From: Halobaculum marinum
GTDB taxonomy: Archaea; Halobacteriota; Halobacteria; Halobacteriales; Haloferacaceae
DNA length: 64,000 nucleotides
Direction of reading: 5' to 3'
NCBI RefSeq assembly: GCF_029338555.1
Contig: NZ_CP119989.1
Location: 186,001 to 250,000 of the forward strand
In this document: piece by piece, positions 1 through 64,000 of the stretch
Position numbering within the stretch: the first letter of the stretch is position 1
Layout of the letters: each line of letters starts with the position of its first letter
The notes under the pieces: model-generated
The model's database searches: none
Told to the model about the DNA's origin: nothing
The model's input: only the letters and a program-made list of their open reading frames with translations
Program-made: the position numbers and the translations under genes

Positions 1-597
1 CGCGGAGTTGCCCGCGATGGACATCGTGAGGTCAGTCTCCTCGCCCGACTTGATGCGGACCTCGTCGGCCACGTTCAGGCGGTCGACCATCTCCTGCTGG
101 AACTCCGCCTGCGCCTCCCAGTCGAGGCTGACGGCGTCGTACACGAAGTTCTCGTACTCCTCGGTGCTCATCCCGGCCAACTGGGCGCGGCCCTCGGTCG
201 GGAACTGGGTGAGACACCACGTCTTCGAGAGGCGTTCCTGCTGGACGGGGCGGGTGGCGCGGTTGTAGGCGGCGGTCGTCTCGGGGTCGACGTCGACCTT
301 CTCGGAGACGTTGCCGCCGCCGCGGGCGATGACGAACGCGTCCGTCTCCTCGAACAGCGCGAGTTTGTGCTCGGGGAGTTCGAAGTCCTCCTCGCGGGCG
401 CGCAGGTACGCGCGGTCGGCGCGCGTCGAGTTGTTCAGGTAGACGGGGTTGGCGCCGATGTCGCCGGCGTACTCGTGGAGGGCGACCGCGAGGTCCTCTG
501 CCTCGGCGGGGAGGTGGATGACGAGGTTGTCGCCCGCCTCCAACTCGATGGAGTGCTCGACGATGGTCTCGGCGTGCTCGCGGATGCGTGGGTCCAT
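1..597 (-). CDS. M29 family aminopeptidase, C-terminus beyond window
   Basis: About 199 N-terminal residues of an aminopeptidase of the thermophilic metalloprotease (M29, AmpS/PepS-like) family. The protein begins MDPRIREHAETIVEHSIELE, followed by GDNLVIHLPAEAEDLAVALHEYAG, the typical N-terminal domain of these cytosolic dinuclear-metal peptidases. The KSGEETDLTMSIAGN strand is the last part seen. The metal ligands lie in the missing C-terminal half, so catalytic competence cannot be judged. The gene is truncated by the window edge, not visibly broken. The next gene upstream (652-939) ends 54 bases before this start and could share its transcript. Confidence 0.85.
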   Translation of the reverse strand, partial: MDPRIREHAETIVEHSIELEAGDNLVIHLPAEAEDLAVALHEYAGDIGANPVYLNNSTRADRAYLRAREEDFELPEHKLALFEETDAFVIARGGGNVSEKVDVDPETTAAYNRATRPVQQERLSKTWCLTQFPTEGRAQLAGMSTEEYENFVYDAVSLDWEAQAEFQQEMVDRLNVADEVRIKSGEETDLTMSIAGNSA

Positions 598-651
598 GTG
601 CGGCGCTTGCGGCGCGGGCGAGTAGGGGTTTCGGTCGCGACCGGTCGGGCG

Positions 652-939
652 CTACGGCCCGCCGTAGCCCTGCTCGGTCGCCCACTCGCGGAGGCTGGCG
701 TACACGTCCTCGCGGTCCTCGCGGTCACCCGACGCGAGCACGGTGTATCGCTCGGCCTCGCGGTCCTCGACGACCGCGAACGACTTCGTCTCGGTCGTGA
801 TCAGCATCGCCGGCACCACTTCGGTGCCCGACCGCTTCGCGATCACCTCGTGGTGCGCCTCGACGATCCGCTCGGACTCGGTGAGGCCGCGCACCTGCGC
901 CGCCGCCATCGGGTACGGGAGGGCGTCGATCAGCGCCAC
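652..939 (-). CDS. small hypothetical protein downstream of alaS
   Basis: Predicted 95-residue acidic cytosolic protein that I do not recognise. It contains TESERIVEAHHEVIAKRSG, then a beta-rich stretch (MLITTETKSFAVVEDRE, ERYTVLASG) and ends EWATEQGYGGP. It has no Cys and no membrane segment. The GTG at 939 lies 4 bases after the alaS stop, which suggests an operon with alaS; an ATG at 909 would give an 85-residue product. Codon use matches its neighbours. The protein looks real because the other frames here give only Arg/Pro-rich translations. Confidence 0.6.
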   Translation of the reverse strand: MALIDALPYPMAAAQVRGLTESERIVEAHHEVIAKRSGTEVVPAMLITTETKSFAVVEDREAERYTVLASGDREDREDVYASLREWATEQGYGGP

Positions 940-943
940 CGCC

Positions 944-3712
944 CTACGCCTCCAGTTTCTGTCGGAGGACGTCCGGCGCCGCCTCGAGCGCCTCGTCGAG
1001 CGCGTCCACGTCGGGGCCGCCGCCCTGCGCGAAGTCCGGCGGGCCGCCACCGCCACCGCCGACGCGACCCGCGAGGTCGCCGACGACCTCGCCGGCGTTG
1101 ATGCCGACGCCGTCGGGGACGCCGACGACGAAGGTGGCCGCGCCACCCTCGCCACTCCCGAGCACGGCGATGCGACCGTCCTCGACGTGGGCGTTGGCGG
1201 TCGCGCGGAGTTCGTCGCTGTCGGCGTCCATCCGTTGGACGACAGCGACGGCGTCGCCGATTTCGACCTCCTCGCCACCCGCGGCGGCGCGCAGTTCCGC
1301 CAACTCTTCCTTCAGGCGGTCGATGGTCTTGCCGCGCTGCTTCCACTCGGTGAAGAAGCGCTCGGCGGTCTCGGGCACCTCCTGGGCGTCGACCGACAGC
1401 ACGTCCGCGGCGTCGTACAGCGCGTCCTCGGTGCGGTGGGTGGCGTCGATTGCCGCCTCGCCCGCCGCGAACACGAGGCGCTCCACGCCGTCCTGGACAG
1501 GCTCGGCCTTCAGGAGCTTGATCGTCCCGATGTCGCCCGTCCGAGCGACGTGGGTGCCACCGCACGCCTGCACGTCGTCGCCGACGCGGATGAGGCGAAT
1601 CTGCTCGCCCGGCGGGATGCCGCCCTGGTACAGGTCGAAGCCGTGTTCGGACTCCGCCTCGTGGCGGTCGGGCCACTCCTGTTTCACCGGGAGGTTCCGG
1701 CGGACGAGGTCGTTGGCGACGCGCTCGATCTCTTTCACCTGCTCGCGGCTCACGCGGTCGTAGTGGGCCACGTCGAGGCGCGACGACTGGAGCCCCTTCT
1801 GGGCGCCCGCCTGTCGGATGTGGTCGCCGAGCACCTGCCGGGCCGCGTAGCCGACGATGTGGGTCGCCGTGTGGTGGCGCATCAGGCGGCGCCGGCGCTC
1901 GGCGTCGACCTGCCCACGGACGAACTCGCCCTTGCCGGGGTCTTCGTCGGTGTGGTGGAGCACCACGTCGCCCGAGAGCTGGACGTCCTCGACCTCGACG
2001 GTGGCGTCCTCGGTCGACAGCGTCCCCCGGTCGGCTGGCTGCCCGCCGCCCTCCGGGTAGAACATCGTCTGGTCGAGCACCACGTCGTAGCCGTCCTCGC
2101 GCTCGAACACGTCGAGGACGACCGCCTCGAACTCGGTGCGGTCCTGGTCGTCGTAGTACAGTCGCTCCGTCTCCGGGAGGTCGGCGAGTCGCTCGTCGGC
2201 GGACTCGTCGCGGTCGAACGCCTGCTCGGAGTCGTGGCGGGAGGCGACCAGCCCGTAGAAGTCGTCGGGCACTTCCACGTCGGCGCCGCGCTCGGCGGCG
2301 ATTTCCTCGACCATGTCCGGCTGGATGCCGTGGGAGTCGTACAGTTCGATGAGGTCCTCGACCGGGATGGACTCGCCGGTGCCGGCGTACTCGTCGGCCA
2401 GCGCCTCGACCTTGCGGCCGCCGCGTTCGAGCGTCTCGCGGTACTTCTCGACCTCGGTGCGCACCATGTCACGGATGGTGTCGCGGTTCTGGTAGCCGAG
2501 GCGGTCGGCCTGCATGTCGACCAACTCGTCGAGCGGCGCGTCCACGCCGACCTCGTCGACGAGGCGCTTCGTCCGCCGGAGCACCATCCGCGCGAGGTAG
2601 CCGGTCCCGACGTTCGAGGGCACGATCTCGTCGCCGAACATGTACGCCAGCGTCCGGCAGTGGTCGGCGATGGCGTAGATGTTCTCCAGCGGCTCCAGTA
2701 GCGTCGTCAACTCGTCGGTGTCGACGTCGAGTTTGTCCGCGATGTTGTCGCGGGCGGCCTCGATGTCCTCGACCTCGTCGATGTCGAGGTGGCCCGCGAG
2801 CGTGGAGGCGCGGCGCACCAGCTCCTCCTCCTCGTCGGTGAGACCGACCCCGGCGTTCTCCTTGAGGAAGTCGATCATCTCGGGGTACACCGCCTCGTAC
2901 ACGGTGGGAGTGCCCTGGCTCATCCAGGTCCACCGCTCCAGCCCGTAGCCGGTGTCGACGATGTACGTGTCCATCTCGGAGTACGTGTTGCCGTCCTTCA
3001 ACTCGTACTCGCCGTCGGGGTCCTGCTCCAACGACATGAAGACGAGCGTCGCCAGCTCCGCGCCCTTGTAGATGACCTCGATGGCGGGCCCGGCGTTGCC
3101 GCCGCCGACCCACGGGTCCTCGATGTAGGTGATGTCCGCCAGATCCGCGCCAAGTTCCTCGAACAGCCCGTCACACAGCCGGACGGTCTCGTCCTTCCAG
3201 TACACCTCCCCCGAGTAGGCGTACTTGTCGCCGACCTCCTCCTTGGCGTTGAACGCGTGGTGGGCCATCATCTCGAACGCCATCGTGTGGCGCCCGGTCT
3301 TGCCCACGTTGTCGATGTCCTGCATCCGGATACACGGCTGGGAGATGGTGAGGGGGTTCGCCGGTGGCGGCGTCTCCCCGGAGGTGACCAGCGGCTGGAA
3401 GTCGTAGATAGACGCCTGCGTCAAGAGCACGTCGTCGCGCCAGCGGTTCGCCGCGACCGGGTACGGCGCGATCCGTTCGTGATCGTGCTCCTCGAAGTAC
3501 GAGAGGAACGCCTCGCGCATCTCCTCCAGCGTGTACGGTTCGTCGAACCCGGGGGCGCCGACGAACGAGTAGTCCTCACACGGCGGTTCGCCGCATAGCT
3601 CGCGCTCGTCGTCGCGGGTCCAGAAGTGCGCGCCGCACGACGGACACTCCTTCCGGGAGAACCCCTCCTCCTCGAAGTACTCGAGGCGGTACTCCGCAGT
3701 AAGGTCGCTCAT
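944..3712 (-). CDS. alaS: alanyl-tRNA synthetase, archaeal type
   Basis: Charges tRNA-Ala with alanine; class II synthetase with an editing domain, cytosolic, about 922 residues as usual for the family. The N-terminus has the archaeal Cys pair module [10 protein letters not shown] ... LCGEPPC. The class II catalytic core follows with [19 protein letters not shown] and [17 protein letters not shown]. The editing domain is recognised by [19 protein letters not shown] (near residue 613) and the zinc ligands in [13 protein letters not shown] (near residue 715). The C-terminal oligomerisation region has a glycine-rich [16 protein letters not shown] stretch. I chose the ATG at 3712 ([18 protein letters not shown]); two codons upstream there is another ATG. 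It is divergent from the kinase gene at 3818 and its 3' end is 4 bases from the small gene at 939. Confidence 0.97.
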
Positions 3713-3785
3713 TACCACGTTGTGCCCCGTCGCCGCGCAAAAGGGTTCCGGGCCGCGGTCGCCGTCGACCGCGCCCCCGTTACTC

Positions 3786-3794
3786 TTAAATTAA
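3786..3794 (+). promoter_or_regulatory. TATA-like box of the histidine kinase gene
   Basis: TTAAATTAA lies about 28 bases before the ATG at 3818, the spacing expected for a leaderless haloarchaeal transcript. It is the only AT-rich patch in the alaS/kinase divergent interval. Its complement could also serve alaS with a leader of about 50 bases, so it may act in both directions. Confidence 0.6.
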
Positions 3795-3817
3795 GGAACA
3801 ACAACGTAGGGTAACCA

Positions 3818-6580
3818 ATGGCGGATTCTCTCGCCGAGCCGTCGCGTCTCGTCCTCGTCGTCGCGGACGAGTCTGCGGCGGTCCCAGACGGACTCGTGGG
3901 CGGCCTCGGCGAGTCCGTCGAGGGGGTGGCGACCGACGTCGCCACACCTGCGGCCCTCCGCGACCCGTTGGAGGCTGGCGACCGACTCGAGGCGGTCGTG
4001 CTGGTCAACGACCCACACCTCCCCGACGACGTGGTCGACCTGCTCGCGACGACGCGGGTGTGTGTGATCGCGTACGCCGAGACGGAACCCGCCGCCGACT
4101 ACGTCGACGGCTACGTCGACGCCGGAACCGGGGCCGAACGGCTCGCCGAAGAGATCGCTCGGGCGCGCGTGGGGGAGACGCGACGCCAACTGCGCGCGGC
4201 CCGCCGGCGCGTGACCGAACTCCACGCCGGGACGGCCCGACTGGCGGCGACCGAGAGCGTCCCCGACCTGTTCGAGCGGGCGATCGAAGTCGCCGAGCGG
4301 ATTCTCGCGTTCGACCACTGTTCGATCTCCGTCCGCGAGGGAGACAACCTCGTCTCGCGCGCGCGGTCGACCGACGCGGACTGGCTGCGCCAGCGGGTAC
4401 CCATCGACGAGTCGATCGCCGGCAGAGCCATTCTGCGCGACGAGACGATCCACGTCGAGGACGTCACCGCCGACGAGAGTGCCACGGACGCCACCTCGGG
4501 GTCGGGCATCTCGGTACCGTTTGGCGGTGACGCCGTCTTCCAGGCGGTGTCACGGCAGTCACACGCGTTCGACGAGACGGATCGCGAACTCGCCGAGTTG
4601 CTGACGACGCACGTCGGGCAGGCGTACGAACGGCTCCGGGCGGAGGCAGACCTGACCCGGCGCGAGCGCGTCATGGCGGAGCTCCACGAGGCGGCGCCGC
4701 GACTCGTCGACGCCGACAGCGAGGCGGAGCTGTTCGAGCTCACCACCGAGATCGCCCAGCGCGTGCTCTCGTTCGACCGCTCGTGCGTGTACACGCTCGA
4801 GGGCGACCAGTTCCGTCTGCGCGCGACGACCGACCCCGACCTCCCGACGGCGTTCCCCCGTGGGTTCGGGGCGCTGGGGTACAGCCACGCCGAGAAGGCG
4901 TCGCTGGTGTCCGACGACGTCGTCGCCGACAGCGTCGCCGAGTCCCACGACGGGGAGTCGCGCTCGCTCATCTCCGTCCCGTTCGCCGAAGACGCCGTCT
5001 TCCAGGCGGTGACGGACGCCACGGGAGCCTTCGACGAGCGCGACCTCGAGTTCGCCGAACTCCTGGTGTCGTACGCGACGGCGACCCGCGAGCGCATCCG
5101 CTCGGAGGCCGCGCTGCGTGAGGCGCGACGGGTCACCGAACAGCTCCACGACTCCGCCGCCGACCTGGCGGCCGCCGACGACGAGCAGGCGCTGATCGAC
5201 CGCGCGATCCAGGCCGCACAGGACGTGTTGTCGTTCGCCGAGTCGACTATCTCGCTCAGGGAAGGCGACAAACTGGTCCCGGTGGCCACCTCCGAGGAGA
5301 CCCTGGACGGCGCCTCGCGCCCCATGAACCTCGACGAGGGCGTCGGCGGTCGGACGTACCGCACGGGCGAGTCGATCATCGTCGACGACGTCGCGGAGCA
5401 CGACGACGCCGACCCCGTTCGGGCGGAGTACCGGTCCGGGCTGTCGGTGCCTATCGGCACCCTGGGTGTGTTCCAAGCGGTGTCGACCGAGCCGGGCGCG
5501 TTCGACCGGGACGACCTCAACAACGCGGAGCTGTTGATGACGCACGTCGCCGTCTCGCTGGAGCGACTCCGGACCGAAGCCGATCTCCGATCCGAACGCG
5601 ACCGGCTGTCGGCGCTGTTCGAGAACGTCCCGGACGCGGCGGTCTCCTTCGAGTTGGCCGACGGCGACCCGGTCGCCCGCGCGATCAACTCGGCGTTCAC
5701 CGAGACGTTCGGCTACGGCGAGGAGATGATCGGTGAGTCCATCGACGAGTACATCGTCCCCGGCGACGCCGAGGAGGAAGCCATAGAGTTGAACGAGCGA
5801 CTCCGGCACGGCGAGAGCATCCGACGCGAGTGTCGACGGGAGACCGTCGACGGCGTGCGCGACTTCCTCATGTACGTCGTGCCGCTGGAACTCGGCGCCG
5901 AGAACATCGGCGGGTACGCAATCTACTCGGACATCACCGAGCGACGCGAGCGCGAGCGAGCGCTCCAGCGGCAGAACGAGCGCCTCGACGAGTTCGCCAG
6001 CGTCGTCTCCCACGACCTCCGGAACCCGCTGTCGATCGCCGAGGGGTATCTCGACCTCGCACAGGAGACGGGCGAAGACGAGCACCTCCAGACGGTCGGC
6101 GAGGCCATCGAGCGGATGCGGACCCTCATCGACGACCTGCTGCGCCTCGCCCGCGAGGGGCGCGTTGTCGGCGAGACGACGGCGGTCGAACTCGACGACA
6201 CCGCCCGCGGCGCGTGGCGGATCGTCGACACCGCGGACGCGTCGCTCGCCGTCGATGGGGGCGTCGTCGACGCCGACCCGGACCGACTGAGTGAACTGTT
6301 CGAGAACCTGTTCCGCAACGCCGTCGAGCACGGCGGCGACGACGTGCACGTGACCGTCGAGCCGATTCCCGGGGGGTTCGCGGTAGCCGACGACGGCCCG
6401 GGCGTGTCGCCCGACCGCCGCGACGACGTGTTCGAAGCCGGCGTCTCGACCGCCGAGAACGGCACCGGCTTCGGGCTGGCCATCGTCCGCCGCATCGCCG
6501 ACGCCCACGGCTGGGCGGTGACGCTGGTGGAGGGGGAAGACGGGGGCGCGCGCTTCGAGTTCACGACACGCGACGGGTGA
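3818..6580 (+). CDS. sensor histidine kinase with three GAF domains and one PAS domain
   Basis: Predicted 920-residue soluble sensor kinase. An N-terminal segment of about 110 residues (RLVLVVADESAAVPDGLVGG) has the look of a degenerate receiver fold. Three GAF repeats follow at roughly 138-275, 290-430 and 444-590; each has the FDxxxISVREGDNL-like core and ends SVPFxxDAVFQAV or a close variant, so they arose by duplication. A PAS domain lies near 594-705 (RLSALFENVPDAAVSFEL). HisKA is at 720-790 with the phospho-acceptor His near 731 in ASVVSHDLRNPLS. HATPase_c has the N box ENLFRNAVEHGG, G1 box DDGPGVS and G2 box GTGFGLAIV. No membrane segment is present and no response regulator adjoins it, so its partner is unknown. 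The ligand could be redox state, light or a small molecule; sequence alone does not say. Confidence 0.93.
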   Translation: MADSLAEPSRLVLVVADESAAVPDGLVGGLGESVEGVATDVATPAALRDPLEAGDRLEAVVLVNDPHLPDDVVDLLATTRVCVIAYAETEPAADYVDGYVDAGTGAERLAEEIARARVGETRRQLRAARRRVTELHAGTARLAATESVPDLFERAIEVAERILAFDHCSISVREGDNLVSRARSTDADWLRQRVPIDESIAGRAILRDETIHVEDVTADESATDATSGSGISVPFGGDAVFQAVSRQSHAFDETDRELAELLTTHVGQAYERLRAEADLTRRERVMAELHEAAPRLVDADSEAELFELTTEIAQRVLSFDRSCVYTLEGDQFRLRATTDPDLPTAFPRGFGALGYSHAEKASLVSDDVVADSVAESHDGESRSLISVPFAEDAVFQAVTDATGAFDERDLEFAELLVSYATATRERIRSEAALREARRVTEQLHDSAADLAAADDEQALIDRAIQAAQDVLSFAESTISLREGDKLVPVATSEETLDGASRPMNLDEGVGGRTYRTGESIIVDDVAEHDDADPVRAEYRSGLSVPIGTLGVFQAVSTEPGAFDRDDLNNAELLMTHVAVSLERLRTEADLRSERDRLSALFENVPDAAVSFELADGDPVARAINSAFTETFGYGEEMIGESIDEYIVPGDAEEEAIELNERLRHGESIRRECRRETVDGVRDFLMYVVPLELGAENIGGYAIYSDITERRERERALQRQNERLDEFASVVSHDLRNPLSIAEGYLDLAQETGEDEHLQTVGEAIERMRTLIDDLLRLAREGRVVGETTAVELDDTARGAWRIVDTADASLAVDGGVVDADPDRLSELFENLFRNAVEHGGDDVHVTVEPIPGGFAVADDGPGVSPDRRDDVFEAGVSTAENGTGFGLAIVRRIADAHGWAVTLVEGEDGGARFEFTTRDG

Positions 6581-6590
6581 GGAGGCCGCC

Positions 6591-7115
6591 TCAGTTGAGG
6601 ACGAGGAAGCGGTAGTTCAACACCGCCGCGAAGCACACCCACGCGAGATACGGCACCAGTAGCACCGCCGCACGGCGGTCGACGCGGGCGAACGCGGCGA
6701 CGGTGCCCGCGAGCAGCACCGCGAGGACCACGATGATGCCGAGCGCGAGTCCGATCTGCTCGAGGGCGAAGAACGTCGGCGTCCACGCGACGTTGAACAC
6801 GAACTGGAGGACGAACGCCCCCAGCGCGACCCGGCGCTCGGGCGAGGCGTCCGCGCGGACGAGGAGCCACACCGCCGCGCCCGTGAGCGTGAACAGCGTC
6901 GTCCAGACGACGCCGAACACCCACGACGGCGGGTAGATGGCGGGCTTGACCAGCGCGTCGAACCACGCGGAGTCGGGGCCGCCGAGGACCGCCGGCACGC
7001 CGCCGACGACGTTGACGAGGAGCACGAGCGCGACGAGGCCGAAGAGCCCGTCGAGTCGGTCGTCGAGCCCCGAGAGGGGGCCGGCACGGTCGGTCGAGGA
7101 CGCGGAGTCTGTCAC
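6591..7115 (-). CDS. tspO: TspO/MBR family membrane protein
   Basis: Five-helix tryptophan-rich sensory protein of the TspO family, which binds tetrapyrroles and isoprenoid-like ligands in the membrane. Signatures visible are KPAIYPPSWVFGVVWTTLF, LGAFVLQFVFNVAWTPTFF, LVPYLAWVCFAAVLNYRF. I chose the GTG at 7115 (VTDSASSTDRAG), giving 174 residues. The ATG at 7142 overlaps the TTTTAT box at 7141-7146, which sits 26-31 bases before the GTG, so the longer form would start inside its own promoter. The gene is convergent with the sensor kinase (stops 10 bases apart). In haloarchaea TspO has been linked to oxygen and carotenoid/opsin control. A retinal locus lies about 31 kb away, but no direct link is visible. 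Confidence 0.9.
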   Translation of the reverse strand: MTDSASSTDRAGPLSGLDDRLDGLFGLVALVLLVNVVGGVPAVLGGPDSAWFDALVKPAIYPPSWVFGVVWTTLFTLTGAAVWLLVRADASPERRVALGAFVLQFVFNVAWTPTFFALEQIGLALGIIVVLAVLLAGTVAAFARVDRRAAVLLVPYLAWVCFAAVLNYRFLVLN

Positions 7116-7140
7116 GACACGTGCTACGCGTCGAGACGGC

Positions 7141-7146
7141 ATAAAA
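7141..7146 (-). promoter_or_regulatory. TATA-like box deciding the tspO start
   Basis: Read on the minus strand, TTTTAT is 26-31 bases upstream of the GTG at 7115. It overlaps the upstream ATG at 7142, arguing that the GTG is the true leaderless start. Confidence 0.5.
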
Positions 7147-7176
7147 CGGACCGCGAGTCGTGCGTACGGGGTGGTC

Positions 7177-8202
7177 TCAGGCGTCGGCGACCGCCGCCGC
7201 GATCAGGTCGAGCGCCTCGTCCACGTCGTCCTCGTCCACGTCGAGGTGGGTGCACAGCCGACAGGTGTACTCGCCGAAGGCGTGGAACTTCACGCCCGCC
7301 TCCTTGCAGGCGGCGGACAGTTCCTCGCCGGTGAGCCCGGCGGCCTCGCTGTTCACCATCACGATGTTCGTGTCCGGCGCGGGTGCCGACAGCCCCGGAA
7401 TCTCGTTCAGCCCCGCGGCGAGGCGGGCGGCGTTGGCGTGGTCGTCGGCGAGGCGGTCGACGTTCTCCAACGCGAGCAGGCCGGGCGCAGCGATGAGGCC
7501 GACCTGCCGCATCGCGCCGCCGAACAGCTTCCGGATACGACGGGCGCGCTGGATGAACTCGGCGTCGCCAGCGAGCATCGAGCCAACCGGCGCGCCGAGT
7601 CCCTTCGAGAGACAGAACATCACCGAGTCGACCTCGGCGGTCATCTCGCTCGGCTCGGTGTCGAGCGCGACGCAGGCGTTGAGGAAGCGCGCGCCGTCGA
7701 GGTGGACCGGCACGTCGCGGTCGTGGGCGGCGGCGGCGGCCTCGTCGATAGCGGCCTTCGGGACCGCGACCCCGCCGCGGGAGTTGTGGGTGTTCTCCAG
7801 ACACAACAGCCCCGTGCCGGGGCGGTGGAGGTCCTCGGCGACGTAGCCGTCGCGCACCTGCTCGGCGGTGGGGACGCCGCGGTCGCCGCAGTCGAGGATG
7901 CGCGGTTGCACCTGCGACAGTTGCGGGATCCCGCCCAGTTCCCACTTGTACACGTGGGCCTGCTCGTCACAGAGGAGTTCCTGCCCGCGGTCGGTGTGCG
8001 TGCGGATGGCGATCTGGTTGCCCATCGTCCCCGAGGGGACGTACAGCGCGTCTTCCATCCCGACGAGGTCGGCTGCGCGCGCTTCCAACTCGTTTGCGGT
8101 GGGGTCGTCCTCGTACACGTCGTCGCCGACGGCGGCGTCGCGGGCGGCGTCTCGCATCGCGTCGCTGGGCCGCGTCACCGTGTCCGACCGGAAGTCGATC
8201 AT
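7177..8202 (-). CDS. threonine aldolase / beta-eliminating lyase family PLP enzyme
   Basis: 341-residue fold-type I pyridoxal-phosphate enzyme of the low-specificity L-threonine aldolase family, which cleaves L-threonine or allo-threonine to glycine and acetaldehyde. The start MIDFRSDTVTRPSDAMRDA is diagnostic. VPSGTMGNQIAI, CLENTHNSRGGVAV and HLDGARFLNACVAL follow. The PLP-binding Lys is in FCLSKGLGAPVGSML (near residue 201). It ends with EDDVDEALDLIAAAVADA. A CCTATTTCC box about 27 bases upstream of the ATG fits a leaderless transcript. It runs in the same direction as tspO but 61 bases separate them, with a separate tspO promoter. Substrate stereospecificity cannot be read from the sequence. 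Confidence 0.92.
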   Translation of the reverse strand: MIDFRSDTVTRPSDAMRDAARDAAVGDDVYEDDPTANELEARAADLVGMEDALYVPSGTMGNQIAIRTHTDRGQELLCDEQAHVYKWELGGIPQLSQVQPRILDCGDRGVPTAEQVRDGYVAEDLHRPGTGLLCLENTHNSRGGVAVPKAAIDEAAAAAHDRDVPVHLDGARFLNACVALDTEPSEMTAEVDSVMFCLSKGLGAPVGSMLAGDAEFIQRARRIRKLFGGAMRQVGLIAAPGLLALENVDRLADDHANAARLAAGLNEIPGLSAPAPDTNIVMVNSEAAGLTGEELSAACKEAGVKFHAFGEYTCRLCTHLDVDEDDVDEALDLIAAAVADA

Positions 8203-8290
8203 ACGCGAGTGTCCGCGTGGCAGGGGAAATAGGGAGCGGTCGGCGAACCCCGACGCCGATCCCCGGGATTGACGCCTCGCGGCGGCGAAC

Positions 8291-9088
8291 GTGCGATCAG
8301 TGCCGTACGCATCGAACGGGGACGTGGATCTGTACTACGAGGTGGACGGCGAGGGCGACGACGACCGCGACGTGGACGCCGTCGCGTTCTGCGGCGAGGT
8401 CGGGTTCGGCCCGTGGCAGTGGGGCTGGCAACACGCCGCGGTCGCCGGGCCGTACCGGACGGTCGTCCCGGCGACCCGGGGCACCGGCGACTCCGACGCC
8501 CCACCCGGGCCGTACACCGTCGGCCAGTTGGCCGCCGACCTCGACACCGTGCTCGCCGACGCGGGGGTCCGGTCGGCCCACGTCGTCGGCGTCGGCCTCG
8601 GCGGGATGGTCGCGCTCCACGCCGCACTCCACTCGAACCGGGCGAAGAAGCTCGCACTCGTCGGGACCCCCGCGTACGGCGGTGGGCTAAATCCCGACGC
8701 GCTGTGGGCCGACCCCGGCGACCCCGCCGCGCTGGAGGCGTCGCTGCGGGCCGCCGTCACCGACGACTTCCTCGACGCGATGCCCGACGCGGTCGCCCGC
8801 ATCGTCGAGTGGCGCGCCGCCGAGGACGCCGACCGCGACGCGTGGGAGGCCCAGCGGGCGGCGCTCCGCGAGTTCGACCTGTCCGACCGACTGTACGAGG
8901 TGACCAACGAGACGCTCGTGCTCCACGGGAGCGACGACGCGGTGTGTCCCCCCGCGAAGGGACAGGAACTGGCTGAGGGACTCCCGCGCGGGGAGTTCGT
9001 CGCGGTCGACGGCGCCGGCCACCTCGCGACCGTCGAGGCGAGTCGCGAGGTGAACGACCGGATCCTCGGGTTCTTCGGGGAGGAGTGA
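8291..9088 (+). CDS. alpha/beta-hydrolase fold protein lacking the nucleophile serine
   Basis: 265 residues with the alpha/beta-hydrolase fold: substrate-oxyanion strand VAFCGEVGFGPWQWGW, elbow region HVVGVGLGGMVALHAAL, acid in TLVLHGSDDAVCPPAKGQ and catalytic His in VDGAGHLATVEASREV. In active relatives the elbow is G-x-S-x-G. Here residue 102 is Gly (codon GGC at 8594-8596), so the usual Ser is absent while Asp and His remain. It may be an inactive binding protein or use another chemistry. The GTG at 8291 is the only start that keeps the first strand (SVPYASNGDVDLYYEVDG). It is divergent from the threonine aldolase gene by 88 bases. Confidence 0.85.
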   Translation: MRSVPYASNGDVDLYYEVDGEGDDDRDVDAVAFCGEVGFGPWQWGWQHAAVAGPYRTVVPATRGTGDSDAPPGPYTVGQLAADLDTVLADAGVRSAHVVGVGLGGMVALHAALHSNRAKKLALVGTPAYGGGLNPDALWADPGDPAALEASLRAAVTDDFLDAMPDAVARIVEWRAAEDADRDAWEAQRAALREFDLSDRLYEVTNETLVLHGSDDAVCPPAKGQELAEGLPRGEFVAVDGAGHLATVEASREVNDRILGFFGEE

Positions 9089-9188
9089 GCGACCAGCGCG
9101 GTCGAACTGCCGAACACCCGCGTCCGCGTCGCCGGCGAACGTCGGCGGTGACGCAAGTCCTTTGCCGCCCAGCGCCGTCAACCCGGCA

Positions 9189-9905
9189 ATGACACGACTT
9201 CGGCTCGCGCTCCTCAACGCGGCCCACGAGGGCGAGAACACCGCCCGGAACTTCCGGCGGGAACTCGACGCCGACCTCGCGGAGTTCGACGCGAACGCAC
9301 AGCAGTTGCCCGAGACGTTCGACTTCGACGGCGTCGTGATCACCGGCTCTCGCTCTTCCGTCTACTGGGACGAGGAGTGGATCGACCCGCTGGTGGAGTG
9401 GACCGCCGAGGCGGCCGAGCGCGGCCTGCCGATCCTCGGCGTCTGCTACGGCCACCAGGTGCTCGCGGAGGCGCTCGGCGGCCGTGTCGGCGGCATGGAC
9501 GACTTCGAAATCGGCTACAACCAGATCGGTCACACCGGCGACGACGAGTTGTTCGCCGGCATCGGCGAGGAGTTCACGGTGTTCACCACCCACGGCGACG
9601 CGGTGTTGGAACTGCCGCCGGGCGCGGAGTTGCTCGCCGAGAACGAGTTCGGCGTCCACGCGTTCCGGAAAGGCCACACCTGGGGCGTGCAGTTCCACCC
9701 CGAGTACGACGTCGAGACCGCCCGCGAGGTGACCGAGGGGAAGCGCGAACGCATCGGCGACGCCAAGGTCGACGCCGTGCTCGCGGACATCTCCCCCGAG
9801 CGCTACGACGCCGCCTGCGAGGCGAAGACGCTGTTCGACAACTTCACCGCCTACTGCCGGCGCGTCCGCGACGACGCGGAGGCGGGGCCCGAGGCGGAGG
9901 CCTGA
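9189..9905 (+). CDS. class I glutamine amidotransferase-like protein (GMP synthase GATase fold)
   Basis: 238-residue stand-alone amidotransferase domain. The nucleophile is in GLPILGVCYGHQVLAEALGG, and the catalytic His-Glu pair in TWGVQFHPEYDVETARE. VVITGSRSSVYWDEEWIDPL is the typical oxyanion strand of GuaA-like enzymes. The ATP-pyrophosphatase half of GMP synthase is absent, so the acceptor is unknown; such proteins often act in glutamine or gamma-glutamyl metabolism. I used the ATG at 9189 (MTRLRLALLNAAHEGENTAR), which places the first beta strand at the start. It sits 100 bases after the hydrolase gene and before a small membrane-protein gene. Confidence 0.88.
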   Translation: MTRLRLALLNAAHEGENTARNFRRELDADLAEFDANAQQLPETFDFDGVVITGSRSSVYWDEEWIDPLVEWTAEAAERGLPILGVCYGHQVLAEALGGRVGGMDDFEIGYNQIGHTGDDELFAGIGEEFTVFTTHGDAVLELPPGAELLAENEFGVHAFRKGHTWGVQFHPEYDVETAREVTEGKRERIGDAKVDAVLADISPERYDAACEAKTLFDNFTAYCRRVRDDAEAGPEAEA

Positions 9906-9962
9906 CCGGGCCACGCCCGAAACGTCGAAACCCCTATCCCCCACACCGCCGCATCCGCGCAC

Positions 9963-10118
9963 ATGAGCGTAGTCGACACGCTGGTCTCGGCGGTCGCGGC
10001 GAATCCCGGTCTGACGCTGATCCTCGCTGTCCTCCTCGCGCTGGTGTTCGGCGGCTACCTGTACCTGCGGAAAGTCGTCGTCAACGTCGCCGAAGGGTAC
10101 GACGAAGGCCGCCGGTGA
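9963..10118 (+). CDS. 51-residue single-pass membrane protein
   Basis: Small protein starting MSVVDTLVSAVAANPG. One hydrophobic helix follows (LTLILAVLLALVFGGYLYL), then a basic and acidic tail RKVVVNVAEGYDEGRR. The topology suggests a cytosolic tail. Similar short one-helix proteins with an R-K ... GYxEGR tail are common in haloarchaea and have no known role. It is 57 bases after the amidotransferase gene and 93 bases before the PiT transporter gene, on the same strand, so it may belong to either transcript. The codon use and the clean stop make it a likely gene. Confidence 0.65.
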   Translation: MSVVDTLVSAVAANPGLTLILAVLLALVFGGYLYLRKVVVNVAEGYDEGRR

Positions 10119-10211
10119 TCGGGGGCGGTCGTGCGTCGCCGTCGCCGCTGGCGCCGCCCAGACTCGTCGGTAACCCAACAACGACTTAGCCGCGGACGCT
10201 GAGGGCCCGGT

Positions 10212-11417
10212 ATGGTCGCCGCCGGCACCCTCGCCACGCTCCTCGTCGCCGCGCTCGCGTCACTGTTCATGGCGTGGGCGATCGGTGCCGGCTCTTCCGG
10301 GTCGACGCCGTTCGCCCCCGCCGTCGGCGCCAACGCCATCTCCGTGATGCGCGCGGGCCTGATCGTCGGTGTGCTGGGCTTCCTCGGCGCCGTCCTCCAG
10401 GGCGCGAACGTCACCGAGGCGGTCGGCACCTCCCTCATCGACGGCGTCACCATCACTGCCGCCGCCGCCATCGTGGGGCTGCTCACCGCCGCCATCCTCG
10501 TCGCCATCGGCGTGTTCGCTGGCTACCCCATCGCCACCGCGTTCACCGTCACCGGCGCGGTCGTCGGTGTCGGCCTCGCGCTCGGCGGCGACCCCGCGTG
10601 GGCGAAGTACCGCGAAATCGTCGCGCTGTGGGTCGCCGTCCCGTTCGTCGGCGGCTCCATCGCCTACGCCACCGCGCGCCTGCTCCGCTCGGAGCGGGTC
10701 GCCGAGACCGTCGCCGTGCCGACGCTCGCGGGGCTGGTCGCCGCCATCGTCGCCAACATCGGGTTCACCATCCTCGGCCCGCCGGGGGTCCAGCGGTCGC
10801 TCGCGGAGATGGCGGCGATTGCGGTCCCCACCCCGGTCGTCGGCGGCGTCGACACCGCCCGCCTGCTCGTCACGGTCGCCGTCGCCGTCGTCGCGGCGCT
10901 CGCGCTGTTCTGGGACATGGCCGGCGACGAGGCCCGCGGCCAGCGGCGCTTCCTCCTCGTGCTCGGCGGCCTCGTCGCCTTCTCCGCGGGTGGGTCGCAG
11001 GTCGGACTCGCAATCGGCCCGCTCGTCCCGCTCCTCGGCGGCGACGGCGCCAGCGTGCAGATCCCCCTGACTGCCGTACTCGTCGGTGGGGGACTCGGCC
11101 TCCTCGCCGGGTCGTGGACCGGCGCGCCGCGGATGATCAAGGCGCTCGCGCAGGACTACTCCTCGCTGGGCCCGCGCCGCTCCATCGCTGCGCTCATCCC
11201 CAGTTTCGCCATCGCCCAGACCGCCGTCGCGTTCGGCATCCCCGTCTCGTTCAACGAGATCATCGTCTCGGCGATCATCGGGTCGGGGTACGCCGCCGGC
11301 GGCGCCGGCGTCAGCACCCGGAAGATGGTGTACACTGTCCTCGCGTGGGTCGGCTCACTCGCGCTCGCACTCGGGGTCGGCTACGGCGCGTTCACGCTCG
11401 TCGACATTGTGTTGTGA
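10212..11417 (+). CDS. inorganic phosphate transporter, PiT family
   Basis: 401-residue polytopic membrane protein with about 10-11 hydrophobic helices. The N-terminal PiT repeat shows AIGAGSSGSTPFAPAVGANA, and the C-terminal repeat has SLGPRRSIAALIPSFAIAQT followed by GIPVSFNEIIVSAIIGSGYA, both typical of the internally duplicated PiT family. These carriers move phosphate (or a metal-phosphate) with a cation. The second repeat normally has P-V-S-T/S-H; here it reads GIPVSFNE, a variant seen in archaeal members. The ATG at 10212 follows a short AT-poor region. No phoU-like gene adjoins, so regulation is not evident. Confidence 0.88.
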   Translation: MVAAGTLATLLVAALASLFMAWAIGAGSSGSTPFAPAVGANAISVMRAGLIVGVLGFLGAVLQGANVTEAVGTSLIDGVTITAAAAIVGLLTAAILVAIGVFAGYPIATAFTVTGAVVGVGLALGGDPAWAKYREIVALWVAVPFVGGSIAYATARLLRSERVAETVAVPTLAGLVAAIVANIGFTILGPPGVQRSLAEMAAIAVPTPVVGGVDTARLLVTVAVAVVAALALFWDMAGDEARGQRRFLLVLGGLVAFSAGGSQVGLAIGPLVPLLGGDGASVQIPLTAVLVGGGLGLLAGSWTGAPRMIKALAQDYSSLGPRRSIAALIPSFAIAQTAVAFGIPVSFNEIIVSAIIGSGYAAGGAGVSTRKMVYTVLAWVGSLALALGVGYGAFTLVDIVL

Positions 11418-11664
11418 AGTTCGAGCATTTCCAAAGAGTGAGCACGAACGATCACGGGTCGCCACTGGAGTGCAGGCACCCAAAATAGTGGGCCTCTAGG
11501 GAGCTTATTTTCGAATTGAGCCAGATAGTTACCGACGGACACGTGGCCCAAAGGCGTTATTAGTGACTAGGGAGTTGTGCCGAGTGCACAAGAGATAGAC
11601 CCGGGGAGGGGGCCACGACGGGGCGCTCTGAACCGGACCCGATACAGTACTTCCTCACATCACT

Positions 11665-11904
11665 ATGTCCCGACCATCTCAACAGACGACGGTAGAAGCG
11701 GTCGTAACTGCAGTCGCCGAACAGAAGGGCGTCGAACCGACGGCGCTCGAACGCCCGCTGTACGAGGTCGTCGACTCGGAGTGTCTCGGTAACTTCTTCG
11801 GGGACACGACCGGCGAAATCTCCTTCGAGTACCTCGACACGATGGTGACAGTCGACTCGGAGGGCGAAGTGTCCGTGCGGCCGCTCGCGACGCCGACGCC
11901 GTAA
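11665..11904 (+). CDS. HalOD1 output-domain protein
   Basis: 79-residue protein that is a single HalOD1 domain, the halobacterial output domain otherwise found attached to receiver domains. Recognisable features are TVVEAVVTAVAEQKGVEPTAL-type helix (here TTVEAVVTAVAEQKGVEPT), then LERPLYEVVDSECLGNFF and a beta ending ISFEYLDTMVTVDSEGEVSV. Free-standing copies are abundant in haloarchaea and are thought to act in signalling, but the mechanism is unknown. The 247 bases upstream are unusually AT-rich for this window and hold the promoter. The next gene is convergent. Confidence 0.85.
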   Translation: MSRPSQQTTVEAVVTAVAEQKGVEPTALERPLYEVVDSECLGNFFGDTTGEISFEYLDTMVTVDSEGEVSVRPLATPTP

Positions 11905-12056
11905 GCGAACAGCACGTAAACAGAGCAGTTCTCCCCTGGCCCGCCACCTCGTGAGCGTGGCGTCCGTCGGGTGCCGGTGCGCGGTGGTGGGCGACGGTGT
12001 GCGACGGCGCGTGGCGGACACGATACACCGAGCAGGCGACGCCGAGCGCCGGTGAC

Positions 12057-13445
12057 TCAGTTCTCGGCTTCGGCGCCGGCTTCCGGTTCCTCGGTGTCGT
12101 CCTGGTAGTACGCCTCGGTGACGGTGACGCGGGCGCGCATGATCCGAGTGTTGTCGACCTCCTCGATCCGGATCTGGACGCCCTCGTAGTCGATCTCTTC
12201 GCCCTCCTCGACGAGGCGGCCGGCCATGTTGAAGATGAAGCCGGCGAGCGTCTCGAACTCCTGGCCCTCGGGGAGTTCGATCTCCAGCACCTCGTTCACC
12301 TCGTCGATGTTCACCTCGCCGCGCACGAGCACGGTGTTGTCGTCGACGAACTCGAACGGCTCCTCCTCGTCACCTTCGAGGATCTCGCCGACGATCTCTT
12401 CGACCATGTCCTCCAGCGTGAGGATCCCCTCGGTCGTCCCGAACTCGTCGATGACGACGACCATCTGCATCCGGGTCTCCTGCATCTCCTCGAGCAGTTC
12501 GTCGGCGTTCTTCGACTCGGGCACGTGCAGCGTGGGCTGGACGACCGTCGCGAGGTCGGTCTCCCCCTCGCCGTAGTAGCGCGCGCGGACCAGATCGCGG
12601 ATGTTCACGACGCCGATGATGTTGTCGAGGTTCCCCTCGTACACGGGGACACGCTCGTGGTCGGCCTGGACGCACGTCTCGATCGCCTCGTCGATAGAGG
12701 CGTCCTTCGGGACGGCGGTGACGTCGAGGCGGGGCGTCATCACCTCCTTGGCGATGGTCTTGTTGAAGCGGAAGATGCGGTCGAGCATCTCGCGCTCCTC
12801 CTCCTCTATGACGCCCTCGCGCTCCCCGGTCTGGATCATGTTCTGGATCTCGTCGCGGGTGACGTACGACGTCTCGATGGCCGACCGACCGCCGGTGACC
12901 TTGTTCACCAGTCTGGTGAGGTAGTCGAACGTGACGACCAGCGGGAGCAGGACGTACTCGGAGAGCTTCAGCGGGCGCGCGATGCGCAGCGCCCACGACT
13001 CGGTGTTCTCGACCGCGTAGCTCTTCGGAGCCGACTCCCCGAACAACAGCACCAGCGAGGTGATCCCGAACGTGGATATCAGGACCGCGGTGCCGGCGTT
13101 GTCGACGTAGATGCCGACCAGCGCCGTCGCGATGGACGACATCGCGATGTTGACGAGGTTGTTGCCGACGAGGATCGTCACGAGCAGGCGGTGGGGGTCA
13201 GACTTCAGCTCCGCGACGGCCTCGGCGCCGCGGCGCCCCTGTTCGACGAGGTGGTCGACCCGGTGGCTGGCGAGCGAGAACATCGCGATCTCCGACGAGG
13301 AGAAGAAGCCGGAGAGGGCGATGAGGATGGCGATAGCGACCGCACCGCCGATCGCGATAGTGGTATCGTTGATCGGCACCGCGTTCGCGAGCCCGCCGAG
13401 TTGCGCGGGCGAGACTACGAGAGCGTGTACCGGCGACAAACCCAT
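12057..13445 (-). CDS. CNNM/CorC-HlyC family membrane protein with CBS pair
   Basis: 462 residues. The N-terminal CNNM (DUF21) membrane domain spans roughly 25-210, with SGFFSSSEIAMFSLASHRVD, the sodium/magnesium-transport signature region. Two CBS domains follow (near 225-345: VMTPRLDVTAVPKDASIDEA and MQMVVVIDEFGTTEGILTLE). The C-terminal CorC_HlyC domain (near 360-445) contains PEGQEFETLAGFIFNMAGRL. The family includes Mg/Co efflux proteins; older names call it haemolysin-like. The gene has a GCTTAATCC box about 28 bases upstream of its ATG, consistent with a leaderless message. It is divergent from the glutaredoxin gene. Length and all domains match the family. Confidence 0.93.
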   Translation of the reverse strand: MGLSPVHALVVSPAQLGGLANAVPINDTTIAIGGAVAIAILIALSGFFSSSEIAMFSLASHRVDHLVEQGRRGAEAVAELKSDPHRLLVTILVGNNLVNIAMSSIATALVGIYVDNAGTAVLISTFGITSLVLLFGESAPKSYAVENTESWALRIARPLKLSEYVLLPLVVTFDYLTRLVNKVTGGRSAIETSYVTRDEIQNMIQTGEREGVIEEEEREMLDRIFRFNKTIAKEVMTPRLDVTAVPKDASIDEAIETCVQADHERVPVYEGNLDNIIGVVNIRDLVRARYYGEGETDLATVVQPTLHVPESKNADELLEEMQETRMQMVVVIDEFGTTEGILTLEDMVEEIVGEILEGDEEEPFEFVDDNTVLVRGEVNIDEVNEVLEIELPEGQEFETLAGFIFNMAGRLVEEGEEIDYEGVQIRIEEVDNTRIMRARVTVTEAYYQDDTEEPEAGAEAEN

Positions 13446-13602
13446 GTGATACGGAAGCTAACCTTGCCCCCGGATTAAGCGTTGTCCTCGCGGTCGACCG
13501 ACAGGCATCCGTCGGGCGACCGCGACGCCGACGCCGACCCACAGACCGGCCCACTGTGCCGGGGGCGAAGCCATTACACGACACCCGCTCCAACGGCCAC
13601 GT

Positions 13603-13875
13603 ATGTCTGACCCCGAGATCACCCTGTACCGACTCCAGGCGTGTCCGTACTGCGAGCGGGTCGTCCGCAAACTCAAGCAGTACGACCTCGACTACGAGTC
13701 GCGCTTCGTCGAGCCGATGCACTCCGACCGGAACGCGGTCGCCCGGCTCACGGGCAAGCGCTCCGTGCCGGCCATCCGCGACGAGCGGACGGGCGTCACG
13801 ATGTCCGAGTCCGGCAACATCGTCGACTACCTCGACCGCACGTACGGCGAGGGCGGCGCCGCGGGGGGTGCCTGA
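13603..13875 (+). CDS. glutaredoxin-like protein with CPYC motif
   Basis: 90-residue thioredoxin-fold protein. The redox motif is ACPYCERVVRKLKQYDLDYE, the classic dithiol glutaredoxin CPYC. The cis-Pro segment is KRSVPAIRDERTG and the glutathione-type site SESGNIVDYLDRTYG, so it also resembles the N-terminal domain of glutathione transferases. Haloarchaea mostly use gamma-glutamylcysteine rather than glutathione, so the in-vivo thiol partner may differ. CATTACAC about 28 bases upstream suggests a leaderless start. Its stop is immediately followed by the ATG of the redoxin gene (TGAATG), so the two are translationally linked. Confidence 0.9.
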   Translation: MSDPEITLYRLQACPYCERVVRKLKQYDLDYESRFVEPMHSDRNAVARLTGKRSVPAIRDERTGVTMSESGNIVDYLDRTYGEGGAAGGA

Positions 13876-14382
13876 ATGGTCGACTTCGACGTCGTCGACC
13901 TCCCCGAGACCGACCACGTCGACGTGGGCGAGGCGGCGCCCGACTTCACCCGCCCGCTCGTGGGCGACGAGTACTGGAGCGACACGTCGCTGTCCGACAT
14001 CGACGGTCCCGTCGCGCTCGTGTTCTTCCCGATGGACGGGGCGTTCCCGGCGACGTACATCTGGAACGAGATCCGCGACCGCGAGTGGGGCAGCGACGGC
14101 GACGTGACCGTCGTCGGCGTCTCCATCTCCTCTCCCTACGAGCACAAGACGTTCGTCGACGAGCGCGGGATGGACTACGAACTGTTCTCGGACCCGTCTG
14201 CCGAGGTCGGCGACCTGTACGGCGCGGTGCAGGATCTGGACGGGATGGCGGGGGTCCGCGAGCACCGCCCGGCGGTGTTCCTCCTCGACGACGACCACAC
14301 CGTCGAGTACGCGTGGGTCGCCTCGGAGTGGCCGGCGTTCCCGGACTACGACGAGGTCGAAGCGCACATCGAGGGGTTGTAA
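13876..14382 (+). CDS. redoxin/peroxiredoxin-fold protein without any cysteine
   Basis: 168-residue AhpC/TSA-fold protein: VGEAAPDFTRPLVGDEYWS (N-terminal strand), PVALVFFPMDGAFPATYIWN, VSISSPYEHKTFVDERGM, FSDPSAEVGDLYGAV, REHRPAVFLLDDDHTVEYAW. In active peroxiredoxins the second segment carries the peroxidatic Cys after a Pro-x3-Thr-x2 turn. Here that place is Tyr/Ile and there is no Cys in the whole chain. It therefore cannot reduce peroxide by the usual mechanism. It starts directly after the glutaredoxin stop, so the pair is co-expressed; a structural or chaperone-like role is possible but unproven. Confidence 0.88.
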   Translation: MVDFDVVDLPETDHVDVGEAAPDFTRPLVGDEYWSDTSLSDIDGPVALVFFPMDGAFPATYIWNEIRDREWGSDGDVTVVGVSISSPYEHKTFVDERGMDYELFSDPSAEVGDLYGAVQDLDGMAGVREHRPAVFLLDDDHTVEYAWVASEWPAFPDYDEVEAHIEGL

Positions 14383-14392
14383 CCGCGTCGAG

Positions 14393-15010
14393 ATGCCCTC
14401 CCACGGCACGACTGGCGGGGTCGCCGACGCCGCCGTCGAGCGTGCGGCCGAGGCGATCCGCGCCGGCGAGGCGGTCGTCTACCCCACCGAGACGGTGTAC
14501 GGTCTCGGCGCCGACGCGACCGACCCGGAGGCGGTCGAGCGCGTGTTCGAGTTGAAGGACCGGCCCCGCGACAAGCCGCTGTCGGTGGCCTTCGGCGACG
14601 TGGAGACGGCGCTGTCGCTGCTCCCCGCGAGCGACCGCGCCGCGCGGTTCGCACGAGCGTTCCTCCCCGGCCCGGTGACGGTCGTCGTCGCCCGGGGCGA
14701 CGCGCTCCCCGGCGCGCTGACCGACGGCGAACCCCGCGTCGGGATCCGCGTGCCCGACCACCCGACGGCGCGGTCGCTCGCAGAGGCCGCCGGCCCGATC
14801 ACCGCGACGAGCGCGAACCGGTCGGGCGCCGGGAGCGTCCGCCGGGTCGAAGACCTGGACCCGCGAGTCCGCGAGGGCTGTGCGGTCGTGCTCGACGGCG
14901 GAGAGACGCCCGGTGGCGAGAGCACGGTCGTCGACCCCGACCGGAGCCTGATCCACCGCGCGGGCCCCCTCGCCGACGAGATCCGCGAGTGGCTGGCGAG
15001 CCAGCCCTGA
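14393..15010 (+). CDS. L-threonylcarbamoyladenylate synthase (YrdC/Sua5 domain)
   Basis: Makes threonylcarbamoyl-AMP from threonine, bicarbonate and ATP, the first step of the t6A37 modification of ANN-decoding tRNAs. 205 residues, a YrdC-type single domain without the Sua5 C-terminal extension. Motifs: AVVYPTETVYGLGADATDPE, ELKDRPRDKPLSVAF (basic RNA/nucleotide site), FLPGPVTVVV and ITATSANRSGAGSV. It starts 10 bases after the redoxin gene on the same strand and is likely co-transcribed with it. Kae1/Bud32 partners are not in the window. Confidence 0.93.
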   Translation: MPSHGTTGGVADAAVERAAEAIRAGEAVVYPTETVYGLGADATDPEAVERVFELKDRPRDKPLSVAFGDVETALSLLPASDRAARFARAFLPGPVTVVVARGDALPGALTDGEPRVGIRVPDHPTARSLAEAAGPITATSANRSGAGSVRRVEDLDPRVREGCAVVLDGGETPGGESTVVDPDRSLIHRAGPLADEIREWLASQP

Positions 15011-15034
15011 CTGGCCCGACCGTCAGCGCCCTCC

Positions 15035-15745
15035 TCACAACCCGAGCAGACTCCGCAGACTCCGCGTCCTGACCCCGCAGTTCGACCGGTGACGGCACTC
15101 CCGACACTTCGCGTCGTTCGATAGCCGTGCCGGCGGGCCGTCGATGTCGCGGACCGTCCTGAGCACCCGACGGTACGTCCCGGACCGACGCACCGACAAC
15201 CGCACCTCGCGCACGACCGCGTGTGCGGGGTACTCGACGATCGCTCGTCGGATCCGCCGTCCCTCCTCCCACGACAGCGCGTGCATCGCCGCGACCGCCC
15301 GGACGGACTGTGGCTCCCACACCCCCCGATCCGGGGGTTCGCCGGGCGAGACGACCACCGGAACGGGCGGGTCGCCCGTCGGCTCACCCTCGTCGTCGGT
15401 CGCGTCCGCACCCGTCGTGCCGAGCACCTTGTGCGCGATGCCGCGGGCGTCCTTGCCGTCGAGCAAGACGCGGGTGCCGTCGGGGTCGGTCAGCGCCGCC
15501 CAGTCGGGGCGGTCCGTGAGTCGGGCGAGCGCGGCGCGGTACTCCGCAGGGTCGCGGTCGATCGGTTCCGCTCGCAACTCGGCGTCGTCCATGCCGCGGA
15601 GCGCGGGGTAGCGGAACGCCAGATCGATCCGAGCGGTCGCCTCCGGCGGCGGTTCGCGGTCGTCTTCGCGGCGGTCGTAGTACAACTGGCGGGGGCAGTA
15701 CGCCGCGGTCGCGAGATCCGAGAACGTCGTCTTTGCCGGGGGCAC
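15035..15745 (-). CDS. orphan Cas4-like (RecB-fold) protein with degenerate nuclease site
   Basis: 236 residues from the GTG at 15745 (VPPAKTTFSDLATAAYCPRQ), which sits about 27 bases after a TTCAAGTACG box; a TTG at 15814 would add 23 residues. The N-terminal YCPRQLYYDRRED and the C-terminal CRECRHRSNCGVRT give the four Cys expected for the Cas4 Fe-S cluster. The middle (RGVWEPQSVRAVAAMHAL) matches the Cas4 core helix. However, where Cas4 has an acidic-x-Lys active-site strand, this protein reads VPVVVSPGEPP, so the nuclease is probably inactive. There is no CRISPR array or other cas gene nearby. It is convergent with the YrdC gene (stops 24 bases apart). Confidence 0.75.
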   Translation of the reverse strand: MPPAKTTFSDLATAAYCPRQLYYDRREDDREPPPEATARIDLAFRYPALRGMDDAELRAEPIDRDPAEYRAALARLTDRPDWAALTDPDGTRVLLDGKDARGIAHKVLGTTGADATDDEGEPTGDPPVPVVVSPGEPPDRGVWEPQSVRAVAAMHALSWEEGRRIRRAIVEYPAHAVVREVRLSVRRSGTYRRVLRTVRDIDGPPARLSNDAKCRECRHRSNCGVRTRSLRSLLGL

Positions 15746-15865
15746 GCGGGGGTGTGGTCCCGTCTTCGTACTTGAACGTTCGTCGCAGCTCGGAGCGGTC
15801 GCGTCGGCGGCCAAGCGGTATAGCGGTCGCGGCGGCGGAGCGGTGCTGTAGCCACAGGATACTGT

Positions 15866-15980
15866 ACCGCGAGCGAGGCCGGAGGCCGAGCGAGCGGCCT
15901 TTTGTCATGAACGGGTTTTCGCCGAGCGGTTCCCGCAGCGCTCGCCTCCGGCGAGCGCGAGGAAACCCGAGGCGAAAAGC
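15866..15980. repeat. cluster of inverted repeats between cmi4 and the Cas4-like gene
   Basis: A perfect 8-base stem with 3-base loop is centred at 15948 (CGCTCGCC TCC GGCGAGCG, 15939-15957). It is nested in a wider dyad, TTTTCGCC at 15914-15921 against GGCGAAAA at 15971-15978. A further GC-rich patch with GGCCGGAGGCC and a T run (CGGCCTTTT) follows at about 15876-15903. The whole lies just downstream of the cmi4 stop, so it could terminate that transcript; it could also be a binding site. Confidence 0.5.
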
Positions 15981-15986
15981 GGTTCG

Positions 15987-16583
15987 TTAGAAGGAAACGT
16001 TCGTCTCGATGTCCTCGGCGGCCTCCCGGAGGCCGTCCTCGCGGGCGTCCTCGGTGAGCCCGTGCTTCAGGTCAGACTCGGTGAGGAGTTCGGCGAACTC
16101 GTCGCGGAAGCGGTCGTTCGCGCGCGTCGAGCGGACGTCGGCGGCGACGACCCGCGAGTAGTGCGCGACCGTCTCTTCGTCGGCGTCGAGTTCGGCGGCG
16201 CGCTCGGCCAGCGGCACGTCCTCGACGTACAGCGATCGGAGTTCCGCGAGGTCGAACGGCGCCTCGCGGTCGGCGTCGCGGACGAGGTGGAGGTCCATCC
16301 GTGCGTCGAACACGGTCGCCTCGTCGGCGTCGACCGCCGCGGCGATGGCCGCGTCGGCGGCGTCCTCGAAGAACAGGCGGACGACGCGCTGGAGGGCGGC
16401 GTCGTCGAGGTCGGAGGCGAACTCGTAGCGCTCGCGCATCCGCGCGACGAGTTCGGCGATCCGGCCGTCGGCGTCCGACTCCGCCGCCAGCGAGCCACGC
16501 CCCTCCTCCTGTCGCTCCGTGACCGTCTCCCCCCCGGTCGTGTCGAGGAAGATGTCGCGGAGTTCCGCCGTCTTCTCGTCCAT
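15987..16583 (-). CDS. conditioned medium-induced protein 4 (Cmi4) homologue
   Basis: 198-residue acidic cytosolic protein beginning MDEKTAELRDIFLDTTGGET and ending with REAAEDIETNVSF. It carries an internal HTH-like region (FFEDAADAAIAAAVDADEAT, then AERAAELDADEETVAHYSRV) that suggests nucleic-acid contact. I recognise it as the haloarchaeal Cmi4 family, first noted as induced by conditioned medium in halophiles; biochemical role unknown. TTTTTCAC about 25-30 bases upstream of the ATG is a likely TATA region. It is divergent from the large Fe-S membrane protein gene at 16750. Confidence 0.7.
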   Translation of the reverse strand: MDEKTAELRDIFLDTTGGETVTERQEEGRGSLAAESDADGRIAELVARMRERYEFASDLDDAALQRVVRLFFEDAADAAIAAAVDADEATVFDARMDLHLVRDADREAPFDLAELRSLYVEDVPLAERAAELDADEETVAHYSRVVAADVRSTRANDRFRDEFAELLTESDLKHGLTEDAREDGLREAAEDIETNVSF

Positions 16584-16749
16584 AGAACGATTTGAACGCC
16601 GTCGGCGGTGAAAAACGTGTTGGCGGCTCCGGGACGGCCAGAACGACCCGTCCACCGTGGCACTCCGGCGGATCGGATCGGGGGCGGCGCGGTCCTTCAC
16701 ACACGATGGTGTGAGAAGATTTAACCACGGACGGAAACCCGGATCGCAC

Positions 16750-18873
16750 ATGCAAGCCGACGTGACGCGGGAGACTTTCTGGACCATCGGTCCGGTCGGG
16801 AAGGCCGCGTTCTACTACCTCGCGGCGGTCGCGCTCGCCGTCTTCGCGTACGGTACCTACCGCCGCTTCGCGCGCTACGCCGCCGGCGAGGACGACTGGT
16901 TCGACCGCCTCGACGACCTGCCGGGGCGGGTGCTGCGCGCCGCCCGGATCGTCGCCTCCAACCGCAACCAGTACGACCGCGACCTGTACGCGGGCGTGAT
17001 GCACTCGTTCATCCTGTGGGGCTTCCTCACCCTGCTGATCGGGACGACCATCCTCGGCATCGACCTCGACTTCTGGCGCCCCGTGACGGGCGAGTCGTTC
17101 TTCGTCGGCGACTTCTACCTCTCGTACTCGTTCGTCATGGACGCGATGGGGCTGCTGTTCGTCGTCGGCGTCGGCATGGCCATCTACCGCCGGTACACCG
17201 AACGCGAGGGTCGCCTCTGGGGCAAGCACACCTCGTTGGAGGACGACGCGTTCGTCTGGACGCTGTTCGTGCTCGGCGTCGGCGGCTACGTACTGGAGGC
17301 GTTCCGCATCATCGGCTCCGCCGAGTTCGTCGCCTACGAGCGCGTCTCCTTCGTCGGCTACTTCCTCGCGGGCATCCTCGCGGAGGCGGGCGTCACCGTC
17401 GGGATGGCAGAAACGCTGTACACCGTGACGTGGTGGAGCCACGCAGTCTTGGCGTTCGCGTTCATCGCGCTCATCCCGTACGCCAAGCCGTTCCACATGA
17501 TCTCGTCGTTCGCGAACGTCGTCACCCGCGACGAGAAGGCGGGCGTCCGCCTCCCGGGCGTCCCCGAGGACGCCGGCCCCGACGACATCGGCTACGGCTC
17601 CATCGAGGACTTCTCGTGGCGCCACATCCTCGACCACGACGCCTGCACGAAGTGCGGCCGCTGTTCGTCCGTCTGCCCGGCGAAGGCCTCCGGTCGGAAC
17701 CTCGACCCGCGCGACGTGATCCTCGACCTGAAGCAGTACCGCGAGGACCTCGACGCCGGTCGGACCGAGGAGATCGAGATCGTCGCCGACGGCGGGAGTT
17801 CGGTCATCGCCGCCGAGTCGATGGAGTCGTGCATGTCCTGTATGGCCTGCATGGACGCGTGCCCGGTCGACATCGAGCACGTCTCGGAGTTCACGCAGAT
17901 GAACCGCCGCCTCACCGAGACAGGCCAGATGGACGAGATGGTGCAGGACGCGATGATGAACGTGTTCCAGAACGGCAACACGTTCGGCGACCCCGCCCGC
18001 AAGCGCCCCGAGTGGACCGAGGACCTGGACTTCGAGGTGCCCGACGCCCGCGAGGAGGACGTGGAGTTCCTCTGGTACGTCGGCGAGTACCCCAGCTACG
18101 ACGAGCGCAACCAGCGCGTCGCCCGCTCGCTGGCGACGCTGCTGGAGCGCGCGAACGTCTCCTACGGCATCCTCTACGAGGACGAACAGCACGACGGCAA
18201 CGACGTGCGCCGCGTCGGCGAGGAGGGCCTGTTCGAGATGCTCGTCGAGGACAACACCGAGGCGTTCGCCTCCTGCAGCTTCGAGAAGGTGGTCACGACC
18301 GACCCCCACTCGATGAACACCTTCCGCAACGAGTACCCCGAGGTGTCGGAGTTCGACGACCCGGTGTTCCACTACACGCAGGTCGTCGAGAACCTCGTCG
18401 AGACGGGTCGGCTCGGCCTCGACGGCACGGAACTCGACTACACCGCGACGTACCACGACCCGTGCCACCTCGGGCGGATGAACGACGTGTACGAGGCGCC
18501 GCGCGACCTCATCCGCGCCACGGGCGTCGACCTGTACGAGATGCCGCGCAACCGCTCGGACTCGTTCTGTTGCGGGGGCGGCGGCGGCGGCCTCTGGATG
18601 GACCACGAGGAGCACACCAAGCCCAGCGAGGAGCGCCTCCGCGAGGCGTTGGAGGACACCGACGCCGGGAGCGAGGTGGAGAAGTTCGTCGTCGCGTGCC
18701 CGATGTGCGGGACGATGTACGAGGACGGTCGCAAGACCGGCGACTTCGAGGACGACATCGAAATCATCGACATCGCCGAACTGCTGTGTGAGGCGTTGGC
18801 GGCGAAGGAGGGCACGGGCGTCGAGACACCCGTCGACGCCGACGGCGACACGTCGCCCGCGGCGGCGGACTGA
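16750..18873 (+). CDS. membrane Fe-S oxidoreductase: NarI-like domain + 2x4Fe-4S + two CCG domains
   Basis: 707 residues. An N-terminal respiratory membrane domain of about 240 residues (five helices, nitrate reductase gamma-like, with VMHSFILWGFLTLLIG and WWSHAVLAFAFIALIPY supplying candidate haem His ligands). Two 4Fe-4S clusters are at CTKCGRCSSVCP and CMSCMACMDACP. Two HdrD/GlpC-type cysteine-rich domains follow, the second with HDPCHLGRMND and FCCGGGGGGLWMDH. This architecture passes electrons between a soluble donor and membrane quinone; family members linked to electron-transfer flavoprotein serve acyl-CoA oxidation. A glutaryl-CoA-dehydrogenase-like gene lies 6 kb away and a ferredoxin gene is convergent 30 bases downstream. 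ATTTAACC 29 bases before the ATG fits a leaderless start. Confidence 0.9.
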   Translation: MQADVTRETFWTIGPVGKAAFYYLAAVALAVFAYGTYRRFARYAAGEDDWFDRLDDLPGRVLRAARIVASNRNQYDRDLYAGVMHSFILWGFLTLLIGTTILGIDLDFWRPVTGESFFVGDFYLSYSFVMDAMGLLFVVGVGMAIYRRYTEREGRLWGKHTSLEDDAFVWTLFVLGVGGYVLEAFRIIGSAEFVAYERVSFVGYFLAGILAEAGVTVGMAETLYTVTWWSHAVLAFAFIALIPYAKPFHMISSFANVVTRDEKAGVRLPGVPEDAGPDDIGYGSIEDFSWRHILDHDACTKCGRCSSVCPAKASGRNLDPRDVILDLKQYREDLDAGRTEEIEIVADGGSSVIAAESMESCMSCMACMDACPVDIEHVSEFTQMNRRLTETGQMDEMVQDAMMNVFQNGNTFGDPARKRPEWTEDLDFEVPDAREEDVEFLWYVGEYPSYDERNQRVARSLATLLERANVSYGILYEDEQHDGNDVRRVGEEGLFEMLVEDNTEAFASCSFEKVVTTDPHSMNTFRNEYPEVSEFDDPVFHYTQVVENLVETGRLGLDGTELDYTATYHDPCHLGRMNDVYEAPRDLIRATGVDLYEMPRNRSDSFCCGGGGGGLWMDHEEHTKPSEERLREALEDTDAGSEVEKFVVACPMCGTMYEDGRKTGDFEDDIEIIDIAELLCEALAAKEGTGVETPVDADGDTSPAAAD

Positions 18874-18903
18874 CACCGCCGCCGGGTCAGCGTTCGCCGT
18901 TCG

Positions 18904-19296
<393 letters not shown>

Positions 19297-19974
19297 TCAG
19301 CGGCGACGACGCACGAGGCCGAGCGTCGCCACCGCGGCGACCACCAGTGCCCCGAACGCCGAACCGACGCCGAGGCCGGGAGCGGCGGCGCGCGACTCGC
19401 CGGCGGTGTCGTCGCCGACGGCGGTCGGTCCGCCGGGCGTCCGCGTCGGCTGGGCGGCCATCGCCTGCGGCGGCGTTCCGTCGGCGTCGCCGACCCGCAA
19501 CGGCATCGAGTCGCGCACGACCCCGCCCGTGGCGAGGGTGACGTTGTACGTCCCCGCAGGGAGCGACGCCCTCGACGCGCCCGTCACCGTCGCGTTCGCG
19601 ACCACGCCGTCGACCGCGGTCAGCGCGCCCGGGTCGCCCCGGCCAGCGGCGGCGGTGTCGAACCGGACGACCGTCTGGACGCCCCCCACGGGCGACAGTT
19701 CGGCCTCGTACCGGAAGCCGTCCGGCCCCGTCACGGCGAACACCGCCCCGTAGGCGTTGTGGAACGTCACCCGCGCGGCGACGGCCCCACCGGGGTCGGT
19801 CTCGACCGCGGAGACGTTGAACTGGACGAACGAGTGCGTCGCCGGGGCGCCCCCGGCGAGCGACCCCGCGCCCGCAGCACCCGTCGTGCCCGCGGCGGCG
19901 ACGCCCGCCCACATGGCGCTCGTCACGCACACGAGCACGACCAGCGCGACGACGAGGCGACTGGGAGGCTGCAC
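19297..19974 (-). CDS. secreted surface protein with PGF-CTERM-like C-terminus
   Basis: 225-residue Ala/Thr/Gly-rich exported protein. A Sec-type signal (RLVVALVVLVCVTSAMWAG) is followed by a mature domain with repeated beta strands (THSFVQFNVSAVETDPGG, FRYEAELSPVGGVQTVVRF, LPAGTYNVTLATGG) suggesting an immunoglobulin-like fold. The end AAPGLGVGSAFGALVVAAVA plus RRRR resembles the tripartite archaeosortase (PGF-CTERM) signal: P-G motif, hydrophobic helix, Arg cluster. The GTG start is supported by a GGTTTGGG box about 27 bases upstream. Function unknown; likely anchored to the S-layer or lipid after archaeosortase processing. Confidence 0.75.
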   Translation of the reverse strand: MQPPSRLVVALVVLVCVTSAMWAGVAAAGTTGAAGAGSLAGGAPATHSFVQFNVSAVETDPGGAVAARVTFHNAYGAVFAVTGPDGFRYEAELSPVGGVQTVVRFDTAAAGRGDPGALTAVDGVVANATVTGASRASLPAGTYNVTLATGGVVRDSMPLRVGDADGTPPQAMAAQPTRTPGGPTAVGDDTAGESRAAAPGLGVGSAFGALVVAAVATLGLVRRRR

Positions 19975-20061
19975 GGGCACACGGAGGCGCTGCCGGCCCA
20001 AACCGCTTCCGCTCGCCCGTGGTGTCGGTAGGGCTACATTCCGACGCGGCGATCGAGACGC

Positions 20062-20559
20062 ATGAACCGAGTCAACGCCGACGACGTCGACTGGGACGAG
20101 ACCGACCGGGGCGAGTCCGTGGGGTGGCGCCGCAAGCAACTGGCCGCGGCCGCCGACGGCGACCAACTCGGCTGTAGCCTGTACGAGTTGCCGCCCGGCA
20201 AGCGCGCGTGGCCGTACCACTACCACGCCGCAAACGAGGAGGCGCTGTACGTGCTCGCCGGCGCGGGGACGCTCCGGCACGCCGACGGGGAGACGGCGTT
20301 GCGCGCGGGCGACTACGTCGCACTCCCCGTCGGCGAGGACGGCGCCCACCGCGTGATCAACGACGGTGAGGACACCCTCCGCTACCTCGCGGTGTCGACG
20401 ATGCGGGACCCCGAGGTGCTCGTCTACCCCGACTCAGGCAAGGTGGGCGCGATGGCCGGCGCCCCGCCCGGCGGTGACGGCGAGCGTGACGTGGACGCGT
20501 ACTTCCGCCGCGACGACGCGGTCGACTACTGGGACGGCGAAGGGGAGGAAACGGGTTAG
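20062..20559 (+). CDS. cupin-domain protein
   Basis: 165-residue single-cupin protein. Metal ligands are seen in YHYHAANEEALYVLAGAGTL (the H-x-H-x(4)-E pattern) and a second motif in GEDGAHRVINDGEDTLRYLA. The tail has VLVYPDSGKVGAMAGAP and AYFRRDDAVDYWDGE, a combination common in halobacterial and proteobacterial cupins of unknown substrate, often annotated as glyoxalase- or mannose-phosphate-isomerase-like. CTACATTCC about 28 bases before the ATG suggests a leaderless message. Its TAG stop overlaps the TAA of the convergent FKBP gene by 3-4 bases. Confidence 0.85.
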   Translation: MNRVNADDVDWDETDRGESVGWRRKQLAAAADGDQLGCSLYELPPGKRAWPYHYHAANEEALYVLAGAGTLRHADGETALRAGDYVALPVGEDGAHRVINDGEDTLRYLAVSTMRDPEVLVYPDSGKVGAMAGAPPGGDGERDVDAYFRRDDAVDYWDGEGEETG

Positions 20560-21083
20560 GCGGCCTCGCCCGCGCCACCGGCGTCGGCGTGAGTGTCGTC
20601 TTCGGCGTGCACCTCCAGCACCCGGATCTCGAACTCGACGCGCCGACCCGCGAGTTCGTGGTTGAAGTCGACCGTCGCCTCGGCGTCGTCGACGGCGACG
20701 ATCCAGCCGACGTCGCCGCGCTCGCTCCGGACGAGGTCGTCGACCGCGGCGGTCGTGTCGCTGCGGGCCTCCAGTTCCTCGCGGTCGACCGTGACGACCG
20801 CGTCGTCGTCGCGGGCGCCGTACGCGTCCTCGGGGTCGAGCACGACCGTCTTCGTCTCGCCCGGTTCCATCCCCCGGACCGCCTCGTCGACACCGGGGAT
20901 GACGTGCCCCTCGCCGACGCGGAACTCCAACGGCACGAAGTCGCGGTGGTCGTGGTACACGCCCTCCTCGAGCGCCACGTCGACGTCGGTCGTCTCGAAC
21001 ACCTCGCCGGCGTCGTCGCCGTCGGCGAGTCGTCCCGTCAGGTGGACGATCGCGATCCGGCCGGGGAGGACGGTCGCGGTCAT
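20556..21083 (-). CDS. FKBP-type peptidyl-prolyl isomerase, SlyD-like
   Basis: Predicted 175-residue prolyl isomerase and chaperone. The FKBP domain is at the N-terminus (RIAIVHLTGRLADGDDAGEV, PLEFRVGEGHVIPGVDEAV, GMEPGETKTVVLDPEDAYG), with a SlyD-type inserted flap (residues 85-130) and a closing VDFNHELAGRRVEFEIRVLE. Its ATG overlaps the TGA of the sulfite-oxidase-like gene (ATGA), so the two are translated together. That suggests the isomerase helps folding of the sulfite oxidase or of its cofactor insertion, although FKBPs of this sort also act generally. Confidence 0.92.
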   Translation of the reverse strand: MTATVLPGRIAIVHLTGRLADGDDAGEVFETTDVDVALEEGVYHDHRDFVPLEFRVGEGHVIPGVDEAVRGMEPGETKTVVLDPEDAYGARDDDAVVTVDREELEARSDTTAAVDDLVRSERGDVGWIVAVDDAEATVDFNHELAGRRVEFEIRVLEVHAEDDTHADAGGAGEAA

Positions 21084-22585
21084 CGTTCCTCGACGGTGCA
21101 GGTCACCGCGTGGGCCATGTACGCGTTGTTGCCGTAGCCGCCCTGGTTCCACGGGAACTGGTCGTTCTCGATCCCCCGAAGCTGTTGGTCGGGCGCGGAG
21201 ATGGTCGCCGGCTGGGTGTAGCCGCGCTCGTCGGTCGCGCGCGAGGCGAGCGTGTACTCCCCCGGCTCCGGCGAGTCCCACACGTAGCGGAACTGCCGCC
21301 AGCCGGTCGCCTCCCCGGTGGGGCCGAAGAACTCCGCTTCGTTCCACGTGTCGCCGCCGTCGGTCGACACCTCCACCGCCTGCACCGCGTCGTCGCCGGC
21401 CCAGGCGACGCCGATCACCTCGACGGTGCCCGACGGCGACGGCGTGACGGTCTGCCCCTCGCCGGGGTAGCCGATGAGCGACTTCTCCACCTGGTCGTAC
21501 ATGTACGCGTTGCGGATCTCGCCGGTGCGCTCCATCTGCTCGCGCGTGTCGTACACCGGGAGGCGCTCGTACTGGGTCGCGCTGGCGTCCTCCTCGGGGT
21601 CGATCCGGTAGGAGTACTGCTGCCAGTGAGTGAACGTGCGCTGGCCGCTCTCGGGGGCGCCCTCCTCCTCCCACGGCTGGCCGATCACCATCGTCTCCAT
21701 GACGTGCATCCGGTCGACCCACTTCACGTTGTTACAGCCGAACCAGCCGGGCACGACCAGTCGCACCGGGAAGCCGTGGTCGGCCGACATCGGCGACCCG
21801 TTCATGTTGTACGCGAGGATGGTGTCGTCGAGCACCTTCGACATCGGGATCGAACGGGTGAACACGTCCTCGCCCTCGGGGTGCTCGCCACCCATGACGG
21901 TGAGGAAGTACTCCTCGCTCGTCTCGGCGCCGTACGCCTCGAGGATTGGCGCGATCGGCGTGCCCGTCCAGACGGTGTTGCCGACGGCGCCGTACGTCCA
22001 CTGGTTCCCCCCGACCTGCGGGTCGAAGTACGAGCGCCCGTTGCCCGCACACTGCATCGTGTGGGTGACCGACGCCGTGCCGAAGGAGTTCTTGATCTCC
22101 TCCATCGTAAGTTCGACCTCGCTGTCGACGAGGCCCGTCAGTGAGACGGTCCACTCGGACTCCTCGATACTCGGCGTCGGGTAGTGGTTCCGGATGTAGT
22201 GCTCCTCGCGCGAGGTGATGTACTCGGCGTACGTCGACCGGGCGGCTGCCTGGGCGTTCTCTGGCTCCGGGGAGAGGATCTCCAGCCCCGGGTACCGCTC
22301 GGCGAGCGACGGTCCCTCCTCCGTCGGCTCCTCCGTCTCCGTCGGTTCTTCGGTCGGCTCCTCCGTCTCCGTCGCCATCGGCTCCTCGGTCGCCGTTCCC
22401 GCGGTCGTCCCGTTCTCGGTCGACGGCGCGCTCCCACCACAGCCGGCGAGCACGCCCACGCCCGCCAAGGCGCCCGTCGCCGCGAGGAACCGTCGTCGTT
22501 CGAGGTACCGGCTCCGTGCGCCGGCGGTCGACTCCTCGCGGTCACCCTCGTCGCGTCCGGGGTCGCGTTCACTGCTCCGTGACAT
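21080..22585 (-). CDS. Tat-exported sulfite oxidase family molybdoenzyme, lipoprotein
   Basis: 501-residue molybdopterin oxidoreductase. The N-terminus carries a twin-arginine lipobox signal (RRRFLAATGALAGVGVLAGC) and then a Thr/Glu-rich linker of about 50 residues. The Mo-binding domain includes WTVSLTGLVDSEVELTMEEI, with the Mo-ligating Cys in THTMQCAGNGRSYFDP and RLVVPGWFGCNNVKWVDRM. A C-terminal Mo-co dimerisation domain follows (VEVIGVAWAGDDAVQAVEVS). No haem domain is present, so electrons must leave through a partner, most likely the adjacent halocyanin. The start chosen is the ATG at 22585 (MSRSSERDPGR); an upstream ATG would run through the 15-base repeat. The 3' end overlaps the FKBP gene. 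Confidence 0.92.
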   Translation of the reverse strand: MSRSSERDPGRDEGDREESTAGARSRYLERRRFLAATGALAGVGVLAGCGGSAPSTENGTTAGTATEEPMATETEEPTEEPTETEEPTEEGPSLAERYPGLEILSPEPENAQAAARSTYAEYITSREEHYIRNHYPTPSIEESEWTVSLTGLVDSEVELTMEEIKNSFGTASVTHTMQCAGNGRSYFDPQVGGNQWTYGAVGNTVWTGTPIAPILEAYGAETSEEYFLTVMGGEHPEGEDVFTRSIPMSKVLDDTILAYNMNGSPMSADHGFPVRLVVPGWFGCNNVKWVDRMHVMETMVIGQPWEEEGAPESGQRTFTHWQQYSYRIDPEEDASATQYERLPVYDTREQMERTGEIRNAYMYDQVEKSLIGYPGEGQTVTPSPSGTVEVIGVAWAGDDAVQAVEVSTDGGDTWNEAEFFGPTGEATGWRQFRYVWDSPEPGEYTLASRATDERGYTQPATISAPDQQLRGIENDQFPWNQGGYGNNAYMAHAVTCTVEER

Positions 22586-22622
22586 GGATTCGCATTCGGT
22601 GGATCCCGGCAAGAAGTGTCGG

Positions 22623-22637
22623 TTGGCCCACACCAAC
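22623..22637. promoter_or_regulatory. 15-base element (TTGG-n6-CCAAC), copy 1
   Basis: TTGGCCCACACCAAC, identical to the copy at 23203-23217. It is 38 bases upstream of the sulfite oxidase ATG, just beyond where the TATA/BRE region lies. The flanking TTGG/CCAA form a short dyad. The position is that of an activator site. Confidence 0.6.
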
Positions 22638-22660
22638 GCGGCGGCGCCGTCGGCGACGAA

Positions 22661-23164
22661 CTACTCGGAGACCTGGACGGTCCCGATCATCCCTTGGCCC
22701 GCGTGGGGGACGCAGACGTACACGTACTCGCCGGGGACGGTGAACGTGTGCTCGAACGTCTCGCCCGGCGGGAGGATCGCGAAGTGCTGTTCGTCCTCGT
22801 AGGAGGCGAACGGTTCGGCTCCGTCGGGGTTCGAACAGCGGGAGTCGGCGCTCGGCAGACTCGACACGTTGTGGCCAGGGCTCTCGAACGTCCACCTGAC
22901 GGTGTCGCCCACCGAGATCTCGACCAGGTCGGGGACGAAGCGGAGTCGTCCCTCCGGGCCGACGGCGACCTCCGTGACGCCCGCCGCCGGCGTCTGGGTC
23001 GCCGTCGGCGTCGGCTCTGGAGTCGGCTCCGGCGTCGGCGTCTCGGCGGTCGTCGCCGCCGTGCCGTCGCCGCCGTCCGCCCCACCCCCCGTACACCCGG
23101 CGAGCGTCGTGGCGGTGGCGGCGACGGCGGTCAGTCGAAGGAGTCCGCGTCTGTCGGTCCTCAT
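22661..23164 (-). CDS. halocyanin-like blue copper lipoprotein
   Basis: 167-residue plastocyanin-fold protein. A lipobox TLAGC follows the signal (RRGLLRLTAVAATATTLAGC), then a Thr/Pro/Glu-rich tether of about 35 residues. Copper ligands are visible: His in WTFESPGHNVSSLPS, and the Cys-His-Met set in EYVYVCVPHAGQGMIGTV. It is therefore a small membrane-tethered electron carrier on the outer face. It lies 75 bases upstream of the sulfite oxidase gene on the same strand and has the same 15-base element, 39 bases before its own ATG, plus an ATATATG box at about -28. It is the natural electron acceptor for that enzyme. Confidence 0.93.
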   Translation of the reverse strand: MRTDRRGLLRLTAVAATATTLAGCTGGGADGGDGTAATTAETPTPEPTPEPTPTATQTPAAGVTEVAVGPEGRLRFVPDLVEISVGDTVRWTFESPGHNVSSLPSADSRCSNPDGAEPFASYEDEQHFAILPPGETFEHTFTVPGEYVYVCVPHAGQGMIGTVQVSE

Positions 23165-23202
23165 CGGGCGGATCGAAGCGAGCGACGGACATATATCCTG
23201 AA

Positions 23203-23217
23203 TTGGCCCACACCAAC
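23203..23217. promoter_or_regulatory. 15-base element (TTGG-n6-CCAAC), copy 2
   Basis: Identical to the copy at 22623-22637. It lies 39 bases upstream of the halocyanin ATG, immediately upstream of the ATATAT box at about 23190-23196, and 155 bases before the divergent regulator's start. Confidence 0.6.
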
Positions 23218-23283
23218 CGTCGTCGCCGCGTCGCTGAGATCGTGGGGTAGGCTAATGTCGCCGTACGATCAAGAGTAGTAAAC

Positions 23284-23370
23284 ATGACGCGGAGGGGGGA
23301 CTTCCAGAACAGCCGCGGTGGGACAAGCGCGACCGCACCACTGTGGGGGGACGAGGGATGCGGGAGCTGA
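23284..23370 (+). CDS. possible short upstream ORF overlapping the regulator start
   Basis: 28 codons, MTRRGDFQNSRGGTSATAPL then WGDEGCGS. The ATG lies about 28 bases after a GGCTAATG box, the leaderless spacing, and the TGA at 23368-23370 overlaps the regulator's ATG (23358) out of frame by 13 bases. It could be a leader peptide or simply leader RNA. Confidence 0.3.
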   Translation: MTRRGDFQNSRGGTSATAPLWGDEGCGS

Positions 23371-24107
23371 CGTTCGACCTGGTGTACGAGCGGGGGGCCG
23401 ACCCGGTAGCGGACGTGTTCATCGAGTTCCCCTCGCTGTCGGCGAACGCGATCGCCAGTTGCGTCCGCCGCGACCGCCTGTGGCGTGTCGAGCGGTTCAC
23501 GGGACCGCGAGCGGCGCTCGACCGGGTGGAGCGACACCGGCTCGACCCGGACGCACCCCACGAGGAGATGACGGACACGGAGTGCCAGGCCGTGCGGGAA
23601 CACGGGGTGCTCGAGCGCACCCCGTCGACACTCGTCCTCTACACGTTCGTCACGAAACTCCACCAGTGTGACTCCGTGCTCGCGCAGGCGGCCCGCCGCC
23701 TCGACCTGGGGTTCGTCCTCCAGTCGCGGCGGCGCGAGCACCGCCACCAGTGGCGGCTGTTGTTGCGCTCTGCGACGAACGTCGGGGTGTTCCGCCGCGA
23801 GGCGGCCGCCCACCTGGACGATGGGATCCGCCTCGAGATCGGTCGGCTCGGCCCCGTCGACAGCTGGAACGACGACTCGCTCGCGACGGTGTCGCTGCCG
23901 CCCGAACAGCGCGAGACGCTCCGGGCGGCCGTCGACCGCGGCTACTACGAGACGCCCCGTGAGATCACGGTGAGCGACCTCGCCGACCGGCTCGACCTGC
24001 CGGCCTCGACCGTCTCCTACCGCCTGCGGCAGGCCGAGGCCCAACTGGCGAAGGGGTACCTCAGCCGGTTCGGGAGCGAGCGGGTGGTCGGCGACCCCGC
24101 CGACTGA
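23358..24107 (+). CDS. bat-type HTH-10 transcriptional regulator
   Basis: 249-residue member of the bacterio-opsin-activator (bat) family. The N-terminal part (MRELTFDLVYERGADPVADV ... CVRRDRLWRVERFTG) is a sensory half typical of the family. The C-terminal HTH-10 domain is at residues 190-245: LPPEQRETLRAAVDRGYYET, ITVSDLADRLDLPASTVSYR, LRQAEAQLAKGYLSRFG. A GTG 15 bases upstream is an alternative start. The gene is divergent from the halocyanin/sulfite oxidase genes that share a 15-base element, so it is the obvious candidate regulator of them. Its 5' leader carries a short upstream ORF. Confidence 0.9.
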   Translation: MRELTFDLVYERGADPVADVFIEFPSLSANAIASCVRRDRLWRVERFTGPRAALDRVERHRLDPDAPHEEMTDTECQAVREHGVLERTPSTLVLYTFVTKLHQCDSVLAQAARRLDLGFVLQSRRREHRHQWRLLLRSATNVGVFRREAAAHLDDGIRLEIGRLGPVDSWNDDSLATVSLPPEQRETLRAAVDRGYYETPREITVSDLADRLDLPASTVSYRLRQAEAQLAKGYLSRFGSERVVGDPAD

Positions 24108-24164
24108 GGCGCCCCACCCTCAGATCGCCCGAACGCACATAGCCGTCGAGCGCCTTCGATCGGT

Positions 24165-24527
24165 GTGTCCGTTCCCCGTCTCGTGTACGACGACGACTGC
24201 GGGTTCTGTACGTTCTGCGTGTCGCACGCGCTGGACCTCGGCGAGTTCGAGGCCGTCGGCTTCTCGTCGATGGGCGACGACCTGCGCGCGCGCCTGCCCG
24301 CCGACTACGAGGAGTGCATGCACCTCGTCACCGACGACGCGGTGTACTCCTGCGGCGAGGCGGTCGAGCAGGTCGCCCGCCGTACCGGCGCCGCAGGGTG
24401 GTGGCTCACCGCCGGCGCGAAGGGACTGCCGAAGTACCCCACCGCACGCGAGAAACTGTACCGGTGGGCCGCCGACCGTCGAGGGCTGTGGGGGAAACTC
24501 GCCCGGCGAGAGTCGCTCCCGGAGTGA
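24165..24527 (+). CDS. DCC1-like thiol-disulfide oxidoreductase family (DUF393)
   Basis: 120-residue protein with the DUF393 start RLVYDDDCGFCTFCVSHALD, a thioredoxin-like CxxC arrangement, and the body GEFEAVGFSSMGDDLRARLP. LPKYPTAREKLYRWAADRRG is the typical tail. Family members are predicted thiol oxidoreductases of unknown partner. The GTG at 24165 keeps the diagnostic first strand. It follows the regulator by 57 bases on the same strand and could be part of that transcript. Confidence 0.83.
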   Translation: MSVPRLVYDDDCGFCTFCVSHALDLGEFEAVGFSSMGDDLRARLPADYEECMHLVTDDAVYSCGEAVEQVARRTGAAGWWLTAGAKGLPKYPTAREKLYRWAADRRGLWGKLARRESLPE

Positions 24528-24554
24528 CCGGGGCGCGACCGGGTGGTCGCCCGA

Positions 24555-24848
24555 CTACTGGCCCGTGGCCGTCCGTCGGAGCGCCGCCCGCCCGGGAGTC
24601 AGGTCGCGCGGCGGCGCGCGCATCAGGTACGACTCCAGCGCGTCGCGGATCACGTTCGTCTCGTCGGGGGCGAACTGCTCGCGGCCGGTTTCGATCGCCG
24701 TCAGCGCGTCCAGTTCCGGGTAGCCCTCTGAGTCGTCACCCGACTCCACCGCCGACCTCACCCGCTCGAGGAGCGCAGCGTGGACTACCCACGCCTCTTC
24801 GCGGGGGAACGCGAGTGTCCGCCAACCACCCTCGACTGGTTCGGCCAT
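24555..24848 (-). CDS. small hypothetical protein
   Basis: 97-residue soluble acidic protein beginning MAEPVEGGWRTLAFPREEAW and containing VVHAALLERVRSAVESGDDS, then LDALTAIETGREQFAPDETN. It has a helical look and no Cys. I do not recognise a family with confidence; similar short proteins with VVHAALLxR occur in haloarchaea. It is convergent with the DUF393 gene, 28 bases apart. Confidence 0.6.
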   Translation of the reverse strand: MAEPVEGGWRTLAFPREEAWVVHAALLERVRSAVESGDDSEGYPELDALTAIETGREQFAPDETNVIRDALESYLMRAPPRDLTPGRAALRRTATGQ

Positions 24849-25044
24849 CTTCGGTCGCCGACTCAGACCCCACCTACTTAGCTATGGTTATGCTTCCGAA
24901 AACGTTAGAACTGTGACACGATTGGAGACGCGGTCGGTCGACCCCGCTCGGACGGCTAGTCACCGCCTAGCGCAGTCCGCGTAACCTCGCTCGCGAATCG
25001 TCGCGAGACGGCGCGAGCGACCGCGAGACGCGGCGACCGCCGCC

Positions 25045-26208
25045 TCACTCGTAGGCCGCGATCCCCGTGAGGTCCTCGCCGATGATCAGCGAGTGGATGT
25101 CGTGGGTGCCCTCGTACGTGTAGACAGTTTCGAGGTTGCTCAGGTGGCGCATCGGCGAGTAGTCGGTCGTGATGCCGTTGCCGCCGAGCATCTCGCGGGC
25201 GATGCGCGCCTGGTCGCGCGCCATGCTGACGTTGTTGCGCTTCGCCATCGACACCTGCTGGGGGCGGAGGTCGCCGCGCTCCTTCAGGTCCGCGAGGCGG
25301 TACGCGAGCAGTTGCGCGAGCGTGATCTGGGTCGCCATCTCCGCGAGTTTCTCCTGCTGGATCTGGAAGCGCGCGATGGGACCGCCGAACTGGTCGCGGT
25401 CGAGTTGGTACGAGCGGGCCGTCTCGAAGCAGTCGCGCGCGGCGCCGACGGCGCCCCACGCGATGCCGAAGCGCGCCTGCGTGAGACACGACAGCGGCCC
25501 CTTCATCCCCGACACCTCGGGGAGGACGTTCTCCTCGGGGACGCGCGCGTCGTCGAGGACGATGCCGCCCGTGACGGAGGCGCGCATCGAGAGTTTGTCG
25601 TCGATCTTCGGCGTCTCGACGCCGTCGCGGTCGGTCTCGACGAGGAAGCCGCGGACGGGCGACCCCTCCTCGCTGGTCAGCTTCGCCCACACGACGGCCA
25701 CGTCGGCGATGGGCGCGTTCGTGATCCACGTCTTCTCGCCGTTGAGCACGTAGCCGTCGGCGTCGCGCTCCGCCGTGGTCTCCATCCCCGAGGGGTTCGA
25801 GCCGTGCGCGGGTTCGGTGAGGCCGAAGCAGCCGACCGCCTCACCCTGTCCGAGGGCGGGCAGCCACTCCTCCTTCTGGGCCTCGCTCCCGAACGCGTGG
25901 ATGGGGTACATCACGAGCGCGCCCTGTACGCTGGCCATCGAGCGCAGGCCGGAGTCGCACGCCTCCAACTCCTGCATGAGCAGGCCGTACGCGCGCTCGG
26001 AGACGTTGGGAGAGCCGTAGCCTTCGAGGTTGGGGGCGTAGAAGCCGAGTTCGCCCATCTCGGGGATGAGCTCCGTGGGGAACGTGCCGGCCTCGTAGTG
26101 GTCGGCGATGTCCGGGGCGACCTCCTCTTCGATGAAGTCCCGAGCGGTGTCCCGGATCAGCTTCTCCTCCGCCGAGAGGTCCGCCTCCAGACCGACGTAA
26201 TCGAGCAT
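25045..26208 (-). CDS. acyl-CoA dehydrogenase, glutaryl-CoA dehydrogenase-like
   Basis: 387-residue flavoprotein of the acyl-CoA dehydrogenase family. It most resembles glutaryl-CoA dehydrogenases: SGLRSMASVQGALVMYPIHA, CFGLTEPAHGSNPSGMET, KTWITNAPIADVAVVWAKL, and C-terminal GGNGITTDYSPMRHLSNLE then TVYTYEGTHDIHSLIIGEDL, where the Glu in YEGTH is the catalytic base. It would transfer electrons to electron-transfer flavoprotein. The N-terminus MLDYVGLEADLSAEEKLIRD and CCATTAG box at about -27 support the ATG at 26208. The large membrane Fe-S protein at 16750 is a plausible downstream acceptor. Exact acyl substrate not certain. Confidence 0.92.
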   Translation of the reverse strand: MLDYVGLEADLSAEEKLIRDTARDFIEEEVAPDIADHYEAGTFPTELIPEMGELGFYAPNLEGYGSPNVSERAYGLLMQELEACDSGLRSMASVQGALVMYPIHAFGSEAQKEEWLPALGQGEAVGCFGLTEPAHGSNPSGMETTAERDADGYVLNGEKTWITNAPIADVAVVWAKLTSEEGSPVRGFLVETDRDGVETPKIDDKLSMRASVTGGIVLDDARVPEENVLPEVSGMKGPLSCLTQARFGIAWGAVGAARDCFETARSYQLDRDQFGGPIARFQIQQEKLAEMATQITLAQLLAYRLADLKERGDLRPQQVSMAKRNNVSMARDQARIAREMLGGNGITTDYSPMRHLSNLETVYTYEGTHDIHSLIIGEDLTGIAAYE

Positions 26209-26381
26209 ACACGAACCACAGCGACACGCCGACTAATGGGTATCGGGATCCTACCGGGTCGTCGGTGATGGATCGGCGCGTGCAGTGGGCAGTCGGGCAA
26301 GTGGAGACATCGAATCCGGCGAGAGGAGACTCCAAAGCCAATTTGTGCCACCGCGAGACGCGGAGTCTCAGAACCCGGAGA

Positions 26382-27272
26382 TCACTGGTTCCGAGCGTTC
26401 CCCGGTTCTGAGAGCGTGATGTTGTCGTAGTAGTACTGCTGGTCGACGCCGAAGTTCGGACTGTTGATGATGATCTCCAGGAACTGCGTGCTGTTGTACA
26501 CCTGCTCCTCGAAGGTGTAGTTGTAGTTCCGGGCGTCGTAGAGCAGTTTGTTGTTGACGTACCACTTCAGGGCCGCGCCGGTGCCGTCGACGTTCTTCCC
26601 GCTGATGGGGTGGAGCCGCGCCTCGACAGTGACCCAGCCACCCTCCTCGGGATCGATCCCGAGCTTCTTCGGGAGGCCGAGATTCACCCAGTCGGCACCG
26701 ACGAACGCACCGTCGTCGTCGAGTTCGTACACGTAGGTACGGAACTGTGCCTCACCCGTACTGCTCGCATCGCTGTCCTGGTAGGCGAGGATAGGGTACG
26801 CGTTGATGTCACCATCGTCGTCGCCGAGGACCGGCCACACGCCCGTCTCCTGGGGCACACCGTCCGTCTCCCACTCGGGGTCGATGTAGAAGTCGTACGA
26901 GAGGACGGGTGCACCGCGTTCTGCGAACCAGTACGAGCCGTCCGCATCCTGATACTTCTGTCCCTGGTAGGCGTAGAAGCCGCTCGTGGGACCGTCTTCG
27001 CTGATGTCGATGCAGAGTCGGTCGTCGCCGTCGAAGGACTCCTGACTGAACTCGACGGGGTCGTAGCTCAGGTTCGGGTTGTACCGGTCGAGGACCCAGC
27101 CGGGTTCGGTCGCACTGTTCGCGGCGACGTCCGCAGCGTCACCGAAGTCGAGGTCGAACAGTGCGTTGGGGCTCGCACGCGCGCCAGATACGGAAACTGG
27201 TACCACCGTCGCTCCGAGGGCAAGGCTGCTGAGCTTCGTGAACTGGCGTCGGGTTGACTTGGGAGAAGCCAT
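26382..27272 (-). CDS. Tat-secreted protein with predicted jelly-roll (lectin-like) domain
   Basis: 296-residue exported protein. The Tat signal is MASPKSTRRQFTKLSSLALG followed by a short hydrophobic run and cleavage near GARAS. The mature part is rich in Tyr, Asn and Asp: PVLSYDFYIDPEWETDG, YPILAYQDSDASSTGEAQFR, GGWVTVEARLHPISGKNVDG, LKWYVNNKLLYDARN, QYYYDNITLSEPG. The alternation and ending resemble concanavalin-fold polysaccharide lyases or lectins, but no catalytic motif is recognised. Its base composition is less GC-rich than its neighbours, a possible sign of transfer. It is divergent from the membrane-anchored winged-helix gene, 153 bases between. Confidence 0.75.
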   Translation of the reverse strand: MASPKSTRRQFTKLSSLALGATVVPVSVSGARASPNALFDLDFGDAADVAANSATEPGWVLDRYNPNLSYDPVEFSQESFDGDDRLCIDISEDGPTSGFYAYQGQKYQDADGSYWFAERGAPVLSYDFYIDPEWETDGVPQETGVWPVLGDDDGDINAYPILAYQDSDASSTGEAQFRTYVYELDDDGAFVGADWVNLGLPKKLGIDPEEGGWVTVEARLHPISGKNVDGTGAALKWYVNNKLLYDARNYNYTFEEQVYNSTQFLEIIINSPNFGVDQQYYYDNITLSEPGNARNQ

Positions 27273-27425
27273 ACGGGGTCGAGAGACGGAGGCGTTCTTG
27301 TTATTCCTGTGATAACTCGCAGATCGACAGTGGGCGCCGGTCGTTCCCAACCACAGCCGAGTAAACAATGCCTCCTGACACCGACGGCAAGGCTTACGAC
27401 GAACACCTCGAAAGAAGCACGACGA

Positions 27426-28283
27426 ATGGCCGACATCCCCTCCTCCATTCCGGGGATCGGCGGACCGTGGTCCCGCGGGGACGACGACGCCGACGACCGC
27501 GACCCTCGCGTCATCGGCGTCGACGGCGACGACGCCGACGCGGTGCTGGCCGCGCTCTCCTCGGAGACCGCTCGCGCGATCCTCTCGACCCTCCACGAGT
27601 CCCCCGGTCCCGCCAGCGACGTCGCCGACCGCGTCGACACCTCGCTCCAGAACGCCCAGTACCACCTCAAGCGCCTGCGCGAGGCGGGCGTCGTCGAGGT
27701 CACCGACACCGTCTACTCGCAGAAGGGCCGCGAGATGGACGTGTACGCGCCCGCCGACGGGCCGCTGGTGCTCGTCGCGGGCAGCGAGTCACAGACCTCG
27801 GGCATCCGCGCGACGCTGAGTCGCCTCCTCGGCGGCGTCGGCGCCGTCGCCCTCGGCGCGGTGCTCGTCGAGACGGTGCTCGGCGGGCCGTTCTCGCCCG
27901 CCAGCGCGTTCTCGATGGGGTCGGCAGGGGGCGCCGACGCCGGGAGCGTCGACGACGGGAGCGCCGGCGGTACGAACGTGACCGCGGAGGTGGGCGAGGC
28001 GACTGCCACGCCGACGCCCGCCCCGACCGAGACGGCCGCCGACGGGGGCGGTGTCGGTATCGCGGAGGCGACCGAGACCGCGACGGAGGCGGCGACGCCC
28101 GCCCCGACTGCGGAGCCGGCGATGACGGAGACGGCCGCCGAGACCGTCTACACCGTCGCGACGTCCGCCGAGCCGACAGTCGTCGACCAGTTGGCCGCGT
28201 CCCCGGGGTTCCTGTTCCTCTGTGGCGGCCTGCTCGCGCTCGCGGTCGTCGCGCTGTACGCCCGGCGCCGCGGCGGCGTCTGA
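27426..28283 (+). CDS. winged-helix regulator with two C-terminal membrane segments
   Basis: 285-residue protein. The N-terminal ArsR/MarR-like winged helix (residues 37-105) reads LAALSSETARAILSTLHESP, VADRVDTSLQNAQYHLKRLR, EVTDTVYSQKGREMDVYAPA. A hydrophobic helix follows (LGGVGAVALGAVLVETVLGG), then a long Ala/Thr/Glu-rich low-complexity linker (about 100 residues), and a second helix (FLFLCGGLLALAVVALYARR). So the DNA-binding domain is membrane-tethered with an external linker, an arrangement common in haloarchaeal one-component regulators. It is divergent from the Tat-exported protein gene, a likely target. The ATG at 27426 is favoured by a GGCTTACG box 30-35 bases upstream. Confidence 0.85.
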   Translation: MADIPSSIPGIGGPWSRGDDDADDRDPRVIGVDGDDADAVLAALSSETARAILSTLHESPGPASDVADRVDTSLQNAQYHLKRLREAGVVEVTDTVYSQKGREMDVYAPADGPLVLVAGSESQTSGIRATLSRLLGGVGAVALGAVLVETVLGGPFSPASAFSMGSAGGADAGSVDDGSAGGTNVTAEVGEATATPTPAPTETAADGGGVGIAEATETATEAATPAPTAEPAMTETAAETVYTVATSAEPTVVDQLAASPGFLFLCGGLLALAVVALYARRRGGV

Positions 28284-28497
28284 TCGTTCGACGCCGATGG
28301 CTCAAAGCGGTCTTTGAGTATAGAGAAAGTACTTGATACGGGCACCGAAAGGAGTTGGTACCGGTTCCCGGTGACGCGACGGCCCTCCCGACCGGTCCCC
28401 GATTCGGCCCTCCACACGGTCGCCCTCCACACACCTGCGACGACGGGGTCCGACCGTCGCCGGCCCGCCGGCACAGCCACCACCCTCCTCGCGGTTC

Positions 28498-29013
28498 TCA
28501 GTCGCGGACCGGCACCGTGAACTCCTCGAACACCTCGCCGTCCGGCGTGACGAGTCGCCCCGCGAGTCCGTCGGCCGTCCGCTCCAGTTCGGCGTGTGCG
28601 GGCCGGTTCCCCCGCGGCTGGGCGTAGCTGCCGGGGTTGACGAGCGGCACCGCGCCGGAGTCGTCGAACTCGGGGCGGTGACTGTGGCCGAACACGACGA
28701 GGTCGGCGTCGCGCTCGCGGCCGAACAGGACGAGGCCGGTCGCGCCGCTGCGACTCCGGTGGCGCACCGCGAGCGTCGCCCCCTCGTAGCCGACCACCCG
28801 CTCGTTCGGGAGGCGCTCGCGCAGCGGCGCGTCGTCGTTGTTGCCGGTGACGCCGTACACCGTGTCGTTCACCCGGAGGAGGTTGTCGAGCACCTGCTCC
28901 CGGTAGAAGTCGCCGGCGTGGACGACGGTGTCGGCCTCGCGGACGGCCTCCAGCGTGCGTCCGCGGAGGCGGTGCCCGTCGGTGCCGTGCGTGTCGGAGA
29001 TGAGGACCAGCAT
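28498..29013 (-). CDS. YfcE/MJ0936-type metallophosphoesterase
   Basis: 171-residue calcineurin-like phosphoesterase with all metal-binding motifs: MLVLISDTHGTDG (D-x-H), HAGDFYREQ (GD), GVTGNNDDAPL (GNxD) and VVFGHSHRPEF (GHxH), then LVNPGSYAQPRGNRPAH. These are small phosphodiesterases with varied substrates. The ATG at 29013 places the first strand at the N-terminus. It is divergent from the CDF transporter gene, 91 bases away. Confidence 0.92.
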   Translation of the reverse strand: MLVLISDTHGTDGHRLRGRTLEAVREADTVVHAGDFYREQVLDNLLRVNDTVYGVTGNNDDAPLRERLPNERVVGYEGATLAVRHRSRSGATGLVLFGRERDADLVVFGHSHRPEFDDSGAVPLVNPGSYAQPRGNRPAHAELERTADGLAGRLVTPDGEVFEEFTVPVRD

Positions 29014-29104
29014 GGCCGGAGGGAGGCGCCGACGGCTACTAACGGTTCGGGACGGACGACACGAAGCCGTCGGCTTGATAACAGTCCACCGAGCACACCC
29101 GGCA

Positions 29105-30070
29105 ATGGCAGGAGGAAGCAGATCGGTCGTGATCGCGGCGCTCATCGCCAACGGCGCCATCGCGGTGCTGAAGTTCTTCGGCTTCCTGCTGACGGGGTCG
29201 CCGTCGATGCTGTCGGAGACGTACCACTCCATCTCCGACACGGGCAACCAGGTGTTCCTCCTGATCGGGATTCGCTACTCAGAGCGGACCGCGAGCCGCG
29301 CCCACCCGTTCGGCTTCGGGAAGGCGCAGTTCTTCTACTCGTTCCTCGTCTCGGTCCTCCTGTTCGGCATCGCCGGCTGGGAGTCGCTGAAGCACGGCTA
29401 CGAGGCGATCATGCACCCCGTCCACGGCGGGGAGCGCGCGGACGTGATCCTCGCGGGGATCAACTTCACCGAGCTCGTTCCGGTCGACCCGTTCTGGATC
29501 AACGTCGTCGTCCTGCTGGGCGCGATCCTGTTCGAGATCTACGCGTTCGCGAAGGCGAACACCGAGCTGCAACGCCAGATCGACACGTACGGCTGGTCGG
29601 GGCTGCGCGAGGCGTTCTCGAAGACCAGCGACGTGACCACCCTCACCGCCTTCACCGAGGACGCTATCGCGCTGTCGGGCGCCGGCATCGCGCTCGTCGG
29701 CATCTCGCTGGCGCGCTACCTCCAGATGCCGATCTTCGACGCCATCGCCTCCGTGGTCATCGGCGGACTCCTCATGTTCTTCGCGGTCGCGCTCGCGTGG
29801 GAGAACAAGCGGCTCATCCTCGGCGAGTCGCTGCCGGCGGACGTCGAGACCGAACTCCGGAAGGCGATCAGCGAGCACGACGGCGTCGTCCACATCGACG
29901 GCTTCCGCACCGTGTTCGTCGGGCCCGGCGACGTGCTCGTCACCGCCGACGTGAGCTTCGACGGCGACCTCGACACCGCCGACATCGACGCCGACATCAA
30001 CCGGATCGAGGAACGACTCCAGGGGCTGGACGACCGCGTCCGGATCGTCTACATCGAGCCGGAAGTGTGA
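29105..30070 (+). CDS. cation diffusion facilitator (CDF) family transporter
   Basis: 321 residues. Six membrane helices, with the metal-binding signatures LSETYHSISDTGNQVFLLIG in helix 2 and TAFTEDAIALSGAGIALVG in helix 5. AHPFGFGKAQFFYSFLVSVL is the characteristic loop of the family. The C-terminal cytosolic ferredoxin-like domain covers roughly 230-321 (VDIDGFRTVFVGPGDVLVTAD-type strand; here VHIDGFRTVFVGPGD). It exports divalent cations such as Zn, Fe or Mn by proton antiport; selectivity is not decidable. The extra 30-residue loop HPVHGGERADVILAGINFTE between helices 3 and 4 is longer than in classical CDFs. GCTTGATAAC at about -29 supports a leaderless ATG. Confidence 0.9.
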   Translation: MAGGSRSVVIAALIANGAIAVLKFFGFLLTGSPSMLSETYHSISDTGNQVFLLIGIRYSERTASRAHPFGFGKAQFFYSFLVSVLLFGIAGWESLKHGYEAIMHPVHGGERADVILAGINFTELVPVDPFWINVVVLLGAILFEIYAFAKANTELQRQIDTYGWSGLREAFSKTSDVTTLTAFTEDAIALSGAGIALVGISLARYLQMPIFDAIASVVIGGLLMFFAVALAWENKRLILGESLPADVETELRKAISEHDGVVHIDGFRTVFVGPGDVLVTADVSFDGDLDTADIDADINRIEERLQGLDDRVRIVYIEPEV

Positions 30071-30213
30071 GGTGGATCAGGGTCGACGAGAAAGGGCGGA
30101 TCGGTCGGCTCGACGGGCCGAGCCGGTGTTGAGCAGCCGAATATCTGCTGCCCCTGGGATACGCACCGGTTGATCCCACAGCCGCAGGCGTCGACGCGGG
30201 CACAGCCGTTCGA

Positions 30214-30606
30214 CTACGCGCTTCCGGCCATCTTGGCCAGCATGTGATCAATAACCTCGGAGTGTTCGTGTTGCGGACTGAACATGACGATCTCGGAGTC
30301 TTCGTCCGCCCGGACTGTGTGGCCGGGCGGCCAGTAGAAGAGGTCGCCGGCAGAGTCGACCTCTTCGGTTCCGTCCGCGAAGCCGACGGTGAGCGTGCCC
30401 GCGAGTACGTACCCCCAGTGGGGAGTCTGACAGAGGTCGTCCTCCAGCCCGGCCAACAGCGGGGCGATGTCCGTCCCGCGCTTGAGCGTGAAGTACTCGC
30501 CGCTGAGTTCACCGTAGTCGCTCGTGTCGCCGAACCCCGTCTGCTGGCGGGCCACGGCGTTCGGCGTGTCGATCCTGATCGGGATCCCGTCTTTTGCTTG
30601 TTTCAT
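30214..30606 (-). CDS. cupin-domain protein
   Basis: 130-residue small cupin. MKQAKDGIPIRIDTPNAVAR is the N-terminus; the core has TPHWGYVLAGTLTVGFADGT and YWPPGHTVRADEDSEIVMFS, followed by PQHEHSEVIDHMLAKMAGSA. Metal ligands are partly present (His in TPHWGY, His in PPGHTV). I chose the ATG at 30606, preceded by CAGGAG at a Shine-Dalgarno distance. An in-frame ATG at 30735 lies 23-28 bases after a strong TATATA box, so a leaderless form with a 43-residue extension is possible. Substrate unknown; similar proteins occur in haloarchaea and actinobacteria. Confidence 0.8.
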   Translation of the reverse strand: MKQAKDGIPIRIDTPNAVARQQTGFGDTSDYGELSGEYFTLKRGTDIAPLLAGLEDDLCQTPHWGYVLAGTLTVGFADGTEEVDSAGDLFYWPPGHTVRADEDSEIVMFSPQHEHSEVIDHMLAKMAGSA

Positions 30607-30937
30607 CGGTTTCTCCTGGCTGAGAAGCAGAAAAGACCGATCCGCACGTCGAATCCGCGGACCACGATCCCGTACCAGGGGACTCCCGCGTCGGGGTGCG
30701 GAAGGGGTCGATGGTACGCTCTGATTTTCAGTCATCTGATATGAAGTGCCGTGCGTGTATATACCTATCCGCCACGTACCCCATCGATTCGGCTCGGATG
30801 GTCGGTCCTGTTCGTTCGTTGCCCCCACAGGTGGGTCGAACTCCGTGACGAGTACGCGCTCCGTGGCAACACGACCCCGATGGACCGACGACGACCGGGG
30901 AAGTCCACCGTGGCGACGGCTGCGTTCGGGCCGCCGG
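30607..30937. other. non-coding interval upstream of the cupin gene and downstream of rfcS
   Basis: 331 bases. It holds the cupin leader (or alternative 43-codon extension) and a TATATA box at 30758-30763 read on the minus strand. I see no other gene or structural RNA in the remainder. Confidence 0.5.
30758..30763 (-). promoter_or_regulatory. TATA box upstream of the cupin gene
   Basis: TATATA on the minus strand, the clearest TATA box in this interval. It predicts a transcript start near 30733-30737, coinciding with an in-frame ATG at 30735. Confidence 0.55.
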
Positions 30938-31927
30938 CTACTCCTCGGCCAGCGCCAGCGACGCCAACAGCGCCTCCAACTGGACCTGCTCGTTGGCGCC
31001 CTCAGTGATCCGGAAGTCGGCCTCGCCGATGCGCTCCATCAGCCGCACCGCCTCGCGGTCCGACAGCCCGAACTCCCAGACGGAGCGGTGGAGTTGGTCG
31101 ATGATGTCGCCGCCGGCCATCCCCGTCTCCGTGAGGAGGGTGTCGAGCGTCGCCCGCGACTTCGAGAAGTCGCCCGCGAGCGCGTCCTCGACCATCGCCT
31201 CGATCTCTTCGGGCCGGGCGGTCGCGGTGATCTCGTAGACTGCCTGCTCGTCCACCACTTCGCCGGTCGTCGCGGCCGCCTGCAGTGAGTTGATCGCGCG
31301 GCGCATGTCGCCGTTGGCGGCGTACACCAGCGCGTCGAGGCCGTCGTCGGTGATCTCGATATCTTGCTCGGCGGCGATGTCGCGTACCTGCGACTCGACC
31401 GCCGCGTCCGACAGCGGCGAGAAGCGGAACACTGCACACCGCGACTGGATCGGGTCGATGATCTTCGAGGAGTAGTTACACGAGAGGATGAAGCGCGTGT
31501 TGTCCGAGAACTGCTCCATCGTCCGGCGCAGCGCCGACTGCGCGTCGTCGGTGAGGGAGTCGGCCTCGTCGAGGAAGATGACGCGGTAGTCGTGGCCGCC
31601 GAACGACGAGCGCGCGAAGTTCTTGATGCGGTCGCGCACCACGTCGATGCCGCGCTGGTCGGAGGCGTTCAGTTCGAGGAAGTTGGTTCGCCAGTCGTCG
31701 CCGTAGATGGTCTTGGCGATGGCGACCGCACAGGTGGTCTTCCCGACGCCCGCGGGGCCCGCGAAGAGGAGGTGCGGGAGGTCGTCCTGCTCGATGTAGC
31801 TCTCCAGTCGGGAGACGATCTGCTCGTGCCCGTACACGTCGTCCAGCGTCTGCGGGCGGTACTTCTCGATCCAGACCTCCCGCCCGGGGGACGAGTCGGC
31901 GGCCTCGGCGTCGTCGGCCTCGCTCAT
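30938..31927 (-). CDS. rfcS: replication factor C small subunit
   Basis: 329-residue clamp-loader AAA+ ATPase that, with the large subunit, loads PCNA at primer-template junctions. Motifs: [20 protein letters not shown] (RFC box II), Walker [19 protein letters not shown], Walker [19 protein letters not shown], sensor [19 protein letters not shown] with the SRC Arg finger, and the C-terminal collar domain. No intein interrupts it, although haloarchaeal RFC genes often carry one. GCGTTTATCC about 28 bases before the ATG is a good leaderless promoter. It is divergent from the SAMP2 gene. Confidence 0.96.
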
Positions 31928-32019
31928 GGACGGTGGTCGGCGGGCCGGGGGGATAAACGCCCCGAGATTGCGACCCCGCGGTGGAAAGCGGGAAGTCGCC
32001 GCGCACTCCACGACTGTGC

Positions 32020-32220
32020 ATGGACGTGACCGCGGAGGTCGTCGGCGAGGGCACCGAGACGCTCGCGCTCGACGACGACGCGACGTACGCCGACGTGTGC
32101 CGCGCGGTCGGCTACTCCCCCCACGAGGTGACGGTGCTGGTCGACGGCACGCCGGTCCCCGAGGACGCCCCGGTTGAGGCACCAGAGGTGCAGGTGCTCA
32201 GGCTCATCAAGGGCGGATGA
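32020..32220 (+). CDS. samp2: small archaeal modifier protein 2 (ubiquitin-like)
   Basis: 66-residue beta-grasp protein, [20 protein letters not shown] through [12 protein letters not shown], ending in the diagnostic Gly-Gly after LRLIKGG. SAMP2 is conjugated to lysines (sampylation) and serves as a sulfur carrier for tRNA thiolation with the UbaA E1-like enzyme. The internal [20 protein letters not shown] matches known haloarchaeal SAMP2. Its TGA overlaps the ATG of the following acetyltransferase gene (ATGA). It is divergent from rfcS, a linkage I recall from other haloarchaea. Confidence 0.92.
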
Positions 32221-32651
32221 GCGACGGCGACGACCGCGGCGCAGACGACGGTCCACGAATCAGACCTGCTCGCGACAGCGAGGCTGACGCGATCAGACAC
32301 CTCCTCGACGCGGCGATGTTGACCGTGCCCGCGGACCTCGCGGAGCGGGTCGCCGCCAGGGACGCGCTCGTCGCGGTCGACGGCGGCGACGGGGACGACC
32401 ACGGCGGCGACGGGGACGTCGTCGGGGCGCTCGTCCTCGACGGCAGTCACGTCGAGTCGATAGCGGTTCGCAAGTCGCGCCGGGCCGAGGGCGTCGGTCG
32501 CGCACTCGTCGCGGCGGCGGTCGAACGCACGGACGCGCCGCTGACGGCGACGTTCCGACGACAGGTGCGGCCGTTCTACGAGGCGCTCGGGTTCGTGATC
32601 GAGGAGTGTAGCGACGACCGTGGGCGGTTCCGCGGTCGACTGACGGACTGA
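32217..32651 (+). CDS. GNAT family N-acetyltransferase coupled to SAMP2
   Basis: 144-residue GNAT protein. Motif A (acetyl-CoA site) is ESIAVRKSRRAEGVGRALVA (V-x5-R/Q-x-x-G-x-G/A pattern), and motif B is QVRPFYEALGFVIEECSDDR. An acidic, Gly-Asp-rich insert (DGGDGDDHGGDGDVVG) lies in the middle. It begins inside the last codons of samp2 (4-base overlap), implying translational coupling. Whether it acetylates SAMP2, its targets or something else is unknown. Confidence 0.85.
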   Translation: MSDGDDRGADDGPRIRPARDSEADAIRHLLDAAMLTVPADLAERVAARDALVAVDGGDGDDHGGDGDVVGALVLDGSHVESIAVRKSRRAEGVGRALVAAAVERTDAPLTATFRRQVRPFYEALGFVIEECSDDRGRFRGRLTD

Positions 32652-32673
32652 TCCGCGAGCCGTCGAGGACCGC

Positions 32674-33168
32674 TCAGAGTCGCTTGCGCAGCACCGTCGC
32701 CGAGTCGGGACACAGCGACGCGACCTGCGGCGTCGAGCGCAGCGCCGCCGGAATCTCTGTGCGGTCGATGCGCTCGTACCCGTGAGCGGCGAAGAACCCC
32801 GCGGCGTCGGTCGTGAGCAGGACGAGCACCGCCACGCCGTCGGCGACCGCCCGTCGCTCCAGTTCCGCGACCATCGCGGAGCCGATGCCCTCGCCGCGGC
32901 GACCCGGGGAGACCGCGACCGACCGGAGCAGCGCCGCGTCCCCGACCGCTTCGAGGCCGCCGACGGCGACCGGGTCGGGGTCGGTTTGGGGCGGCGACCC
33001 GGGGGCGTCGTCCGCGGCGGCGCTCCCGGCCGCGGGCGTCGCGAGCAAGAACTGCGCGGCGCCGTCGCGGACATCGTCGGTCGGCAGGTCGGCCGCAGCG
33101 AGCAGGCGCTCGACGCTCGCCACGTCGGCTGCATCGCTCGCCTCGCGGAAGCGGAGTGCCGGCGTCAC
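32674..33168 (-). CDS. GNAT family N-acetyltransferase, ArsN2-like
   Basis: 164 residues. The start LRFREASDAADVASVERLLA and LPTDDVRDGAAQFLLA, and AALLRSVAVSPGRRGEGIGS motif A, with VAVLVLLTTDAAGFFAAHGY, match the ArsN2 family, whose members are sometimes linked to organoarsenical resistance. A 24-residue Ala/Pro-rich insertion (AAGSAAADDAPGSPPQTDPD) lies in the middle. The gene is 4 bases after the phosphohexomutase stop and so belongs to that transcript. There is no arsenic operon here, so the substrate is unknown. Confidence 0.85.
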   Translation of the reverse strand: MTPALRFREASDAADVASVERLLAAADLPTDDVRDGAAQFLLATPAAGSAAADDAPGSPPQTDPDPVAVGGLEAVGDAALLRSVAVSPGRRGEGIGSAMVAELERRAVADGVAVLVLLTTDAAGFFAAHGYERIDRTEIPAALRSTPQVASLCPDSATVLRKRL

Positions 33169-33172
33169 GGCC

Positions 33173-34555
33173 TCAGACGAGCGCCTCGACCAGTTCGCGC
33201 CCGTCGTCGAGGATGGCCGCGGTGTGCTCTTCGGAACCGGACTCCCCGTACACGCGCATCTTCGGTTCCGTGCCCGAGGGGCGCACGAGCAGCCACGAGC
33301 CGTCGGCCAAGAGGAGTTTGAACCCGTCGACGGTCACCACGTCGGCCACCTCCTCGCCGGCGACCTCGTCGGGGATGTGGTCCGCGAGGTCGTCGATGAC
33401 GCGCGCCTTCTCGCTGTCGGGGCAGTCGACGCTCACCTTGTCGGCGACGATGCGACCGTGCTCGGCGGTGAGGCGGTCGACGCGCTCGTCGTACGACTCC
33501 TCCGCCGCGGCGGTCGCGGCGAGCAGCGCCATCAACACGCCGTCTTTCTCGCGGATGTGGCCGCGCACGGAGAAGCCGCCGGACTCCTCGCCGCCCATCA
33601 GCGCGTCGTGCTCGCCCATCGCCTGGGCGACCCACTTGAAGCCGACCGCGGTCTCGAACACCTCCTCGCCGTGCGCCTCGGCGATGCGGTCGATGAGGAA
33701 GGTGGTCGAGACGGTGCGGATGGCGGGGCCGGAGTCGCTCTGGAGGAGGTGGTCGTACGTCGCCGCGAAGAAGAGGTTCTCGTCGAGGTGACCCCGCTCG
33801 GGCGTGACGACCGCGAGGCGGTCGGCGTCGCCGTCGTTCGCGATGCCCAGATCCGCGTCCCCGTGGCCGACGTGCTCGGCGAGCGTCTCCAGGTTCTCCG
33901 CGGACGGCTCTGGGGCGCTCCCGCCGAACTCGGCGTCGCGCTCACAGCGCAGTCGGATCACGTCCGCGCCGGCGGCCTCCAAGAGCGCGTCGGTGACGCC
34001 GCGCCCGCTCCCGTGCATGGCGTCGTACGCGACCGTCAACCCCGAGAGGTCGAGCGCGCTGTCGTCGGCGACGAGGGCGCGTGCGTGCTCGGCGTGGGGC
34101 GTCACGAGGTCCGCCCGTCGGATCTCTCCGGGGTCGGCGGCGTCGAGTGCGGGTTCGCGGAGGTTGGCGACGATCCGTTCGGTCACCTCGGGGAGCGCGG
34201 GGGCGCCGTCGTCGGGGATGAACTTCACGCCGTTGTACTCCGGCGGGTTGTGCGAGGCCGTCACCATCAGCGCGCCCGCGGCGTCGCGGTCGACGACGGC
34301 GTAGGCCGCACACGGCGTCGGGCAGTCCCGCTCGGGGAGCACCGCGTCGAAGCCGTTGCCGGCGAGCACCTCGGCGAGCGACTCGGCGAACCCCTCGGAG
34401 GTCGGGCGGGCGTCGTAGCCGACGATCACGGGGCCGTCGTGCCCCTGTTCGGCGAGCGTGTCGGCGACCGCCTGCCCGACGATGCGGACCCGTCGGTCGG
34501 TGAACGTGTCGAGGGTGGCGCGCCACCCGTCCGTTCCGAAGGAGATCTCGTCCAT
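33173..34555 (-). CDS. phosphoglucosamine/phosphomannomutase family enzyme
   Basis: 460-residue alpha-D-phosphohexomutase. Active-site Ser is in MVTASHNPPEYNGVKFIPDD, the metal-binding loop is LGIANDGDADRLAVVTPERG, the sugar loop is MGGEESGGFS and the phosphate loop is LLVRPSGTEPKMRVY. Family members interconvert hexose-1- and -6-phosphates for glycan and amino-sugar synthesis; the exact substrate is not fixed by these motifs. A TTTTTGACC box at about -28 supports the ATG at 34555 (MDEISFGTDGWRATLDTF). It is divergent from the flavin reductase gene. Confidence 0.93.
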   Translation of the reverse strand: MDEISFGTDGWRATLDTFTDRRVRIVGQAVADTLAEQGHDGPVIVGYDARPTSEGFAESLAEVLAGNGFDAVLPERDCPTPCAAYAVVDRDAAGALMVTASHNPPEYNGVKFIPDDGAPALPEVTERIVANLREPALDAADPGEIRRADLVTPHAEHARALVADDSALDLSGLTVAYDAMHGSGRGVTDALLEAAGADVIRLRCERDAEFGGSAPEPSAENLETLAEHVGHGDADLGIANDGDADRLAVVTPERGHLDENLFFAATYDHLLQSDSGPAIRTVSTTFLIDRIAEAHGEEVFETAVGFKWVAQAMGEHDALMGGEESGGFSVRGHIREKDGVLMALLAATAAAEESYDERVDRLTAEHGRIVADKVSVDCPDSEKARVIDDLADHIPDEVAGEEVADVVTVDGFKLLLADGSWLLVRPSGTEPKMRVYGESGSEEHTAAILDDGRELVEALV

Positions 34556-34669
34556 GGGTACGGCGTCGGCCGGGGCGGTCAAAAACCCGGGTGCCCACGT
34601 CGTGTCAGCGGCGAACGCCGACGCACGCGGAGCCGACGGCCTTTTCCTCGCGCTCGGGAAGTGACCCCC

Positions 34670-35290
34670 ATGTCGGAGACGCCCACCGTCGTCGCCGTGA
34701 ACGGTTCGCGGCGCGACGGGAGCTACGGCCGTGCCACCCTGCAGTACGCCCTCGACGCCGCCGCCGAGTACGGCGCCGAACCGGACTTCATCGATCTGGG
34801 CGATCCGGATCTCGACATTCCGCTGTACCACCCCGACGTCGACGAGGCGGACGCCGGCGACGTGCCGGACCTGCTCGCGCGGATGCGCCGCGCCGACGGG
34901 GTGCTGCTGTGCTCGCCGGTGTACCACGGCTCGTACTCCTCGACGTTCCGGTCGTTCCACGACTGGTGCAGTTTCGACGAGTACGAGGACACCATCGTCG
35001 GCCTGTTCGCCGTCGCCGGCGGCGGCACGTACGGGGAGACGCTCGAACACATGCGGGCGACGATCCGCGGCGTCCACGGCTGGGTCGCCCCGCTCCAGGT
35101 CGGCGTCCGCGGCGCTCGCAACAAGTTCGAGCCGTGGGCGGACGGCGAACGGCCGCCGGAGGGCGCCATCGGCGCGGAGTCGCGCTACGAGTTCGTCGAC
35201 GACTCGCTGCGCGAGCGCACCGAGAAACTGGGGCGGCGGGTCGCCCACTACGCGGGACACAAAGACGCGTTCCTCGACGTGCCGGAGTAG
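34670..35290 (+). CDS. NADPH-dependent FMN reductase family flavoprotein
   Basis: 206-residue flavodoxin-fold protein. The phosphate loop is TVVAVNGSRRDGSYGRATLQ, and the flavin loop VLLCSPVYHGSYSSTFRSFH. TIVGLFAVAGGGTYGETLE binds the isoalloxazine. The family reduces flavins, quinones, azo dyes or chromate. A CCTTTTCC box at about -28 supports a leaderless ATG. The neighbours (phosphohexomutase and GIY-YIG protein) give no functional hint. Confidence 0.9.
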   Translation: MSETPTVVAVNGSRRDGSYGRATLQYALDAAAEYGAEPDFIDLGDPDLDIPLYHPDVDEADAGDVPDLLARMRRADGVLLCSPVYHGSYSSTFRSFHDWCSFDEYEDTIVGLFAVAGGGTYGETLEHMRATIRGVHGWVAPLQVGVRGARNKFEPWADGERPPEGAIGAESRYEFVDDSLRERTEKLGRRVAHYAGHKDAFLDVPE

Positions 35291-35299
35291 CCGGCACCC

Positions 35300-35653
35300 T
35301 CACTCGACCAGCGACTCCTTCTGACGACGCGAGAGCTGTTTCACCGCGTACTCTCGACTCATCGCCGCCGACTTCGACCCGAACGCCTCGACGTGCGCCA
35401 ACTCCACCGGGGTTCGACCGCGAGTGTACTTCGCCCCGTCGCCGGCGTCGTGTTCGGCGACGCGCCGCGCCACGTCGGTGGTATAGCCGGTGTACAGCGA
35501 GCCGTCGGCACACTCGACGACGTACACGTAGTGGTCGGCCGCCGGGACCACGACGCCGTCGACACGCTCTGCGTGGGGGTCGGCGTCATCGGCGTCGGCA
35601 CCAGCGGTAGCGCCGTCACGGTCGCCGGGTCGGGCGGCGTGGTCGTCGTGCAC
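35300..35653 (-). CDS. GIY-YIG domain protein (UPF0213-like)
   Basis: 117-residue protein. The N-terminal 35 residues are Asp/Ala-rich and vary. The GIY-YIG core follows: [77 protein letters not shown]. The Arg, His and Glu of the fold are present. UPF0213 proteins are predicted structure-specific nucleases. The GTG at 35653 follows a CGTTTATC box at about -28. It is convergent with the flavin reductase gene, stops 9 bases apart. Confidence 0.88.
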
Positions 35654-35788
35654 GGCTGACGGGAACGGTCGAGTCCAGATAAACGGTGGCGGTGCGGCGC
35701 GGTGCCGCGTGTACCGTGGTCCCCCCGGGGGAGTGGGTACGGGTTGGGGTGGTGGCCGTCGCGCGCGGTGGGGTGGTCACAGAGCGGT

Positions 35789-35941
35789 TCAGTCGTCGGC
35801 GCGGGTCCGCTCTCGTGCCGCTTCCGCGATGCCCGCGTTCGCAGAGCAGGACGGGCACGCGTTCAGATTCCCGTGTTCGTCGCTGAACACGCGAGCGAAG
35901 CGGTCGGATACGTGCGACCCGCAGTGGTCGCAGCGTGGCAT
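35789..35941 (-). CDS. 50-residue zinc-ribbon protein
   Basis: Short protein, MPRCDHCGSHVSDRFARVFS, then DEHGNLNACPSCSANAGIAE. Two Cys pairs, CDHC and CPSC, would bind one zinc. Such small zinc ribbons with RVFxDExGNxxACPxC are frequent in haloarchaea and are possible nucleic-acid or protein-binding modules. A GGTATATGTG patch at 35993-36002 could be its TATA box. Many other small zinc proteins of this kind are missed by standard gene finders. Confidence 0.65.
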   Translation of the reverse strand: MPRCDHCGSHVSDRFARVFSDEHGNLNACPSCSANAGIAEAARERTRADD

Positions 35942-36043
35942 GTGGTCGACCGGCATCCACCGCTGCCGGTGTGAGCACTAGGGGATACGATCACATATAC
36001 CCTTTCACGGCTGTATTCGGCCGTCTCGCAGACAGAACCCGAC

Positions 36044-36820
36044 TCAGCGGTCGCCGGCCGTCGACCGACCATCGACCCCGCGGGCGATCAGCGCGGCCTG
36101 CGTCCCCGCGACGAACCCCGCGTCCACGTTCACCACCGAGAGGACGGTGCACGACTGGAGCAGGGCCAACAGCGCGGCGACACCGTCGCCACCGACGCCG
36201 TAGCCCGTGGAGGTGGGCAGTCCGATCACCGGGGCGTCGACGAGGCCCGCCACGAGCGTCGGGAGCGTCGCCTCACGTCCCGCGGCGGCGACGAGCACGT
36301 CCGCGTTCCGGAGCGTCTCCACCTCGTCGAGCACGCGCGTGACGTTGGCGACGCCGACGTCCTCGACCGTCTCGACGCGTGGGCCCGCCTCCCCGGCGAC
36401 GACGGCGGCTTCGCGCGCCGCGTGCGCGTCAGCGGTTCCCCCGGAGACGACGACCACGTCCGCGTCGACCGCCGGCAGTTCGTAGTCGGCGGCGTGGACG
36501 ACGACCGTCCGCGCGCGGGCGTCGCGCTCGACGGTCGCCGTCGGGTGTTCCTTGTCGAGGTACGAGCGGACCTGTTCGGCGGTGTCGTCGTCCGCGCGAG
36601 TGACGAGCGCGTGCCCCGTCGACTCGACGGCGGCGTCGGCCATCGCGGCCACCTCCGCGGGCGTCTTCCCCTCGGCCAGGATTCCCTCGGGGATACCGCG
36701 GCGGTCCTCGCGGGCCGCGTCGAACCGACCAGCCTCCGTCGTCGCGTACCCGCGGAGCCGTGCCTCCGCCTGTGCGGGCGTGAGGTCGCCGGCCGCGAGC
36801 GCGTCCAGAATCTCGCGCAT
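36044..36820 (-). CDS. larB: LarB, pyridinium-3,5-biscarboxylate synthase homologue
   Basis: 258 residues. LarB carboxylates and hydrolyses nicotinic acid adenine dinucleotide in the first step of the nickel-pincer cofactor of lactate racemase and related enzymes; the family was once called circadian phase modifier CpmA and is related to PurE. Motifs: GYATTEAGRFDAAREDRRGI, AEGKTPAEVAAMADAAVES, VVVSGGTADAHAAREAAVVA, GLPTSTGYGVGGDGVAALLA. The chosen ATG at 36820 is preceded by an ATTTATATAC box at about -50, which gives a short leader. LarC and LarE are not in this window. Confidence 0.93.
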   Translation of the reverse strand: MREILDALAAGDLTPAQAEARLRGYATTEAGRFDAAREDRRGIPEGILAEGKTPAEVAAMADAAVESTGHALVTRADDDTAEQVRSYLDKEHPTATVERDARARTVVVHAADYELPAVDADVVVVSGGTADAHAAREAAVVAGEAGPRVETVEDVGVANVTRVLDEVETLRNADVLVAAAGREATLPTLVAGLVDAPVIGLPTSTGYGVGGDGVAALLALLQSCTVLSVVNVDAGFVAGTQAALIARGVDGRSTAGDR

Positions 36821-36948
36821 GCCTCCCGTACGACGCGCGACTGACTCGAAGGCTCCGACCGACACGAGTATATAAATGTACGGTCGTAAACCCCCGCGAA
36901 CGGGCGCGAGGGGCCTTCCCTGTGGGTAAACTTGGGAACGTTTATAAG

Positions 36949-36957
36949 GAGCCGTCG
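36949..36957 (+). promoter_or_regulatory. TATA box of the histone-fold gene
   Basis: TTTATAAGG ends 16 bases before the ATG at 36973, in an otherwise GC-rich interval. It is one of the clearest TATA-like boxes in the window, although slightly closer to the ATG than usual. Confidence 0.5.
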
Positions 36958-36972
36958 GGAAAACCCGGTTGC

Positions 36973-37140
36973 ATGGCAGACCTCATCGTCAAGGCAGCCG
37001 TCAAGGAGTACCTCGAGGAGAAGAACGTCGCGTCTGACTTCTACGACGCGCTCGACGAGGAAGTCGCGGAGCTGCTCGAGGACGCGGCCCGCCGCGCCGA
37101 GGAGAACGACCGCAAGACGGTCCAGCCGCGCGACCTGTAA
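36973..37140 (+). CDS. DUF1931 small histone-fold protein
   Basis: 55-residue protein: MADLIVKAAVKEYLEEKNVA, then SDFYDALDEEVAELLEDAAR and RAEENDRKTVQPRDL. The pattern is a histone-like fold (helix-loop-long helix-loop) and this is a common haloarchaeal family, distinct from the canonical two-domain histone. It likely dimerises and may bind DNA, but this is unproven; it is more acidic than usual histones. TTTATAAGG is 16-24 bases upstream of the ATG. Confidence 0.85.
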   Translation: MADLIVKAAVKEYLEEKNVASDFYDALDEEVAELLEDAARRAEENDRKTVQPRDL

Positions 37141-37200
37141 ACTCGGTCCAACCTTCCTCCACTTATTTCGCCACCCGCGTAGCGACGGCGTCGTCGCTCG

Positions 37201-37896
37201 CTACGGCGTCCGCGTCGTCACGTCGCCGTCGGCGTCGCCCACGTACACCGCGTCCGCCAGTCCGACGAACAGACCGTGCTCCACGACGCCCGCGACGCCC
37301 GAGAGGTCGCGCGCCAGCGCCGCCGGGTCGTCGACGCCGCCGAACTCGCAGTCGAGCACGAGGTTGCCGTTGTCGGTGACGACCGGGCCGTCCTTGCGCT
37401 CGGCGTCGCGAAGCGTCGGCTCGCCCCCGGCGTCGACGACCGCGCGCTCGACGCGGGCGAGTGCGTCGGGCAGCACCTCGACGGGCACCGGGTAGTCGAG
37501 CGACGCCGACAGCTTCGAGTCGTCGGCGACGACGAGGAAGCGATCGGCCGCCGAGGCGACCACCTTCTCGCGGGCGTGGGCGGCCCCGCCGCCCTTGACG
37601 AGCGCGTTCGCGTCCGTTGCGACCTGGTCGGCGCCGTCGATGGCCACGTCCACGCGCGCCACGTCCGACAGCGGGAGGAGCGGGACGCCCACCTCCTTCG
37701 CGAGTGCCCGCGACTGGTACGACGTGGCGACGCCCTCGATAGCGAGGCCGTCGGCGACGCGCTCGCCCAGCGTCCGGATGGCGTGGGCAGCCGTCGACCC
37801 GGTGCCGAGGCCGACGCGGTCGCCGTCGGCCACCTCGGCGGCGGCTGCCTCGCCCGCCGCGCGCTTCGCCGTCTCGCTCCCCGCGGTGTTCTTCAT
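37201..37896 (-). CDS. rpiA: ribose-5-phosphate isomerase A
   Basis: 231 residues. Interconverts ribose-5-phosphate and ribulose-5-phosphate, needed for nucleotide and aromatic synthesis. Signatures: GDRVGLGTGSTAAHAIRTLG, VAIDGADQVATDANALVKGG, GAAHAREKVVASAADRFLVV. The ATG at 37896 is preceded by a GCGTTTTGC box at about -28, so the message is leaderless. It is divergent from the ferredoxin gene at 38052. Confidence 0.96.
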   Translation of the reverse strand: MKNTAGSETAKRAAGEAAAAEVADGDRVGLGTGSTAAHAIRTLGERVADGLAIEGVATSYQSRALAKEVGVPLLPLSDVARVDVAIDGADQVATDANALVKGGGAAHAREKVVASAADRFLVVADDSKLSASLDYPVPVEVLPDALARVERAVVDAGGEPTLRDAERKDGPVVTDNGNLVLDCEFGGVDDPAALARDLSGVAGVVEHGLFVGLADAVYVGDADGDVTTRTP

Positions 37897-38051
37897 GCGC
37901 GGTGATGCCGGCGCGGCGCGCAAAACGCTTGCCCGTCGCTCGGCGGGGCAGCCGAGCGTTCGTCGACGGCGACGGGTGCTCGTCGATCCAGCCACACCAC
38001 CCGGCCTCCGTCGGGCGAAGACGGTATTACACCCGACGCCGACCGTCCGGT

Positions 38052-38294
38052 ATGCACATCGAGTTCGACCGTGACACCTGCGTCGGCATGTACCAGTGCG
38101 TCGCCGAGTGGGACGCCTTCGAGAAGGACATGGACGCCGGCAAGGCGACGCTCGTCGGCGGGGAGGAGGTCGAGGAGGACACCTTCTCGCTGGAGGTGCC
38201 CGAGGGTGAGGAGTTGGACGCGAAGTTCGCCGCCCGGACCTGCCCGGTCGACGCGATCCGACTGTACGACGACGACGGCGAACAGCTCATCTGA
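38052..38294 (+). CDS. small single-cluster ferredoxin
   Basis: 80-residue ferredoxin, MHIEFDRDTCVGMYQCVAEW ... FAARTCPVDAIRLYDDDGE. Only three Cys are seen (C-x5-C and CP), which fits a 3Fe-4S or a 4Fe-4S cluster with a non-Cys fourth ligand, as in some archaeal and P450-linked ferredoxins. The acidic surface (EEVEEDTFSLEVPEGEELD) is usual for halophiles. GGTATTACACC at about -30 fits a leaderless start. It ends 30 bases from the convergent opsin-like gene. Confidence 0.88.
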   Translation: MHIEFDRDTCVGMYQCVAEWDAFEKDMDAGKATLVGGEEVEEDTFSLEVPEGEELDAKFAARTCPVDAIRLYDDDGEQLI

Positions 38295-38324
38295 GGGCGA
38301 CGCCGCGGCGGAGTCGCTCGCGCG

Positions 38325-39062
38325 TCACTCCGCGGTCCGCGCCGGCGCGAGATCCGAGTCGTCCAGCCGACCCACGCCGCGGACGAGGACGACGCCGAAC
38401 CCGACCGTCGCCGCGAGGTCGAGGGCGGCGAACGCTGCGGTCTCGACCGACAGCGGGACGATTCCGTAGCCGCTCTGGGTCCCCAGGAGCCACACGACCG
38501 GGTACAGCGCCCACACCGCCACCACGAGGGTGCGCAGGCGACCGAACAACTCCGCGCGGGCGTCGGACTGCTCGTCTGCTCGTTGCGAGAGCGCCCCGAG
38601 CAGGACGTACAGCAGGGCGACCAGCGCGCCCGTGGAGATGGCCCACCACGAGAGGCGGGCGACCTGTCCCTCGCGCGCCAGCGCGCCGACGAGCCCCGCC
38701 ACGAACACGAACGCGTCGAGGCCGAGCAGCGTCGCGAGGGCGTTGCGGTCGGCGCCGGCGAGCAGCGCCATCGCCGTCAGGATCAGCGGTGTGACGACTA
38801 GCCAGCCGACGTAGCGGGCCCAGTAGACGTCGAGCGTCCCGACGGTCTGGACCGGCACCTCGATCAGGCCGAACCCGGTGGCCATCGAGAAGTACGTCGC
38901 CGCCGCGGTTGCCGTGCCGAAGATCGTGACGACGTAGTACTGCTGTCGCGCGGAGTCGCTCACGGACCAGCCCCGTGCGACGAGATACAGCGTCCCGAGC
39001 GCCATCCCGACGGTCGCTAGCCACAGGCTCCCCGCTTCGAGCCCCGGTGTTGGTGTCGCCAT
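38325..39062 (-). CDS. opsin-like seven-helix protein without the retinal-binding lysine
   Basis: 245-residue microbial-rhodopsin homologue. Helix C reads VYWARYVGWLVVTPLILTAM (bacteriorhodopsin-like YWARYxDW) and helix F WALYPVVWLLGTQSGYGIVP. Arg83, Trp87, Asp215 and the helix-F Trp/Tyr/Pro set match the retinal pocket. But the Schiff-base Lys is replaced by Thr219 in LDLAATVGFGVVLVRG (codon ACG, 38406-38408), the Asp85 equivalent is Gly86 and the Asp96 equivalent is Ala97. It cannot form the usual chromophore. It is divergent from crtY and brp. A GCATATAAG box at 39091-39098 gives a leaderless start. It may bind retinal non-covalently, or interact with carotenoid enzymes as bacterio-opsin does. 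Confidence 0.9.
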   Translation of the reverse strand: MATPTPGLEAGSLWLATVGMALGTLYLVARGWSVSDSARQQYYVVTIFGTATAAATYFSMATGFGLIEVPVQTVGTLDVYWARYVGWLVVTPLILTAMALLAGADRNALATLLGLDAFVFVAGLVGALAREGQVARLSWWAISTGALVALLYVLLGALSQRADEQSDARAELFGRLRTLVVAVWALYPVVWLLGTQSGYGIVPLSVETAAFAALDLAATVGFGVVLVRGVGRLDDSDLAPARTAE

Positions 39063-39090
39063 CCCGGTCGGCCGTGAGCCGGGGGCGGGC

Positions 39091-39098
39091 TTATATGC
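39091..39098 (-). promoter_or_regulatory. TATA box of the opsin-like gene
   Basis: CATATAAG on the minus strand lies about 30 bases before the ATG at 39062, indicating leaderless transcription and an intact promoter for the lysine-free opsin gene. Confidence 0.6.
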
Positions 39099-39208
39099 TC
39101 GCCTGACCCGGGATGTCGCGCCGATCGGACCTGGCCCCGTCCCCGACGCGAACGCGTTCGGCCGCGCGAGGCCGTCGTCGTCGAGCGCGTCCGTCCAGTC
39201 CCCCCACG

Positions 39209-39214
39209 CTTATC
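39209..39214 (+). promoter_or_regulatory. likely TATA-like box of the crtY-brp transcript
   Basis: CTTATC at 39209-39214 is about 27 bases before the ATG at 39238, giving a predicted transcript start near 39238 and a 50-base distance to the GTG of crtY. Confidence 0.35.
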
Positions 39215-39237
39215 GCCGTCGCCGCCCGGGACGCTGT

Positions 39238-39294
39238 ATGGCTCCGGATCTCCGCCGTCGGTCGTCGGCCCACCTCGACGGGGGAGCGCGGTGA
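39238..39294 (+). CDS. possible 18-codon leader ORF before crtY
   Basis: MAPDLRRRSSAHLDGGAR, then TGA at 39292-39294. The ATG sits at the predicted transcript start, and the TGA overlaps the GTG of crtY (GTGA), which is the classic overlap for translational coupling. It may be a leader peptide; it could also be accidental. Confidence 0.3.
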   Translation: MAPDLRRRSSAHLDGGAR

Positions 39295-40070
39295 CGCTCA
39301 CCTACCTCGGCTTCCACGTGCTGTTCGTCCTGCCGGTCGTGGCGCTGCTATTGTGGCGCCGTCCGGCGCTCCCGCGGCGTCGCCTGCGCGTCGCTCGCGC
39401 GGGTCTCGTGTTGATGGGGACGGTCGCGTTCGCGTACACGACGCCGTGGGACAACGCCCTCATCGAGCGCGGCGTGTGGTTCTACGGCGACGGGCGAGTC
39501 GCCGCGCGCGTGTGGCTCGCGCCCGTCGGCGAGTACCTGTTCTTCGTTCTCCAGACCGTCATCGTCGGCCTGTGGCTCTACCGGGTCGACTTCGACCCCA
39601 CGCCCACCGCCGGCGACACGGCCCGCCTCCCACGAGCGGTCGGCGCCGCCGCGCTCCTCGTGCTCGGTGCCGCAGGCGGGTGGTTCGTCGTCGCCGGCCC
39701 CGAACGGCTCTTCTACCTCGGCGCGATCCTCGCGTGGGCCTGCCCGGTGATAGCGCTCCAGTGGGCCGTCGGCGGGGCGTTCCTGCTCCGACGGCCGCGC
39801 CCGTGGCTCCTCGGCATCGCCGTCCCGTCGCTGTACCTGTGGGCGGTCGACCGCGTCGCCATCGGCGTGGGCGTGTGGACCATCGCCGACGCCACCTCGA
39901 CGGGCGTGACGCTGTTCGGCCTCCCGGTCGAGGAGGCCGTCTTCTTCGTCGTGACGTGTACGCTCGTGGTGTACGGGCTGATCCTGCTCGAGTGGGTCGT
40001 CGTGCGGTTCACGGGGACGAGCGAGGATGGAACGGTCGACGATCGCACGGACATCGCGGCGGACGACTGA
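39291..40070 (+). CDS. crtY: lycopene beta-cyclase, fused heterodimer type (CrtYc-CrtYd)
   Basis: 259-residue polytopic membrane enzyme that closes the beta-ionone rings of lycopene to give beta-carotene. It has two tandem lycopene-cyclase domains of about 100 residues. The first has TTPWDNALIERGVWFYG and PVGEYLFFVLQT, and the second GVWTIADATSTGVTLFGLPV with EEAVFFVVTCTLVVYG. These match the archaeal fused cyclase. GTG at 39291; an upstream short ORF overlaps it. Its stop overlaps the brp ATG (TGATG), so the two genes make one transcript, giving retinal from lycopene. Confidence 0.9.
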   Translation: MTLTYLGFHVLFVLPVVALLLWRRPALPRRRLRVARAGLVLMGTVAFAYTTPWDNALIERGVWFYGDGRVAARVWLAPVGEYLFFVLQTVIVGLWLYRVDFDPTPTAGDTARLPRAVGAAALLVLGAAGGWFVVAGPERLFYLGAILAWACPVIALQWAVGGAFLLRRPRPWLLGIAVPSLYLWAVDRVAIGVGVWTIADATSTGVTLFGLPVEEAVFFVVTCTLVVYGLILLEWVVVRFTGTSEDGTVDDRTDIAADD

Positions 40071-41107
40071 TGGCCGTCGCCGAGTCGCTCCCAGGGTCGC
40101 TGCGCGCGGCACTCGACCGGTGGGGGATCCGCGCGTCGTGGGTCGCGCTCGCGGTCACACTCCCGTTCGGCCTGCTCGCACCGACGCTGTCGCCGGCGCT
40201 TCGGTACGCGCCGTTCCTCGCGTCGGTACTGGTGTTCGGCCTCCCGCACGGCGCCGTCGACCACCTCGTGCCCGACCGCCTCGCCGGTACGGGACTGGTC
40301 CAGTCGGTCGCCGTCGTCGTCGCCGTCTACGCCGTCCTCGGCGTCGGCTACGGACTGTGGTGGGCCCTCGCGCCGGTGTCGGCGTTCGTGGCGTTCATCG
40401 CGATCACCCTCTTCCACTGGGGGCAAGGCGACGTGTACGCCCTGCTCGTGCTCGCGGGCGCGGAGCACCTCCCCTCGCGCGTCGAGCGGGGACTCGCGCT
40501 GGTCGTCCGCGGCGGCCTCCCGATGCTCGTCCCCCTCGTCGGCCACCCCACTGAGTACCGCCGCGTCGCCGGCGCGCTCGTCGGCCTGTTCGCCGGCGGG
40601 GTCGGCGCGCTCGACCCGGTGTTCACGCCGGCGGCACGGGTCGCGGTCGCGGTCGGCTTCGGCGCGCTCACACTCCTCGCGCTTGTGGTCGGGGGGGACC
40701 GCGTCCGCCGCGACGACGCCGCACGGCGGCCGTGGCTCGTCGACGCCGGCGAGACGCTCGGCCTGTGGGCGTACTTCCTGCTGGTGCCGCCGGTCGTCGG
40801 GATCGGGCTGTACTTCTGTTTCTGGCACGCGACGCGCCACATCGCGCGACTCGAACTGCTCGACCCGGGGGCGCGTGAGACGCTCGCCGCGGGCGACCTC
40901 CCGGGGACGCTCCGGCGGTTCGCCCGCGACGCCGCGCCCGCGACCGCCGGGGGCCTCCTCGTCGTCGCGGGCGTGTGGGCGCTCGCGCCGCGGCCCACCG
41001 CGGGGCCGGAGGGGCTGCTCGCCGTGTACCTCGTCGCCATCGCGGTCATGACCCTGCCGCACGTCGCCGTCGTGACGTGGATGGATCTGCGACAGGGTGT
41101 GTGGTGA
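40070..41107 (+). CDS. brp: beta-carotene 15,15'-dioxygenase, Brp/Blh family
   Basis: 345-residue membrane protein of the Brp/Blh family, which splits beta-carotene into two retinals. The iron-binding His pattern is seen in VFGLPHGAVDHLVPDRLAG, ALTLFHWGQGDVYALLV-type (here AITLFHWGQGDVYALL), CFWHATRHIARLELLDP and TLPHVAVVTWMDL, the four His-bearing segments of the family. Its ATG overlaps the crtY stop by one base. Retinal is thus made here, next to an opsin homologue that lacks Lys. Conventional rhodopsin genes may lie elsewhere in the genome; this window cannot tell. Confidence 0.93.
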   Translation: MAVAESLPGSLRAALDRWGIRASWVALAVTLPFGLLAPTLSPALRYAPFLASVLVFGLPHGAVDHLVPDRLAGTGLVQSVAVVVAVYAVLGVGYGLWWALAPVSAFVAFIAITLFHWGQGDVYALLVLAGAEHLPSRVERGLALVVRGGLPMLVPLVGHPTEYRRVAGALVGLFAGGVGALDPVFTPAARVAVAVGFGALTLLALVVGGDRVRRDDAARRPWLVDAGETLGLWAYFLLVPPVVGIGLYFCFWHATRHIARLELLDPGARETLAAGDLPGTLRRFARDAAPATAGGLLVVAGVWALAPRPTAGPEGLLAVYLVAIAVMTLPHVAVVTWMDLRQGVW

Positions 41108-41194
41108 ACACCGGGAGGAGAACGCCCGCGCCGGATCCGACTCGCCGGGATTCGGGGCGAACCGTTATGTGAGCGTCCGAAGTTCTCCCACGTG

Positions 41195-41311
41195 ATGTCC
41201 GAATCAGGGCGCTGTCACATCGGCGAGTGGGCCGCGCTCCTCGACGAGTCGGTCCCGGCGGACGCCTGCGAGGAGCGGCAGTTCGAGTTCCGGCCAGCCG
41301 AAGCCGTCTGA
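41195..41311 (+). CDS. possible 38-residue acidic small protein
   Basis: MSESGRCHIGEWAALLDESV, then PADACEERQFEFRPAEAV. It has two Cys and one His but no clear zinc pattern. Start codon at 41195 and stop at 41309-41311; the gap before hef (86 bases) contains the hef promoter and element. I do not recognise it, and a chance ORF cannot be excluded, though composition matches acidic haloarchaeal proteins. Confidence 0.4.
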   Translation: MSESGRCHIGEWAALLDESVPADACEERQFEFRPAEAV

Positions 41312-41340
41312 TCGGGGGTACCGGCGGGCGTACCCGCCCG

Positions 41341-41353
41341 CTTCACTTCCACC
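41341..41353 (+). promoter_or_regulatory. CTTCACTTCCACC element upstream of hef
   Basis: The 13-base CTTCACTTCCACC lies 57 bases before the hef ATG. An identical 13-mer is at 45185-45197, 56 bases before the second helicase start. Both are followed by a TTTA/TTCAAA box at about -28 and a CCCGAYGAGGCG segment. Confidence 0.5.
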
Positions 41354-41397
41354 GCGGTTCGCGAAGGTTTACCCCCGATGAGGCGATAGGATCGGCA

Positions 41398-43974
41398 ATG
41401 GCCGAGGCCGCCGAGACGGGCGCGTACGTCGAGCACCCCCTGCTGGTGCCGGAGTTCATCGAGGACCGCCGCTACCAGACGGAGTTGGCGGCGACCGCCC
41501 GCGGCGGCCACACGCTCGTGTGTCTCCCGACTGGCCTCGGGAAGACCACGGTCTCGCTGCTCGTCACCGCCCACCGCCTGTACGAGGTCGGTGGCAAGTC
41601 GCTGTTCCTCGCGCCGACGAAGCCGCTCGTGCAGCAGCACGCCGACTTCTACCGCGAGGCGCTGGACGTCGCCGACGAGGAGATCGTCGTGTTCACCGGC
41701 GAGGTACGCCCCGACGACCGCGCCGAGTTGTGGGAGTCGGCGAGCATCGTCATCGCGACGCCGCAGGTCGTCGAGAACGACCTCGTCGGCAACCGCATCT
41801 CGCTGTCGGACGTCACCCACCTCACCTTCGACGAGTGTCACCGCGCGAGCGGCGACTACGCGTACGTGTACATCGCCGAGCGCTACCACGCCGACGCCGA
41901 CGACCCGCTCGTGACGGGGATGTCGGCGTCGCCCGGGGGCGACCGCGAGGAGATCACCGAGGTGTGTGAGAACCTCGGGATCGAGCGCGTCGAGGTGATG
42001 ACTGAGGAGGACGCCGACGTGGCGGAGTACACCCACGACACCGACGTGCAGTGGGAGCGGATCGACCTGCCGGAGCCGATCGTCGAGATCCGCGACGCGC
42101 TCAACGAGGTGATCACCGACCGGTTAGAGATGCTGAAGTCGCTCGGCGTGTCGCGCACGACCCAGCCGGACGTGTCCCAGAAGGACCTCAACCGGATGCG
42201 CGGGGAGCTCCAGCGGATGATGGACGGCGGCGACTCGGACGCGTACAAGGGGATGTCCGTCCACGCGGAGGTGATGAAGCTCCGGCGGGCGGTCGAACTC
42301 GTCGAGACCCAGAGTGTCGAGGCGCTGCGCCGCTACTTCGAACGCCAGCGCAACGCCGCGCGCTCGTCGGGCGCCTCGAAGGCGAGTCAGCGGCTCGTCT
42401 CCGAGCCGAAAGTGAGAGAGGCGATGCGGAAGGCAGAGAACTTCGACGACCTCCACCCGAAGTTCCGCCGGACCAGAGTCCTGCTCGCACAGACGCTCGG
42501 CATCGGCGGCGGCGAGCGCGTCATCGTGTTCACCGAGTCGCGCGACACCGCCGAGGCGCTGACCGAGTTCCTCTCCACCTCCTTCGACACCCGGCGGTTC
42601 GTCGGGCAGAACGACACGGAAGGGTCCGACGGCATGACCCAGACGCAACAGCAGGAGACGCTCGACGCGTTCCGCGCCGGCGAGTTCGAGGTGCTCGTTT
42701 CCACCAGCGTCGCCGAAGAGGGACTCGACGTGCCGGAAGTCGACCTCGTCCTGTTCTTCGAGCCGGTTCCCACGGCGATCCGTTCCATCCAGCGGAAGGG
42801 CCGGACCGGTCGGCAAGACGAGGGCGCCGTCGTCGTCCTGCTCGCCAACGACACCCGCGACGAGGCGTACTTCTGGATCTCCCGGCGCCGCGAGAAGGAG
42901 ATGGAAGAGGAGTTGCGGAAACTGAAGGGCGTCGCCGACGAGATCGCTGGCGAGTTGGACGACGACCAAGCCGGACTCACCGACTTCGAGAGCGAGGGCG
43001 AGGGAAGCGAACCCTCGGAGCGAACGGAGAGCGAAGCGACCCGTGAGCAGTCGACCGCCGACGCCGCGAACGCCTCGGCCGAGTCGACGGCGACCGACGC
43101 GAGTGACAGTCAGCCGGGGCTCACCGACTTCGAGTCTGATGCCCGCGACGGTGAGGCCACCGACGACGAGGCCACCGACGACGAGGTGGACGCGGACGAA
43201 CGAGACGAGACGAGCGCGGCCGACGACGACGACGGCGTCGTCGCGACCGCGGGCACCGACGACGCAGACGGCGTCGAGATCGTCGTCGACCAGCGCGAGT
43301 TGGAGTCGACCATCGCGCGCGACCTCTCCACCCGAGACGGGATCACGACGCGACTGGAGACGCTGGCAGTCGGCGACTACGTGCTGTCGGACCGCGTCGC
43401 CGTCGAGCGCAAGTCAGTCGCCGACTTCCTCGACACGCTCGTGGGCGGCGACCGCTCGATGTTCGAGCAGGTGAAAGACACCGCCCGCGCGTACGCCCGG
43501 CCGGTCGTCATCGTCGAGGGGGAGGACCTGTACGGCGAGCGCAACGTCCACCCGAACGCGATCCGCGGCGCGCTGTCGTCGCTCGCCATCGACTTCGACG
43601 CCAGCGTCCTGCGCACGGAGAACGAGAAGGACACCGCCGACCTGCTGGAGGTGATCGCTCGCCGCGAACAGGAGACGAACGATCGCGAGGTGTCGGCCCA
43701 CGGCGAGAAGGGCGCGAAGACGCTCGCCGAACAGCAGGAGTACGTCGTCTCGTCCATCGCCGACATCGGCCCGGTCACCTCGCGCGCGCTGCTGGACCAC
43801 TTCGGGAGCGTCGAGGGCGTGATGACCGCCCGCGAGGAGGACTTGCTGGCGGTGTCGGGCGTCGGGCAGGTGACCGCCGACCGGATCCGGGAGGTCGTCG
43901 GGAGCGAGTACGCCGCCGCCCGCGCGAGCGACGAGGATGGTGACGACGAGGAAGCGACCGAAGACGAGGAGTGA
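41398..43974 (+). CDS. hef: Hef: Hel308/FANCM-type helicase fused to XPF nuclease
   Basis: 858-residue branched-DNA helicase-nuclease. N-terminal superfamily-2 helicase: Walker A VCLPTGLGKTTVSLLV near 40, DECH-box HLTFDECHRASGDYA near 143, and motif VI SIQRKGRTGRQDEGAVVVLL near 468. A long acidic linker (residues about 530-615, rich in Asp, Glu, Ser, Thr) follows. The XPF-type nuclease domain starts VEIVVDQRELES (near 625) with the active-site GDYVLSDRVAVERKSVADFL, and a C-terminal HhH pair ADIGPVTSRALLDHF ... AVSGVGQVTADRIREV (about 786-835). It processes stalled replication forks and is linked to PCNA in archaea. The ATG at 41398 has a GTTTAC box at -28. Confidence 0.95.
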   Translation: MAEAAETGAYVEHPLLVPEFIEDRRYQTELAATARGGHTLVCLPTGLGKTTVSLLVTAHRLYEVGGKSLFLAPTKPLVQQHADFYREALDVADEEIVVFTGEVRPDDRAELWESASIVIATPQVVENDLVGNRISLSDVTHLTFDECHRASGDYAYVYIAERYHADADDPLVTGMSASPGGDREEITEVCENLGIERVEVMTEEDADVAEYTHDTDVQWERIDLPEPIVEIRDALNEVITDRLEMLKSLGVSRTTQPDVSQKDLNRMRGELQRMMDGGDSDAYKGMSVHAEVMKLRRAVELVETQSVEALRRYFERQRNAARSSGASKASQRLVSEPKVREAMRKAENFDDLHPKFRRTRVLLAQTLGIGGGERVIVFTESRDTAEALTEFLSTSFDTRRFVGQNDTEGSDGMTQTQQQETLDAFRAGEFEVLVSTSVAEEGLDVPEVDLVLFFEPVPTAIRSIQRKGRTGRQDEGAVVVLLANDTRDEAYFWISRRREKEMEEELRKLKGVADEIAGELDDDQAGLTDFESEGEGSEPSERTESEATREQSTADAANASAESTATDASDSQPGLTDFESDARDGEATDDEATDDEVDADERDETSAADDDDGVVATAGTDDADGVEIVVDQRELESTIARDLSTRDGITTRLETLAVGDYVLSDRVAVERKSVADFLDTLVGGDRSMFEQVKDTARAYARPVVIVEGEDLYGERNVHPNAIRGALSSLAIDFDASVLRTENEKDTADLLEVIARREQETNDREVSAHGEKGAKTLAEQQEYVVSSIADIGPVTSRALLDHFGSVEGVMTAREEDLLAVSGVGQVTADRIREVVGSEYAAARASDEDGDDEEATEDEE

Positions 43975-44000
43975 AGCGGGTCAGTCGGCGGTCGCGTCCG

Positions 44001-44390
44001 TCACGGGACGACGGTGACGGGCACCGTCGTGTTGCGCACGACGCCCTCCGCGGCTGATCCGAGGATGGTCCGTTCGACCATCCCGACGCCGTGGTGACCC
44101 ATGAACACGTGGTCGTACCCCTCGCGCTCGACCAGCGCGAGCAGTTCCTTCGCGACCTCGCGGTCGGTCGGGACACCCATCTCGATCACGTCGAGCGACA
44201 CGTCAGCCTCGGCGTCGAGTTCGGCCAGCGTCGCCTCGGCGCGTTCGAGCACGTCGTCGGTGGCGCTCGTCTCGCCGTCCGAGACGTGGACGACGTCGAC
44301 CGTCGCGTCGAACGCCTCCGCGTAGGCGACGGCACGCCGGAGCGCCCGGTCGCTGTTGTCCGACCCGTCGACTGCGACGAGGACTTCCAT
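44001..44390 (-). CDS. universal stress protein UspA-like
   Basis: 129-residue single-domain USP. Motifs: MEVLVAVDGSDNSDRALRRA, ATVDVVHVSDGETSATDDVL, YDHVFMGHHGVGMVERTILG, SAAEGVVRNTTVPVTVVP. The G-x2-G-x9-G-S ATP-binding loop is incomplete here (MGHHGVGMVERTILGSAAEGV), so nucleotide binding is uncertain. The GGTTTTATTC box at -26 supports the ATG at 44390. It is convergent with hef. Confidence 0.92.
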   Translation of the reverse strand: MEVLVAVDGSDNSDRALRRAVAYAEAFDATVDVVHVSDGETSATDDVLERAEATLAELDAEADVSLDVIEMGVPTDREVAKELLALVEREGYDHVFMGHHGVGMVERTILGSAAEGVVRNTTVPVTVVP

Positions 44391-44462
44391 ACCGGATCGG
44401 CGCACGACGAGAGAATAAAACCGTAGGTCGGGAGACACCTCGGGCGGTGATCGGTCGGCGCG

Positions 44463-45134
44463 TCAGCGCCGCAGCGCCGCGAGCGCCTCGGCGGCTTCGC
44501 GGGCCGCTTCGAGGTGGGCGGCGGCGGTCCGCGGGTCCGTCGCCTCCGCACCGGCGTCCGCGTGGCGACCGAGCGCGCGAACGAGCGAGTCCCGCGCCGC
44601 CGCGAGGCCGTCGCCGGCCCCGGTCGCGGCGTCGGGGGCGCCCGTTGGGTCGCCGGCGGTCGTCGCCGCTGGCGCCGCGGGGGCGGTGCCGTTGGGTGCG
44701 GACCCACCGGGTGCGGCGTCGACGGGGGCCCGCGTGCCCGTCGGCGCGCCGTCGGGCACGTCCTCGCCGTCGGACGGCGAGACGGGCGGGGCAGCCGACG
44801 CACCCGACGCGGACGTCTGCTGGCCGGCGTCGGAACCCGCCGCACCGGCGTCGCCGGTCGCGGCGTCCGCACTTGCGGCGTCCGCACTCGCCGAAGCGCC
44901 GGAGCCGCCGCCGTCGCACTGCGGGCAGAACTCCCGCCCGTTCTGGCGGAAGATGGGCGACCCGCAGGCGTCACAGTGGCTGTTGGTCATCGTCGCGCCC
45001 TTCAACAGGAGTTCGCTCATCCGCCGCGTCGACTCCCGTTTCCGGTCGTCGCGGGCGAACTTCTCGCGGAGTTTCTCGCGCTCCGCCTCCTTGTCGAACC
45101 CGGAGTCGTCTCCGGCGGCTACGTCGTCGCTCAT
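44463..45134 (-). CDS. zinc-ribbon protein, autoantigen p27 (SSSCA1) family
   Basis: 223 residues. The first 55 are basic-acidic helix (FDKEAEREKLREKFARDDRK) then MSELLLKGATMTNSHCDACG and SPIFRQNGREFCPQC, a four-Cys zinc ribbon, which matches the Sjogren autoantigen 1 family found in archaea and eukaryotes. A long Ala/Pro/Gly/Asp-rich disordered stretch follows, then a C-terminal helix (RTAAAHLEAAREAAEALAAL). Its role is unknown. ACTTTTTCG at -27 suggests a leaderless message. It is divergent from the second helicase gene. Confidence 0.87.
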   Translation of the reverse strand: MSDDVAAGDDSGFDKEAEREKLREKFARDDRKRESTRRMSELLLKGATMTNSHCDACGSPIFRQNGREFCPQCDGGGSGASASADAASADAATGDAGAAGSDAGQQTSASGASAAPPVSPSDGEDVPDGAPTGTRAPVDAAPGGSAPNGTAPAAPAATTAGDPTGAPDAATGAGDGLAAARDSLVRALGRHADAGAEATDPRTAAAHLEAAREAAEALAALRR

Positions 45135-45184
45135 GTGCGTGGGATGAACCGGGGCGGCGAAAAAGTCAGCGGCACCGCGAATCG

Positions 45185-45197
45185 CTTCACTTCCACC
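45185..45197 (+). promoter_or_regulatory. CTTCACTTCCACC element upstream of the second helicase
   Basis: Identical 13-mer to that upstream of hef (41341-41353), 56 bases before the GTG at 45241. It is followed by TTCAAAC at about -26 and CCCGACGAGGCGG. Confidence 0.5.
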
Positions 45198-45240
45198 CCG
45201 CCACCCGTAGCTTCAAACCCGACGAGGCGGAAGTACGCCC

Positions 45241-47421
45241 GTGTCGACGACGGACGGCCACCTGCGCTTCTTCCCGTACGAAGAGCCGTACCCGAACCAG
45301 CGCGACGCGATGGACCGCGTCGCCAACTCGCTCGAACGCGGGCAGGACGTGCTGTTCGAGGGAGCACCCGGGACGGGCAAGACGCTCTCGGCGCTCGTTC
45401 CCGCCTTAGAGCACGCCCGCGAGCACGACCGGACCGTCGTCATCACCACGAACGTCCACCAACAGATGCGGCAGTTCGTGGAGGACGCCCGCGCCATCAA
45501 CGAGGCCGAGCCCATCCGCGCGTCGGTGTTCAAAGGGAAGGCGTCGATGTGCCACATCGACGTCGACTACCAGGAGTGTCAGACGCTCCGGGACACCACG
45601 CGCTCGCTCGTCGACGACGAGGCCGACAAAGAGCAGTTGGAGGAGCGCCTCGACGACCTCACCGACGAGATGCGCGACGGGTCGGGCGGCGACGCCGGCA
45701 GCGCCGCCGAGGCCCGGCAGGCCGTCCAAGAGGAGTTAGAACGGATCGACGAGGAGGCCGACGAGGAGTCGGCCAACACCTGCGACTACTACTACAACAA
45801 CCTCACCGGCGACACCGGGGAGTTCTTCTCGTGGCTGTTCGCTGACGTGCGCACGCCCGAGGAGGTGTACGAGTACGCCGGCAGTCGCGGCTTCTGCGGC
45901 TACGAACTGCTGAAGGAGGGGATGGAGGACGTGGAGTTGGTCGTCTGCAACTACCACCACCTGCTCGACCCGATGATCCGCGAGCAGTTCTTCCGGTGGC
46001 TCGACCGCGACCCGCAGGACGTCATCACCGTGTTCGACGAGGCGCACAACATCGAGGACGCCGCCCGCGACCACGCCTCGAAGACGCTCACCGAGAACAC
46101 CCTCGACGCCGCGCTCGACGAACTGAAGGAGTCCGACGACTCCCGCGCCGAACCCGCCGAGAACGTGCTCCGGGCGTTCACCGATGCGCTGCGGGACACC
46201 TACGACGAGCAACTCGGCTTCGGTGCCCGTGAGTCCGTCGGCGAGAACTGGGACGACGTGTCCATCGCCAACGAGGACCGTCGCGACGACCTCACGCTCG
46301 CGTTCCTCGACCGCTACGAGGGGCGCGGCATCCGCGCGGAGTGCGACCTCGCGCTCCAACTCGGTAAGCGCCTCGACGAGGAGTACGAGGAGGCGTACCG
46401 CGACGGCGAGACGACGACGCGCCGGGAGTGCCAGACCCTGCAAGCCGCGGCGTTCGTCTCCGCGTGGATGGACGGCGGCGGCGAGTTGGGGCAACACCCG
46501 GTCGTCTCCGTGCGTCGCGACGCCGGCACCGACGAGGTGTACGGCCGCGCGGAGTTGTACACCTGCATCCCCCGCGAGGTGACCGAGGACCTGTTCGACG
46601 AGGTGTACGCGAGCGTCCTCATGTCCGCGACCCTCCGCCCGTTCGACGTGACGAAGGACGTGCTCGGGCTGTCGGACCCCGCGACGCTCGCGTACGGCAT
46701 GGAGTACCCCGAGGCGAACCGCCGGACGTACTCGGTGGCGACGCCGGCGCTGTTCGCCTCCGAGCGCGACGACCCCGCGACACAGGAGACCATCGCCGCG
46801 ACGCTGTCGGACGTCGTCCGGTTCACACCCGGCAACAGCCTGCTGTTCTTCCCGTCGTACGCGGAGGCCGAGCGCTATCACGAACTCCTCTCTGGCGACC
46901 CGAATCTCGGCACGCTGCTGCTCGACGGCTCCGAACCGGACACCGAGCAACTCCGCAAGCGGCTCGTCGGCAGCGACGACGCCACTCTGTTCACGTCGCT
47001 GTGGGGGACGCTCGCGGAGGGCGTGAGCTTCGACGGCGACGACGCCCGTACGGTCGCCGTCGTCGGTGTCCCGTACCCGCACCTCTCCGAGCGGATGGAG
47101 GCAGTGCAGGATGCGTACGACCGCGCGTTCGCCGACCGGTCGCGCGACGCCGGGTGGGAGTACGCCGTCGAGATTCCGACCATCCGCAAGACCCGGCAGG
47201 CGCTCGGCCGGGTGATCCGCGCACCCGACGACTTCGGCGTGCGGGCGCTGCTGGACAAGCGCTACACCTCGGCGGACATGGGGAAGTACTCCGTGCGCGA
47301 CGCGTTCCCGCAGGAGGAGCGCGAGGAACTGATCGACATCGGCCCGGAGAAACTGAAGTTCGCGATGCTGAACTTCTACACCGACCACGACGCGTACGAC
47401 GGGCCGCCGCCACAGCCGTAG
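45241..47421 (+). CDS. XPD/DinG-type Fe-S helicase
   Basis: 726-residue superfamily-2 5'-3' DNA helicase. Walker A GAPGTGKTLSALVPAL near 40-55, DEAH box TVFDEAHNIEDAARDHASKT near 263, motif VI QALGRVIRAPDDFGVRALLD near 652. Four Cys lie in the Fe-S region: MCHIDVDYQEC, NTCDYYYN and GFCGYELL, the expected four-Cys pattern. So it is an XPD/FANCJ/DinG-type repair helicase. The GTG at 45241 follows a TTCAAA box at about -26. It shares an upstream element with hef, hinting at co-regulation in DNA repair. Confidence 0.93.
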   Translation: MSTTDGHLRFFPYEEPYPNQRDAMDRVANSLERGQDVLFEGAPGTGKTLSALVPALEHAREHDRTVVITTNVHQQMRQFVEDARAINEAEPIRASVFKGKASMCHIDVDYQECQTLRDTTRSLVDDEADKEQLEERLDDLTDEMRDGSGGDAGSAAEARQAVQEELERIDEEADEESANTCDYYYNNLTGDTGEFFSWLFADVRTPEEVYEYAGSRGFCGYELLKEGMEDVELVVCNYHHLLDPMIREQFFRWLDRDPQDVITVFDEAHNIEDAARDHASKTLTENTLDAALDELKESDDSRAEPAENVLRAFTDALRDTYDEQLGFGARESVGENWDDVSIANEDRRDDLTLAFLDRYEGRGIRAECDLALQLGKRLDEEYEEAYRDGETTTRRECQTLQAAAFVSAWMDGGGELGQHPVVSVRRDAGTDEVYGRAELYTCIPREVTEDLFDEVYASVLMSATLRPFDVTKDVLGLSDPATLAYGMEYPEANRRTYSVATPALFASERDDPATQETIAATLSDVVRFTPGNSLLFFPSYAEAERYHELLSGDPNLGTLLLDGSEPDTEQLRKRLVGSDDATLFTSLWGTLAEGVSFDGDDARTVAVVGVPYPHLSERMEAVQDAYDRAFADRSRDAGWEYAVEIPTIRKTRQALGRVIRAPDDFGVRALLDKRYTSADMGKYSVRDAFPQEEREELIDIGPEKLKFAMLNFYTDHDAYDGPPPQP

Positions 47422-47464
47422 CCGGAGCCGGTCGAGGTGGACGGACGCCGACTGGGGCCCGTCG

Positions 47465-47917
47465 CTACAGTCGCCCCCGCACGGCTCGACCCGTCCGCCC
47501 GAGCGCGTACCCGACACCCGCGACGACGACGCCGGCGACGACGAAGTACAGCACCACACCCCACAGCGGCGCGTCCCCCGTGGGGGGCGTACGTCCGAGC
47601 GACCGCGTGACGCCGCGTGCGACGACGGCGGCGACCGCCCACACCGACCCCGGAACGGCGCCGAGCGCGACTGCGATAGCCGGACCACGACCGCGCATGC
47701 CGCGAGTCGCTGCTGGGAGCGCGGGTGCGACCAACGCCACCGGAATCACCGCGTAGTACGCGGGGGCGAGCCACGACGCCCCACGGAACGGAACCGACGC
47801 AAGTGTGAGCGTGGCGAGTGCGAACACGGCCGCCCCGAAGACGACAATCGACGCTCGCCACAGCCAGTACTGACCGTCACCGTCAGGCCGTCCACCGACT
47901 CGTGACACGACGCTCAC
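47465..47917 (-). CDS. four-helix membrane protein, paralogue of neighbouring gene
   Basis: 150 residues. Four hydrophobic helices: FGAAVFALATLTLASVPF, PAYYAVIPVALVAPALPA, IAVALGAVPGSVWAVAAVVA and LWGVVLYFVVAGVVVAGVGY, the last ending ALGRTGRAVRGRL. It resembles the next gene upstream, whose helices are in the same order with the same LWxxxxxxxVxxGxVxAxxGxxxGR ending, so they are paralogues. GTG start overlaps the upstream stop (GTGA). I do not recognise a family. Confidence 0.7.
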   Translation of the reverse strand: MSVVSRVGGRPDGDGQYWLWRASIVVFGAAVFALATLTLASVPFRGASWLAPAYYAVIPVALVAPALPAATRGMRGRGPAIAVALGAVPGSVWAVAAVVARGVTRSLGRTPPTGDAPLWGVVLYFVVAGVVVAGVGYALGRTGRAVRGRL

Positions 47918-48396
47918 GCAGCCTCACCACCGGACCCACGTCGCCCCCACACGAGCAGTCCTGCCCGCCCGACGGCGAACCCGGCGAGTGCGCTCACGAC
48001 GCCGATGACGAGGGCCGTCCCCGCAATGGCCCACAGCGGCGAGTCGGGTATCGCCGCCGGGATCGACAACACCGCCTGTACCGCGTCACCGACGACGATC
48101 GCGAGCGCCCAAACGAGCGCCGGAACCGTCCCGAGTGCGATCGCTTGCAACAGGCCGCCGTCGAGGACGGCGCAGATGGCCCCCAGCACGGGTGGTGCGT
48201 AGAACAACACGGCGCGAAGCAGAATATCGTACAGCGGTTCGACGGCCGTGTTGTGGTCGAGTGCGGCGACGGCGACCGTGACGGCGGCGAGGGCGGCGAC
48301 GAGACTCCCCTCGACGGCGACGAGCGGTCGCCAGTAGCGAGGCCGAGCGTCGAACGAGACGAGTCGATGGAGGGGGTCGCGGGCTGAGGAGGGCAC
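47914..48396 (-). CDS. four-helix membrane protein, paralogue of 47465-47917
   Basis: 160-residue membrane protein. Helices: AVEGSLVAALAAVTVAVAAL, LLRAVLFYAPPVLGAICAVL, AIALGTVPALVWALAIVVGD and LWAIAGTALVIGVVSALAGF. Start chosen as the GTG at 48396, because a TTATTGATAGG patch is 21-28 bases upstream; a GTG at 48444 would put the ORF inside its own promoter. The TGA overlaps the GTG of the downstream paralogue. Function unknown. Confidence 0.65.
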   Translation of the reverse strand: MPSSARDPLHRLVSFDARPRYWRPLVAVEGSLVAALAAVTVAVAALDHNTAVEPLYDILLRAVLFYAPPVLGAICAVLDGGLLQAIALGTVPALVWALAIVVGDAVQAVLSIPAAIPDSPLWAIAGTALVIGVVSALAGFAVGRAGLLVWGRRGSGGEAA

Positions 48397-48470
48397 AGAC
48401 GGTGCTACTCGCCAACCTATCAATAACCTGTCTACGAGGACCACTACTTCCGCACGATCGCCGCGGGCAA

Positions 48471-49406
48471 CTACTCCAGCATCTCCACCAGCAGCCCCTT
48501 CTGCGCGTGCATCCGGTTCTCAGCCTGCTCCCACACGAGCGAGCGGTCCGACTCCAGGACCGCCTCGGTCACCTCCTCGCCGCGGTGGGCGGGCAGACAG
48601 TGCATGAACGCGGCGTCGGTGTCGGCGAGCAACTCCTCGTTCACCTGGTAGCCGTCGAAGTCTGGCAGTTTCACCTCGCGGCGGTCCTCCTCGCCCATGC
48701 TCACCCAGACGTCCGTGTAGACGACGTCCGCGTCGGCGACGGCCTCCTCGGGCGTGTCGGCGACCGTCGGTTCGGTGCCCAACTCCGCACAGCGGTCGTA
48801 CACGTCGTCGCCGAGGCCGTAGCCGTCTGGCGTGGCGACGGTGAGGTCGAGGCCCGCGAGGGCGGCGCCGACGGCGAACGAGCGCCCGACGTTGTTGCCG
48901 TCGCCGACCCACGCGGCCTGCACCTCCGAGAGGTCGCCTACCTCCTCGTGGATGGTGAGCAGGTCCGCGAGCGTCTGGCACGGGTGGGCGTCGTCGGTGA
49001 GCCCGTTGATCACGGGCACGTCGGCGTACTCCGCGAGGATCTGGGCGTTCTCGTGGGCAAACGTGCGCACCATGATGGCGTCGGCGTAGCCCGCGAGCGC
49101 GCGGGCGGTGTCGCGCAGGGGTTCGCCGTGGCCCAGTTGGATCGCGTCGGGGCCGAGGAACATCGCGTGGCCGCCGAGTTGGGTCATCCCCGTCTCGAAA
49201 CTCGCGCGCGTCCTGGTCGACGGCTTCTCGAACAGCATCGCGAGGGTCGTCCGCGGCAACTGCGTGAGGTCCTTGCCCGCCTTCAGGTCGGAGGCGCGCG
49301 CGAGGACCGTCGCGAGTTGGTCGGCGCTCAAGTCGTCGATGTCGAGGAAGTCGCTCGGGAACGAGTCGCCGTCGTCGGTCGGTGTCGAGGTCGTGTTGGT
49401 GCTCAT
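48471..49406 (-). CDS. argF: ornithine carbamoyltransferase
   Basis: 311 residues. Joins carbamoyl phosphate and ornithine to citrulline. Carbamoyl-phosphate site: FEKPSTRTRASFETGMTQLG; ornithine/phosphate region: PVINGLTDDAHPCQTLADLL; ornithine site in FMHCLPAHRGEEVTEAVLES. The usual length is about 310. It is the last gene of the arginine block, 125 bases after argE, so it may have its own promoter as well. Confidence 0.96.
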   Translation of the reverse strand: MSTNTTSTPTDDGDSFPSDFLDIDDLSADQLATVLARASDLKAGKDLTQLPRTTLAMLFEKPSTRTRASFETGMTQLGGHAMFLGPDAIQLGHGEPLRDTARALAGYADAIMVRTFAHENAQILAEYADVPVINGLTDDAHPCQTLADLLTIHEEVGDLSEVQAAWVGDGNNVGRSFAVGAALAGLDLTVATPDGYGLGDDVYDRCAELGTEPTVADTPEEAVADADVVYTDVWVSMGEEDRREVKLPDFDGYQVNEELLADTDAAFMHCLPAHRGEEVTEAVLESDRSLVWEQAENRMHAQKGLLVEMLE

Positions 49407-49531
49407 GCGTCGGGGTCTGTGTGTCGTGGGTGGTCGGTGCGGTCGGTGCGGGCGGTGTCGTGTGGTCGTGTGAGCGAGCGGGAGAACGGGGCGGGCGACG
49501 GTCGGTGCCGCCGAGGCCGCCGTGGGGTAGG

Positions 49532-50620
49532 TTACTCGTCGGTCAATCGTCGACCGGCGTCGACGAGCACGTCGACCGCGCGGTCGAACTCCTTGAGGGG
49601 GAGTCGTTCGTCGGGCGCGTGGTCCAGCGAGGAGTCGCCGGGACCGTACGTCGCCATCGGCACGTCCCACGCGCCGGCGAAGATGTTCACGTCGGCGGTG
49701 CCGGTCTTGCGGAGCAGGCGCGGTTCGCCGCCCGTCCGGCGGATACCGCCGCGGATGGCCGTCGCCACGGGGTCGCGGGGGCTCCCCATCGCCGGTTGGA
49801 TCGAGTCGTTCCAGTGGACCGTCCCCGCCTCCAACTCCGCGTCGGCGCGTTCGCGCACGTCCTCCGGCGTCAGCGACGGCGGCACGCGGAACTGCACGTC
49901 CATCGTCGCCTCCATCGAGAGGCCGTCCTCGGAGAGGCCGCCGTCGACCGAGACGGGCTTGGTCGTCACCTGCTCGAAGACGGGTTCGTAGTCGTCGTGC
50001 GGGAACGCCTCCTCGACGCGCTGCCACCAGTGCATCGCGTGTTCGACGGCGTTGGCGTCGGGCCGTGAGGTGTGCCCCGACTCGCTCGTCGCGACGTACG
50101 TCCCCGACAGCAGTCCCCGGTAGCCGAGCGTCACGGCGTCCCAGCCTGACGGCTCGCCGTTGATCACCGCGCCGGGCGCCTCGCGCGTCTCGACGAGGTG
50201 GCGCGCGCCGCGGGAGTCGGTCTCCTCGCGGACGACGCCGACGAACGAGACGCCCGTCTCGACGGCCGCGACGGCCATCGCGGCGAGCGATCCCGTCGCG
50301 TCGACGCTGCCGCGACCCCACAGCACGGGGCCGTCGGCGTCCAGTTCCTCGTCGCCGTCGGCGATGTCCACCGGCACGTCGCCGGGGACGGTGTCGACGT
50401 GGGAGGTGAGCAGGACCGCGTCGTCGCCGGGCGCGTGGACGTTGCCGACCTCGTCGGTGTACGCCTCGCGGCCGTGCGACTCGAAGTACTCGACGAGCAC
50501 CGCTGCCGCCGCCTCCTCCTGGCCCGAGACGGAGGGCGTCGACACGAGGTCGTACAGCAGTTGCCGGCCCTCGGTGTCGAGCGCGTCGGTCGGCTCCATC
50601 GGGTTCGGGACGACCAACAT
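49532..50620 (-). CDS. argE: [amino-group carrier]-ornithine hydrolase, ArgE/LysK
   Basis: 362 residues. M20-type metallo-hydrolase that releases ornithine (and in some species lysine) from the carrier protein LysW/ArgW. Motifs: LLTSHVDTVPGDVPVDIADG (metal-binding), LWGRGSVDATGSLAAMAVAA, GEPSGWDAVTLGYRGLLSGT, GTADVNIFAGAWDVPMATYG. The ATG at 50620 overlaps the argD TGA by one base; a later ATG at 50599 (MEPTDALDTEG) is an alternative. Together with argW/argX/argC/argB/argD it forms the LysW-type arginine pathway. Confidence 0.93.
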   Translation of the reverse strand: MLVVPNPMEPTDALDTEGRQLLYDLVSTPSVSGQEEAAAAVLVEYFESHGREAYTDEVGNVHAPGDDAVLLTSHVDTVPGDVPVDIADGDEELDADGPVLWGRGSVDATGSLAAMAVAAVETGVSFVGVVREETDSRGARHLVETREAPGAVINGEPSGWDAVTLGYRGLLSGTYVATSESGHTSRPDANAVEHAMHWWQRVEEAFPHDDYEPVFEQVTTKPVSVDGGLSEDGLSMEATMDVQFRVPPSLTPEDVRERADAELEAGTVHWNDSIQPAMGSPRDPVATAIRGGIRRTGGEPRLLRKTGTADVNIFAGAWDVPMATYGPGDSSLDHAPDERLPLKEFDRAVDVLVDAGRRLTDE

Positions 50621-51783
50621 CACAACACCTCGACGAGCGCGTCGACGACCTCGCGGGCGTGCTCCTCGTTCACCACGAGCGGCGGGAGCAGGCGGACGAC
50701 GGAGCGACCCGCCGGCAGCGCGAGGATCTGGTGGTTCAACGCGAGGTCGCGCAGGTAGCGGTTCGCCCCGCGCTTGACCTCGACGCCGATCATCAGGCCT
50801 TCGCCGCGCACGTCGCGCACGGGGAGGTCGTGCGCCTCGACGGCCTCCTCCAGTTGTGTGGTGAGGTAGTCGCCGACTTTCGCCGCGTTGCCGGGGACGT
50901 CCTCGGCGACCAGTTCCTCCAGCGTCGCGTTCGCGGCGGCAGCGACGACCGGGTTGCCCGAGAACGTCGACCCGTGGCTGGCGGCGCCGTCGGCGATCCA
51001 GTCGGCACACAGCGTCGCGCCCAGCGGGAGGCCGGAGGCGACGCCCTTCGCCGTCGTGAGGATGTCGGGAGCGACCCCAGCGCCCTCGCAGGCCCAGATG
51101 TCGCCCGTGCGACCGAGTCCCGTCTGGATCTCGTCGAACACGAGCGCCGCGCCCGCGTCGTCCGTCAGGTCGCGCGCGGACTGCAGGTACTCGGAGTCGG
51201 CGGGGTTGATGCCGCCCTCGCCCTGGACGGGTTCGAGGAACACCGCGGCTGTCTCGTCGTCGACCGCCTCCGCGAGCGCCTCCGTGTCGCCGTAGTCGAC
51301 GAACTCGACGCCGCCGGCGACGGGTTCGAACGGGGCGCGGTACTTCTTCTTCCAGGTCATCGCGAGCGCGCCGAGCGTGCGACCGTGGAAGCCGCGTTTC
51401 GTGGCGACGATCTTCTCGCGCCCGGTCGCCGAGCGCGCGAACTTCAGTGCCGCCTCGTTCGCCTCGGTGCCGGAGTTGCACAGCCACACCTTCGAGATGT
51501 CGGCGGGCGCGATGGCGCCGAGGCGTTCGTACAACTCGGTGCGGGCGGCGTTCGGGTACGACGCCTGCACGTACAGCAGGTCTGCGGCCTGTTCCTGCAC
51601 CGCGTCGACGACGGCGGGCGGGCAGTGCCCCAGCGGCGTGCAGGCGTAACTCGCGCCGAAGTCGAGGTACTCGGTGCCGTCCTCGGCGGTGAGGTGCACG
51701 CCCTCACCCGATTCGATTGGGATCGGCTTCTCGGAGAAGACGAACCCCTCACCGGCGTCCGACAGGTCCTCGAAGACGCTCAT
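50620..51783 (-). CDS. argD: [LysW]-semialdehyde aminotransferase (ArgD/LysJ)
   Basis: 387 residues, class III PLP aminotransferase acting on LysW-gamma-glutamate semialdehyde (or the aminoadipate equivalent). Motifs: EYLDFGASYACTPLGHCPPA, VWLCNSGTEANEAALKFARS, PLP-lysine TAKGVASGLPLGATLC, and AALVFDEIQTGLGRTGDIWA. Its ATG overlaps the argB stop (ATGA) and its stop overlaps argE, so the genes are translationally coupled. Confidence 0.94.
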   Translation of the reverse strand: MSVFEDLSDAGEGFVFSEKPIPIESGEGVHLTAEDGTEYLDFGASYACTPLGHCPPAVVDAVQEQAADLLYVQASYPNAARTELYERLGAIAPADISKVWLCNSGTEANEAALKFARSATGREKIVATKRGFHGRTLGALAMTWKKKYRAPFEPVAGGVEFVDYGDTEALAEAVDDETAAVFLEPVQGEGGINPADSEYLQSARDLTDDAGAALVFDEIQTGLGRTGDIWACEGAGVAPDILTTAKGVASGLPLGATLCADWIADGAASHGSTFSGNPVVAAAANATLEELVAEDVPGNAAKVGDYLTTQLEEAVEAHDLPVRDVRGEGLMIGVEVKRGANRYLRDLALNHQILALPAGRSVVRLLPPLVVNEEHAREVVDALVEVL

Positions 51784-52730
51784 CCGTCCACCTTCGCGTC
51801 GGCGGCGTCGGTGTCGGCCAGTTCGTCGACCTCGTCGACGACGGCCGAGCGCTCGATGCGCGTCCCCGTGCCGTCGAGCGCCGCGACGATGGGGTCGCGG
51901 ACGTTCGCGTCGGCGACGGTCACCGCCGCGGCGCCCGATTCGAGCGCCTCGGTTGCGGCCATCACCTTCCGGGTCATGAACCCCTCGGCGGCGTCGGTGA
52001 GCGCGTCGTACTCCGCGCTCGTCGCGACCGACTCGATGAGCGTGTCGGGGTCGTCCGGGTCCGCGTACACGCCGGAGACGTCCGTCAGGATCACCAGTTC
52101 TGCGCCGAGCGCGCCCGCGACCGCCGCGGCAGCGCGGTCGGCGTCCGTGTTGACCGGCGTCCCCTCGCTCTCGGACTCCATCCCGAACATGGGCGGCGAG
52201 ACGACGGGCGTGTAGCCGTCCGCGAGCAGCGTGTCGAGCAGGCCGTCGTTGACCTGCTTGGGCGTGCCGGAGTGGTCGCCGCGCTTGATCTTCTTCTTCC
52301 CGTCTTCGACGACGCGGACGGCGGACTTGCGCGGGCCGGTGAGCAGGCCGCCGTCGACGCCGGAGAGGCCGACCGCGTCGACGCCGGCGTTCTTCAGCGC
52401 GGTGACCAGGTCGGTGTTGACCTGGCCGGCCATCGCCATCGTGAACGCCGCCATCGTCTCCTCGTCGGTGAAGCGGCCGGTGACGCCCGAGGGCGTCTCG
52501 ACGTACTCCGCCTCCTTCCCGAGGTCTGCGAGCAGGTCGTCGACGGCGGTGGAGCCGCCGTGGACGACGACCACGTCGCGCCCGTTGGCGACGAGGTGGG
52601 CCACGTCGCCGACCGCGCCCGCGGGGTCGACGGCGCGCGCACCGCCGAGCTTCACCACGACGGGCGGGCCGTCGCCGCCGTCGGACAGGATCTCGCCGTC
52701 GGCGACCGCGGCGGCGCCGGGCCAGCTCAC
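51780..52730 (-). CDS. argB: [LysW]-glutamate/aminoadipate kinase (ArgB/LysZ)
   Basis: 316-residue amino-acid kinase. GTG start (VSWPGAAAVADGEILSDGGD). VVVKLGGARAVDPAGAVGDV, VVVVHGGSTAVDDLLADLGK, VDAVGLSGVDGGLLTGPRKS, and VNTDADRAAAAVAGALGAEL, LTDVSGVYADPDDPDT. Phosphorylates the side-chain carboxyl of the carrier-bound amino acid. The start overlaps the argC stop by 4 bases (GTGA). The first 20 residues are an Ala-rich extension compared with bacterial ArgB. Confidence 0.92.
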   Translation of the reverse strand: MSWPGAAAVADGEILSDGGDGPPVVVKLGGARAVDPAGAVGDVAHLVANGRDVVVVHGGSTAVDDLLADLGKEAEYVETPSGVTGRFTDEETMAAFTMAMAGQVNTDLVTALKNAGVDAVGLSGVDGGLLTGPRKSAVRVVEDGKKKIKRGDHSGTPKQVNDGLLDTLLADGYTPVVSPPMFGMESESEGTPVNTDADRAAAAVAGALGAELVILTDVSGVYADPDDPDTLIESVATSAEYDALTDAAEGFMTRKVMAATEALESGAAAVTVADANVRDPIVAALDGTGTRIERSAVVDEVDELADTDAADAKVDG

Positions 52731-53776
52731 GGCGCCCCCACGGGGTGGAGCCCCTGGAACTCCAAGCCGGCGGTCTCGTCGAGCCCGAGCGCGACGTTGG
52801 CGGCGTGGACCGCCTGCCCCGCCGCGCCCTTCATCACGTTGTCGATGGCCGAGAACGCGACGACGCGGCCGTTGCTCGGGTCGAGTTCGAAGCCGACCTC
52901 GGCGTAGTTCGTCCCGGCCACGGCCTTCGGCTCGGGGTAGCGGTACACGCCGCCGCCGCCCGCGACGAGGCGGACGAACGGCTCGTCGTCGTACGCCTCG
53001 CGGTACGCGCCCCACAGGTCGCCCGTGGTGACGCGCTCGCTCGGGAAGGCGTGACACGTCGCCGCGGCGCCGCGGGTCATGTCCACCGCGTGGACAGTGA
53101 ACGCCAGCGAGAGGCCCAACTCCTGCTGAATCTCGGCCTCGTGGCGGTGGCCCGTCGGTGCGTACGGACGGACGACACCCGAGCGCTCGGGGTGGCTGGA
53201 GGCCGCCCCGCCGCCGGCACCGCCCTCCGAGGAACCGACCTTGAGGTCGGCGACGACGCGGTCGTCGGGCGTGATGACGCCCGAGTCGACGAGCGGCTTG
53301 AGCGCCAGCATCGTCGCCGTCGCGTTGCAGCCGCCGGAGGCGATGAGGTCCGCTCCTTCCAGCTTCTCGCGCCCCAACTCGGGGAGCGCGTAGGCTGCGT
53401 CGGCGATGTGCTCGGGCGCCGTGTGCCCGTCGTACCACTCGTCGTAGGCGGCCTCGTCGTTCAGACGGAAGTCCGCCGAGAGGTCGACCACGGTGCCCGC
53501 GGCGTCGCGGAACGTGTCGATGTGCTCCATCGAGACGCCGTGGGGCGTCGACGCGAACAGCGCGTCAACGGAGTCCAGGTCCTCCGGCGAGGAGAAGCGC
53601 AGGTCGACCCCGCGCAGGTTCGGGTGGACGTAGCCGAGCGTCTTGTTCTCGTACTCGCGGCTCGTCGCTTGGACGAGGTCGAAGTTCGGATGCCTGGTGA
53701 GCAGACGGCACAGTTCGCCGCCCGCGAAGCCGGACGCGCCGACGACCGAGGCGGTGAGGGTCTGTCCCTCGCTCAT
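52727..53776 (-). CDS. argC: [LysW]-glutamyl/aminoadipyl phosphate reductase (ArgC/LysY)
   Basis: 349 residues. NADP-dependent semialdehyde dehydrogenase: GASGFAGGELCRLLTRHPNF, DLSADFRLNDEAAYDEWYDG, ASGGCNATATMLALKPLVDS with the catalytic Cys, and QAVHAANVALGLDETAGLEF. ATG overlaps the argX TGA. Standard length and motifs. Confidence 0.95.
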   Translation of the reverse strand: MSEGQTLTASVVGASGFAGGELCRLLTRHPNFDLVQATSREYENKTLGYVHPNLRGVDLRFSSPEDLDSVDALFASTPHGVSMEHIDTFRDAAGTVVDLSADFRLNDEAAYDEWYDGHTAPEHIADAAYALPELGREKLEGADLIASGGCNATATMLALKPLVDSGVITPDDRVVADLKVGSSEGGAGGGAASSHPERSGVVRPYAPTGHRHEAEIQQELGLSLAFTVHAVDMTRGAAATCHAFPSERVTTGDLWGAYREAYDDEPFVRLVAGGGGVYRYPEPKAVAGTNYAEVGFELDPSNGRVVAFSAIDNVMKGAAGQAVHAANVALGLDETAGLEFQGLHPVGAP

Positions 53777-54648
53777 GCTGTCATCACGGCTTCGTCCGCC
53801 ACCTCGGCTTTCAGTTCGAGCCAGTCGACGACCGCCGCGGGCACGTCGACCGCGCTCGCCTCGTTCAGCGCCTTGAACTCGACCGTGTGGTTCACCTCGT
53901 GGACGGTGTACTCGCCGTCGGCCGTCTCCATCAGGTCGACGCCGAGGAGGCCGCCGCCGACCGCGTCGCTGGCGGTCGCGACGAGGTCCTTCGCCTCCTC
54001 GTCGAGTGCGAAGTCTGCCGTCTCACCGCCCTTCGCGGCGTTAGTGAGCCAGTGGTCGGAGGAGCGCGTCATAGCGGCGACCGGTTCGCCGTCACACGCC
54101 AGCACGCGGATGTCGCGACCGGGCTTGTCGACGTACTCCTGCACGTAGAACACCTTGTGCTCGTAGTGGCCGAGGGTCGCCTTGTGCTCCAAGATGGCCT
54201 CGGCGGCGGTCTCGGAGTCGATCTTCGCCATCAGCCTGCCCCACGAGCCGACGACCGGCTTGATCACGCACGGGTAGCCGAAGTCCTCGATGGCCTCCAT
54301 CGCGGCCTCCTTGGTGAACGCCACGGTGGTCGCCGGCGTGGGCACGCCCGCGTTCTCCAGCGCGAGGCTGTTCTTCACCTTGTCCGCGCAGACGGCTGCC
54401 GTCTCCGGTGCGTTGATCACCGGGACGCCGTACGCCGCGAGGAACCGCGTCGCGTACAGCGAACGGGAGGTGGCGAGACAGCGGTCGAGCACGAGGTCAC
54501 AGTCGGCGACCTCGGCGGTCGTGCCGTCGAGGTCGAACCGCTGTTTGCGCACGTCGATCTTGACGACCTCGTGGCCGCGCTCGCGAAGCTCCGAGAGGAG
54601 GAGCTTCTCGTCCTTCCGGATCCGGGAGTAGAGCAGGCCGAGCTTCAT
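53773..54648 (-). CDS. argX: RimK-type glutamate/aminoadipate-LysW ligase (ArgX/LysX)
   Basis: 291-residue ATP-grasp ligase that couples glutamate (or aminoadipate) to the C-terminal Glu of the carrier protein ArgW. Features: MKLGLLYSRIRKDEKLLLSE, INAPETAAVCADKVKNSLAL, FGYPCVIKPVVGSWGRLMAK, YVDKPGRDIRVLACDGEPVA, and VHEVNHTVEFKALNEASAVD. Stop overlaps argC start. It lies 1 base after argW. In haloarchaea that make lysine by diaminopimelate, this set serves arginine; diaminopimelate genes are not in view here. Confidence 0.93.
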   Translation of the reverse strand: MKLGLLYSRIRKDEKLLLSELRERGHEVVKIDVRKQRFDLDGTTAEVADCDLVLDRCLATSRSLYATRFLAAYGVPVINAPETAAVCADKVKNSLALENAGVPTPATTVAFTKEAAMEAIEDFGYPCVIKPVVGSWGRLMAKIDSETAAEAILEHKATLGHYEHKVFYVQEYVDKPGRDIRVLACDGEPVAAMTRSSDHWLTNAAKGGETADFALDEEAKDLVATASDAVGGGLLGVDLMETADGEYTVHEVNHTVEFKALNEASAVDVPAAVVDWLELKAEVADEAVMTA

Positions 54649-54649
54649 C

Positions 54650-54820
54650 TCACTCCCCCCAGTCCTCTTCGAGCTCGGGTGCCCGATCGAGGACCGGCGG
54701 GGAGACGTCGACGACTTCCAACTCGGCACCGCACGTTTCACAGTCGACGATCTCTCCGACCTCCAGGTCGTCGTGCAGGGCGACCGTGCCACCGCACTCG
54801 ACGCATTCGGATTCGGTCAT
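54650..54820 (-). CDS. argW: amino-group carrier protein LysW/ArgW
   Basis: 56-residue carrier protein. Zinc-ribbon MTESECVECGGTVALHDDLE, IVDCETCGAELEVVDVSPPV and the conserved C-terminal EDWGE, whose last Glu is the attachment point for the amino group. The ATG at 54820 is the chosen start: ATTAAA on the minus strand (54851-54856) is about 31-36 bases upstream and predicts a transcript start near 54826, so the in-frame ATG at 54832 would be untranscribed. Confidence 0.93.
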   Translation of the reverse strand: MTESECVECGGTVALHDDLEVGEIVDCETCGAELEVVDVSPPVLDRAPELEEDWGE

Positions 54821-55155
54821 GATGTACTCCACAGTACCCCAGTAGAAGACTTTAATCCGTCGATATTGTCACCGAAAAATAAAGTCAGAAGCGTCGCTAC
54901 CGGGCGAACGCGGGCAGTTCGGCGCGGATCTCGAATCCGATGTTCGAAATCTGAGTAGTGTGGGCCCCGAGGGGGGCCGGCGGGGCCACCGCCGCCGGCG
55001 GGCGCGGGTGCGGGGCGGTGGCCTCGACCGGACGCGGCGACGGTCGCGGTCGTCGCGGCAGTCGCGGGAGTCGGCCTCGCGACGGCGCCGTCGCTCGCGG
55101 TCGGGCGAGCGGTCGTCGTCGGAGGGTGTGTCCGGTCATGGTCGTTCGGTGGTGG
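54821..55155. other. non-coding interval between argH and argW
   Basis: 335 bases. The part near argW is AT-rich and carries the argW TATA box at 54851-54856. The rest (54960-55139) is a very GC-rich, mostly low-complexity stretch; its only long open frame translates to an Arg/Pro-rich chain that I consider non-coding. No RNA gene recognised. Confidence 0.5.
54851..54856 (-). promoter_or_regulatory. TATA box of the argWXCBDE operon
   Basis: ATTAAA read on the minus strand, 31-36 bases before the argW ATG. It sits in the only AT-rich part of the interval and probably drives the whole arginine operon. Confidence 0.5.
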
Positions 55156-56652
55156 TCAGACGTACTCGCTCACGGCGTCGGCCAGGTCCGCCTCGGCGGT
55201 CGCGAGCGCGTCGCGGCGCGCGGCGAGTGCGGCCTCGTGGTCGTCGTACGTCTCGGTCATGCGCGCGAGGGAGTCGGCCACGGCGTCGGGCGCCGGGCCG
55301 CCGCGCGACGCGCGGGAGGCGACGCTCCCGGCGGGGTTGAGCGCGGCGTCGATGGTCTCGCGGCTCACGTAGTCGTAGAGGGACTCCCCCAGTACCTCTT
55401 GTGTGGCCGTGTCAAGATTTGCGGCGAGCGTCTCCGGATCCGCGTCGTCGGGTGCCGTCGCGGCGGCCTCGGCGACCACCTCGTGGGCCGTGCGGAACGG
55501 GAGGCCCGCCGCCGCCAGCGCGTCGGCCACGCCGGTCGCCGTCGAGAACCCCGCCCCCGCGTCGGCGGCACACGCCTCCGCGTCCCAGTCGCCCGTCGCG
55601 ACCGCGCCGGCGACGACCTCCGTCGCCTCGGTCGCGTCGTCGACGGCGTCCCACGCGTGCGGCGTCGCACGCTGCAGGTCGCGGTTGTACGCGCGCGGCA
55701 GCCCCTTCAGCGTCGTCAGCAGGCCCGTCAGGTCGCCGGACACGTCGCCCGCGACGGCGCGAGCGAGTTCGAGCGTGTCCGGGTTCACCTTCTGGGGCAT
55801 GATCGACGACGTGGACGCGTAGTCGTCCGAGGGGTCGAAGTAGCCGTCCTTCGCGTGCTCGATGAGGTCCGTCGCGAGCCCCGACAGCGTCGCCGTCAGG
55901 TTCGCCAGCGCGGCGGTCCCCTCCACGAGGAAGTCGCGAGCGGAGGCGGCGTCCGTCGAGTTCTCGACGACGCCGTCGAAGCCGAGCAGGGCGGCGGTGC
56001 GCTCGCGGTCCACGTCGAAGGTGGTGCCACCGAACGCCGCACCGCCGAGCGGCGACACGTTCGTCGTGTCGAATGCCGCCAGCAGGCGCGCGGTGTCGCG
56101 CTCGACGGCGCCTGCGTACGACGACAGGAAGTGTCCCACGGTCACCGGCTGGGCGTACTGCCGGTGGGTGAACCCCGGCAGCACCGTGTCGGCGTGCTCG
56201 GCCGCAGCGTCGAGGAGTGCCTCGCGGAGCGCCAGCGTCGCCTCGGCGGCCGCCAGCAGGTCCTCGCGGTAGCGGTAGCGGATGCAGGCGGCCACCTCGT
56301 CGTTGCGCGAGCGGGCCGTGTGCATCTTCCCGCCCACGGGGCCGACGTCGGCGACGACCGCCGACTCGATGGCCTCGTGGACGTCCTCCCCGTCGGGGAG
56401 CGCACCGTGGCCGGCGCTCTCGACGGTGTCGAGCCCAGCCAGAATCTCGCCGGCCTCGTCGTCGCCGACGATGTCCTGCTCCGCGAGCATCACCGTGTGC
56501 GCGCGGTCGACCGCGAGGTCGGCGGCGAAGATGCGCTCGTCGGCCGCGAGGCTCGACATGAACCCGCGTGCGGGGCCACCCGCGAAGCGGTCGCGGCGGA
56601 CCACGGTCTCGGCCGCGTCGTCGCCGTCGTGCGCGTCTTCGCCGTCACTCAT
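55156..56652 (-). CDS. argH: argininosuccinate lyase
   Basis: 498 residues. Cleaves argininosuccinate to arginine and fumarate. Motifs: VGGKMHTARSRNDEVAACIR, FTHRQYAQPVTVGHFLSSYA, and the fumarase-family signature ASTSSIMPQKVNPDTLELAR. Its start is 3 bases after the argG stop, so the two are co-transcribed. Longer than bacterial ArgH (about 460) through the Ala-rich C-terminal region. Confidence 0.96.
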   Translation of the reverse strand: MSDGEDAHDGDDAAETVVRRDRFAGGPARGFMSSLAADERIFAADLAVDRAHTVMLAEQDIVGDDEAGEILAGLDTVESAGHGALPDGEDVHEAIESAVVADVGPVGGKMHTARSRNDEVAACIRYRYREDLLAAAEATLALREALLDAAAEHADTVLPGFTHRQYAQPVTVGHFLSSYAGAVERDTARLLAAFDTTNVSPLGGAAFGGTTFDVDRERTAALLGFDGVVENSTDAASARDFLVEGTAALANLTATLSGLATDLIEHAKDGYFDPSDDYASTSSIMPQKVNPDTLELARAVAGDVSGDLTGLLTTLKGLPRAYNRDLQRATPHAWDAVDDATEATEVVAGAVATGDWDAEACAADAGAGFSTATGVADALAAAGLPFRTAHEVVAEAAATAPDDADPETLAANLDTATQEVLGESLYDYVSRETIDAALNPAGSVASRASRGGPAPDAVADSLARMTETYDDHEAALAARRDALATAEADLADAVSEYV

Positions 56653-56655
56653 CGA

Positions 56656-57924
56656 TTACTCCTCCGCGACCTCGCCGCCGTCGGCCTTCAGCTTCTCGCC
56701 CTCCTCGTCTTCCTCGTCGGTCTCGCTGGACTCCTTGACGCCCGCGAGGACCTCGTTGGCGAGGCGCTCCTGGAAGCCGTGGTACTTCGCGACGCCCGTC
56801 GCGTCGGCCTGCTCGATGCCGTCGACGGTCTCGGTGTTGAACGACGCCGCCGACTCGGAGTAGACGCCGTACTCGGAGTCACGGGCGACGGGGCGGCACT
56901 GGCCGCCCTGCAGTTTGACCGTCACCGTGCCGGTGACCTTCTCCTGCCCGGCGTCGAGGTACCCCTCCAGCGAGGTCATCAGCGGATTGTCGACGAGCCC
57001 CTTGTACCCCTGCTGGGCCCACTGGTCGTCGATCTGCTGTTTGAAGTCGCGCTCGGACTTCGTGAACACGAGCTGTTCGAGCGCCTCGTGTGCGGTGAGG
57101 AGGACGGTCGCCGCGGGGTGCTCGTAGTTCTCGCGCACCTTCAGGCCGAGCATGCGGTCCTCCATCATGTCCGTGCGGCCGACGCCGTACGCGCCCGCGA
57201 GGTCGTTCAGTTCCTCGATGAGGTCGACGGGGTCCATCGCCTCGCCGTTCAGGCCGACCGGGTGGCCGCCCTCGAACTCGACGTCGACGAGTTCCTCGCC
57301 CTCGACCTCGCCGGGCGTGGTCGTCCAGTCGTAGATGTCCTCCGGCGGGACGTACGTCGGGTCTTCGAGGTCGTCGCCCTCGACCGAACGCGACCAGAGG
57401 TTCGTGTCGATACTCCAGGCGCCCTCGTTGCCGCTCTCGACGGGCAGGTCCTTCTCGTCGGCGTACTCGATCTCCCACTCGCGGGTGAGGCCGAGTTCGC
57501 GCACGGGCGCGATGACCTCCTTGTCGGAGGCGCGCCACACCGTCTCGAAGCGGAGTTGGTCGTTCCCCTTCCCCGTGCAGCCGTGGGCGAGGGCGTCGCA
57601 GTCGTGCTCCTCGGCGACGCCCAGAATCGCCTCGGCGATCACCGGGCGCGCGAGCGCCGTGCCGAGCGGGTAGCCCTGATAGGTGGCGTTCGCGCGGACG
57701 GAGTCCATACACAGCTCCGCGAACTCTTCCTTGGCGTCGACGACGTAGTGTTCGAGGTCGAGCGCCTCGGCGGTCTCCTCGGCCTCGTCGAACTCCTCGG
57801 ACGGCTGGCCGACGTCGACGGTGACGCCGACGACCTCGTCGTAGCCGTACTCCTCTTCGAGGAGCGGGACGCACACTGTGGTGTCGAGTCCGCCGCTGAA
57901 TGCGAGCGCAACGCGTTTTGTCAT
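56656..57924 (-). CDS. argG: argininosuccinate synthase
   Basis: 422 residues. Condenses citrulline and aspartate using ATP. MTKRVALAFSGGLDTTVCVP with the P-loop SGGLDTT, ALAHGCTGKGNDQLRFETVW, and TVLLTAHEALEQLVFTKSER. The C-terminus is a Glu/Asp/Ser-rich tail (ESSETDEEDEEGEKLKADGG). The ATG at 57924 is preceded by AATTTA (57951-57956 on the minus strand, -27 to -32), a leaderless promoter. Confidence 0.96.
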   Translation of the reverse strand: MTKRVALAFSGGLDTTVCVPLLEEEYGYDEVVGVTVDVGQPSEEFDEAEETAEALDLEHYVVDAKEEFAELCMDSVRANATYQGYPLGTALARPVIAEAILGVAEEHDCDALAHGCTGKGNDQLRFETVWRASDKEVIAPVRELGLTREWEIEYADEKDLPVESGNEGAWSIDTNLWSRSVEGDDLEDPTYVPPEDIYDWTTTPGEVEGEELVDVEFEGGHPVGLNGEAMDPVDLIEELNDLAGAYGVGRTDMMEDRMLGLKVRENYEHPAATVLLTAHEALEQLVFTKSERDFKQQIDDQWAQQGYKGLVDNPLMTSLEGYLDAGQEKVTGTVTVKLQGGQCRPVARDSEYGVYSESAASFNTETVDGIEQADATGVAKYHGFQERLANEVLAGVKESSETDEEDEEGEKLKADGGEVAEE

Positions 57925-58363
57925 ACCTGCTTCTGAAACGTGGATACCCATAAATTCGGCGTTTGTAAGTTGTGAAATTTAATCGCGGACTGCACGCTAC
58001 CCGGACGAAGCGCGAGCGAGACGGACCGACGAGAGTGATGTTGGTTGGGCCTAGCGGCCCGGTCGTCGCGGCGCGGAGACTCGGCTCCGGGCCGCGATAC
58101 CTCGGACGCGTCGCTCGAAGGAGGAGCGAACGTGAGCGACGGCGTCAGCTGTCACAGGTACTTGTTCCCGGTCCATCGGTAAAAACGATACTGGTCCGGC
58201 GAGGGTTGCGTTCGCTCGTGTGACACGTCCGTGGCGGCGGCGGAGTCGGCGGCGGAGGCACAGGTGGTTGTGGAGAGTGAGGCCGCGTCGTCCGCCGTGT
58301 GTGTCGGTCGCGCGCCGTTTGCGAAGCGAACCCGTTTTCCCCGGCGGCACCGGAGTTCGGAGC
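57925..58363. other. divergent intergenic region argG-hemC
   Basis: 439 bases. argG TATA box at 57951-57956 (minus) and a hemC CCGTTTTCC box about 28 bases before its ATG. In between lies a perfect 9-base inverted repeat, GCGGCCCGG (58054-58062) with CCGGGCCGC (58087-58095). No gene or tRNA is seen. Confidence 0.5.
57951..57956 (-). promoter_or_regulatory. TATA box of argGH
   Basis: AATTTA on the minus strand, centred about 29 bases before the argG ATG. Confidence 0.5.
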
Positions 58364-59782
58364 ATGACAACCGGGACGCTGCGGCTCGCCACCCGCGGCT
58401 CCGACCTCGCGCTCCGACAGGCCGCCGGCGTACGGGAGGCGCTCTCCTCGCGCCGACGCGACGTGGAGGTGGTCGAGGTGGAGACGCGCGGCGACCGACT
58501 CGACGACGAACTGATCACCAGACTGGGGCGGACCGGCGCGTTCGTCCGCGCGCTCGACGAACGCGTGCTCGCGGGCGAGGTGGACGTCGCGGTCCACTCG
58601 CTGAAGGACATGCCCACCGAGATGCCCGACGACCTCGTCGTCGCCGCCGTCGGCGAACGCGCGCCCGCCGGTGACGTGCTCGTCACGCGCGAGGGCGGCG
58701 ACCTCGCCGACCTGCCGCGCGGATCCGTCGTTGGCACCTCCTCGCTGCGCCGGAAGGCGCAGGTACTCGCCGAGCGCCCCGACCTCGAGGTGCGACCGCT
58801 GCGGGGCAACGTCGACACCCGCCTCCAGAAGCTCATCGCGCCCGACCTCCAGGCCGAGCACGAGCGCCGCGTCGAAGCCGAGGCCGACCGCAAGGGCCAG
58901 GCGGCGGACTTCAGGGAGGCCGACGCCGAGTTCGAGCGCACGGTCGAGGAGTGGTTCGACGACCTCTCGGAGTTCCAGCGCGCCGCGATGGAGCACGAAC
59001 TCGACCACGAGTACGACGCCATCGTGCTCGCCGAAGCCGGCCTGCGCCGCTCGGACCTGTTCTACCGCGACGAGTACGAAGTCGAGCGCCTCGACCGCGC
59101 AGACCACGTGCCCGCGCCCGGACAGGGCGCCGTCGCCGTCACCGCCAGCGACCCCGACGTGATCGAGGTCGTCCGCAAGGCGCTGGACCACGAGCCGACG
59201 CGCGTCGCCACCAGCGTCGAGCGTACCGTGCTCGCGGAGTTGGGCGGCGGCTGTATCGCCCCCATCGGCGTGAACGCGCTCGTGCAGGGCGAGCACGTCA
59301 AAACCCGCGTCCGGGTGCTGTCGGCCGACGGCGACACCGAGGTGTCGGCGACGCGCGACCTCCCGCTTCGCACGTACCGCGAGGCCGCCGCCGAGTTCGC
59401 CGCGTCGCTGCGCGAGCAGGGCGCCGCCGAACTCATCAGCGCCGCCAAGCGCGCGGCGGACGCCGCGACCGCGGACGAGGACGACACCACCGACGACGCC
59501 GACATCACCGACGACGCCACCGCGGATGTCGACGCGATGGAGGAGGACACCGACACCACCGCAGACGACGCCGATACCAGCGACGACGACACCGCAGACG
59601 ACGCCGATACCAGCGACGACGACACCGCAGACGACGCCGATACCAGCGACGACGACACCGCAGACGACGCCGACACCAGCGACGACGACACCGCAGACGA
59701 CGCTGACACCAGCGACGACGACACCGCAGACGACGGCTGGCCGGAGGTCGGCTCCACAGACACGGAGGACACGGAGGAGTAG
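58364..59782 (+). CDS. hemC: porphobilinogen deaminase with acidic repeat tail
   Basis: 472 residues, much longer than typical (about 310). Polymerises four porphobilinogens to hydroxymethylbilane. Core motifs: TLRLATRGSDLALRQAAGVR, VAVHSLKDMPTEMPDDLVV, VVGTSSLRRKAQVLAERPDL, and the dipyrromethane-binding Cys in LAELGGGCIAPIGVNALVQG. A halobacterial insert of about 55 residues (ERRVEAEADRKGQAADFREA ... RAAMEHELDHEYD) sits before LAEAGLRRSDL. The last 90 residues are an acidic tail, with an 11-residue unit rich in Asp/Thr/Ser repeated five times. CCGTTTTCC is at about -28. Confidence 0.95.
   Translation: MTTGTLRLATRGSDLALRQAAGVREALSSRRRDVEVVEVETRGDRLDDELITRLGRTGAFVRALDERVLAGEVDVAVHSLKDMPTEMPDDLVVAAVGERAPAGDVLVTREGGDLADLPRGSVVGTSSLRRKAQVLAERPDLEVRPLRGNVDTRLQKLIAPDLQAEHERRVEAEADRKGQAADFREADAEFERTVEEWFDDLSEFQRAAMEHELDHEYDAIVLAEAGLRRSDLFYRDEYEVERLDRADHVPAPGQGAVAVTASDPDVIEVVRKALDHEPTRVATSVERTVLAELGGGCIAPIGVNALVQGEHVKTRVRVLSADGDTEVSATRDLPLRTYREAAAEFAASLREQGAAELISAAKRAADAATADEDDTTDDADITDDATADVDAMEEDTDTTADDADTSDDDTADDADTSDDDTADDADTSDDDTADDADTSDDDTADDADTSDDDTADDGWPEVGSTDTEDTEE
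59558..59734 (+). repeat. 33-base tandem repeat coding for the hemC tail
   Basis: Five full copies of a 33-base unit start at 59558, 59591, 59624, 59657 and 59690, with a 12-base partial copy from 59723. The unit encodes TADDADTSDDD. Copies differ by one or two synonymous bases (GAT/GAC, GCC/GCT). Confidence 0.9.
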
Positions 59783-60622
59783 ATGGCCGAGCACAGCGAC
59801 ACACCCGAGGAGGGCGGCTTCGTCTCGCTGGTCGGCTCCGGCCCCGGCGACCCGGAGCTGTTGACCGTGAAGGCAGCGCGCCTGCTGGAGGAGGCCGACG
59901 TGGTGCTCCACGACAAACTCCCGGGCCCGGAGATTCTCGGGTCCATCCCCGAGGACAAGCGCGAGGACGTCGGCAAGCGCGCCGGCGGCGAGCGCACGAG
60001 TCAGGAGTACACGAACGACCGCCTCGTCGAACTCGCTCGCGAGGGGAACCACGTCGTCCGGCTGAAGGGCGGCGACCCGTTCGTGTTCGGGCGCGGCGGC
60101 GAGGAGGCCGAACACCTCGCCGACCACGGAATCCCCTTCGAGGTCGTCCCCGGCGTTACCTCCCCCATCGCCGCCCCCGGCGTCGCGGGCATCCCGGTGA
60201 CCCACCGCGACCACGCCTCCTCCGTCTCGTTCGTCACGGGCCACGAGGACCCGACGAAAGACGAGTCCGCCGTCGACTGGGGCGCGCTCGCCGACACCGG
60301 CGGCACCATCGTCGTCCTGATGGGCGTCGGCAAACTGCCGCTGTACACCGCGGAACTACTCGACGCTGGCATGGACCCCGCCACGCCCGTCGCGCTCGTC
60401 GAGCGCGGCACGTGGCCCGAGATGCGCGTCGCCACCGGCACCCTCGCGGACATCGTCGACGTCCGCGACGAGGCCGAGATTGAACCGCCCGCCATCACCG
60501 TCATCGGCGAAGTCGCCGGCGGCCGCGAGCGCGTCGTCGAGTTCCTCCGCGGTCGCGGCGACGCGAGTGCGACCGCCGAGGCGACCGCTGACGCGACCAC
60601 CGACGACGGAGGTGCCGAGTAG
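59783..60622 (+). CDS. cobA: uroporphyrinogen-III C-methyltransferase
   Basis: 279 residues. Methylates uroporphyrinogen III at C2 and C7 to precorrin-2, the branch to sirohaem, cobalamin and archaeal haem. Motifs: VSLVGSGPGDPELLTVKAAR, VVRLKGGDPFVFGRGGEEAE, VVPGVTSPIAAPGVAGIPVT and LPLYTAELLDAGMDPATPV. It starts directly after the hemC stop (TAGATG) and ends TAG-ATG with hemD. An Ala/Thr/Asp-rich C-terminal tail is non-conserved. Confidence 0.95.
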   Translation: MAEHSDTPEEGGFVSLVGSGPGDPELLTVKAARLLEEADVVLHDKLPGPEILGSIPEDKREDVGKRAGGERTSQEYTNDRLVELAREGNHVVRLKGGDPFVFGRGGEEAEHLADHGIPFEVVPGVTSPIAAPGVAGIPVTHRDHASSVSFVTGHEDPTKDESAVDWGALADTGGTIVVLMGVGKLPLYTAELLDAGMDPATPVALVERGTWPEMRVATGTLADIVDVRDEAEIEPPAITVIGEVAGGRERVVEFLRGRGDASATAEATADATTDDGGAE

Positions 60623-61384
60623 ATGACCGACCGTCCCCGGGTGGCGGTGTTCCGCCCCGACGACGAGCGCCTGACCGCCGCCGTCGAGACGCTCGACGAG
60701 TTGGGCGTCGAAGCGGTCCCCGACCCGATGCTGGCAGTCGAACCGACCGGCGCGGTGCCGGACCCGGCCGACTGGCTCGTGTTCACCTCGAAGACGGGCG
60801 TGGAGTTGGCCGCCGAGGCCGGGTGGTCGCCCACGGACAGTCGTCCCGACGACGCCGGAACCCGCCCCGCACTGGCGTGTATCGGTCCCTCGACCGCCGA
60901 CGCCGCCAGAGCCGCCGGCTGGACGGTCGACCTGATCCCCGACGAGTACTCCTCGACCGGACTGGTCGCCGCGTTCGACGCGGTCGGCGTCGACGGCGTC
61001 GGCATCGAAGTCGCGCGCTCGGACCACGGCAGTCCGGTGCTCTTGGAAGGACTTCGCGACGCGGGCGCGCGTGTGAACGAGACCGTCCTGTACGAGTTGG
61101 TCCGACCCGCGGGCAGCGGCGCGTCCACCGAGGCCGCCGCCGCCGGCGACCTCGCTGGCGCGTGTTTCACCTCCTCGCTGACCGTCGACCACTTCCTCGA
61201 CGCCGCCGCCGAGCGGGACGTCCGCGAAGCGGCGGTCGCCGGCCTCAACGACGCCGTCGTCGGCTGTATCGGCCACCCGACGCGCGAAACCGCCGAGGAG
61301 CGCGGCGTCGCCGTCGACGTGGTGCCCGCGGAGGCGACGTTCCGAACGCTCGCCGAGGCGGTCGTCGCCGAGCTGGACGTCTGA
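60623..61384 (+). CDS. hemD: uroporphyrinogen-III synthase
   Basis: 253 residues. Cyclises hydroxymethylbilane to uroporphyrinogen III. Two-lobed fold with poor sequence conservation, recognised by RVAVFRPDDERLTAAVETLD, ADWLVFTSKTGVELAAEAGW, LACIGPSTADAARAAGWTVD, LLEGLRDAGARVNETVLYEL and CFTSSLTVDHFLDAAAERDV. Directly follows cobA. Gene order hemC-cobA-hemD is consistent with the pathway order of substrates. Confidence 0.92.
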   Translation: MTDRPRVAVFRPDDERLTAAVETLDELGVEAVPDPMLAVEPTGAVPDPADWLVFTSKTGVELAAEAGWSPTDSRPDDAGTRPALACIGPSTADAARAAGWTVDLIPDEYSSTGLVAAFDAVGVDGVGIEVARSDHGSPVLLEGLRDAGARVNETVLYELVRPAGSGASTEAAAAGDLAGACFTSSLTVDHFLDAAAERDVREAAVAGLNDAVVGCIGHPTRETAEERGVAVDVVPAEATFRTLAEAVVAELDV

Positions 61385-61684
61385 TCGCCGCCGACACGAG
61401 CGCTGCTCGATCCGCTCGAACGATCTGGACGGATCTGTCGCGATCGGCGAGCGCGTGCGAGCGATCTTCGCCGATCTGACGCGAAATCGCCTTAATATAC
61501 CAGTGGCCTTACACTACAGCCGTCAACTTCTCGTGCAACACTTGCCGAGCGTGCGACGCTGTTACAACCTTATATGACCTATATTCACCTGAAGATTCGA
61601 CACCCGTCAGAATATTCACTTCATAATCCACGTTTGTCAACTCGAGGGTTTATGTAGTTCCAAATCGGCCTGACTCGCGTGCAG
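61385..61684. other. AT-rich interval between hemD and amt, with inverted repeat
   Basis: 300 bases, clearly more AT-rich than the rest of the window. Downstream of hemD lies a perfect inverted repeat, GATCGGCGA (61442-61450) with TCGCCGATC (61468-61476), a candidate terminator. Several TATA-like patches follow (TTAATATA near 61492, TTATATGACC near 61570, TTTATG at 61649-61654), so amt probably has a regulated promoter. No gene seen. Confidence 0.55.
61649..61654 (+). promoter_or_regulatory. candidate TATA box of amt
   Basis: TTTATG, about 33 bases before the short upstream ORF ATG at 61685 and about 100 bases before the amt GTG; several alternative AT-rich patches lie further upstream. Confidence 0.35.
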
Positions 61685-61753
61685 ATGTGCGAAAACGACA
61701 CGGAATATTCGGCATCGATGAACGAACGCGGAACCAGTGAGGTGGAGGCGTGA
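61685..61753 (+). CDS. possible 22-codon leader ORF before amt
   Basis: [20 protein letters not shown] then EA and TGA at 61751-61753, overlapping the amt GTG (GTGA). The ATG is about 33 bases after a TTTATG box. It could be a leader peptide coupled to amt or part of the untranslated leader. Confidence 0.3.
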
Positions 61754-63429
61754 GTCTCCTGCAGGTCGACCCCGCCGTGCTGGCGGAGGGCGTCAACATG
61801 CTGTGGGTGCTCGTAGTCACCTTCCTCATCTTCTTCATGCACGCCGGCTTCGCGATGCTGGAGGCCGGGCAGGTGCGCTCGAAGAACGTGGCGAACCAGT
61901 TGACGAAGAACCTGCTCACGTGGAGTGTAGGCGTGACGGCGTTCTTCCTCGTCGGCGCGGGCGTCTCCGCGTTAACCGGCGGGCTCACCGGCGGCGGTGG
62001 CTACTCCATCGCCGAGGCGTTCGGCGTACTGACGACTGAGAACTCCGCCGACTGGGTCGGCTGGCTCTTCGGTGCGGTGTTCGCCATGACGGCGGCGACC
62101 ATCGTCTCCGGGGCTGTCGCGGGGCGCATGAAGCTCCGCGCGTACGTGACCTACACCATCCTGCTCGCGGCAGTCATCTACCCGGTCGTCACCGGCCTGA
62201 CGTGGGCGGGTGGCTTCCTGGCGAACTTCGGCTTCTCCGACTTCGCGGGCGGCATGATCGTCCACGGGATGGGCGGCATCGCCGGCCTCACGGCGGCGTA
62301 CATCGTCGGCCCGCGCATCGGGCGCTACAACGACGACGGGTCGGTGAACGTCATCCCCGGCCACTCGCTGACGTTCGCGGTGCTGGGCACGCTCGTGCTC
62401 GCGTTCGGTTGGTACGGCTTCAACGTCGGTACCGCCGCCTCGGTGTTCGCCGTCGAGAACGGTGAACTGACGCTCGGCGCGTTCTCCTACGTGGGTCGCG
62501 TCGCTCTGACCACCACCCTGGGCATGGCCGCCGGCGCCATCGGCGCGGGCCTGCTCTCGGTGTACAAGACCGGCAAGGTCGACACGCTGTACGTCGCCAA
62601 CGGCCTGCTCGCGGGCCTCGTCGGCATCACCTCGAACACGGACGCCATCATCTGGCCCGGCGCCATCGTCATCGGCCTGCTGGCCGGTGCGCAGTTGCCC
62701 ATCGTGTTCGAGTTCGTCGAGAAGCGCCTCAAGATCGACGACGTGTGTGCGGTGTTCCCCGTCCACGGCTCGGCGGGTGTGCTGGGCGCGGTCCTGCTCC
62801 CGTTCTTCGCGGTTGACGGGTTCACCGTGAGCGCGCTCGTCTCGCAGGTCGTCGGCGTCGCCGTCATCGCCGCCTGGACCATCGGCGCGACCGCTCTCGT
62901 GTTCGGCGTCATCAAGGCGCTCGGTGAGATTCGCGTCACCCGCGACCACGAGCTCGAAGGCCTCGACTCCTCCGAGCACGGCGTCGACACGTACCCCGAG
63001 TTCGGTCGCCCCGACACCGCCGCCGACGGCGGCTTCGTCGAGCGCGACGGCATCGTCCGCCCCGACGGCGGCGTCGCCAACGACGGCGGCATCAAGATGG
63101 TGACGGCGTTCATCCGTCCCGACAAGCTCTCGTCGGTCAAGCAGGCGCTGGCAGAGGTCGGCGCCCCCTCGCTGACCGTGACGAACGTCTCCGGTCGCGG
63201 CAGCCAGCCCGCCAAGAAGGGCCAGTGGCGCGGCGAGGAGTACACCGTCGACCTCCACCAGAAGGTGAAGCTCGAGTGCGTCGTCGCCGACATCCCGGCT
63301 GAGGACGTCGCGGAGGCCATCCGTGACGCCGCCAGCACCGGCGAGAAGGGCGACGGGAAGGTGTTCATCATGCCCGTCGAACAGGCGTACCAGATCCGCA
63401 CCGGCGAGACGGGGCGCCCCGCGGTCTGA
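61750..63429 (+). CDS. amt: ammonium transporter fused to a PII regulatory domain
   Basis: 559 residues. The Amt part (residues 1 to about 400) has 11 helices and signatures [58 protein letters not shown] and [21 protein letters not shown] linker of about 45 residues precedes a PII/GlnK domain (448-555): [21 protein letters not shown]-loop [20 protein letters not shown] and [20 protein letters not shown] (C-loop). In most PII proteins a Tyr is uridylylated at the T-loop tip; here Trp493 takes that place. Fusion gives one-to-one tethering of regulator to channel. The GTG start is in an ATG-poor region and overlaps a short ORF. Confidence 0.93.
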
Positions 63430-63761
63430 GGCCCCACGTCTCGCTCGCGACGCATCGACAGCCGACCACCCGGACACCCGCTCCGTAGCCGGCACGGACG
63501 CGGCCGACGGGGGCAGCGCACAGGAGGATCCCACTGGTACTGGTGTTCACCTCCGTGCGACCGCCACCGTGCCACGTTCCGTGTCACCGCCCCCGCGGCC
63601 GCCGTAGCCGTCTGCCGGGTGACGTGTCCGGCCACAGCCGCGACGGGCCGCCAGCCCGTCGCGACAGTCACCCGCTTTCTGTCAAGCACCCGTATCGACA
63701 GCAACGGCGCCCGCGCCGCGACCCAGTAACGCCTTTGCGGGGGACGTGCGAAGGCCCGCGC
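63430..63761. other. intergenic interval between amt and hemL
   Basis: 332 bases. Contains the amt 3' end region and, at the far end, a CCTTTGCGG box about 28 bases before the hemL ATG. Nothing else recognised. Confidence 0.45.
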
Positions 63762-64000
63762 ATGAACCACGACCGTTCGCGCGAACTGTACGACCGCGCC
63801 CTCTCAGTGCTGGCCGGCGGGGTCAACTCCTCGGTGCGCGCGACGCGCCCGTACCCGTTCGTCATCGAGCGCGGCGACGGCGCGCACGTCATCGACGCCG
63901 ACGGCAACCGCTACCTCGACTACGTGATGGGGTACGGCCCCCTCCTGTACGGCCACGACGCCCCCGACGCCGTCCAGTCGGCCGTCCAGCGCCACACCAG
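63762..64000 (+). CDS. hemL: glutamate-1-semialdehyde 2,1-aminomutase, N-terminal part
   Basis: First 79 residues of HemL, which turns glutamate-1-semialdehyde into 5-aminolevulinate, the precursor of all tetrapyrroles. [40 protein letters not shown], and [20 protein letters not shown] then [19 protein letters not shown] match the N-terminus of the family. The rest, including the PLP lysine, lies past the window end. It keeps company with hemC, cobA and hemD, so the tetrapyrrole cluster continues to the right. CCTTTGCG at about -28 marks a leaderless start. Confidence 0.92.

Follow-up and report, generated by a model that had tools for sequence, protein, structure and literature searches.

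A palindromic element shared by two promoters of a sulfite-oxidase-like locus in Halobaculum marinum and its probable link to the adjacent PF24281/HTH_10 regulator

The window, which is the whole 64,000-nt stretch of Halobaculum marinum DNA analysed here, contains a 15-base element, TTGGCCCACACCAAC, in two mismatch-free copies at 22623-22637 and 23203-23217. A sequence-only reading had picked out this identical pair, taken the TTGG and CCAA half-sites for a dyad, and tied the element to a regulator gene lying divergently beside the second copy. Is the element an operator and, if so, of which protein? The pair and the dyad were both borne out: the 15-mer encloses a 14-bp dyad, TTGG-N6-CCAA. The features of the locus, in window positions, are as follows.

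20559-21080, minus strand: FKBP-type prolyl isomerase gene, downstream of the SOX gene
21080-22585, minus strand: gene of a sulfite-oxidase-like molybdoenzyme (SOX), with Oxidored_molyb PF00174 and Mo-co_dimer PF03404
22611-22616, minus strand: putative TATA-like box of the SOX promoter, CTTCTT, weak, 7th to 12th base after the dyad, placed by ungapped alignment
22623-22636, minus strand: putative operator dyad of the SOX promoter, TTGGTGTGGGCCAA on the minus strand; base 22637 completes the 15-mer
22661-23164, minus strand: gene of a halocyanin-like blue copper protein (HCY), PF00127, with a lipobox recognised by eye
23191-23196, minus strand: putative TATA-like box of the HCY promoter, ATATAT, placed by ungapped alignment
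23203-23216, minus strand: putative operator dyad of the HCY promoter, TTGGTGTGGGCCAA; base 23217 completes the 15-mer
23358-24107, plus strand: regulator gene, PF24281 (HVO_2928_N) plus HTH_10, divergent and adjoining the second dyad

SOX scores 173.1 bits against PF00174 (cut-off 24) and 236.2 bits against the NCBIfam equivalog for SorT sulfite dehydrogenase (cut-off 570); by these models it is a member of the sulfite-oxidase superfamily and not a SorT equivalog. HCY passes PF00127 (61.4 bits, cut-off 21.2) and falls below the halocyanin model TIGR03102 (50.4 bits, cut-off 93.8), so that "halocyanin" here means a haloarchaeal blue copper protein. Halocyanin is reported to act as the one-electron carrier of haloarchaea (PMC8305020), a role that would suit HCY as the electron acceptor of SOX. 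The SOX start was taken as ATG 22585, at the conserved distance from the dyad, and not as the mechanical TTG 22636 inside the element; for the regulator, ATG 23358 fits the MREL start of the family by alignment and was taken in place of GTG 23343 of the ORF list. With these starts the gap from element to ATG is 37 nt for SOX and 38 nt for HCY (ATG 23164), each one less than the 38 and 39 bases given by the sequence-only reading. The FKBP-type isomerase gene, which adjoins SOX in the remaining 12 regulator-linked loci too, is probably co-transcribed with it. Directly after the regulator gene lies a gene for a DCC1-like thiol-disulfide oxidoreductase (24165-24527), found at the same place in loci L010 and L039.

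How much does the repetition itself tell? The exact 15-mer occurs twice in the whole genome (3,506,531 bases), with no further place at one mismatch and eight at two mismatches, and TTGG-N6-CCAA is found at 7 places versus 27 for a reversed control pattern. The stricter form TTGGYN4RCCAA matches both promoters and one of the five remaining TTGG-N6-CCAA places, a site between two convergent gene ends in the ORF list. Many scattered copies without a promoter link, which would have spoken against a regulatory role, were thus not seen. The same reading had also called the exact repeat improbable by chance. This is too strong for the bare repeat, as the window census contains 6 further dispersed direct repeats of 15-21 bases spaced 30-1000 nt apart; a 15-mer repeated within 1 kb is common in this window, so repetition alone is weak evidence and it is promoter position and conservation in other genomes that make the element significant. 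These repeats are what might recommend chance, or a functionless duplicated promoter fragment, as the origin of the pair, but the sequence flanking the two copies differs, and conservation of the site in 13 loci with a variable centre (see below) already contradicts such an origin, to which we give hardly any credence. A 33-bp tandem repeat array was also recorded at window positions 59557-59720.

Relatives of the regulator were sought in 392 genomes of the order, of which 314 gave a match at E 1e-20, with up to six candidates scored per genome. In thirteen loci a regulator of the window's clade has HCY and SOX genes close by: the window itself, L039-L042 and L106-L113, of which L106 and L107 carry one species name and L112 comes from Haloferax marinum. 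Inspection of their 26 HCY and SOX promoters shows TTGKYN4RMCAA at 9 or more of its 10 fixed positions in every one, 18 with 10/10 and 8 with one mismatch (HCY and SOX alike in L040 and L110, SOX alone in L041, L106, L107 and L109), while among 10,400 dinucleotide shuffles of the 110-bp upstream regions at least 9 positions are matched in 1.3% and all 10 in 0.03%. Counted by gene, the site keeps its position in every one of the 13 SOX promoters (exact in 8, one mismatch in 5) and likewise in all 13 HCY promoters, where 10 sites are full TTGG-N6-CCAA, one is TTGT-N6-ACAA and 2 have one mismatch; the HCY promoter of L111 reads TTGTCGTGCGACAA. The distance from dyad end to ATG is 37-39 nt for SOX and 38-45 nt for HCY, with start codons picked by hand and an alternative ATG closer to the dyad for HCY of L106, L107 and L111, and another ATG also for SOX of L107. 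The closest named relative by identity is Halobaculum litoreum (L108, 90%), where the regulator at L108:6001-6747 was matched in three pieces, so that the gene may be frame-disrupted or the sequence may contain errors.

An ungapped alignment of the 26 promoters, anchored on the dyad, shows T at the 8th base after it in 24, A at the 11th in 23 and T at the 12th in 26, which in sequence terms is a TATA-like box at one fixed distance from the dyad. The earlier placement of the site just upstream of the TATA/BRE region therefore agrees with all 26 promoters. The outer bases and the Y/R pair are conserved, the four central bases vary, and all 26 sites carry C or T at base 5; conserved outer bases around a variable centre are what would be expected of a dimer site. 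A short inverted repeat upstream of start codons could in principle be an RNA-level signal in the 5' leader instead of a DNA operator; a dyad upstream of the predicted TATA-like box in 26 aligned promoters should not be transcribed from there, however, and we regard such a signal as extremely improbable.

We then compared SOX loci with and without the regulator clade, using 30 loci of the 65 listed SOX matches. The exact dyad is present in 6 of the 7 loci with the regulator clade, the seventh having one mismatch at both promoters, and in 0 of the 23 loci without it (locus sequence examined), a control set that includes three loci with no halocyanin match in the locus (L086, L103 and L104). Among relatives ordered by E-value, with up to six candidates scored per genome, no regulator above 50% identity was found in the other genomes of the 30-locus set. 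Fisher's exact test for 7/7 (one-mismatch locus counted) versus 0/23 gives 4.9e-7, a value that overstates independence, as the two sets differ in SOX relatedness: among the matches listed, regulator-linked SOX proteins are 71-91% identical to that of the window versus at most 69% for the others. The regulator-linked proteins are also the nearest SOX homologues, so the presence/absence contrast is confounded by descent. Matches at the 9/10 level occur in 6 of the 23 regulator-less loci anywhere in 1,620 bp, roughly as expected from the shuffle rate; those of L095 and L096 (TTAGCGCACGCCAA) could be real sites for other PF24281-family regulators of those genomes. Six related genomes have 28 strict dyad places, of which only 8 belong to HCY or SOX promoters; the motif by itself therefore lacks specificity. 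At 18 loci (L193-L210) of these 28 places, 7 sites have the ATG of an ORF of at least 90 aa 30-50 nt away, and 6 of these 7 are HCY or SOX; no broad trans regulon emerged from these 18 places. The seventh, a strict dyad at L194:1501 (genome G307), precedes the ATG of a lipoprotein-like gene (288 aa) by 35 nt and may mark another target.

Does the dyad follow the SOX operon or the regulator family? The best 80 of 197 relatives from named genome contigs (regulator identity 35-90%) were searched in a near-regulator zone of 600 bp 5' or 700 bp 3' of the regulator gene, its end being set by common length for most loci and the near-identical L106/L107 and L180-L182 being retained. TTGGN6CCAA lies in this zone in 61 of the 80 loci and the exact dyad is absent from it in 19; there are 64 sites in the near-regulator 104 kb versus 18 in the other 800 kb, and several of these 18 also precede target genes. 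Of 1,280 tetranucleotide palindromes with gaps of 4-8, it is the one present in the most loci; at any other gap in the range 0-12 the TTGG/CCAA pair yields 0-7 sites versus 64. In 55 of the 80 loci the dyad stands 36-38 nt before the ATG of an HMA-motif gene, with 53 of 56 such starts at exactly 37 nt, and TAT occupies the 9th to 11th base after the dyad in 54, 55 and 51 of these 56 promoters. The protein of L133 matches an E1-E2 ATPase with an HMA domain in Pfam, the other HMA-type genes being assigned by motif and length. Dyads also precede COX1 by 37 nt in L127 and by 41 nt in L139, the gene of a sulfide-dehydrogenase-like flavoprotein by 45 nt in L053, and the GTG of a DsbA/thioredoxin-like protein gene by 40 nt in L059. 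Descent of the SOX operon alone fails as an explanation, since distant relatives carry the dyad at other targets. In Halopiger goleimassiliensis, six tandem 35-bp copies of operator plus TATA (TTGGAATACTCCAACGAAGGCTTATCGAGAGACGG) stand at L128:8692-8880 upstream of an HMA-motif ATPase gene; the last copy diverges after the TATA, and the array looks like an amplified promoter.

The regulator tree was built from 110 of 111 rows, L108 (three tblastn pieces) being too short, and 57 of its 107 inner branches are well supported; the alignment omitted identical regulator sequences as well as L111 and L112, which duplicate G268 and G379. In the tree all 12 SOX-clade rows fall together (support 100/96), and among their relatives are two groups, one in which the regulator gene lies between genes for a YeiH-type protein (PF03601) and a rhodanese (PF00581), and one divergent from genes for SBP56 (PF05694), which we take to be a methanethiol oxidase, and a 2Fe-2S protein. 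Regulatory regions of these sister clades carry TTGTCGTACGACAA, TTGTCGAGCGACAA and similar TTGT-N6-ACAA variants, in which the outer TTG/CAA and the length are unchanged and base 4 goes from G to T, with TTGG retained in some members. Six loci of the YeiH/rhodanese clade have two tandem operators 16-17 bp apart (L049:9571, L061:6228, L067:7044, L069:10245, L070:6764 and L072:9463). The H. marinum genome has a single TTGTYN4RACAA, at C3:119853 (L075:5854), about 1.6 kb upstream of the second PF24281 gene on contig C3; it immediately precedes a DsbA-like ORF, and a NosD/NosL-like gene lies divergently on its other side. A requirement for a strictly symmetrical 6-base core was tried and rejected, as the core is loose in the SOX clade. 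With a filter asking for 3 of 4 inner pairs, 72 of 117 loci have near-regulator sites, at a density of 80 in 374 kb versus 20 in 1,166 kb, and most SOX-clade sites are missed.

The core also varies with the protein. Residue 225 is the fifth residue of the recognition helix predicted from the model, and 51 of the 52 labelled rows with Ser225 have a pyrimidine at dyad base 5, the single Ser225/A row (L066) being classed from a site inside a coding frame and the SOX-clade rows being entered collectively as Y at that base. Rows with Thr, Ala or Asn at 225 have A in 30 of 30 cases, and two Gln rows have C or T. The Thr/AATATT set is mostly one clade, so the covariation is supportive and not independent evidence.

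These observations bear on whether a different, common haloarchaeal protein binds the dyad, with PF24281 genes lying nearby only through conservation of the operons. Other readers exist, as 27 HTH_10 matches were counted in the genome, 26 of them above the cut-off, and the regulator-linked SOX operons do form one related group. Yet dyads of the same architecture follow the family to HMA-type ATPase, YeiH/rhodanese, SBP56, COX1 and DsbA-like genes, their core changes with the recognition-helix residue, and the 23 SOX loci lacking the clade lack the exact dyad, which leaves a different binder quite improbable. The sequence-only link between element and divergent regulator is supported by the 26 linked promoters, by the unlinked SOX loci and by the same dyad near the targets of the regulator's relatives. 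We estimate a probability of about 85% that the two copies are operators for the regulator encoded at 23358-24107, one per promoter, and that HCY and SOX are thereby co-expressed.

What kind of regulator would this be? It matches PF24281 at residues 8-175 (178.1 bits, cut-off 27) and HTH_10 PF04967 at residues 187-236 (57.9 bits, cut-off 23.1), with no PAS or GAF match at E 0.001 among the 7 Pfam families listed. The earlier description as a bat-type gene divergent beside the second copy holds for its orientation, its adjacency and its Bat-like HTH_10, but not for the N-terminal half: by these domain models it is not Bat proper, which has PAS and GAF. Two PF24281 matches only occur in the genome, and in 14 control genomes a match was found in Haloferax volcanii alone. 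An AlphaFold2 model from 39 sequences (mean pLDDT 84.9) has two successive strand-helix-strand-strand-helix-strand units followed by a C-terminal helical HTH part. In this model the N-terminal domain resembles Thermoplasma Ta1207 (Z 11.4, rmsd 3.4 A, 144 aligned residues) and the HTH resembles sigma region 4 (Z up to 8.3); neither fold match gives a hint of a ligand. Foldseek with the model returned no solved structure below E 0.001, and a sequence search of solved structures returned one chain at E 0.21, which is not relevant. Cys81 is kept in 109 of 111 regulator rows and Cys109 in 100 of 111, the latter being replaced in at least one SOX-clade member (L042). In the aligned rows inspected, the metal and YeiH/rhodanese clades have an extra cysteine before Cys81 and the clade of the window is without it.

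The sites, their geometry, their tie to the regulator clade and their recurrence throughout the family are read from the sequences; from them we infer physical binding, by a dimer with one HTH per TTGGY half of TTGGYN4RCCAA. The dimer would sit at about -51 to -38 from the start codon, a placement that presumes transcripts starting at the ATG, and about 6 bases upstream of a weak TATA-like box, where it would recruit TBP/TFB as an activator. The placement and the weak SOX box favour an activator aiding TBP/TFB over a repressor. A repressor on the same dyads would block TFB at the BRE beside the TATA and be relieved by the signal; the dyad ends about 6-8 bases before the TATA-like box, near the seat of TFB, and the metal-ATPase branch might be derepressed by metal. 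Nevertheless, the site lies upstream of the predicted box and not over the box or the start, the weak SOX box in the window suits activation, and activation is the role described for the related HTH_10 proteins Bat, DmsR and NarO (PMC1447603; PMC11218638). Repression is accordingly the less favoured mode, and we consider it unlikely.

The N-terminal domain might sense a sulfur-linked or redox signal via Cys81 and Cys109, most simply sulfite or another reactive sulfur species, with SOX oxidising sulfite and passing its electrons to the halocyanin. Judged by the targets of the clade and of its sisters, the signals may be reactive sulfur species or thiophilic metals, which the conserved cysteines would detect. 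Sulfite is plausible by analogy with bacterial sulfite-oxidising enzymes: PMC6527743 gives sulfite as the inducing signal for SorT/SorA (Sinorhizobium, Starkeya), whose operons likewise have a dedicated regulator gene beside the enzyme gene, and its region figure includes azurin and cytochrome c among the abbreviations. Regulation in these bacteria falls to an ECF sigma factor that recognises -35/-10 elements, whereas the window has an archaeal HTH_10 protein, a palindrome upstream of a predicted TATA-like box, and a SOX far under the SorT cut-off.

Among haloarchaeal systems, the Bat/bop UAS consensus has a different half-site order from TTGG-N6-CCAA, and bop responds to light and oxygen. The likeness to Halobacterium lies in an HTH-type activator and a UAS 5' of bop and near two coordinately regulated genes, as given in PMC1447603. 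NarO/DmsR-type regulators resemble the one studied here in being Bat-like without PAS/GAF, and are linked to respiratory genes including halocyanins (PMC11218638). The same paper describes a dyad-like promoter motif of Haloferax mediterranei denitrification genes, CGAAYATDKTYG, and calls its binding protein undisclosed; its half-sites are CGAA...TYG in contrast to TTGG...CCAA here, and compared by eye TTGGCCCACACCAAC does not fit that consensus. For the PF24281 family, to which both the window regulator and the relative tested belong, HVO_2928 is named in a work titled on RNA processing sites, and a binding site was not found in the literature searched. Nor did that literature, which covered few subscription papers, contain TTGGAATATTCCAA, TTGGNNNNNNCCAA, TTGG-N6-CCAA, TTGTCGTACGACAA or TTGGCGCACGCCAA, or a precedent for a dedicated archaeal sulfite-oxidation regulator. 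Regulators of this class, haloarchaeal HTH_10 proteins that have a dyad-like site upstream of their targets, are known; the literature searched contained neither this particular site nor its geometry across the family or its variants in individual clades.

The best reading of the locus is a two-promoter sulfite-oxidation regulon of the adjacent regulator, set within a family-wide operator code. A broader proposal, which we offer tentatively and at somewhat less than even odds, is that PF24281 proteins form a haloarchaeal family of sensors that use cysteines to detect sulfur species and thiophilic metals and recognise operators of one common pattern (TTGK-N6-MCAA, set 6-8 bases from the TATA and about 37 nt from a leaderless ATG), that base 5 and residue 225 changed in step while the family came to control metal efflux, terminal oxidases and the oxidation of sulfide, methanethiol and sulfite, and that the window member would be a dedicated archaeal sulfite-oxidation regulator. 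This genome is rich in HTH_10 regulators, as the count above illustrates, and few such regulators have an assigned site in the literature searched. One HTH_10 family here gains a predicted site, geometry and target set, testable in a model haloarchaeon, as Haloferax volcanii has PF24281. An uncharacterised regulator becomes linked to sulfite oxidation, and the family would provide a natural series of operator changes paired with one helix residue.

Follow-up and report, generated by a model that had tools for sequence, protein, structure and literature searches.

Type-1 opsins that lack the lysine of the retinal Schiff base are already known, and those described from haloarchaea belong to one ancient clade that lies near the sensory opsins and has diverged strongly. 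Becker 2016 (PMC4915679) reported 48 such lysine-less opsins (ORPs) in a clade nearest the sensory opsins, with arginine or a hydrophobic residue at position 216 and a lost retinal pocket (W178 and Y174 of NpSRII). An MCP/HAMP transducer is encoded next door in group A and in about half of group B, and the two ORPs that were tested took up no retinal. A retinal-free opsin can also be active in its own right. According to the secondary accounts in PMC6212597 and PMC9410494, which report Dummer 2011 and Peck 2017, it is bacterioopsin lacking its retinal, and not free retinal, that inhibits lycopene elongase. The usual explanation in these accounts is direct binding, released once retinal converts bacterioopsin to bacteriorhodopsin (BR).

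The window analysed here, a 64,000-nucleotide stretch of Halobaculum marinum DNA, encodes a lysine-less opsin in which the loss is recent and lies in the proton pump itself, with sister species keeping canonical orthologues at the same locus.

An opsin with threonine at the retinal lysine position

The opsin gene (38325..39062, minus strand) is an intact open reading frame of 245 amino acids with an ATG start, and its product matches the Pfam family Bac_rhodopsin (PF01036) with 176 bits in a profile search. As the initial annotation had proposed, the alignment places Thr219 (ACG; 38406..38408, minus) at BR Lys216, the retinal lysine, where all orthologues have AAG. It places Gly86 (GGC; 38805..38807, minus) at Asp85, the counterion and proton acceptor (GAC in the orthologues), and Ala97 (GCG; 38772..38774, minus) at Asp96, the cytoplasmic proton donor (GAC or GAT in the orthologues); the step from GAC to GCG takes two base changes. 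That list of losses holds as stated but is incomplete. Codon alignment puts Val90 (38793..38795, minus) at BR Thr89, leaving the protein without the D-T-D motif. Gln196 (38475..38477, minus) replaces Glu194 of the proton-release group, and Val119-Phe120 (38703..38708, minus) aligns with Met118-Ile119 at the ring end of the retinal pocket. In BR numbering, the further changes are L93I, M118V, I119F and T121A. Positions T89, L93 and M118 are each invariant among 120 canonical BR-type opsins (defined by K216, D85 and D96), and all three are changed here. HsBR, HsHR and NpSRII served as numbering references, and the key BR residues agree with the known numbering.

The whole protein contains no lysine, so a lysine Schiff base is impossible at any site; a covalent adduct at another lysine, which the initial annotation had named as a way to overturn its reading, is thereby ruled out. 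It is the only opsin without the helix-G lysine in an initial set of about 150 different haloarchaeal opsins, which were selected for their similarity to it. Threonine at this place does not mark a clade, as had been envisaged, and occurs in only one of the examined genomes. The odd residue itself is all that would point to a sequencing or assembly artefact. The protein differs from the orthologue consensus at 92 amino-acid positions, spread over the gene without a frameshift, neighbouring genes and codon pattern are normal, and the genome is 98.9% complete in 3 contigs, so that an artefact can be practically discounted.

Much of the rest of the pocket is retained. The protein keeps R82, W86, T90, P91, D115, W138, S141 and T142, as well as W182, Y185, P186, W189, E204, D212 and A215 (BR numbering), which agrees with the earlier claim that pocket residues (R82, W86, P91, W182, Y185, P186 and D212) are preserved. 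An AlphaFold2 model has a mean pLDDT of 91.6 and superposes on the structures of deltarhodopsin, cruxrhodopsin-3, bacteriorhodopsin and archaerhodopsin with TM scores of 0.85-0.89, and the fold is predicted to be intact. Judged from these residues, we infer that the opsin can neither hold retinal via a lysine nor move protons by the canonical route. An unusual pocket was also seen in a lysine-bearing opsin of another genome (G003:C1:466528-467154), which has His at BR position 93 and Gln at 115.

The retained aromatic residues (W86, W138, W182, Y185, P186 and W189), together with S141, T142 and A215, would suit a protein that binds retinal, a retinoid or a carotenoid non-covalently and serves the Brp/CrtY pathway as a sensor, store or carrier. 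A BR that lacks K216 still works with aminated retinylidene compounds, though less efficiently (Becker 2016, PMC4915679). However, the ring end of the pocket is altered (M118V, I119F, T121A), D85 and T89 are gone, and the genes adjoining the opsin (rpiA, ferredoxin, crtY, brp and hef) contain no transducer or output domain. We consider such a binder unlikely.

Orthology of the locus and the remaining retinal genes

The gene order PGM, GIY-YIG, AIRC, rpiA, fdx, opsin, crtY, brp, hef is common to the window and three other Halobaculum genomes, G393 (Halobaculum litoreum DT92), G234 and G305. On one side of the opsin lies a small ferredoxin gene (Fer4_15; 38046..38294, plus), recognised by profile match, a conserved neighbour that serves as a synteny anchor. 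On the other side lie the divergent gene for a CarR-domain type lycopene cyclase, CrtY (39291..40070, plus), and the gene for the Brp/Blh beta-carotene 15,15'-dioxygenase of retinal synthesis (40067..41107, plus; exact start uncertain). The opsins of the three relatives at this shared locus keep K216, D85, T89, D96 and E194, and the frameshifted orthologues that would have pointed to decay were looked for and not found, as all three are intact. A quick tree placed the window opsin weakly among the Halobaculum BRs. A careful tree resolved the placement, grouping it with the three BRs at a support of 99/86 and setting it beside the G393 protein at 73/66. Because of the shared gene block and the tree support, the window opsin is not an ancient paralogue but the positional orthologue of a proton pump of the working type.

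Membership in the ORP clade was considered and rejected. In all eleven ORPs with R216, which were found in other families of the order, Gly replaces W189 and Leu replaces P186, and the AU test rejects grouping them with the window opsin in one clade (p = 0.018, lnL difference 35.7).

The rest of the retinal machinery in the window genome is still in use. The genome encodes one Brp, a halorhodopsin and a sensory rhodopsin, both of the latter with the lysine, and no other BR. Elsewhere it carries an intact cluster of lycopene elongase, CruF and phytoene-synthase genes; the elongase is a putative one, a 289-amino-acid prenyltransferase-like reading frame beside cruF and a phytoene-synthase-like reading frame, named by context and resemblance. 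The normal halorhodopsin leaves room for a silent partner or scaffold role, in which the opsin would form mixed oligomers with halorhodopsin, or bind bacterioruberin in BR-like trimers, and so have a structural or modulating function. Bacterioruberin-binding trimers are known in archaerhodopsin-2 (2z55, a match in the structure search), and a regulatory-multimer role has been speculated for the bacterial Rh-noK (PMC10308929). Yet Rh-noK sits in tandem with an active partner, which the window opsin does not, and the genome has no other BR; a partner role appears very unlikely.

Of the 11 Halobaculum genomes, nine carry opsin together with brp. The other two (G269 and G394) have no opsin and no brp and keep the bacterioruberin gene cruF, and they represent a loss of the whole retinal system within the genus. 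Five Halobaculum species (G392, G395, G210, G263 and G158) have another BR, with only 46-49% identity to the window protein. In G392 it is accompanied by its own distant crtY and brp, and therefore two BR lineages circulate in Halobaculum. Multiple copies also occur: in one genome (G145), a pair of BR-type opsin genes with identical match scores is separated by about 1.2 kb (C1:1533836-1536422), and a third BR-type copy lies elsewhere.

Constraint and relaxation in the opsin gene

The window opsin has diverged faster than the genes around it. The three Halobaculum orthologues are 87-90% identical to one another, and the window protein is 60-63% identical to them, whereas its genome matches G393 at 82.7% for RpiA, 82.8% for CrtY, 85.0% for Brp, 95.0% for ferredoxin, 88.8% for halorhodopsin and 88.9% for the elongase. 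Rates were estimated with an MG94-type codon model in a custom Python fit; dS is large, and the model assumes steady composition while base composition has shifted in the window lineage. With these caveats, the window branch has a dN/dS of 0.38 in the six-taxon fit and 0.40 in the four-taxon fit (approximate profile interval 0.24-0.60), against a background of 0.095 and 0.063, respectively. The window branch differs from the background (2dlnL 27.7 with six taxa, 38.8 with four) and also from 1 (14.5 and 10.7), so its dN/dS is four to six times that of the orthologues and still below 1. No rise in dN/dS is seen in halorhodopsin (0.10), Brp (0.08), CrtY (0.10), RpiA (0.15) or the lycopene elongase (0.08), the last of which shows no acceleration to match that of the opsin. 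On the evidence of these codon-model estimates, selection on the window opsin is relaxed yet present. Among canonical proteins, another fast-evolving opsin was noted in a further genome (G060:C3:20300-21400), a lysine-bearing BR-type protein with 26 residues unseen in other canonical BRs and six changes at nearly invariant sites.

The distribution of the changes follows the conservation of the family. With conservation measured in the 120 canonical BRs, the fraction of sites changed is 0.21 where conservation is at least 98% and climbs to 0.62 among the most variable ones. Conserved sites without a photochemical role have changed less often than chance would predict (P = 0.006 with the cut-off at 98% and 0.00015 at 90%). 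Changes are not enriched at photochemical compared with other conserved sites (8/29 versus 4/27, P 0.33). Mean transmembrane hydropathy, computed leaving out residues 85, 96 and 216, is 1.264 versus 1.244 +/- 0.078 in the canonical set, and only three charged residues have been gained at transmembrane positions. The gene body has no indel relative to the three orthologues and no stop or truncation, in keeping with the earlier description of an intact reading frame.

The main rival to continued function is slow gene decay, in which the pump became dispensable, selection was relaxed and the gene, though still intact, is on its way to becoming a unitary pseudogene, with its constraint a leftover from before the loss or merely the avoidance of a toxic misfolded membrane protein. 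The change is known from a single lineage and genome, dN/dS is raised, and GC1 of the opsin has moved from 0.58 to 0.72, a drift of the amino acids toward GC-rich codons. Loss is also common nearby, as the two Halobaculum genomes without any opsin or brp illustrate. In a related genus of the same family, a BR-type opsin carries an in-frame TGA (G216:C16:483351-484052), and therefore outright bacteriorhodopsin decay does occur nearby. Missing stop codons speak only weakly against decay in such a GC-rich gene. In simulations with 15-25 constrained changes the probability of finding no stop is 0.08-0.33, and the lack of stops was set aside as too weak a proof of function. GC3 (0.918, like that of the relatives) was likewise dropped as evidence of translation; by our own arithmetic, the drift seen at codon positions 1 and 2 points to an equilibrium GC of about 0.85, at which that test is powerless.

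A long neutral phase, however, does not reproduce the protein. Simulated sequences took 15-25 canonical (constrained) changes and then drifted neutrally until they were as diverged as the window protein. They match its hydropathy with P <= 0.002, its sparing of conserved sites with P <= 0.001 and its low number of new transmembrane charges with P <= 0.005. A purely neutral phase that supplies the approximately 70 excess changes is rejected on all three measures, although the simulations roughly allow for a brief neutral phase at the end, with about 20 amino-acid changes at most (P 0.03-0.05). Since the canonical-then-neutral simulations fail, most of the excess changes appear to have been accepted under membrane-protein and fold constraint. 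This is statistical evidence that the opsin was kept as a folded seven-helix membrane protein during most of its accelerated evolution, and simple decay is statistically disfavoured at the sequence level. With the long neutral phase rejected, dN/dS significantly below 1 and no indel in the gene body, we regard slow decay as possible rather than probable.

The upstream region presents a mixed picture. A TATA-like element, ATATAAG (39090..39096, minus), is retained 27 nt upstream of the ATG. Farther upstream is the dyad CGAACGCGTTCG (39149..39160, minus), a perfect 12-bp palindrome with only one other occurrence in the window (at 777). It is altered in the window lineage, the corresponding sequence being CGAATATGTTCG in G393 and CAAATATGTTCG in G234; a dyad of the form CGAA-N4-TTCG upstream of the opsin is also present in G393. 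The AATATGTTCG element shared by G393 and G234 reads AACGCGTTCG in the window, and the opsin-proximal upstream GC content is 0.75 compared with 0.44-0.65 in the orthologues. A bacterial promoter scan of the upstream DNA returned nothing, its model being bacterial and not applicable to archaea. The lost AT-rich character and the altered element suggest weaker or changed expression of the opsin. The promoter, which had been called intact, thus retains its TATA-like box and has lost its upstream AT-richness. The accompanying argument for selection rather than decay fares similarly. A dN/dS of 0.38, the conservation gradient, the unchanged hydropathy and the failure of neutral simulations uphold it, but a rate four to six times that of the orthologues and an eroded upstream region, which also favour the decay reading, leave partial relaxation or ongoing decay possible.

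Proposed role and comparison with known systems

Taken together, these patterns make it moderately probable that the window opsin is non-photochemical and still under selection, and its job probably needs no light. The initial annotation had suggested a regulator of carotenoid enzymes, and the reported inhibition of lycopene elongase by apo-bacterioopsin in the accounts cited above (PMC6212597, PMC9410494) makes such a role plausible by analogy. We tentatively propose a blinded bacteriorhodopsin kept as a folded apo-opsin, whose likeliest job would be restraint of the lycopene elongase. In this scheme, the bacteriorhodopsin of the Halobaculum retinal locus would have lost its photochemistry recently. 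A retinal-free apo-opsin would restrain LyeJ, the elongase that opens the bacterioruberin pathway, so that lycopene stays available to lycopene cyclase and Brp. A lysine-less opsin would stay retinal-free for good, locked in the inhibiting state, and the brake on LyeJ would therefore no longer be covalently released by retinal. Such a locked brake could direct lycopene towards beta-carotene and retinal, to serve the halorhodopsin and sensory rhodopsin that remain. We put the full elongase mechanism at somewhat over a third.

The gene content of the genome is compatible with the elongase role, as elongase and CruF are intact and the retinal synthesis genes are normal. The adjacency of crtY and brp is no evidence for it, because this arrangement was inherited from a normal bacteriorhodopsin locus. 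The stronger form of the proposal, a pump reduced to its second function, as an always retinal-free brake dedicated to the elongase or a non-covalent retinoid-sensing version of it, is doubtful. If true, it would make the gene a natural separation-of-function mutant for the pump and regulator roles of a haloarchaeal opsin. More generally, a functional window opsin would offer a clean natural test of what bacterioopsin does without light, and could show whether apo-opsin control of lycopene elongase alone suffices for retention by selection.

Among its closest relatives, the Halobaculum BRs of G393, G234 and G305 share locus, neighbours, length and clade (99/86) with the window opsin at 60-63% identity, and differ in keeping D85, T89, D96, E194 and K216 and in having dN/dS below 0.1. 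The closest solved structure, deltarhodopsin (PDB 4fbz; 56% identity in the structural alignment, TM 0.89), is canonical and lysine-bearing, unlike the window opsin. Compared with apo-bacterioopsin, as it is summarised in PMC6212597 and PMC9410494, the likeness lies in a light-independent activity of retinal-free haloarchaeal bacterioopsin and in the presence of an elongase in the window genome as well. There, however, a working pump has inhibition as its second activity, and retinal lifts it, whereas the window opsin would have no other task and no lysine through which the inhibition could be lifted.

Other lysine-less opsins resemble it in part. Rh-noK (Yamauchi 2019, as cited in PMC10308929) is likewise an ion-pump-type rhodopsin without the lysine; in that summary it is xanthorhodopsin-related and betaproteobacterial and lies in tandem with a functional pump. 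Its function is reportedly restored by a lysine (PMC10308929), while the window opsin is also without D85, T89 and D96. In freshwater FArhodopsins the lysine of a pump-family paralogue is replaced, with threonine among the replacements, like the Thr of the window protein; these belong to the proteorhodopsin family, have an adjoining flotillin gene and are paralogues rather than the orthologous pump (PMC10308929). The ORPs and the window opsin are alike in having the haloarchaeal type-1 opsin fold without the Schiff-base lysine, but the window opsin is BR-derived, has Thr at 216, keeps the pocket aromatics and has no MCP neighbour. The window opsin is a new, independent and recent lysine loss in bacteriorhodopsin proper, with the aromatic pocket kept.
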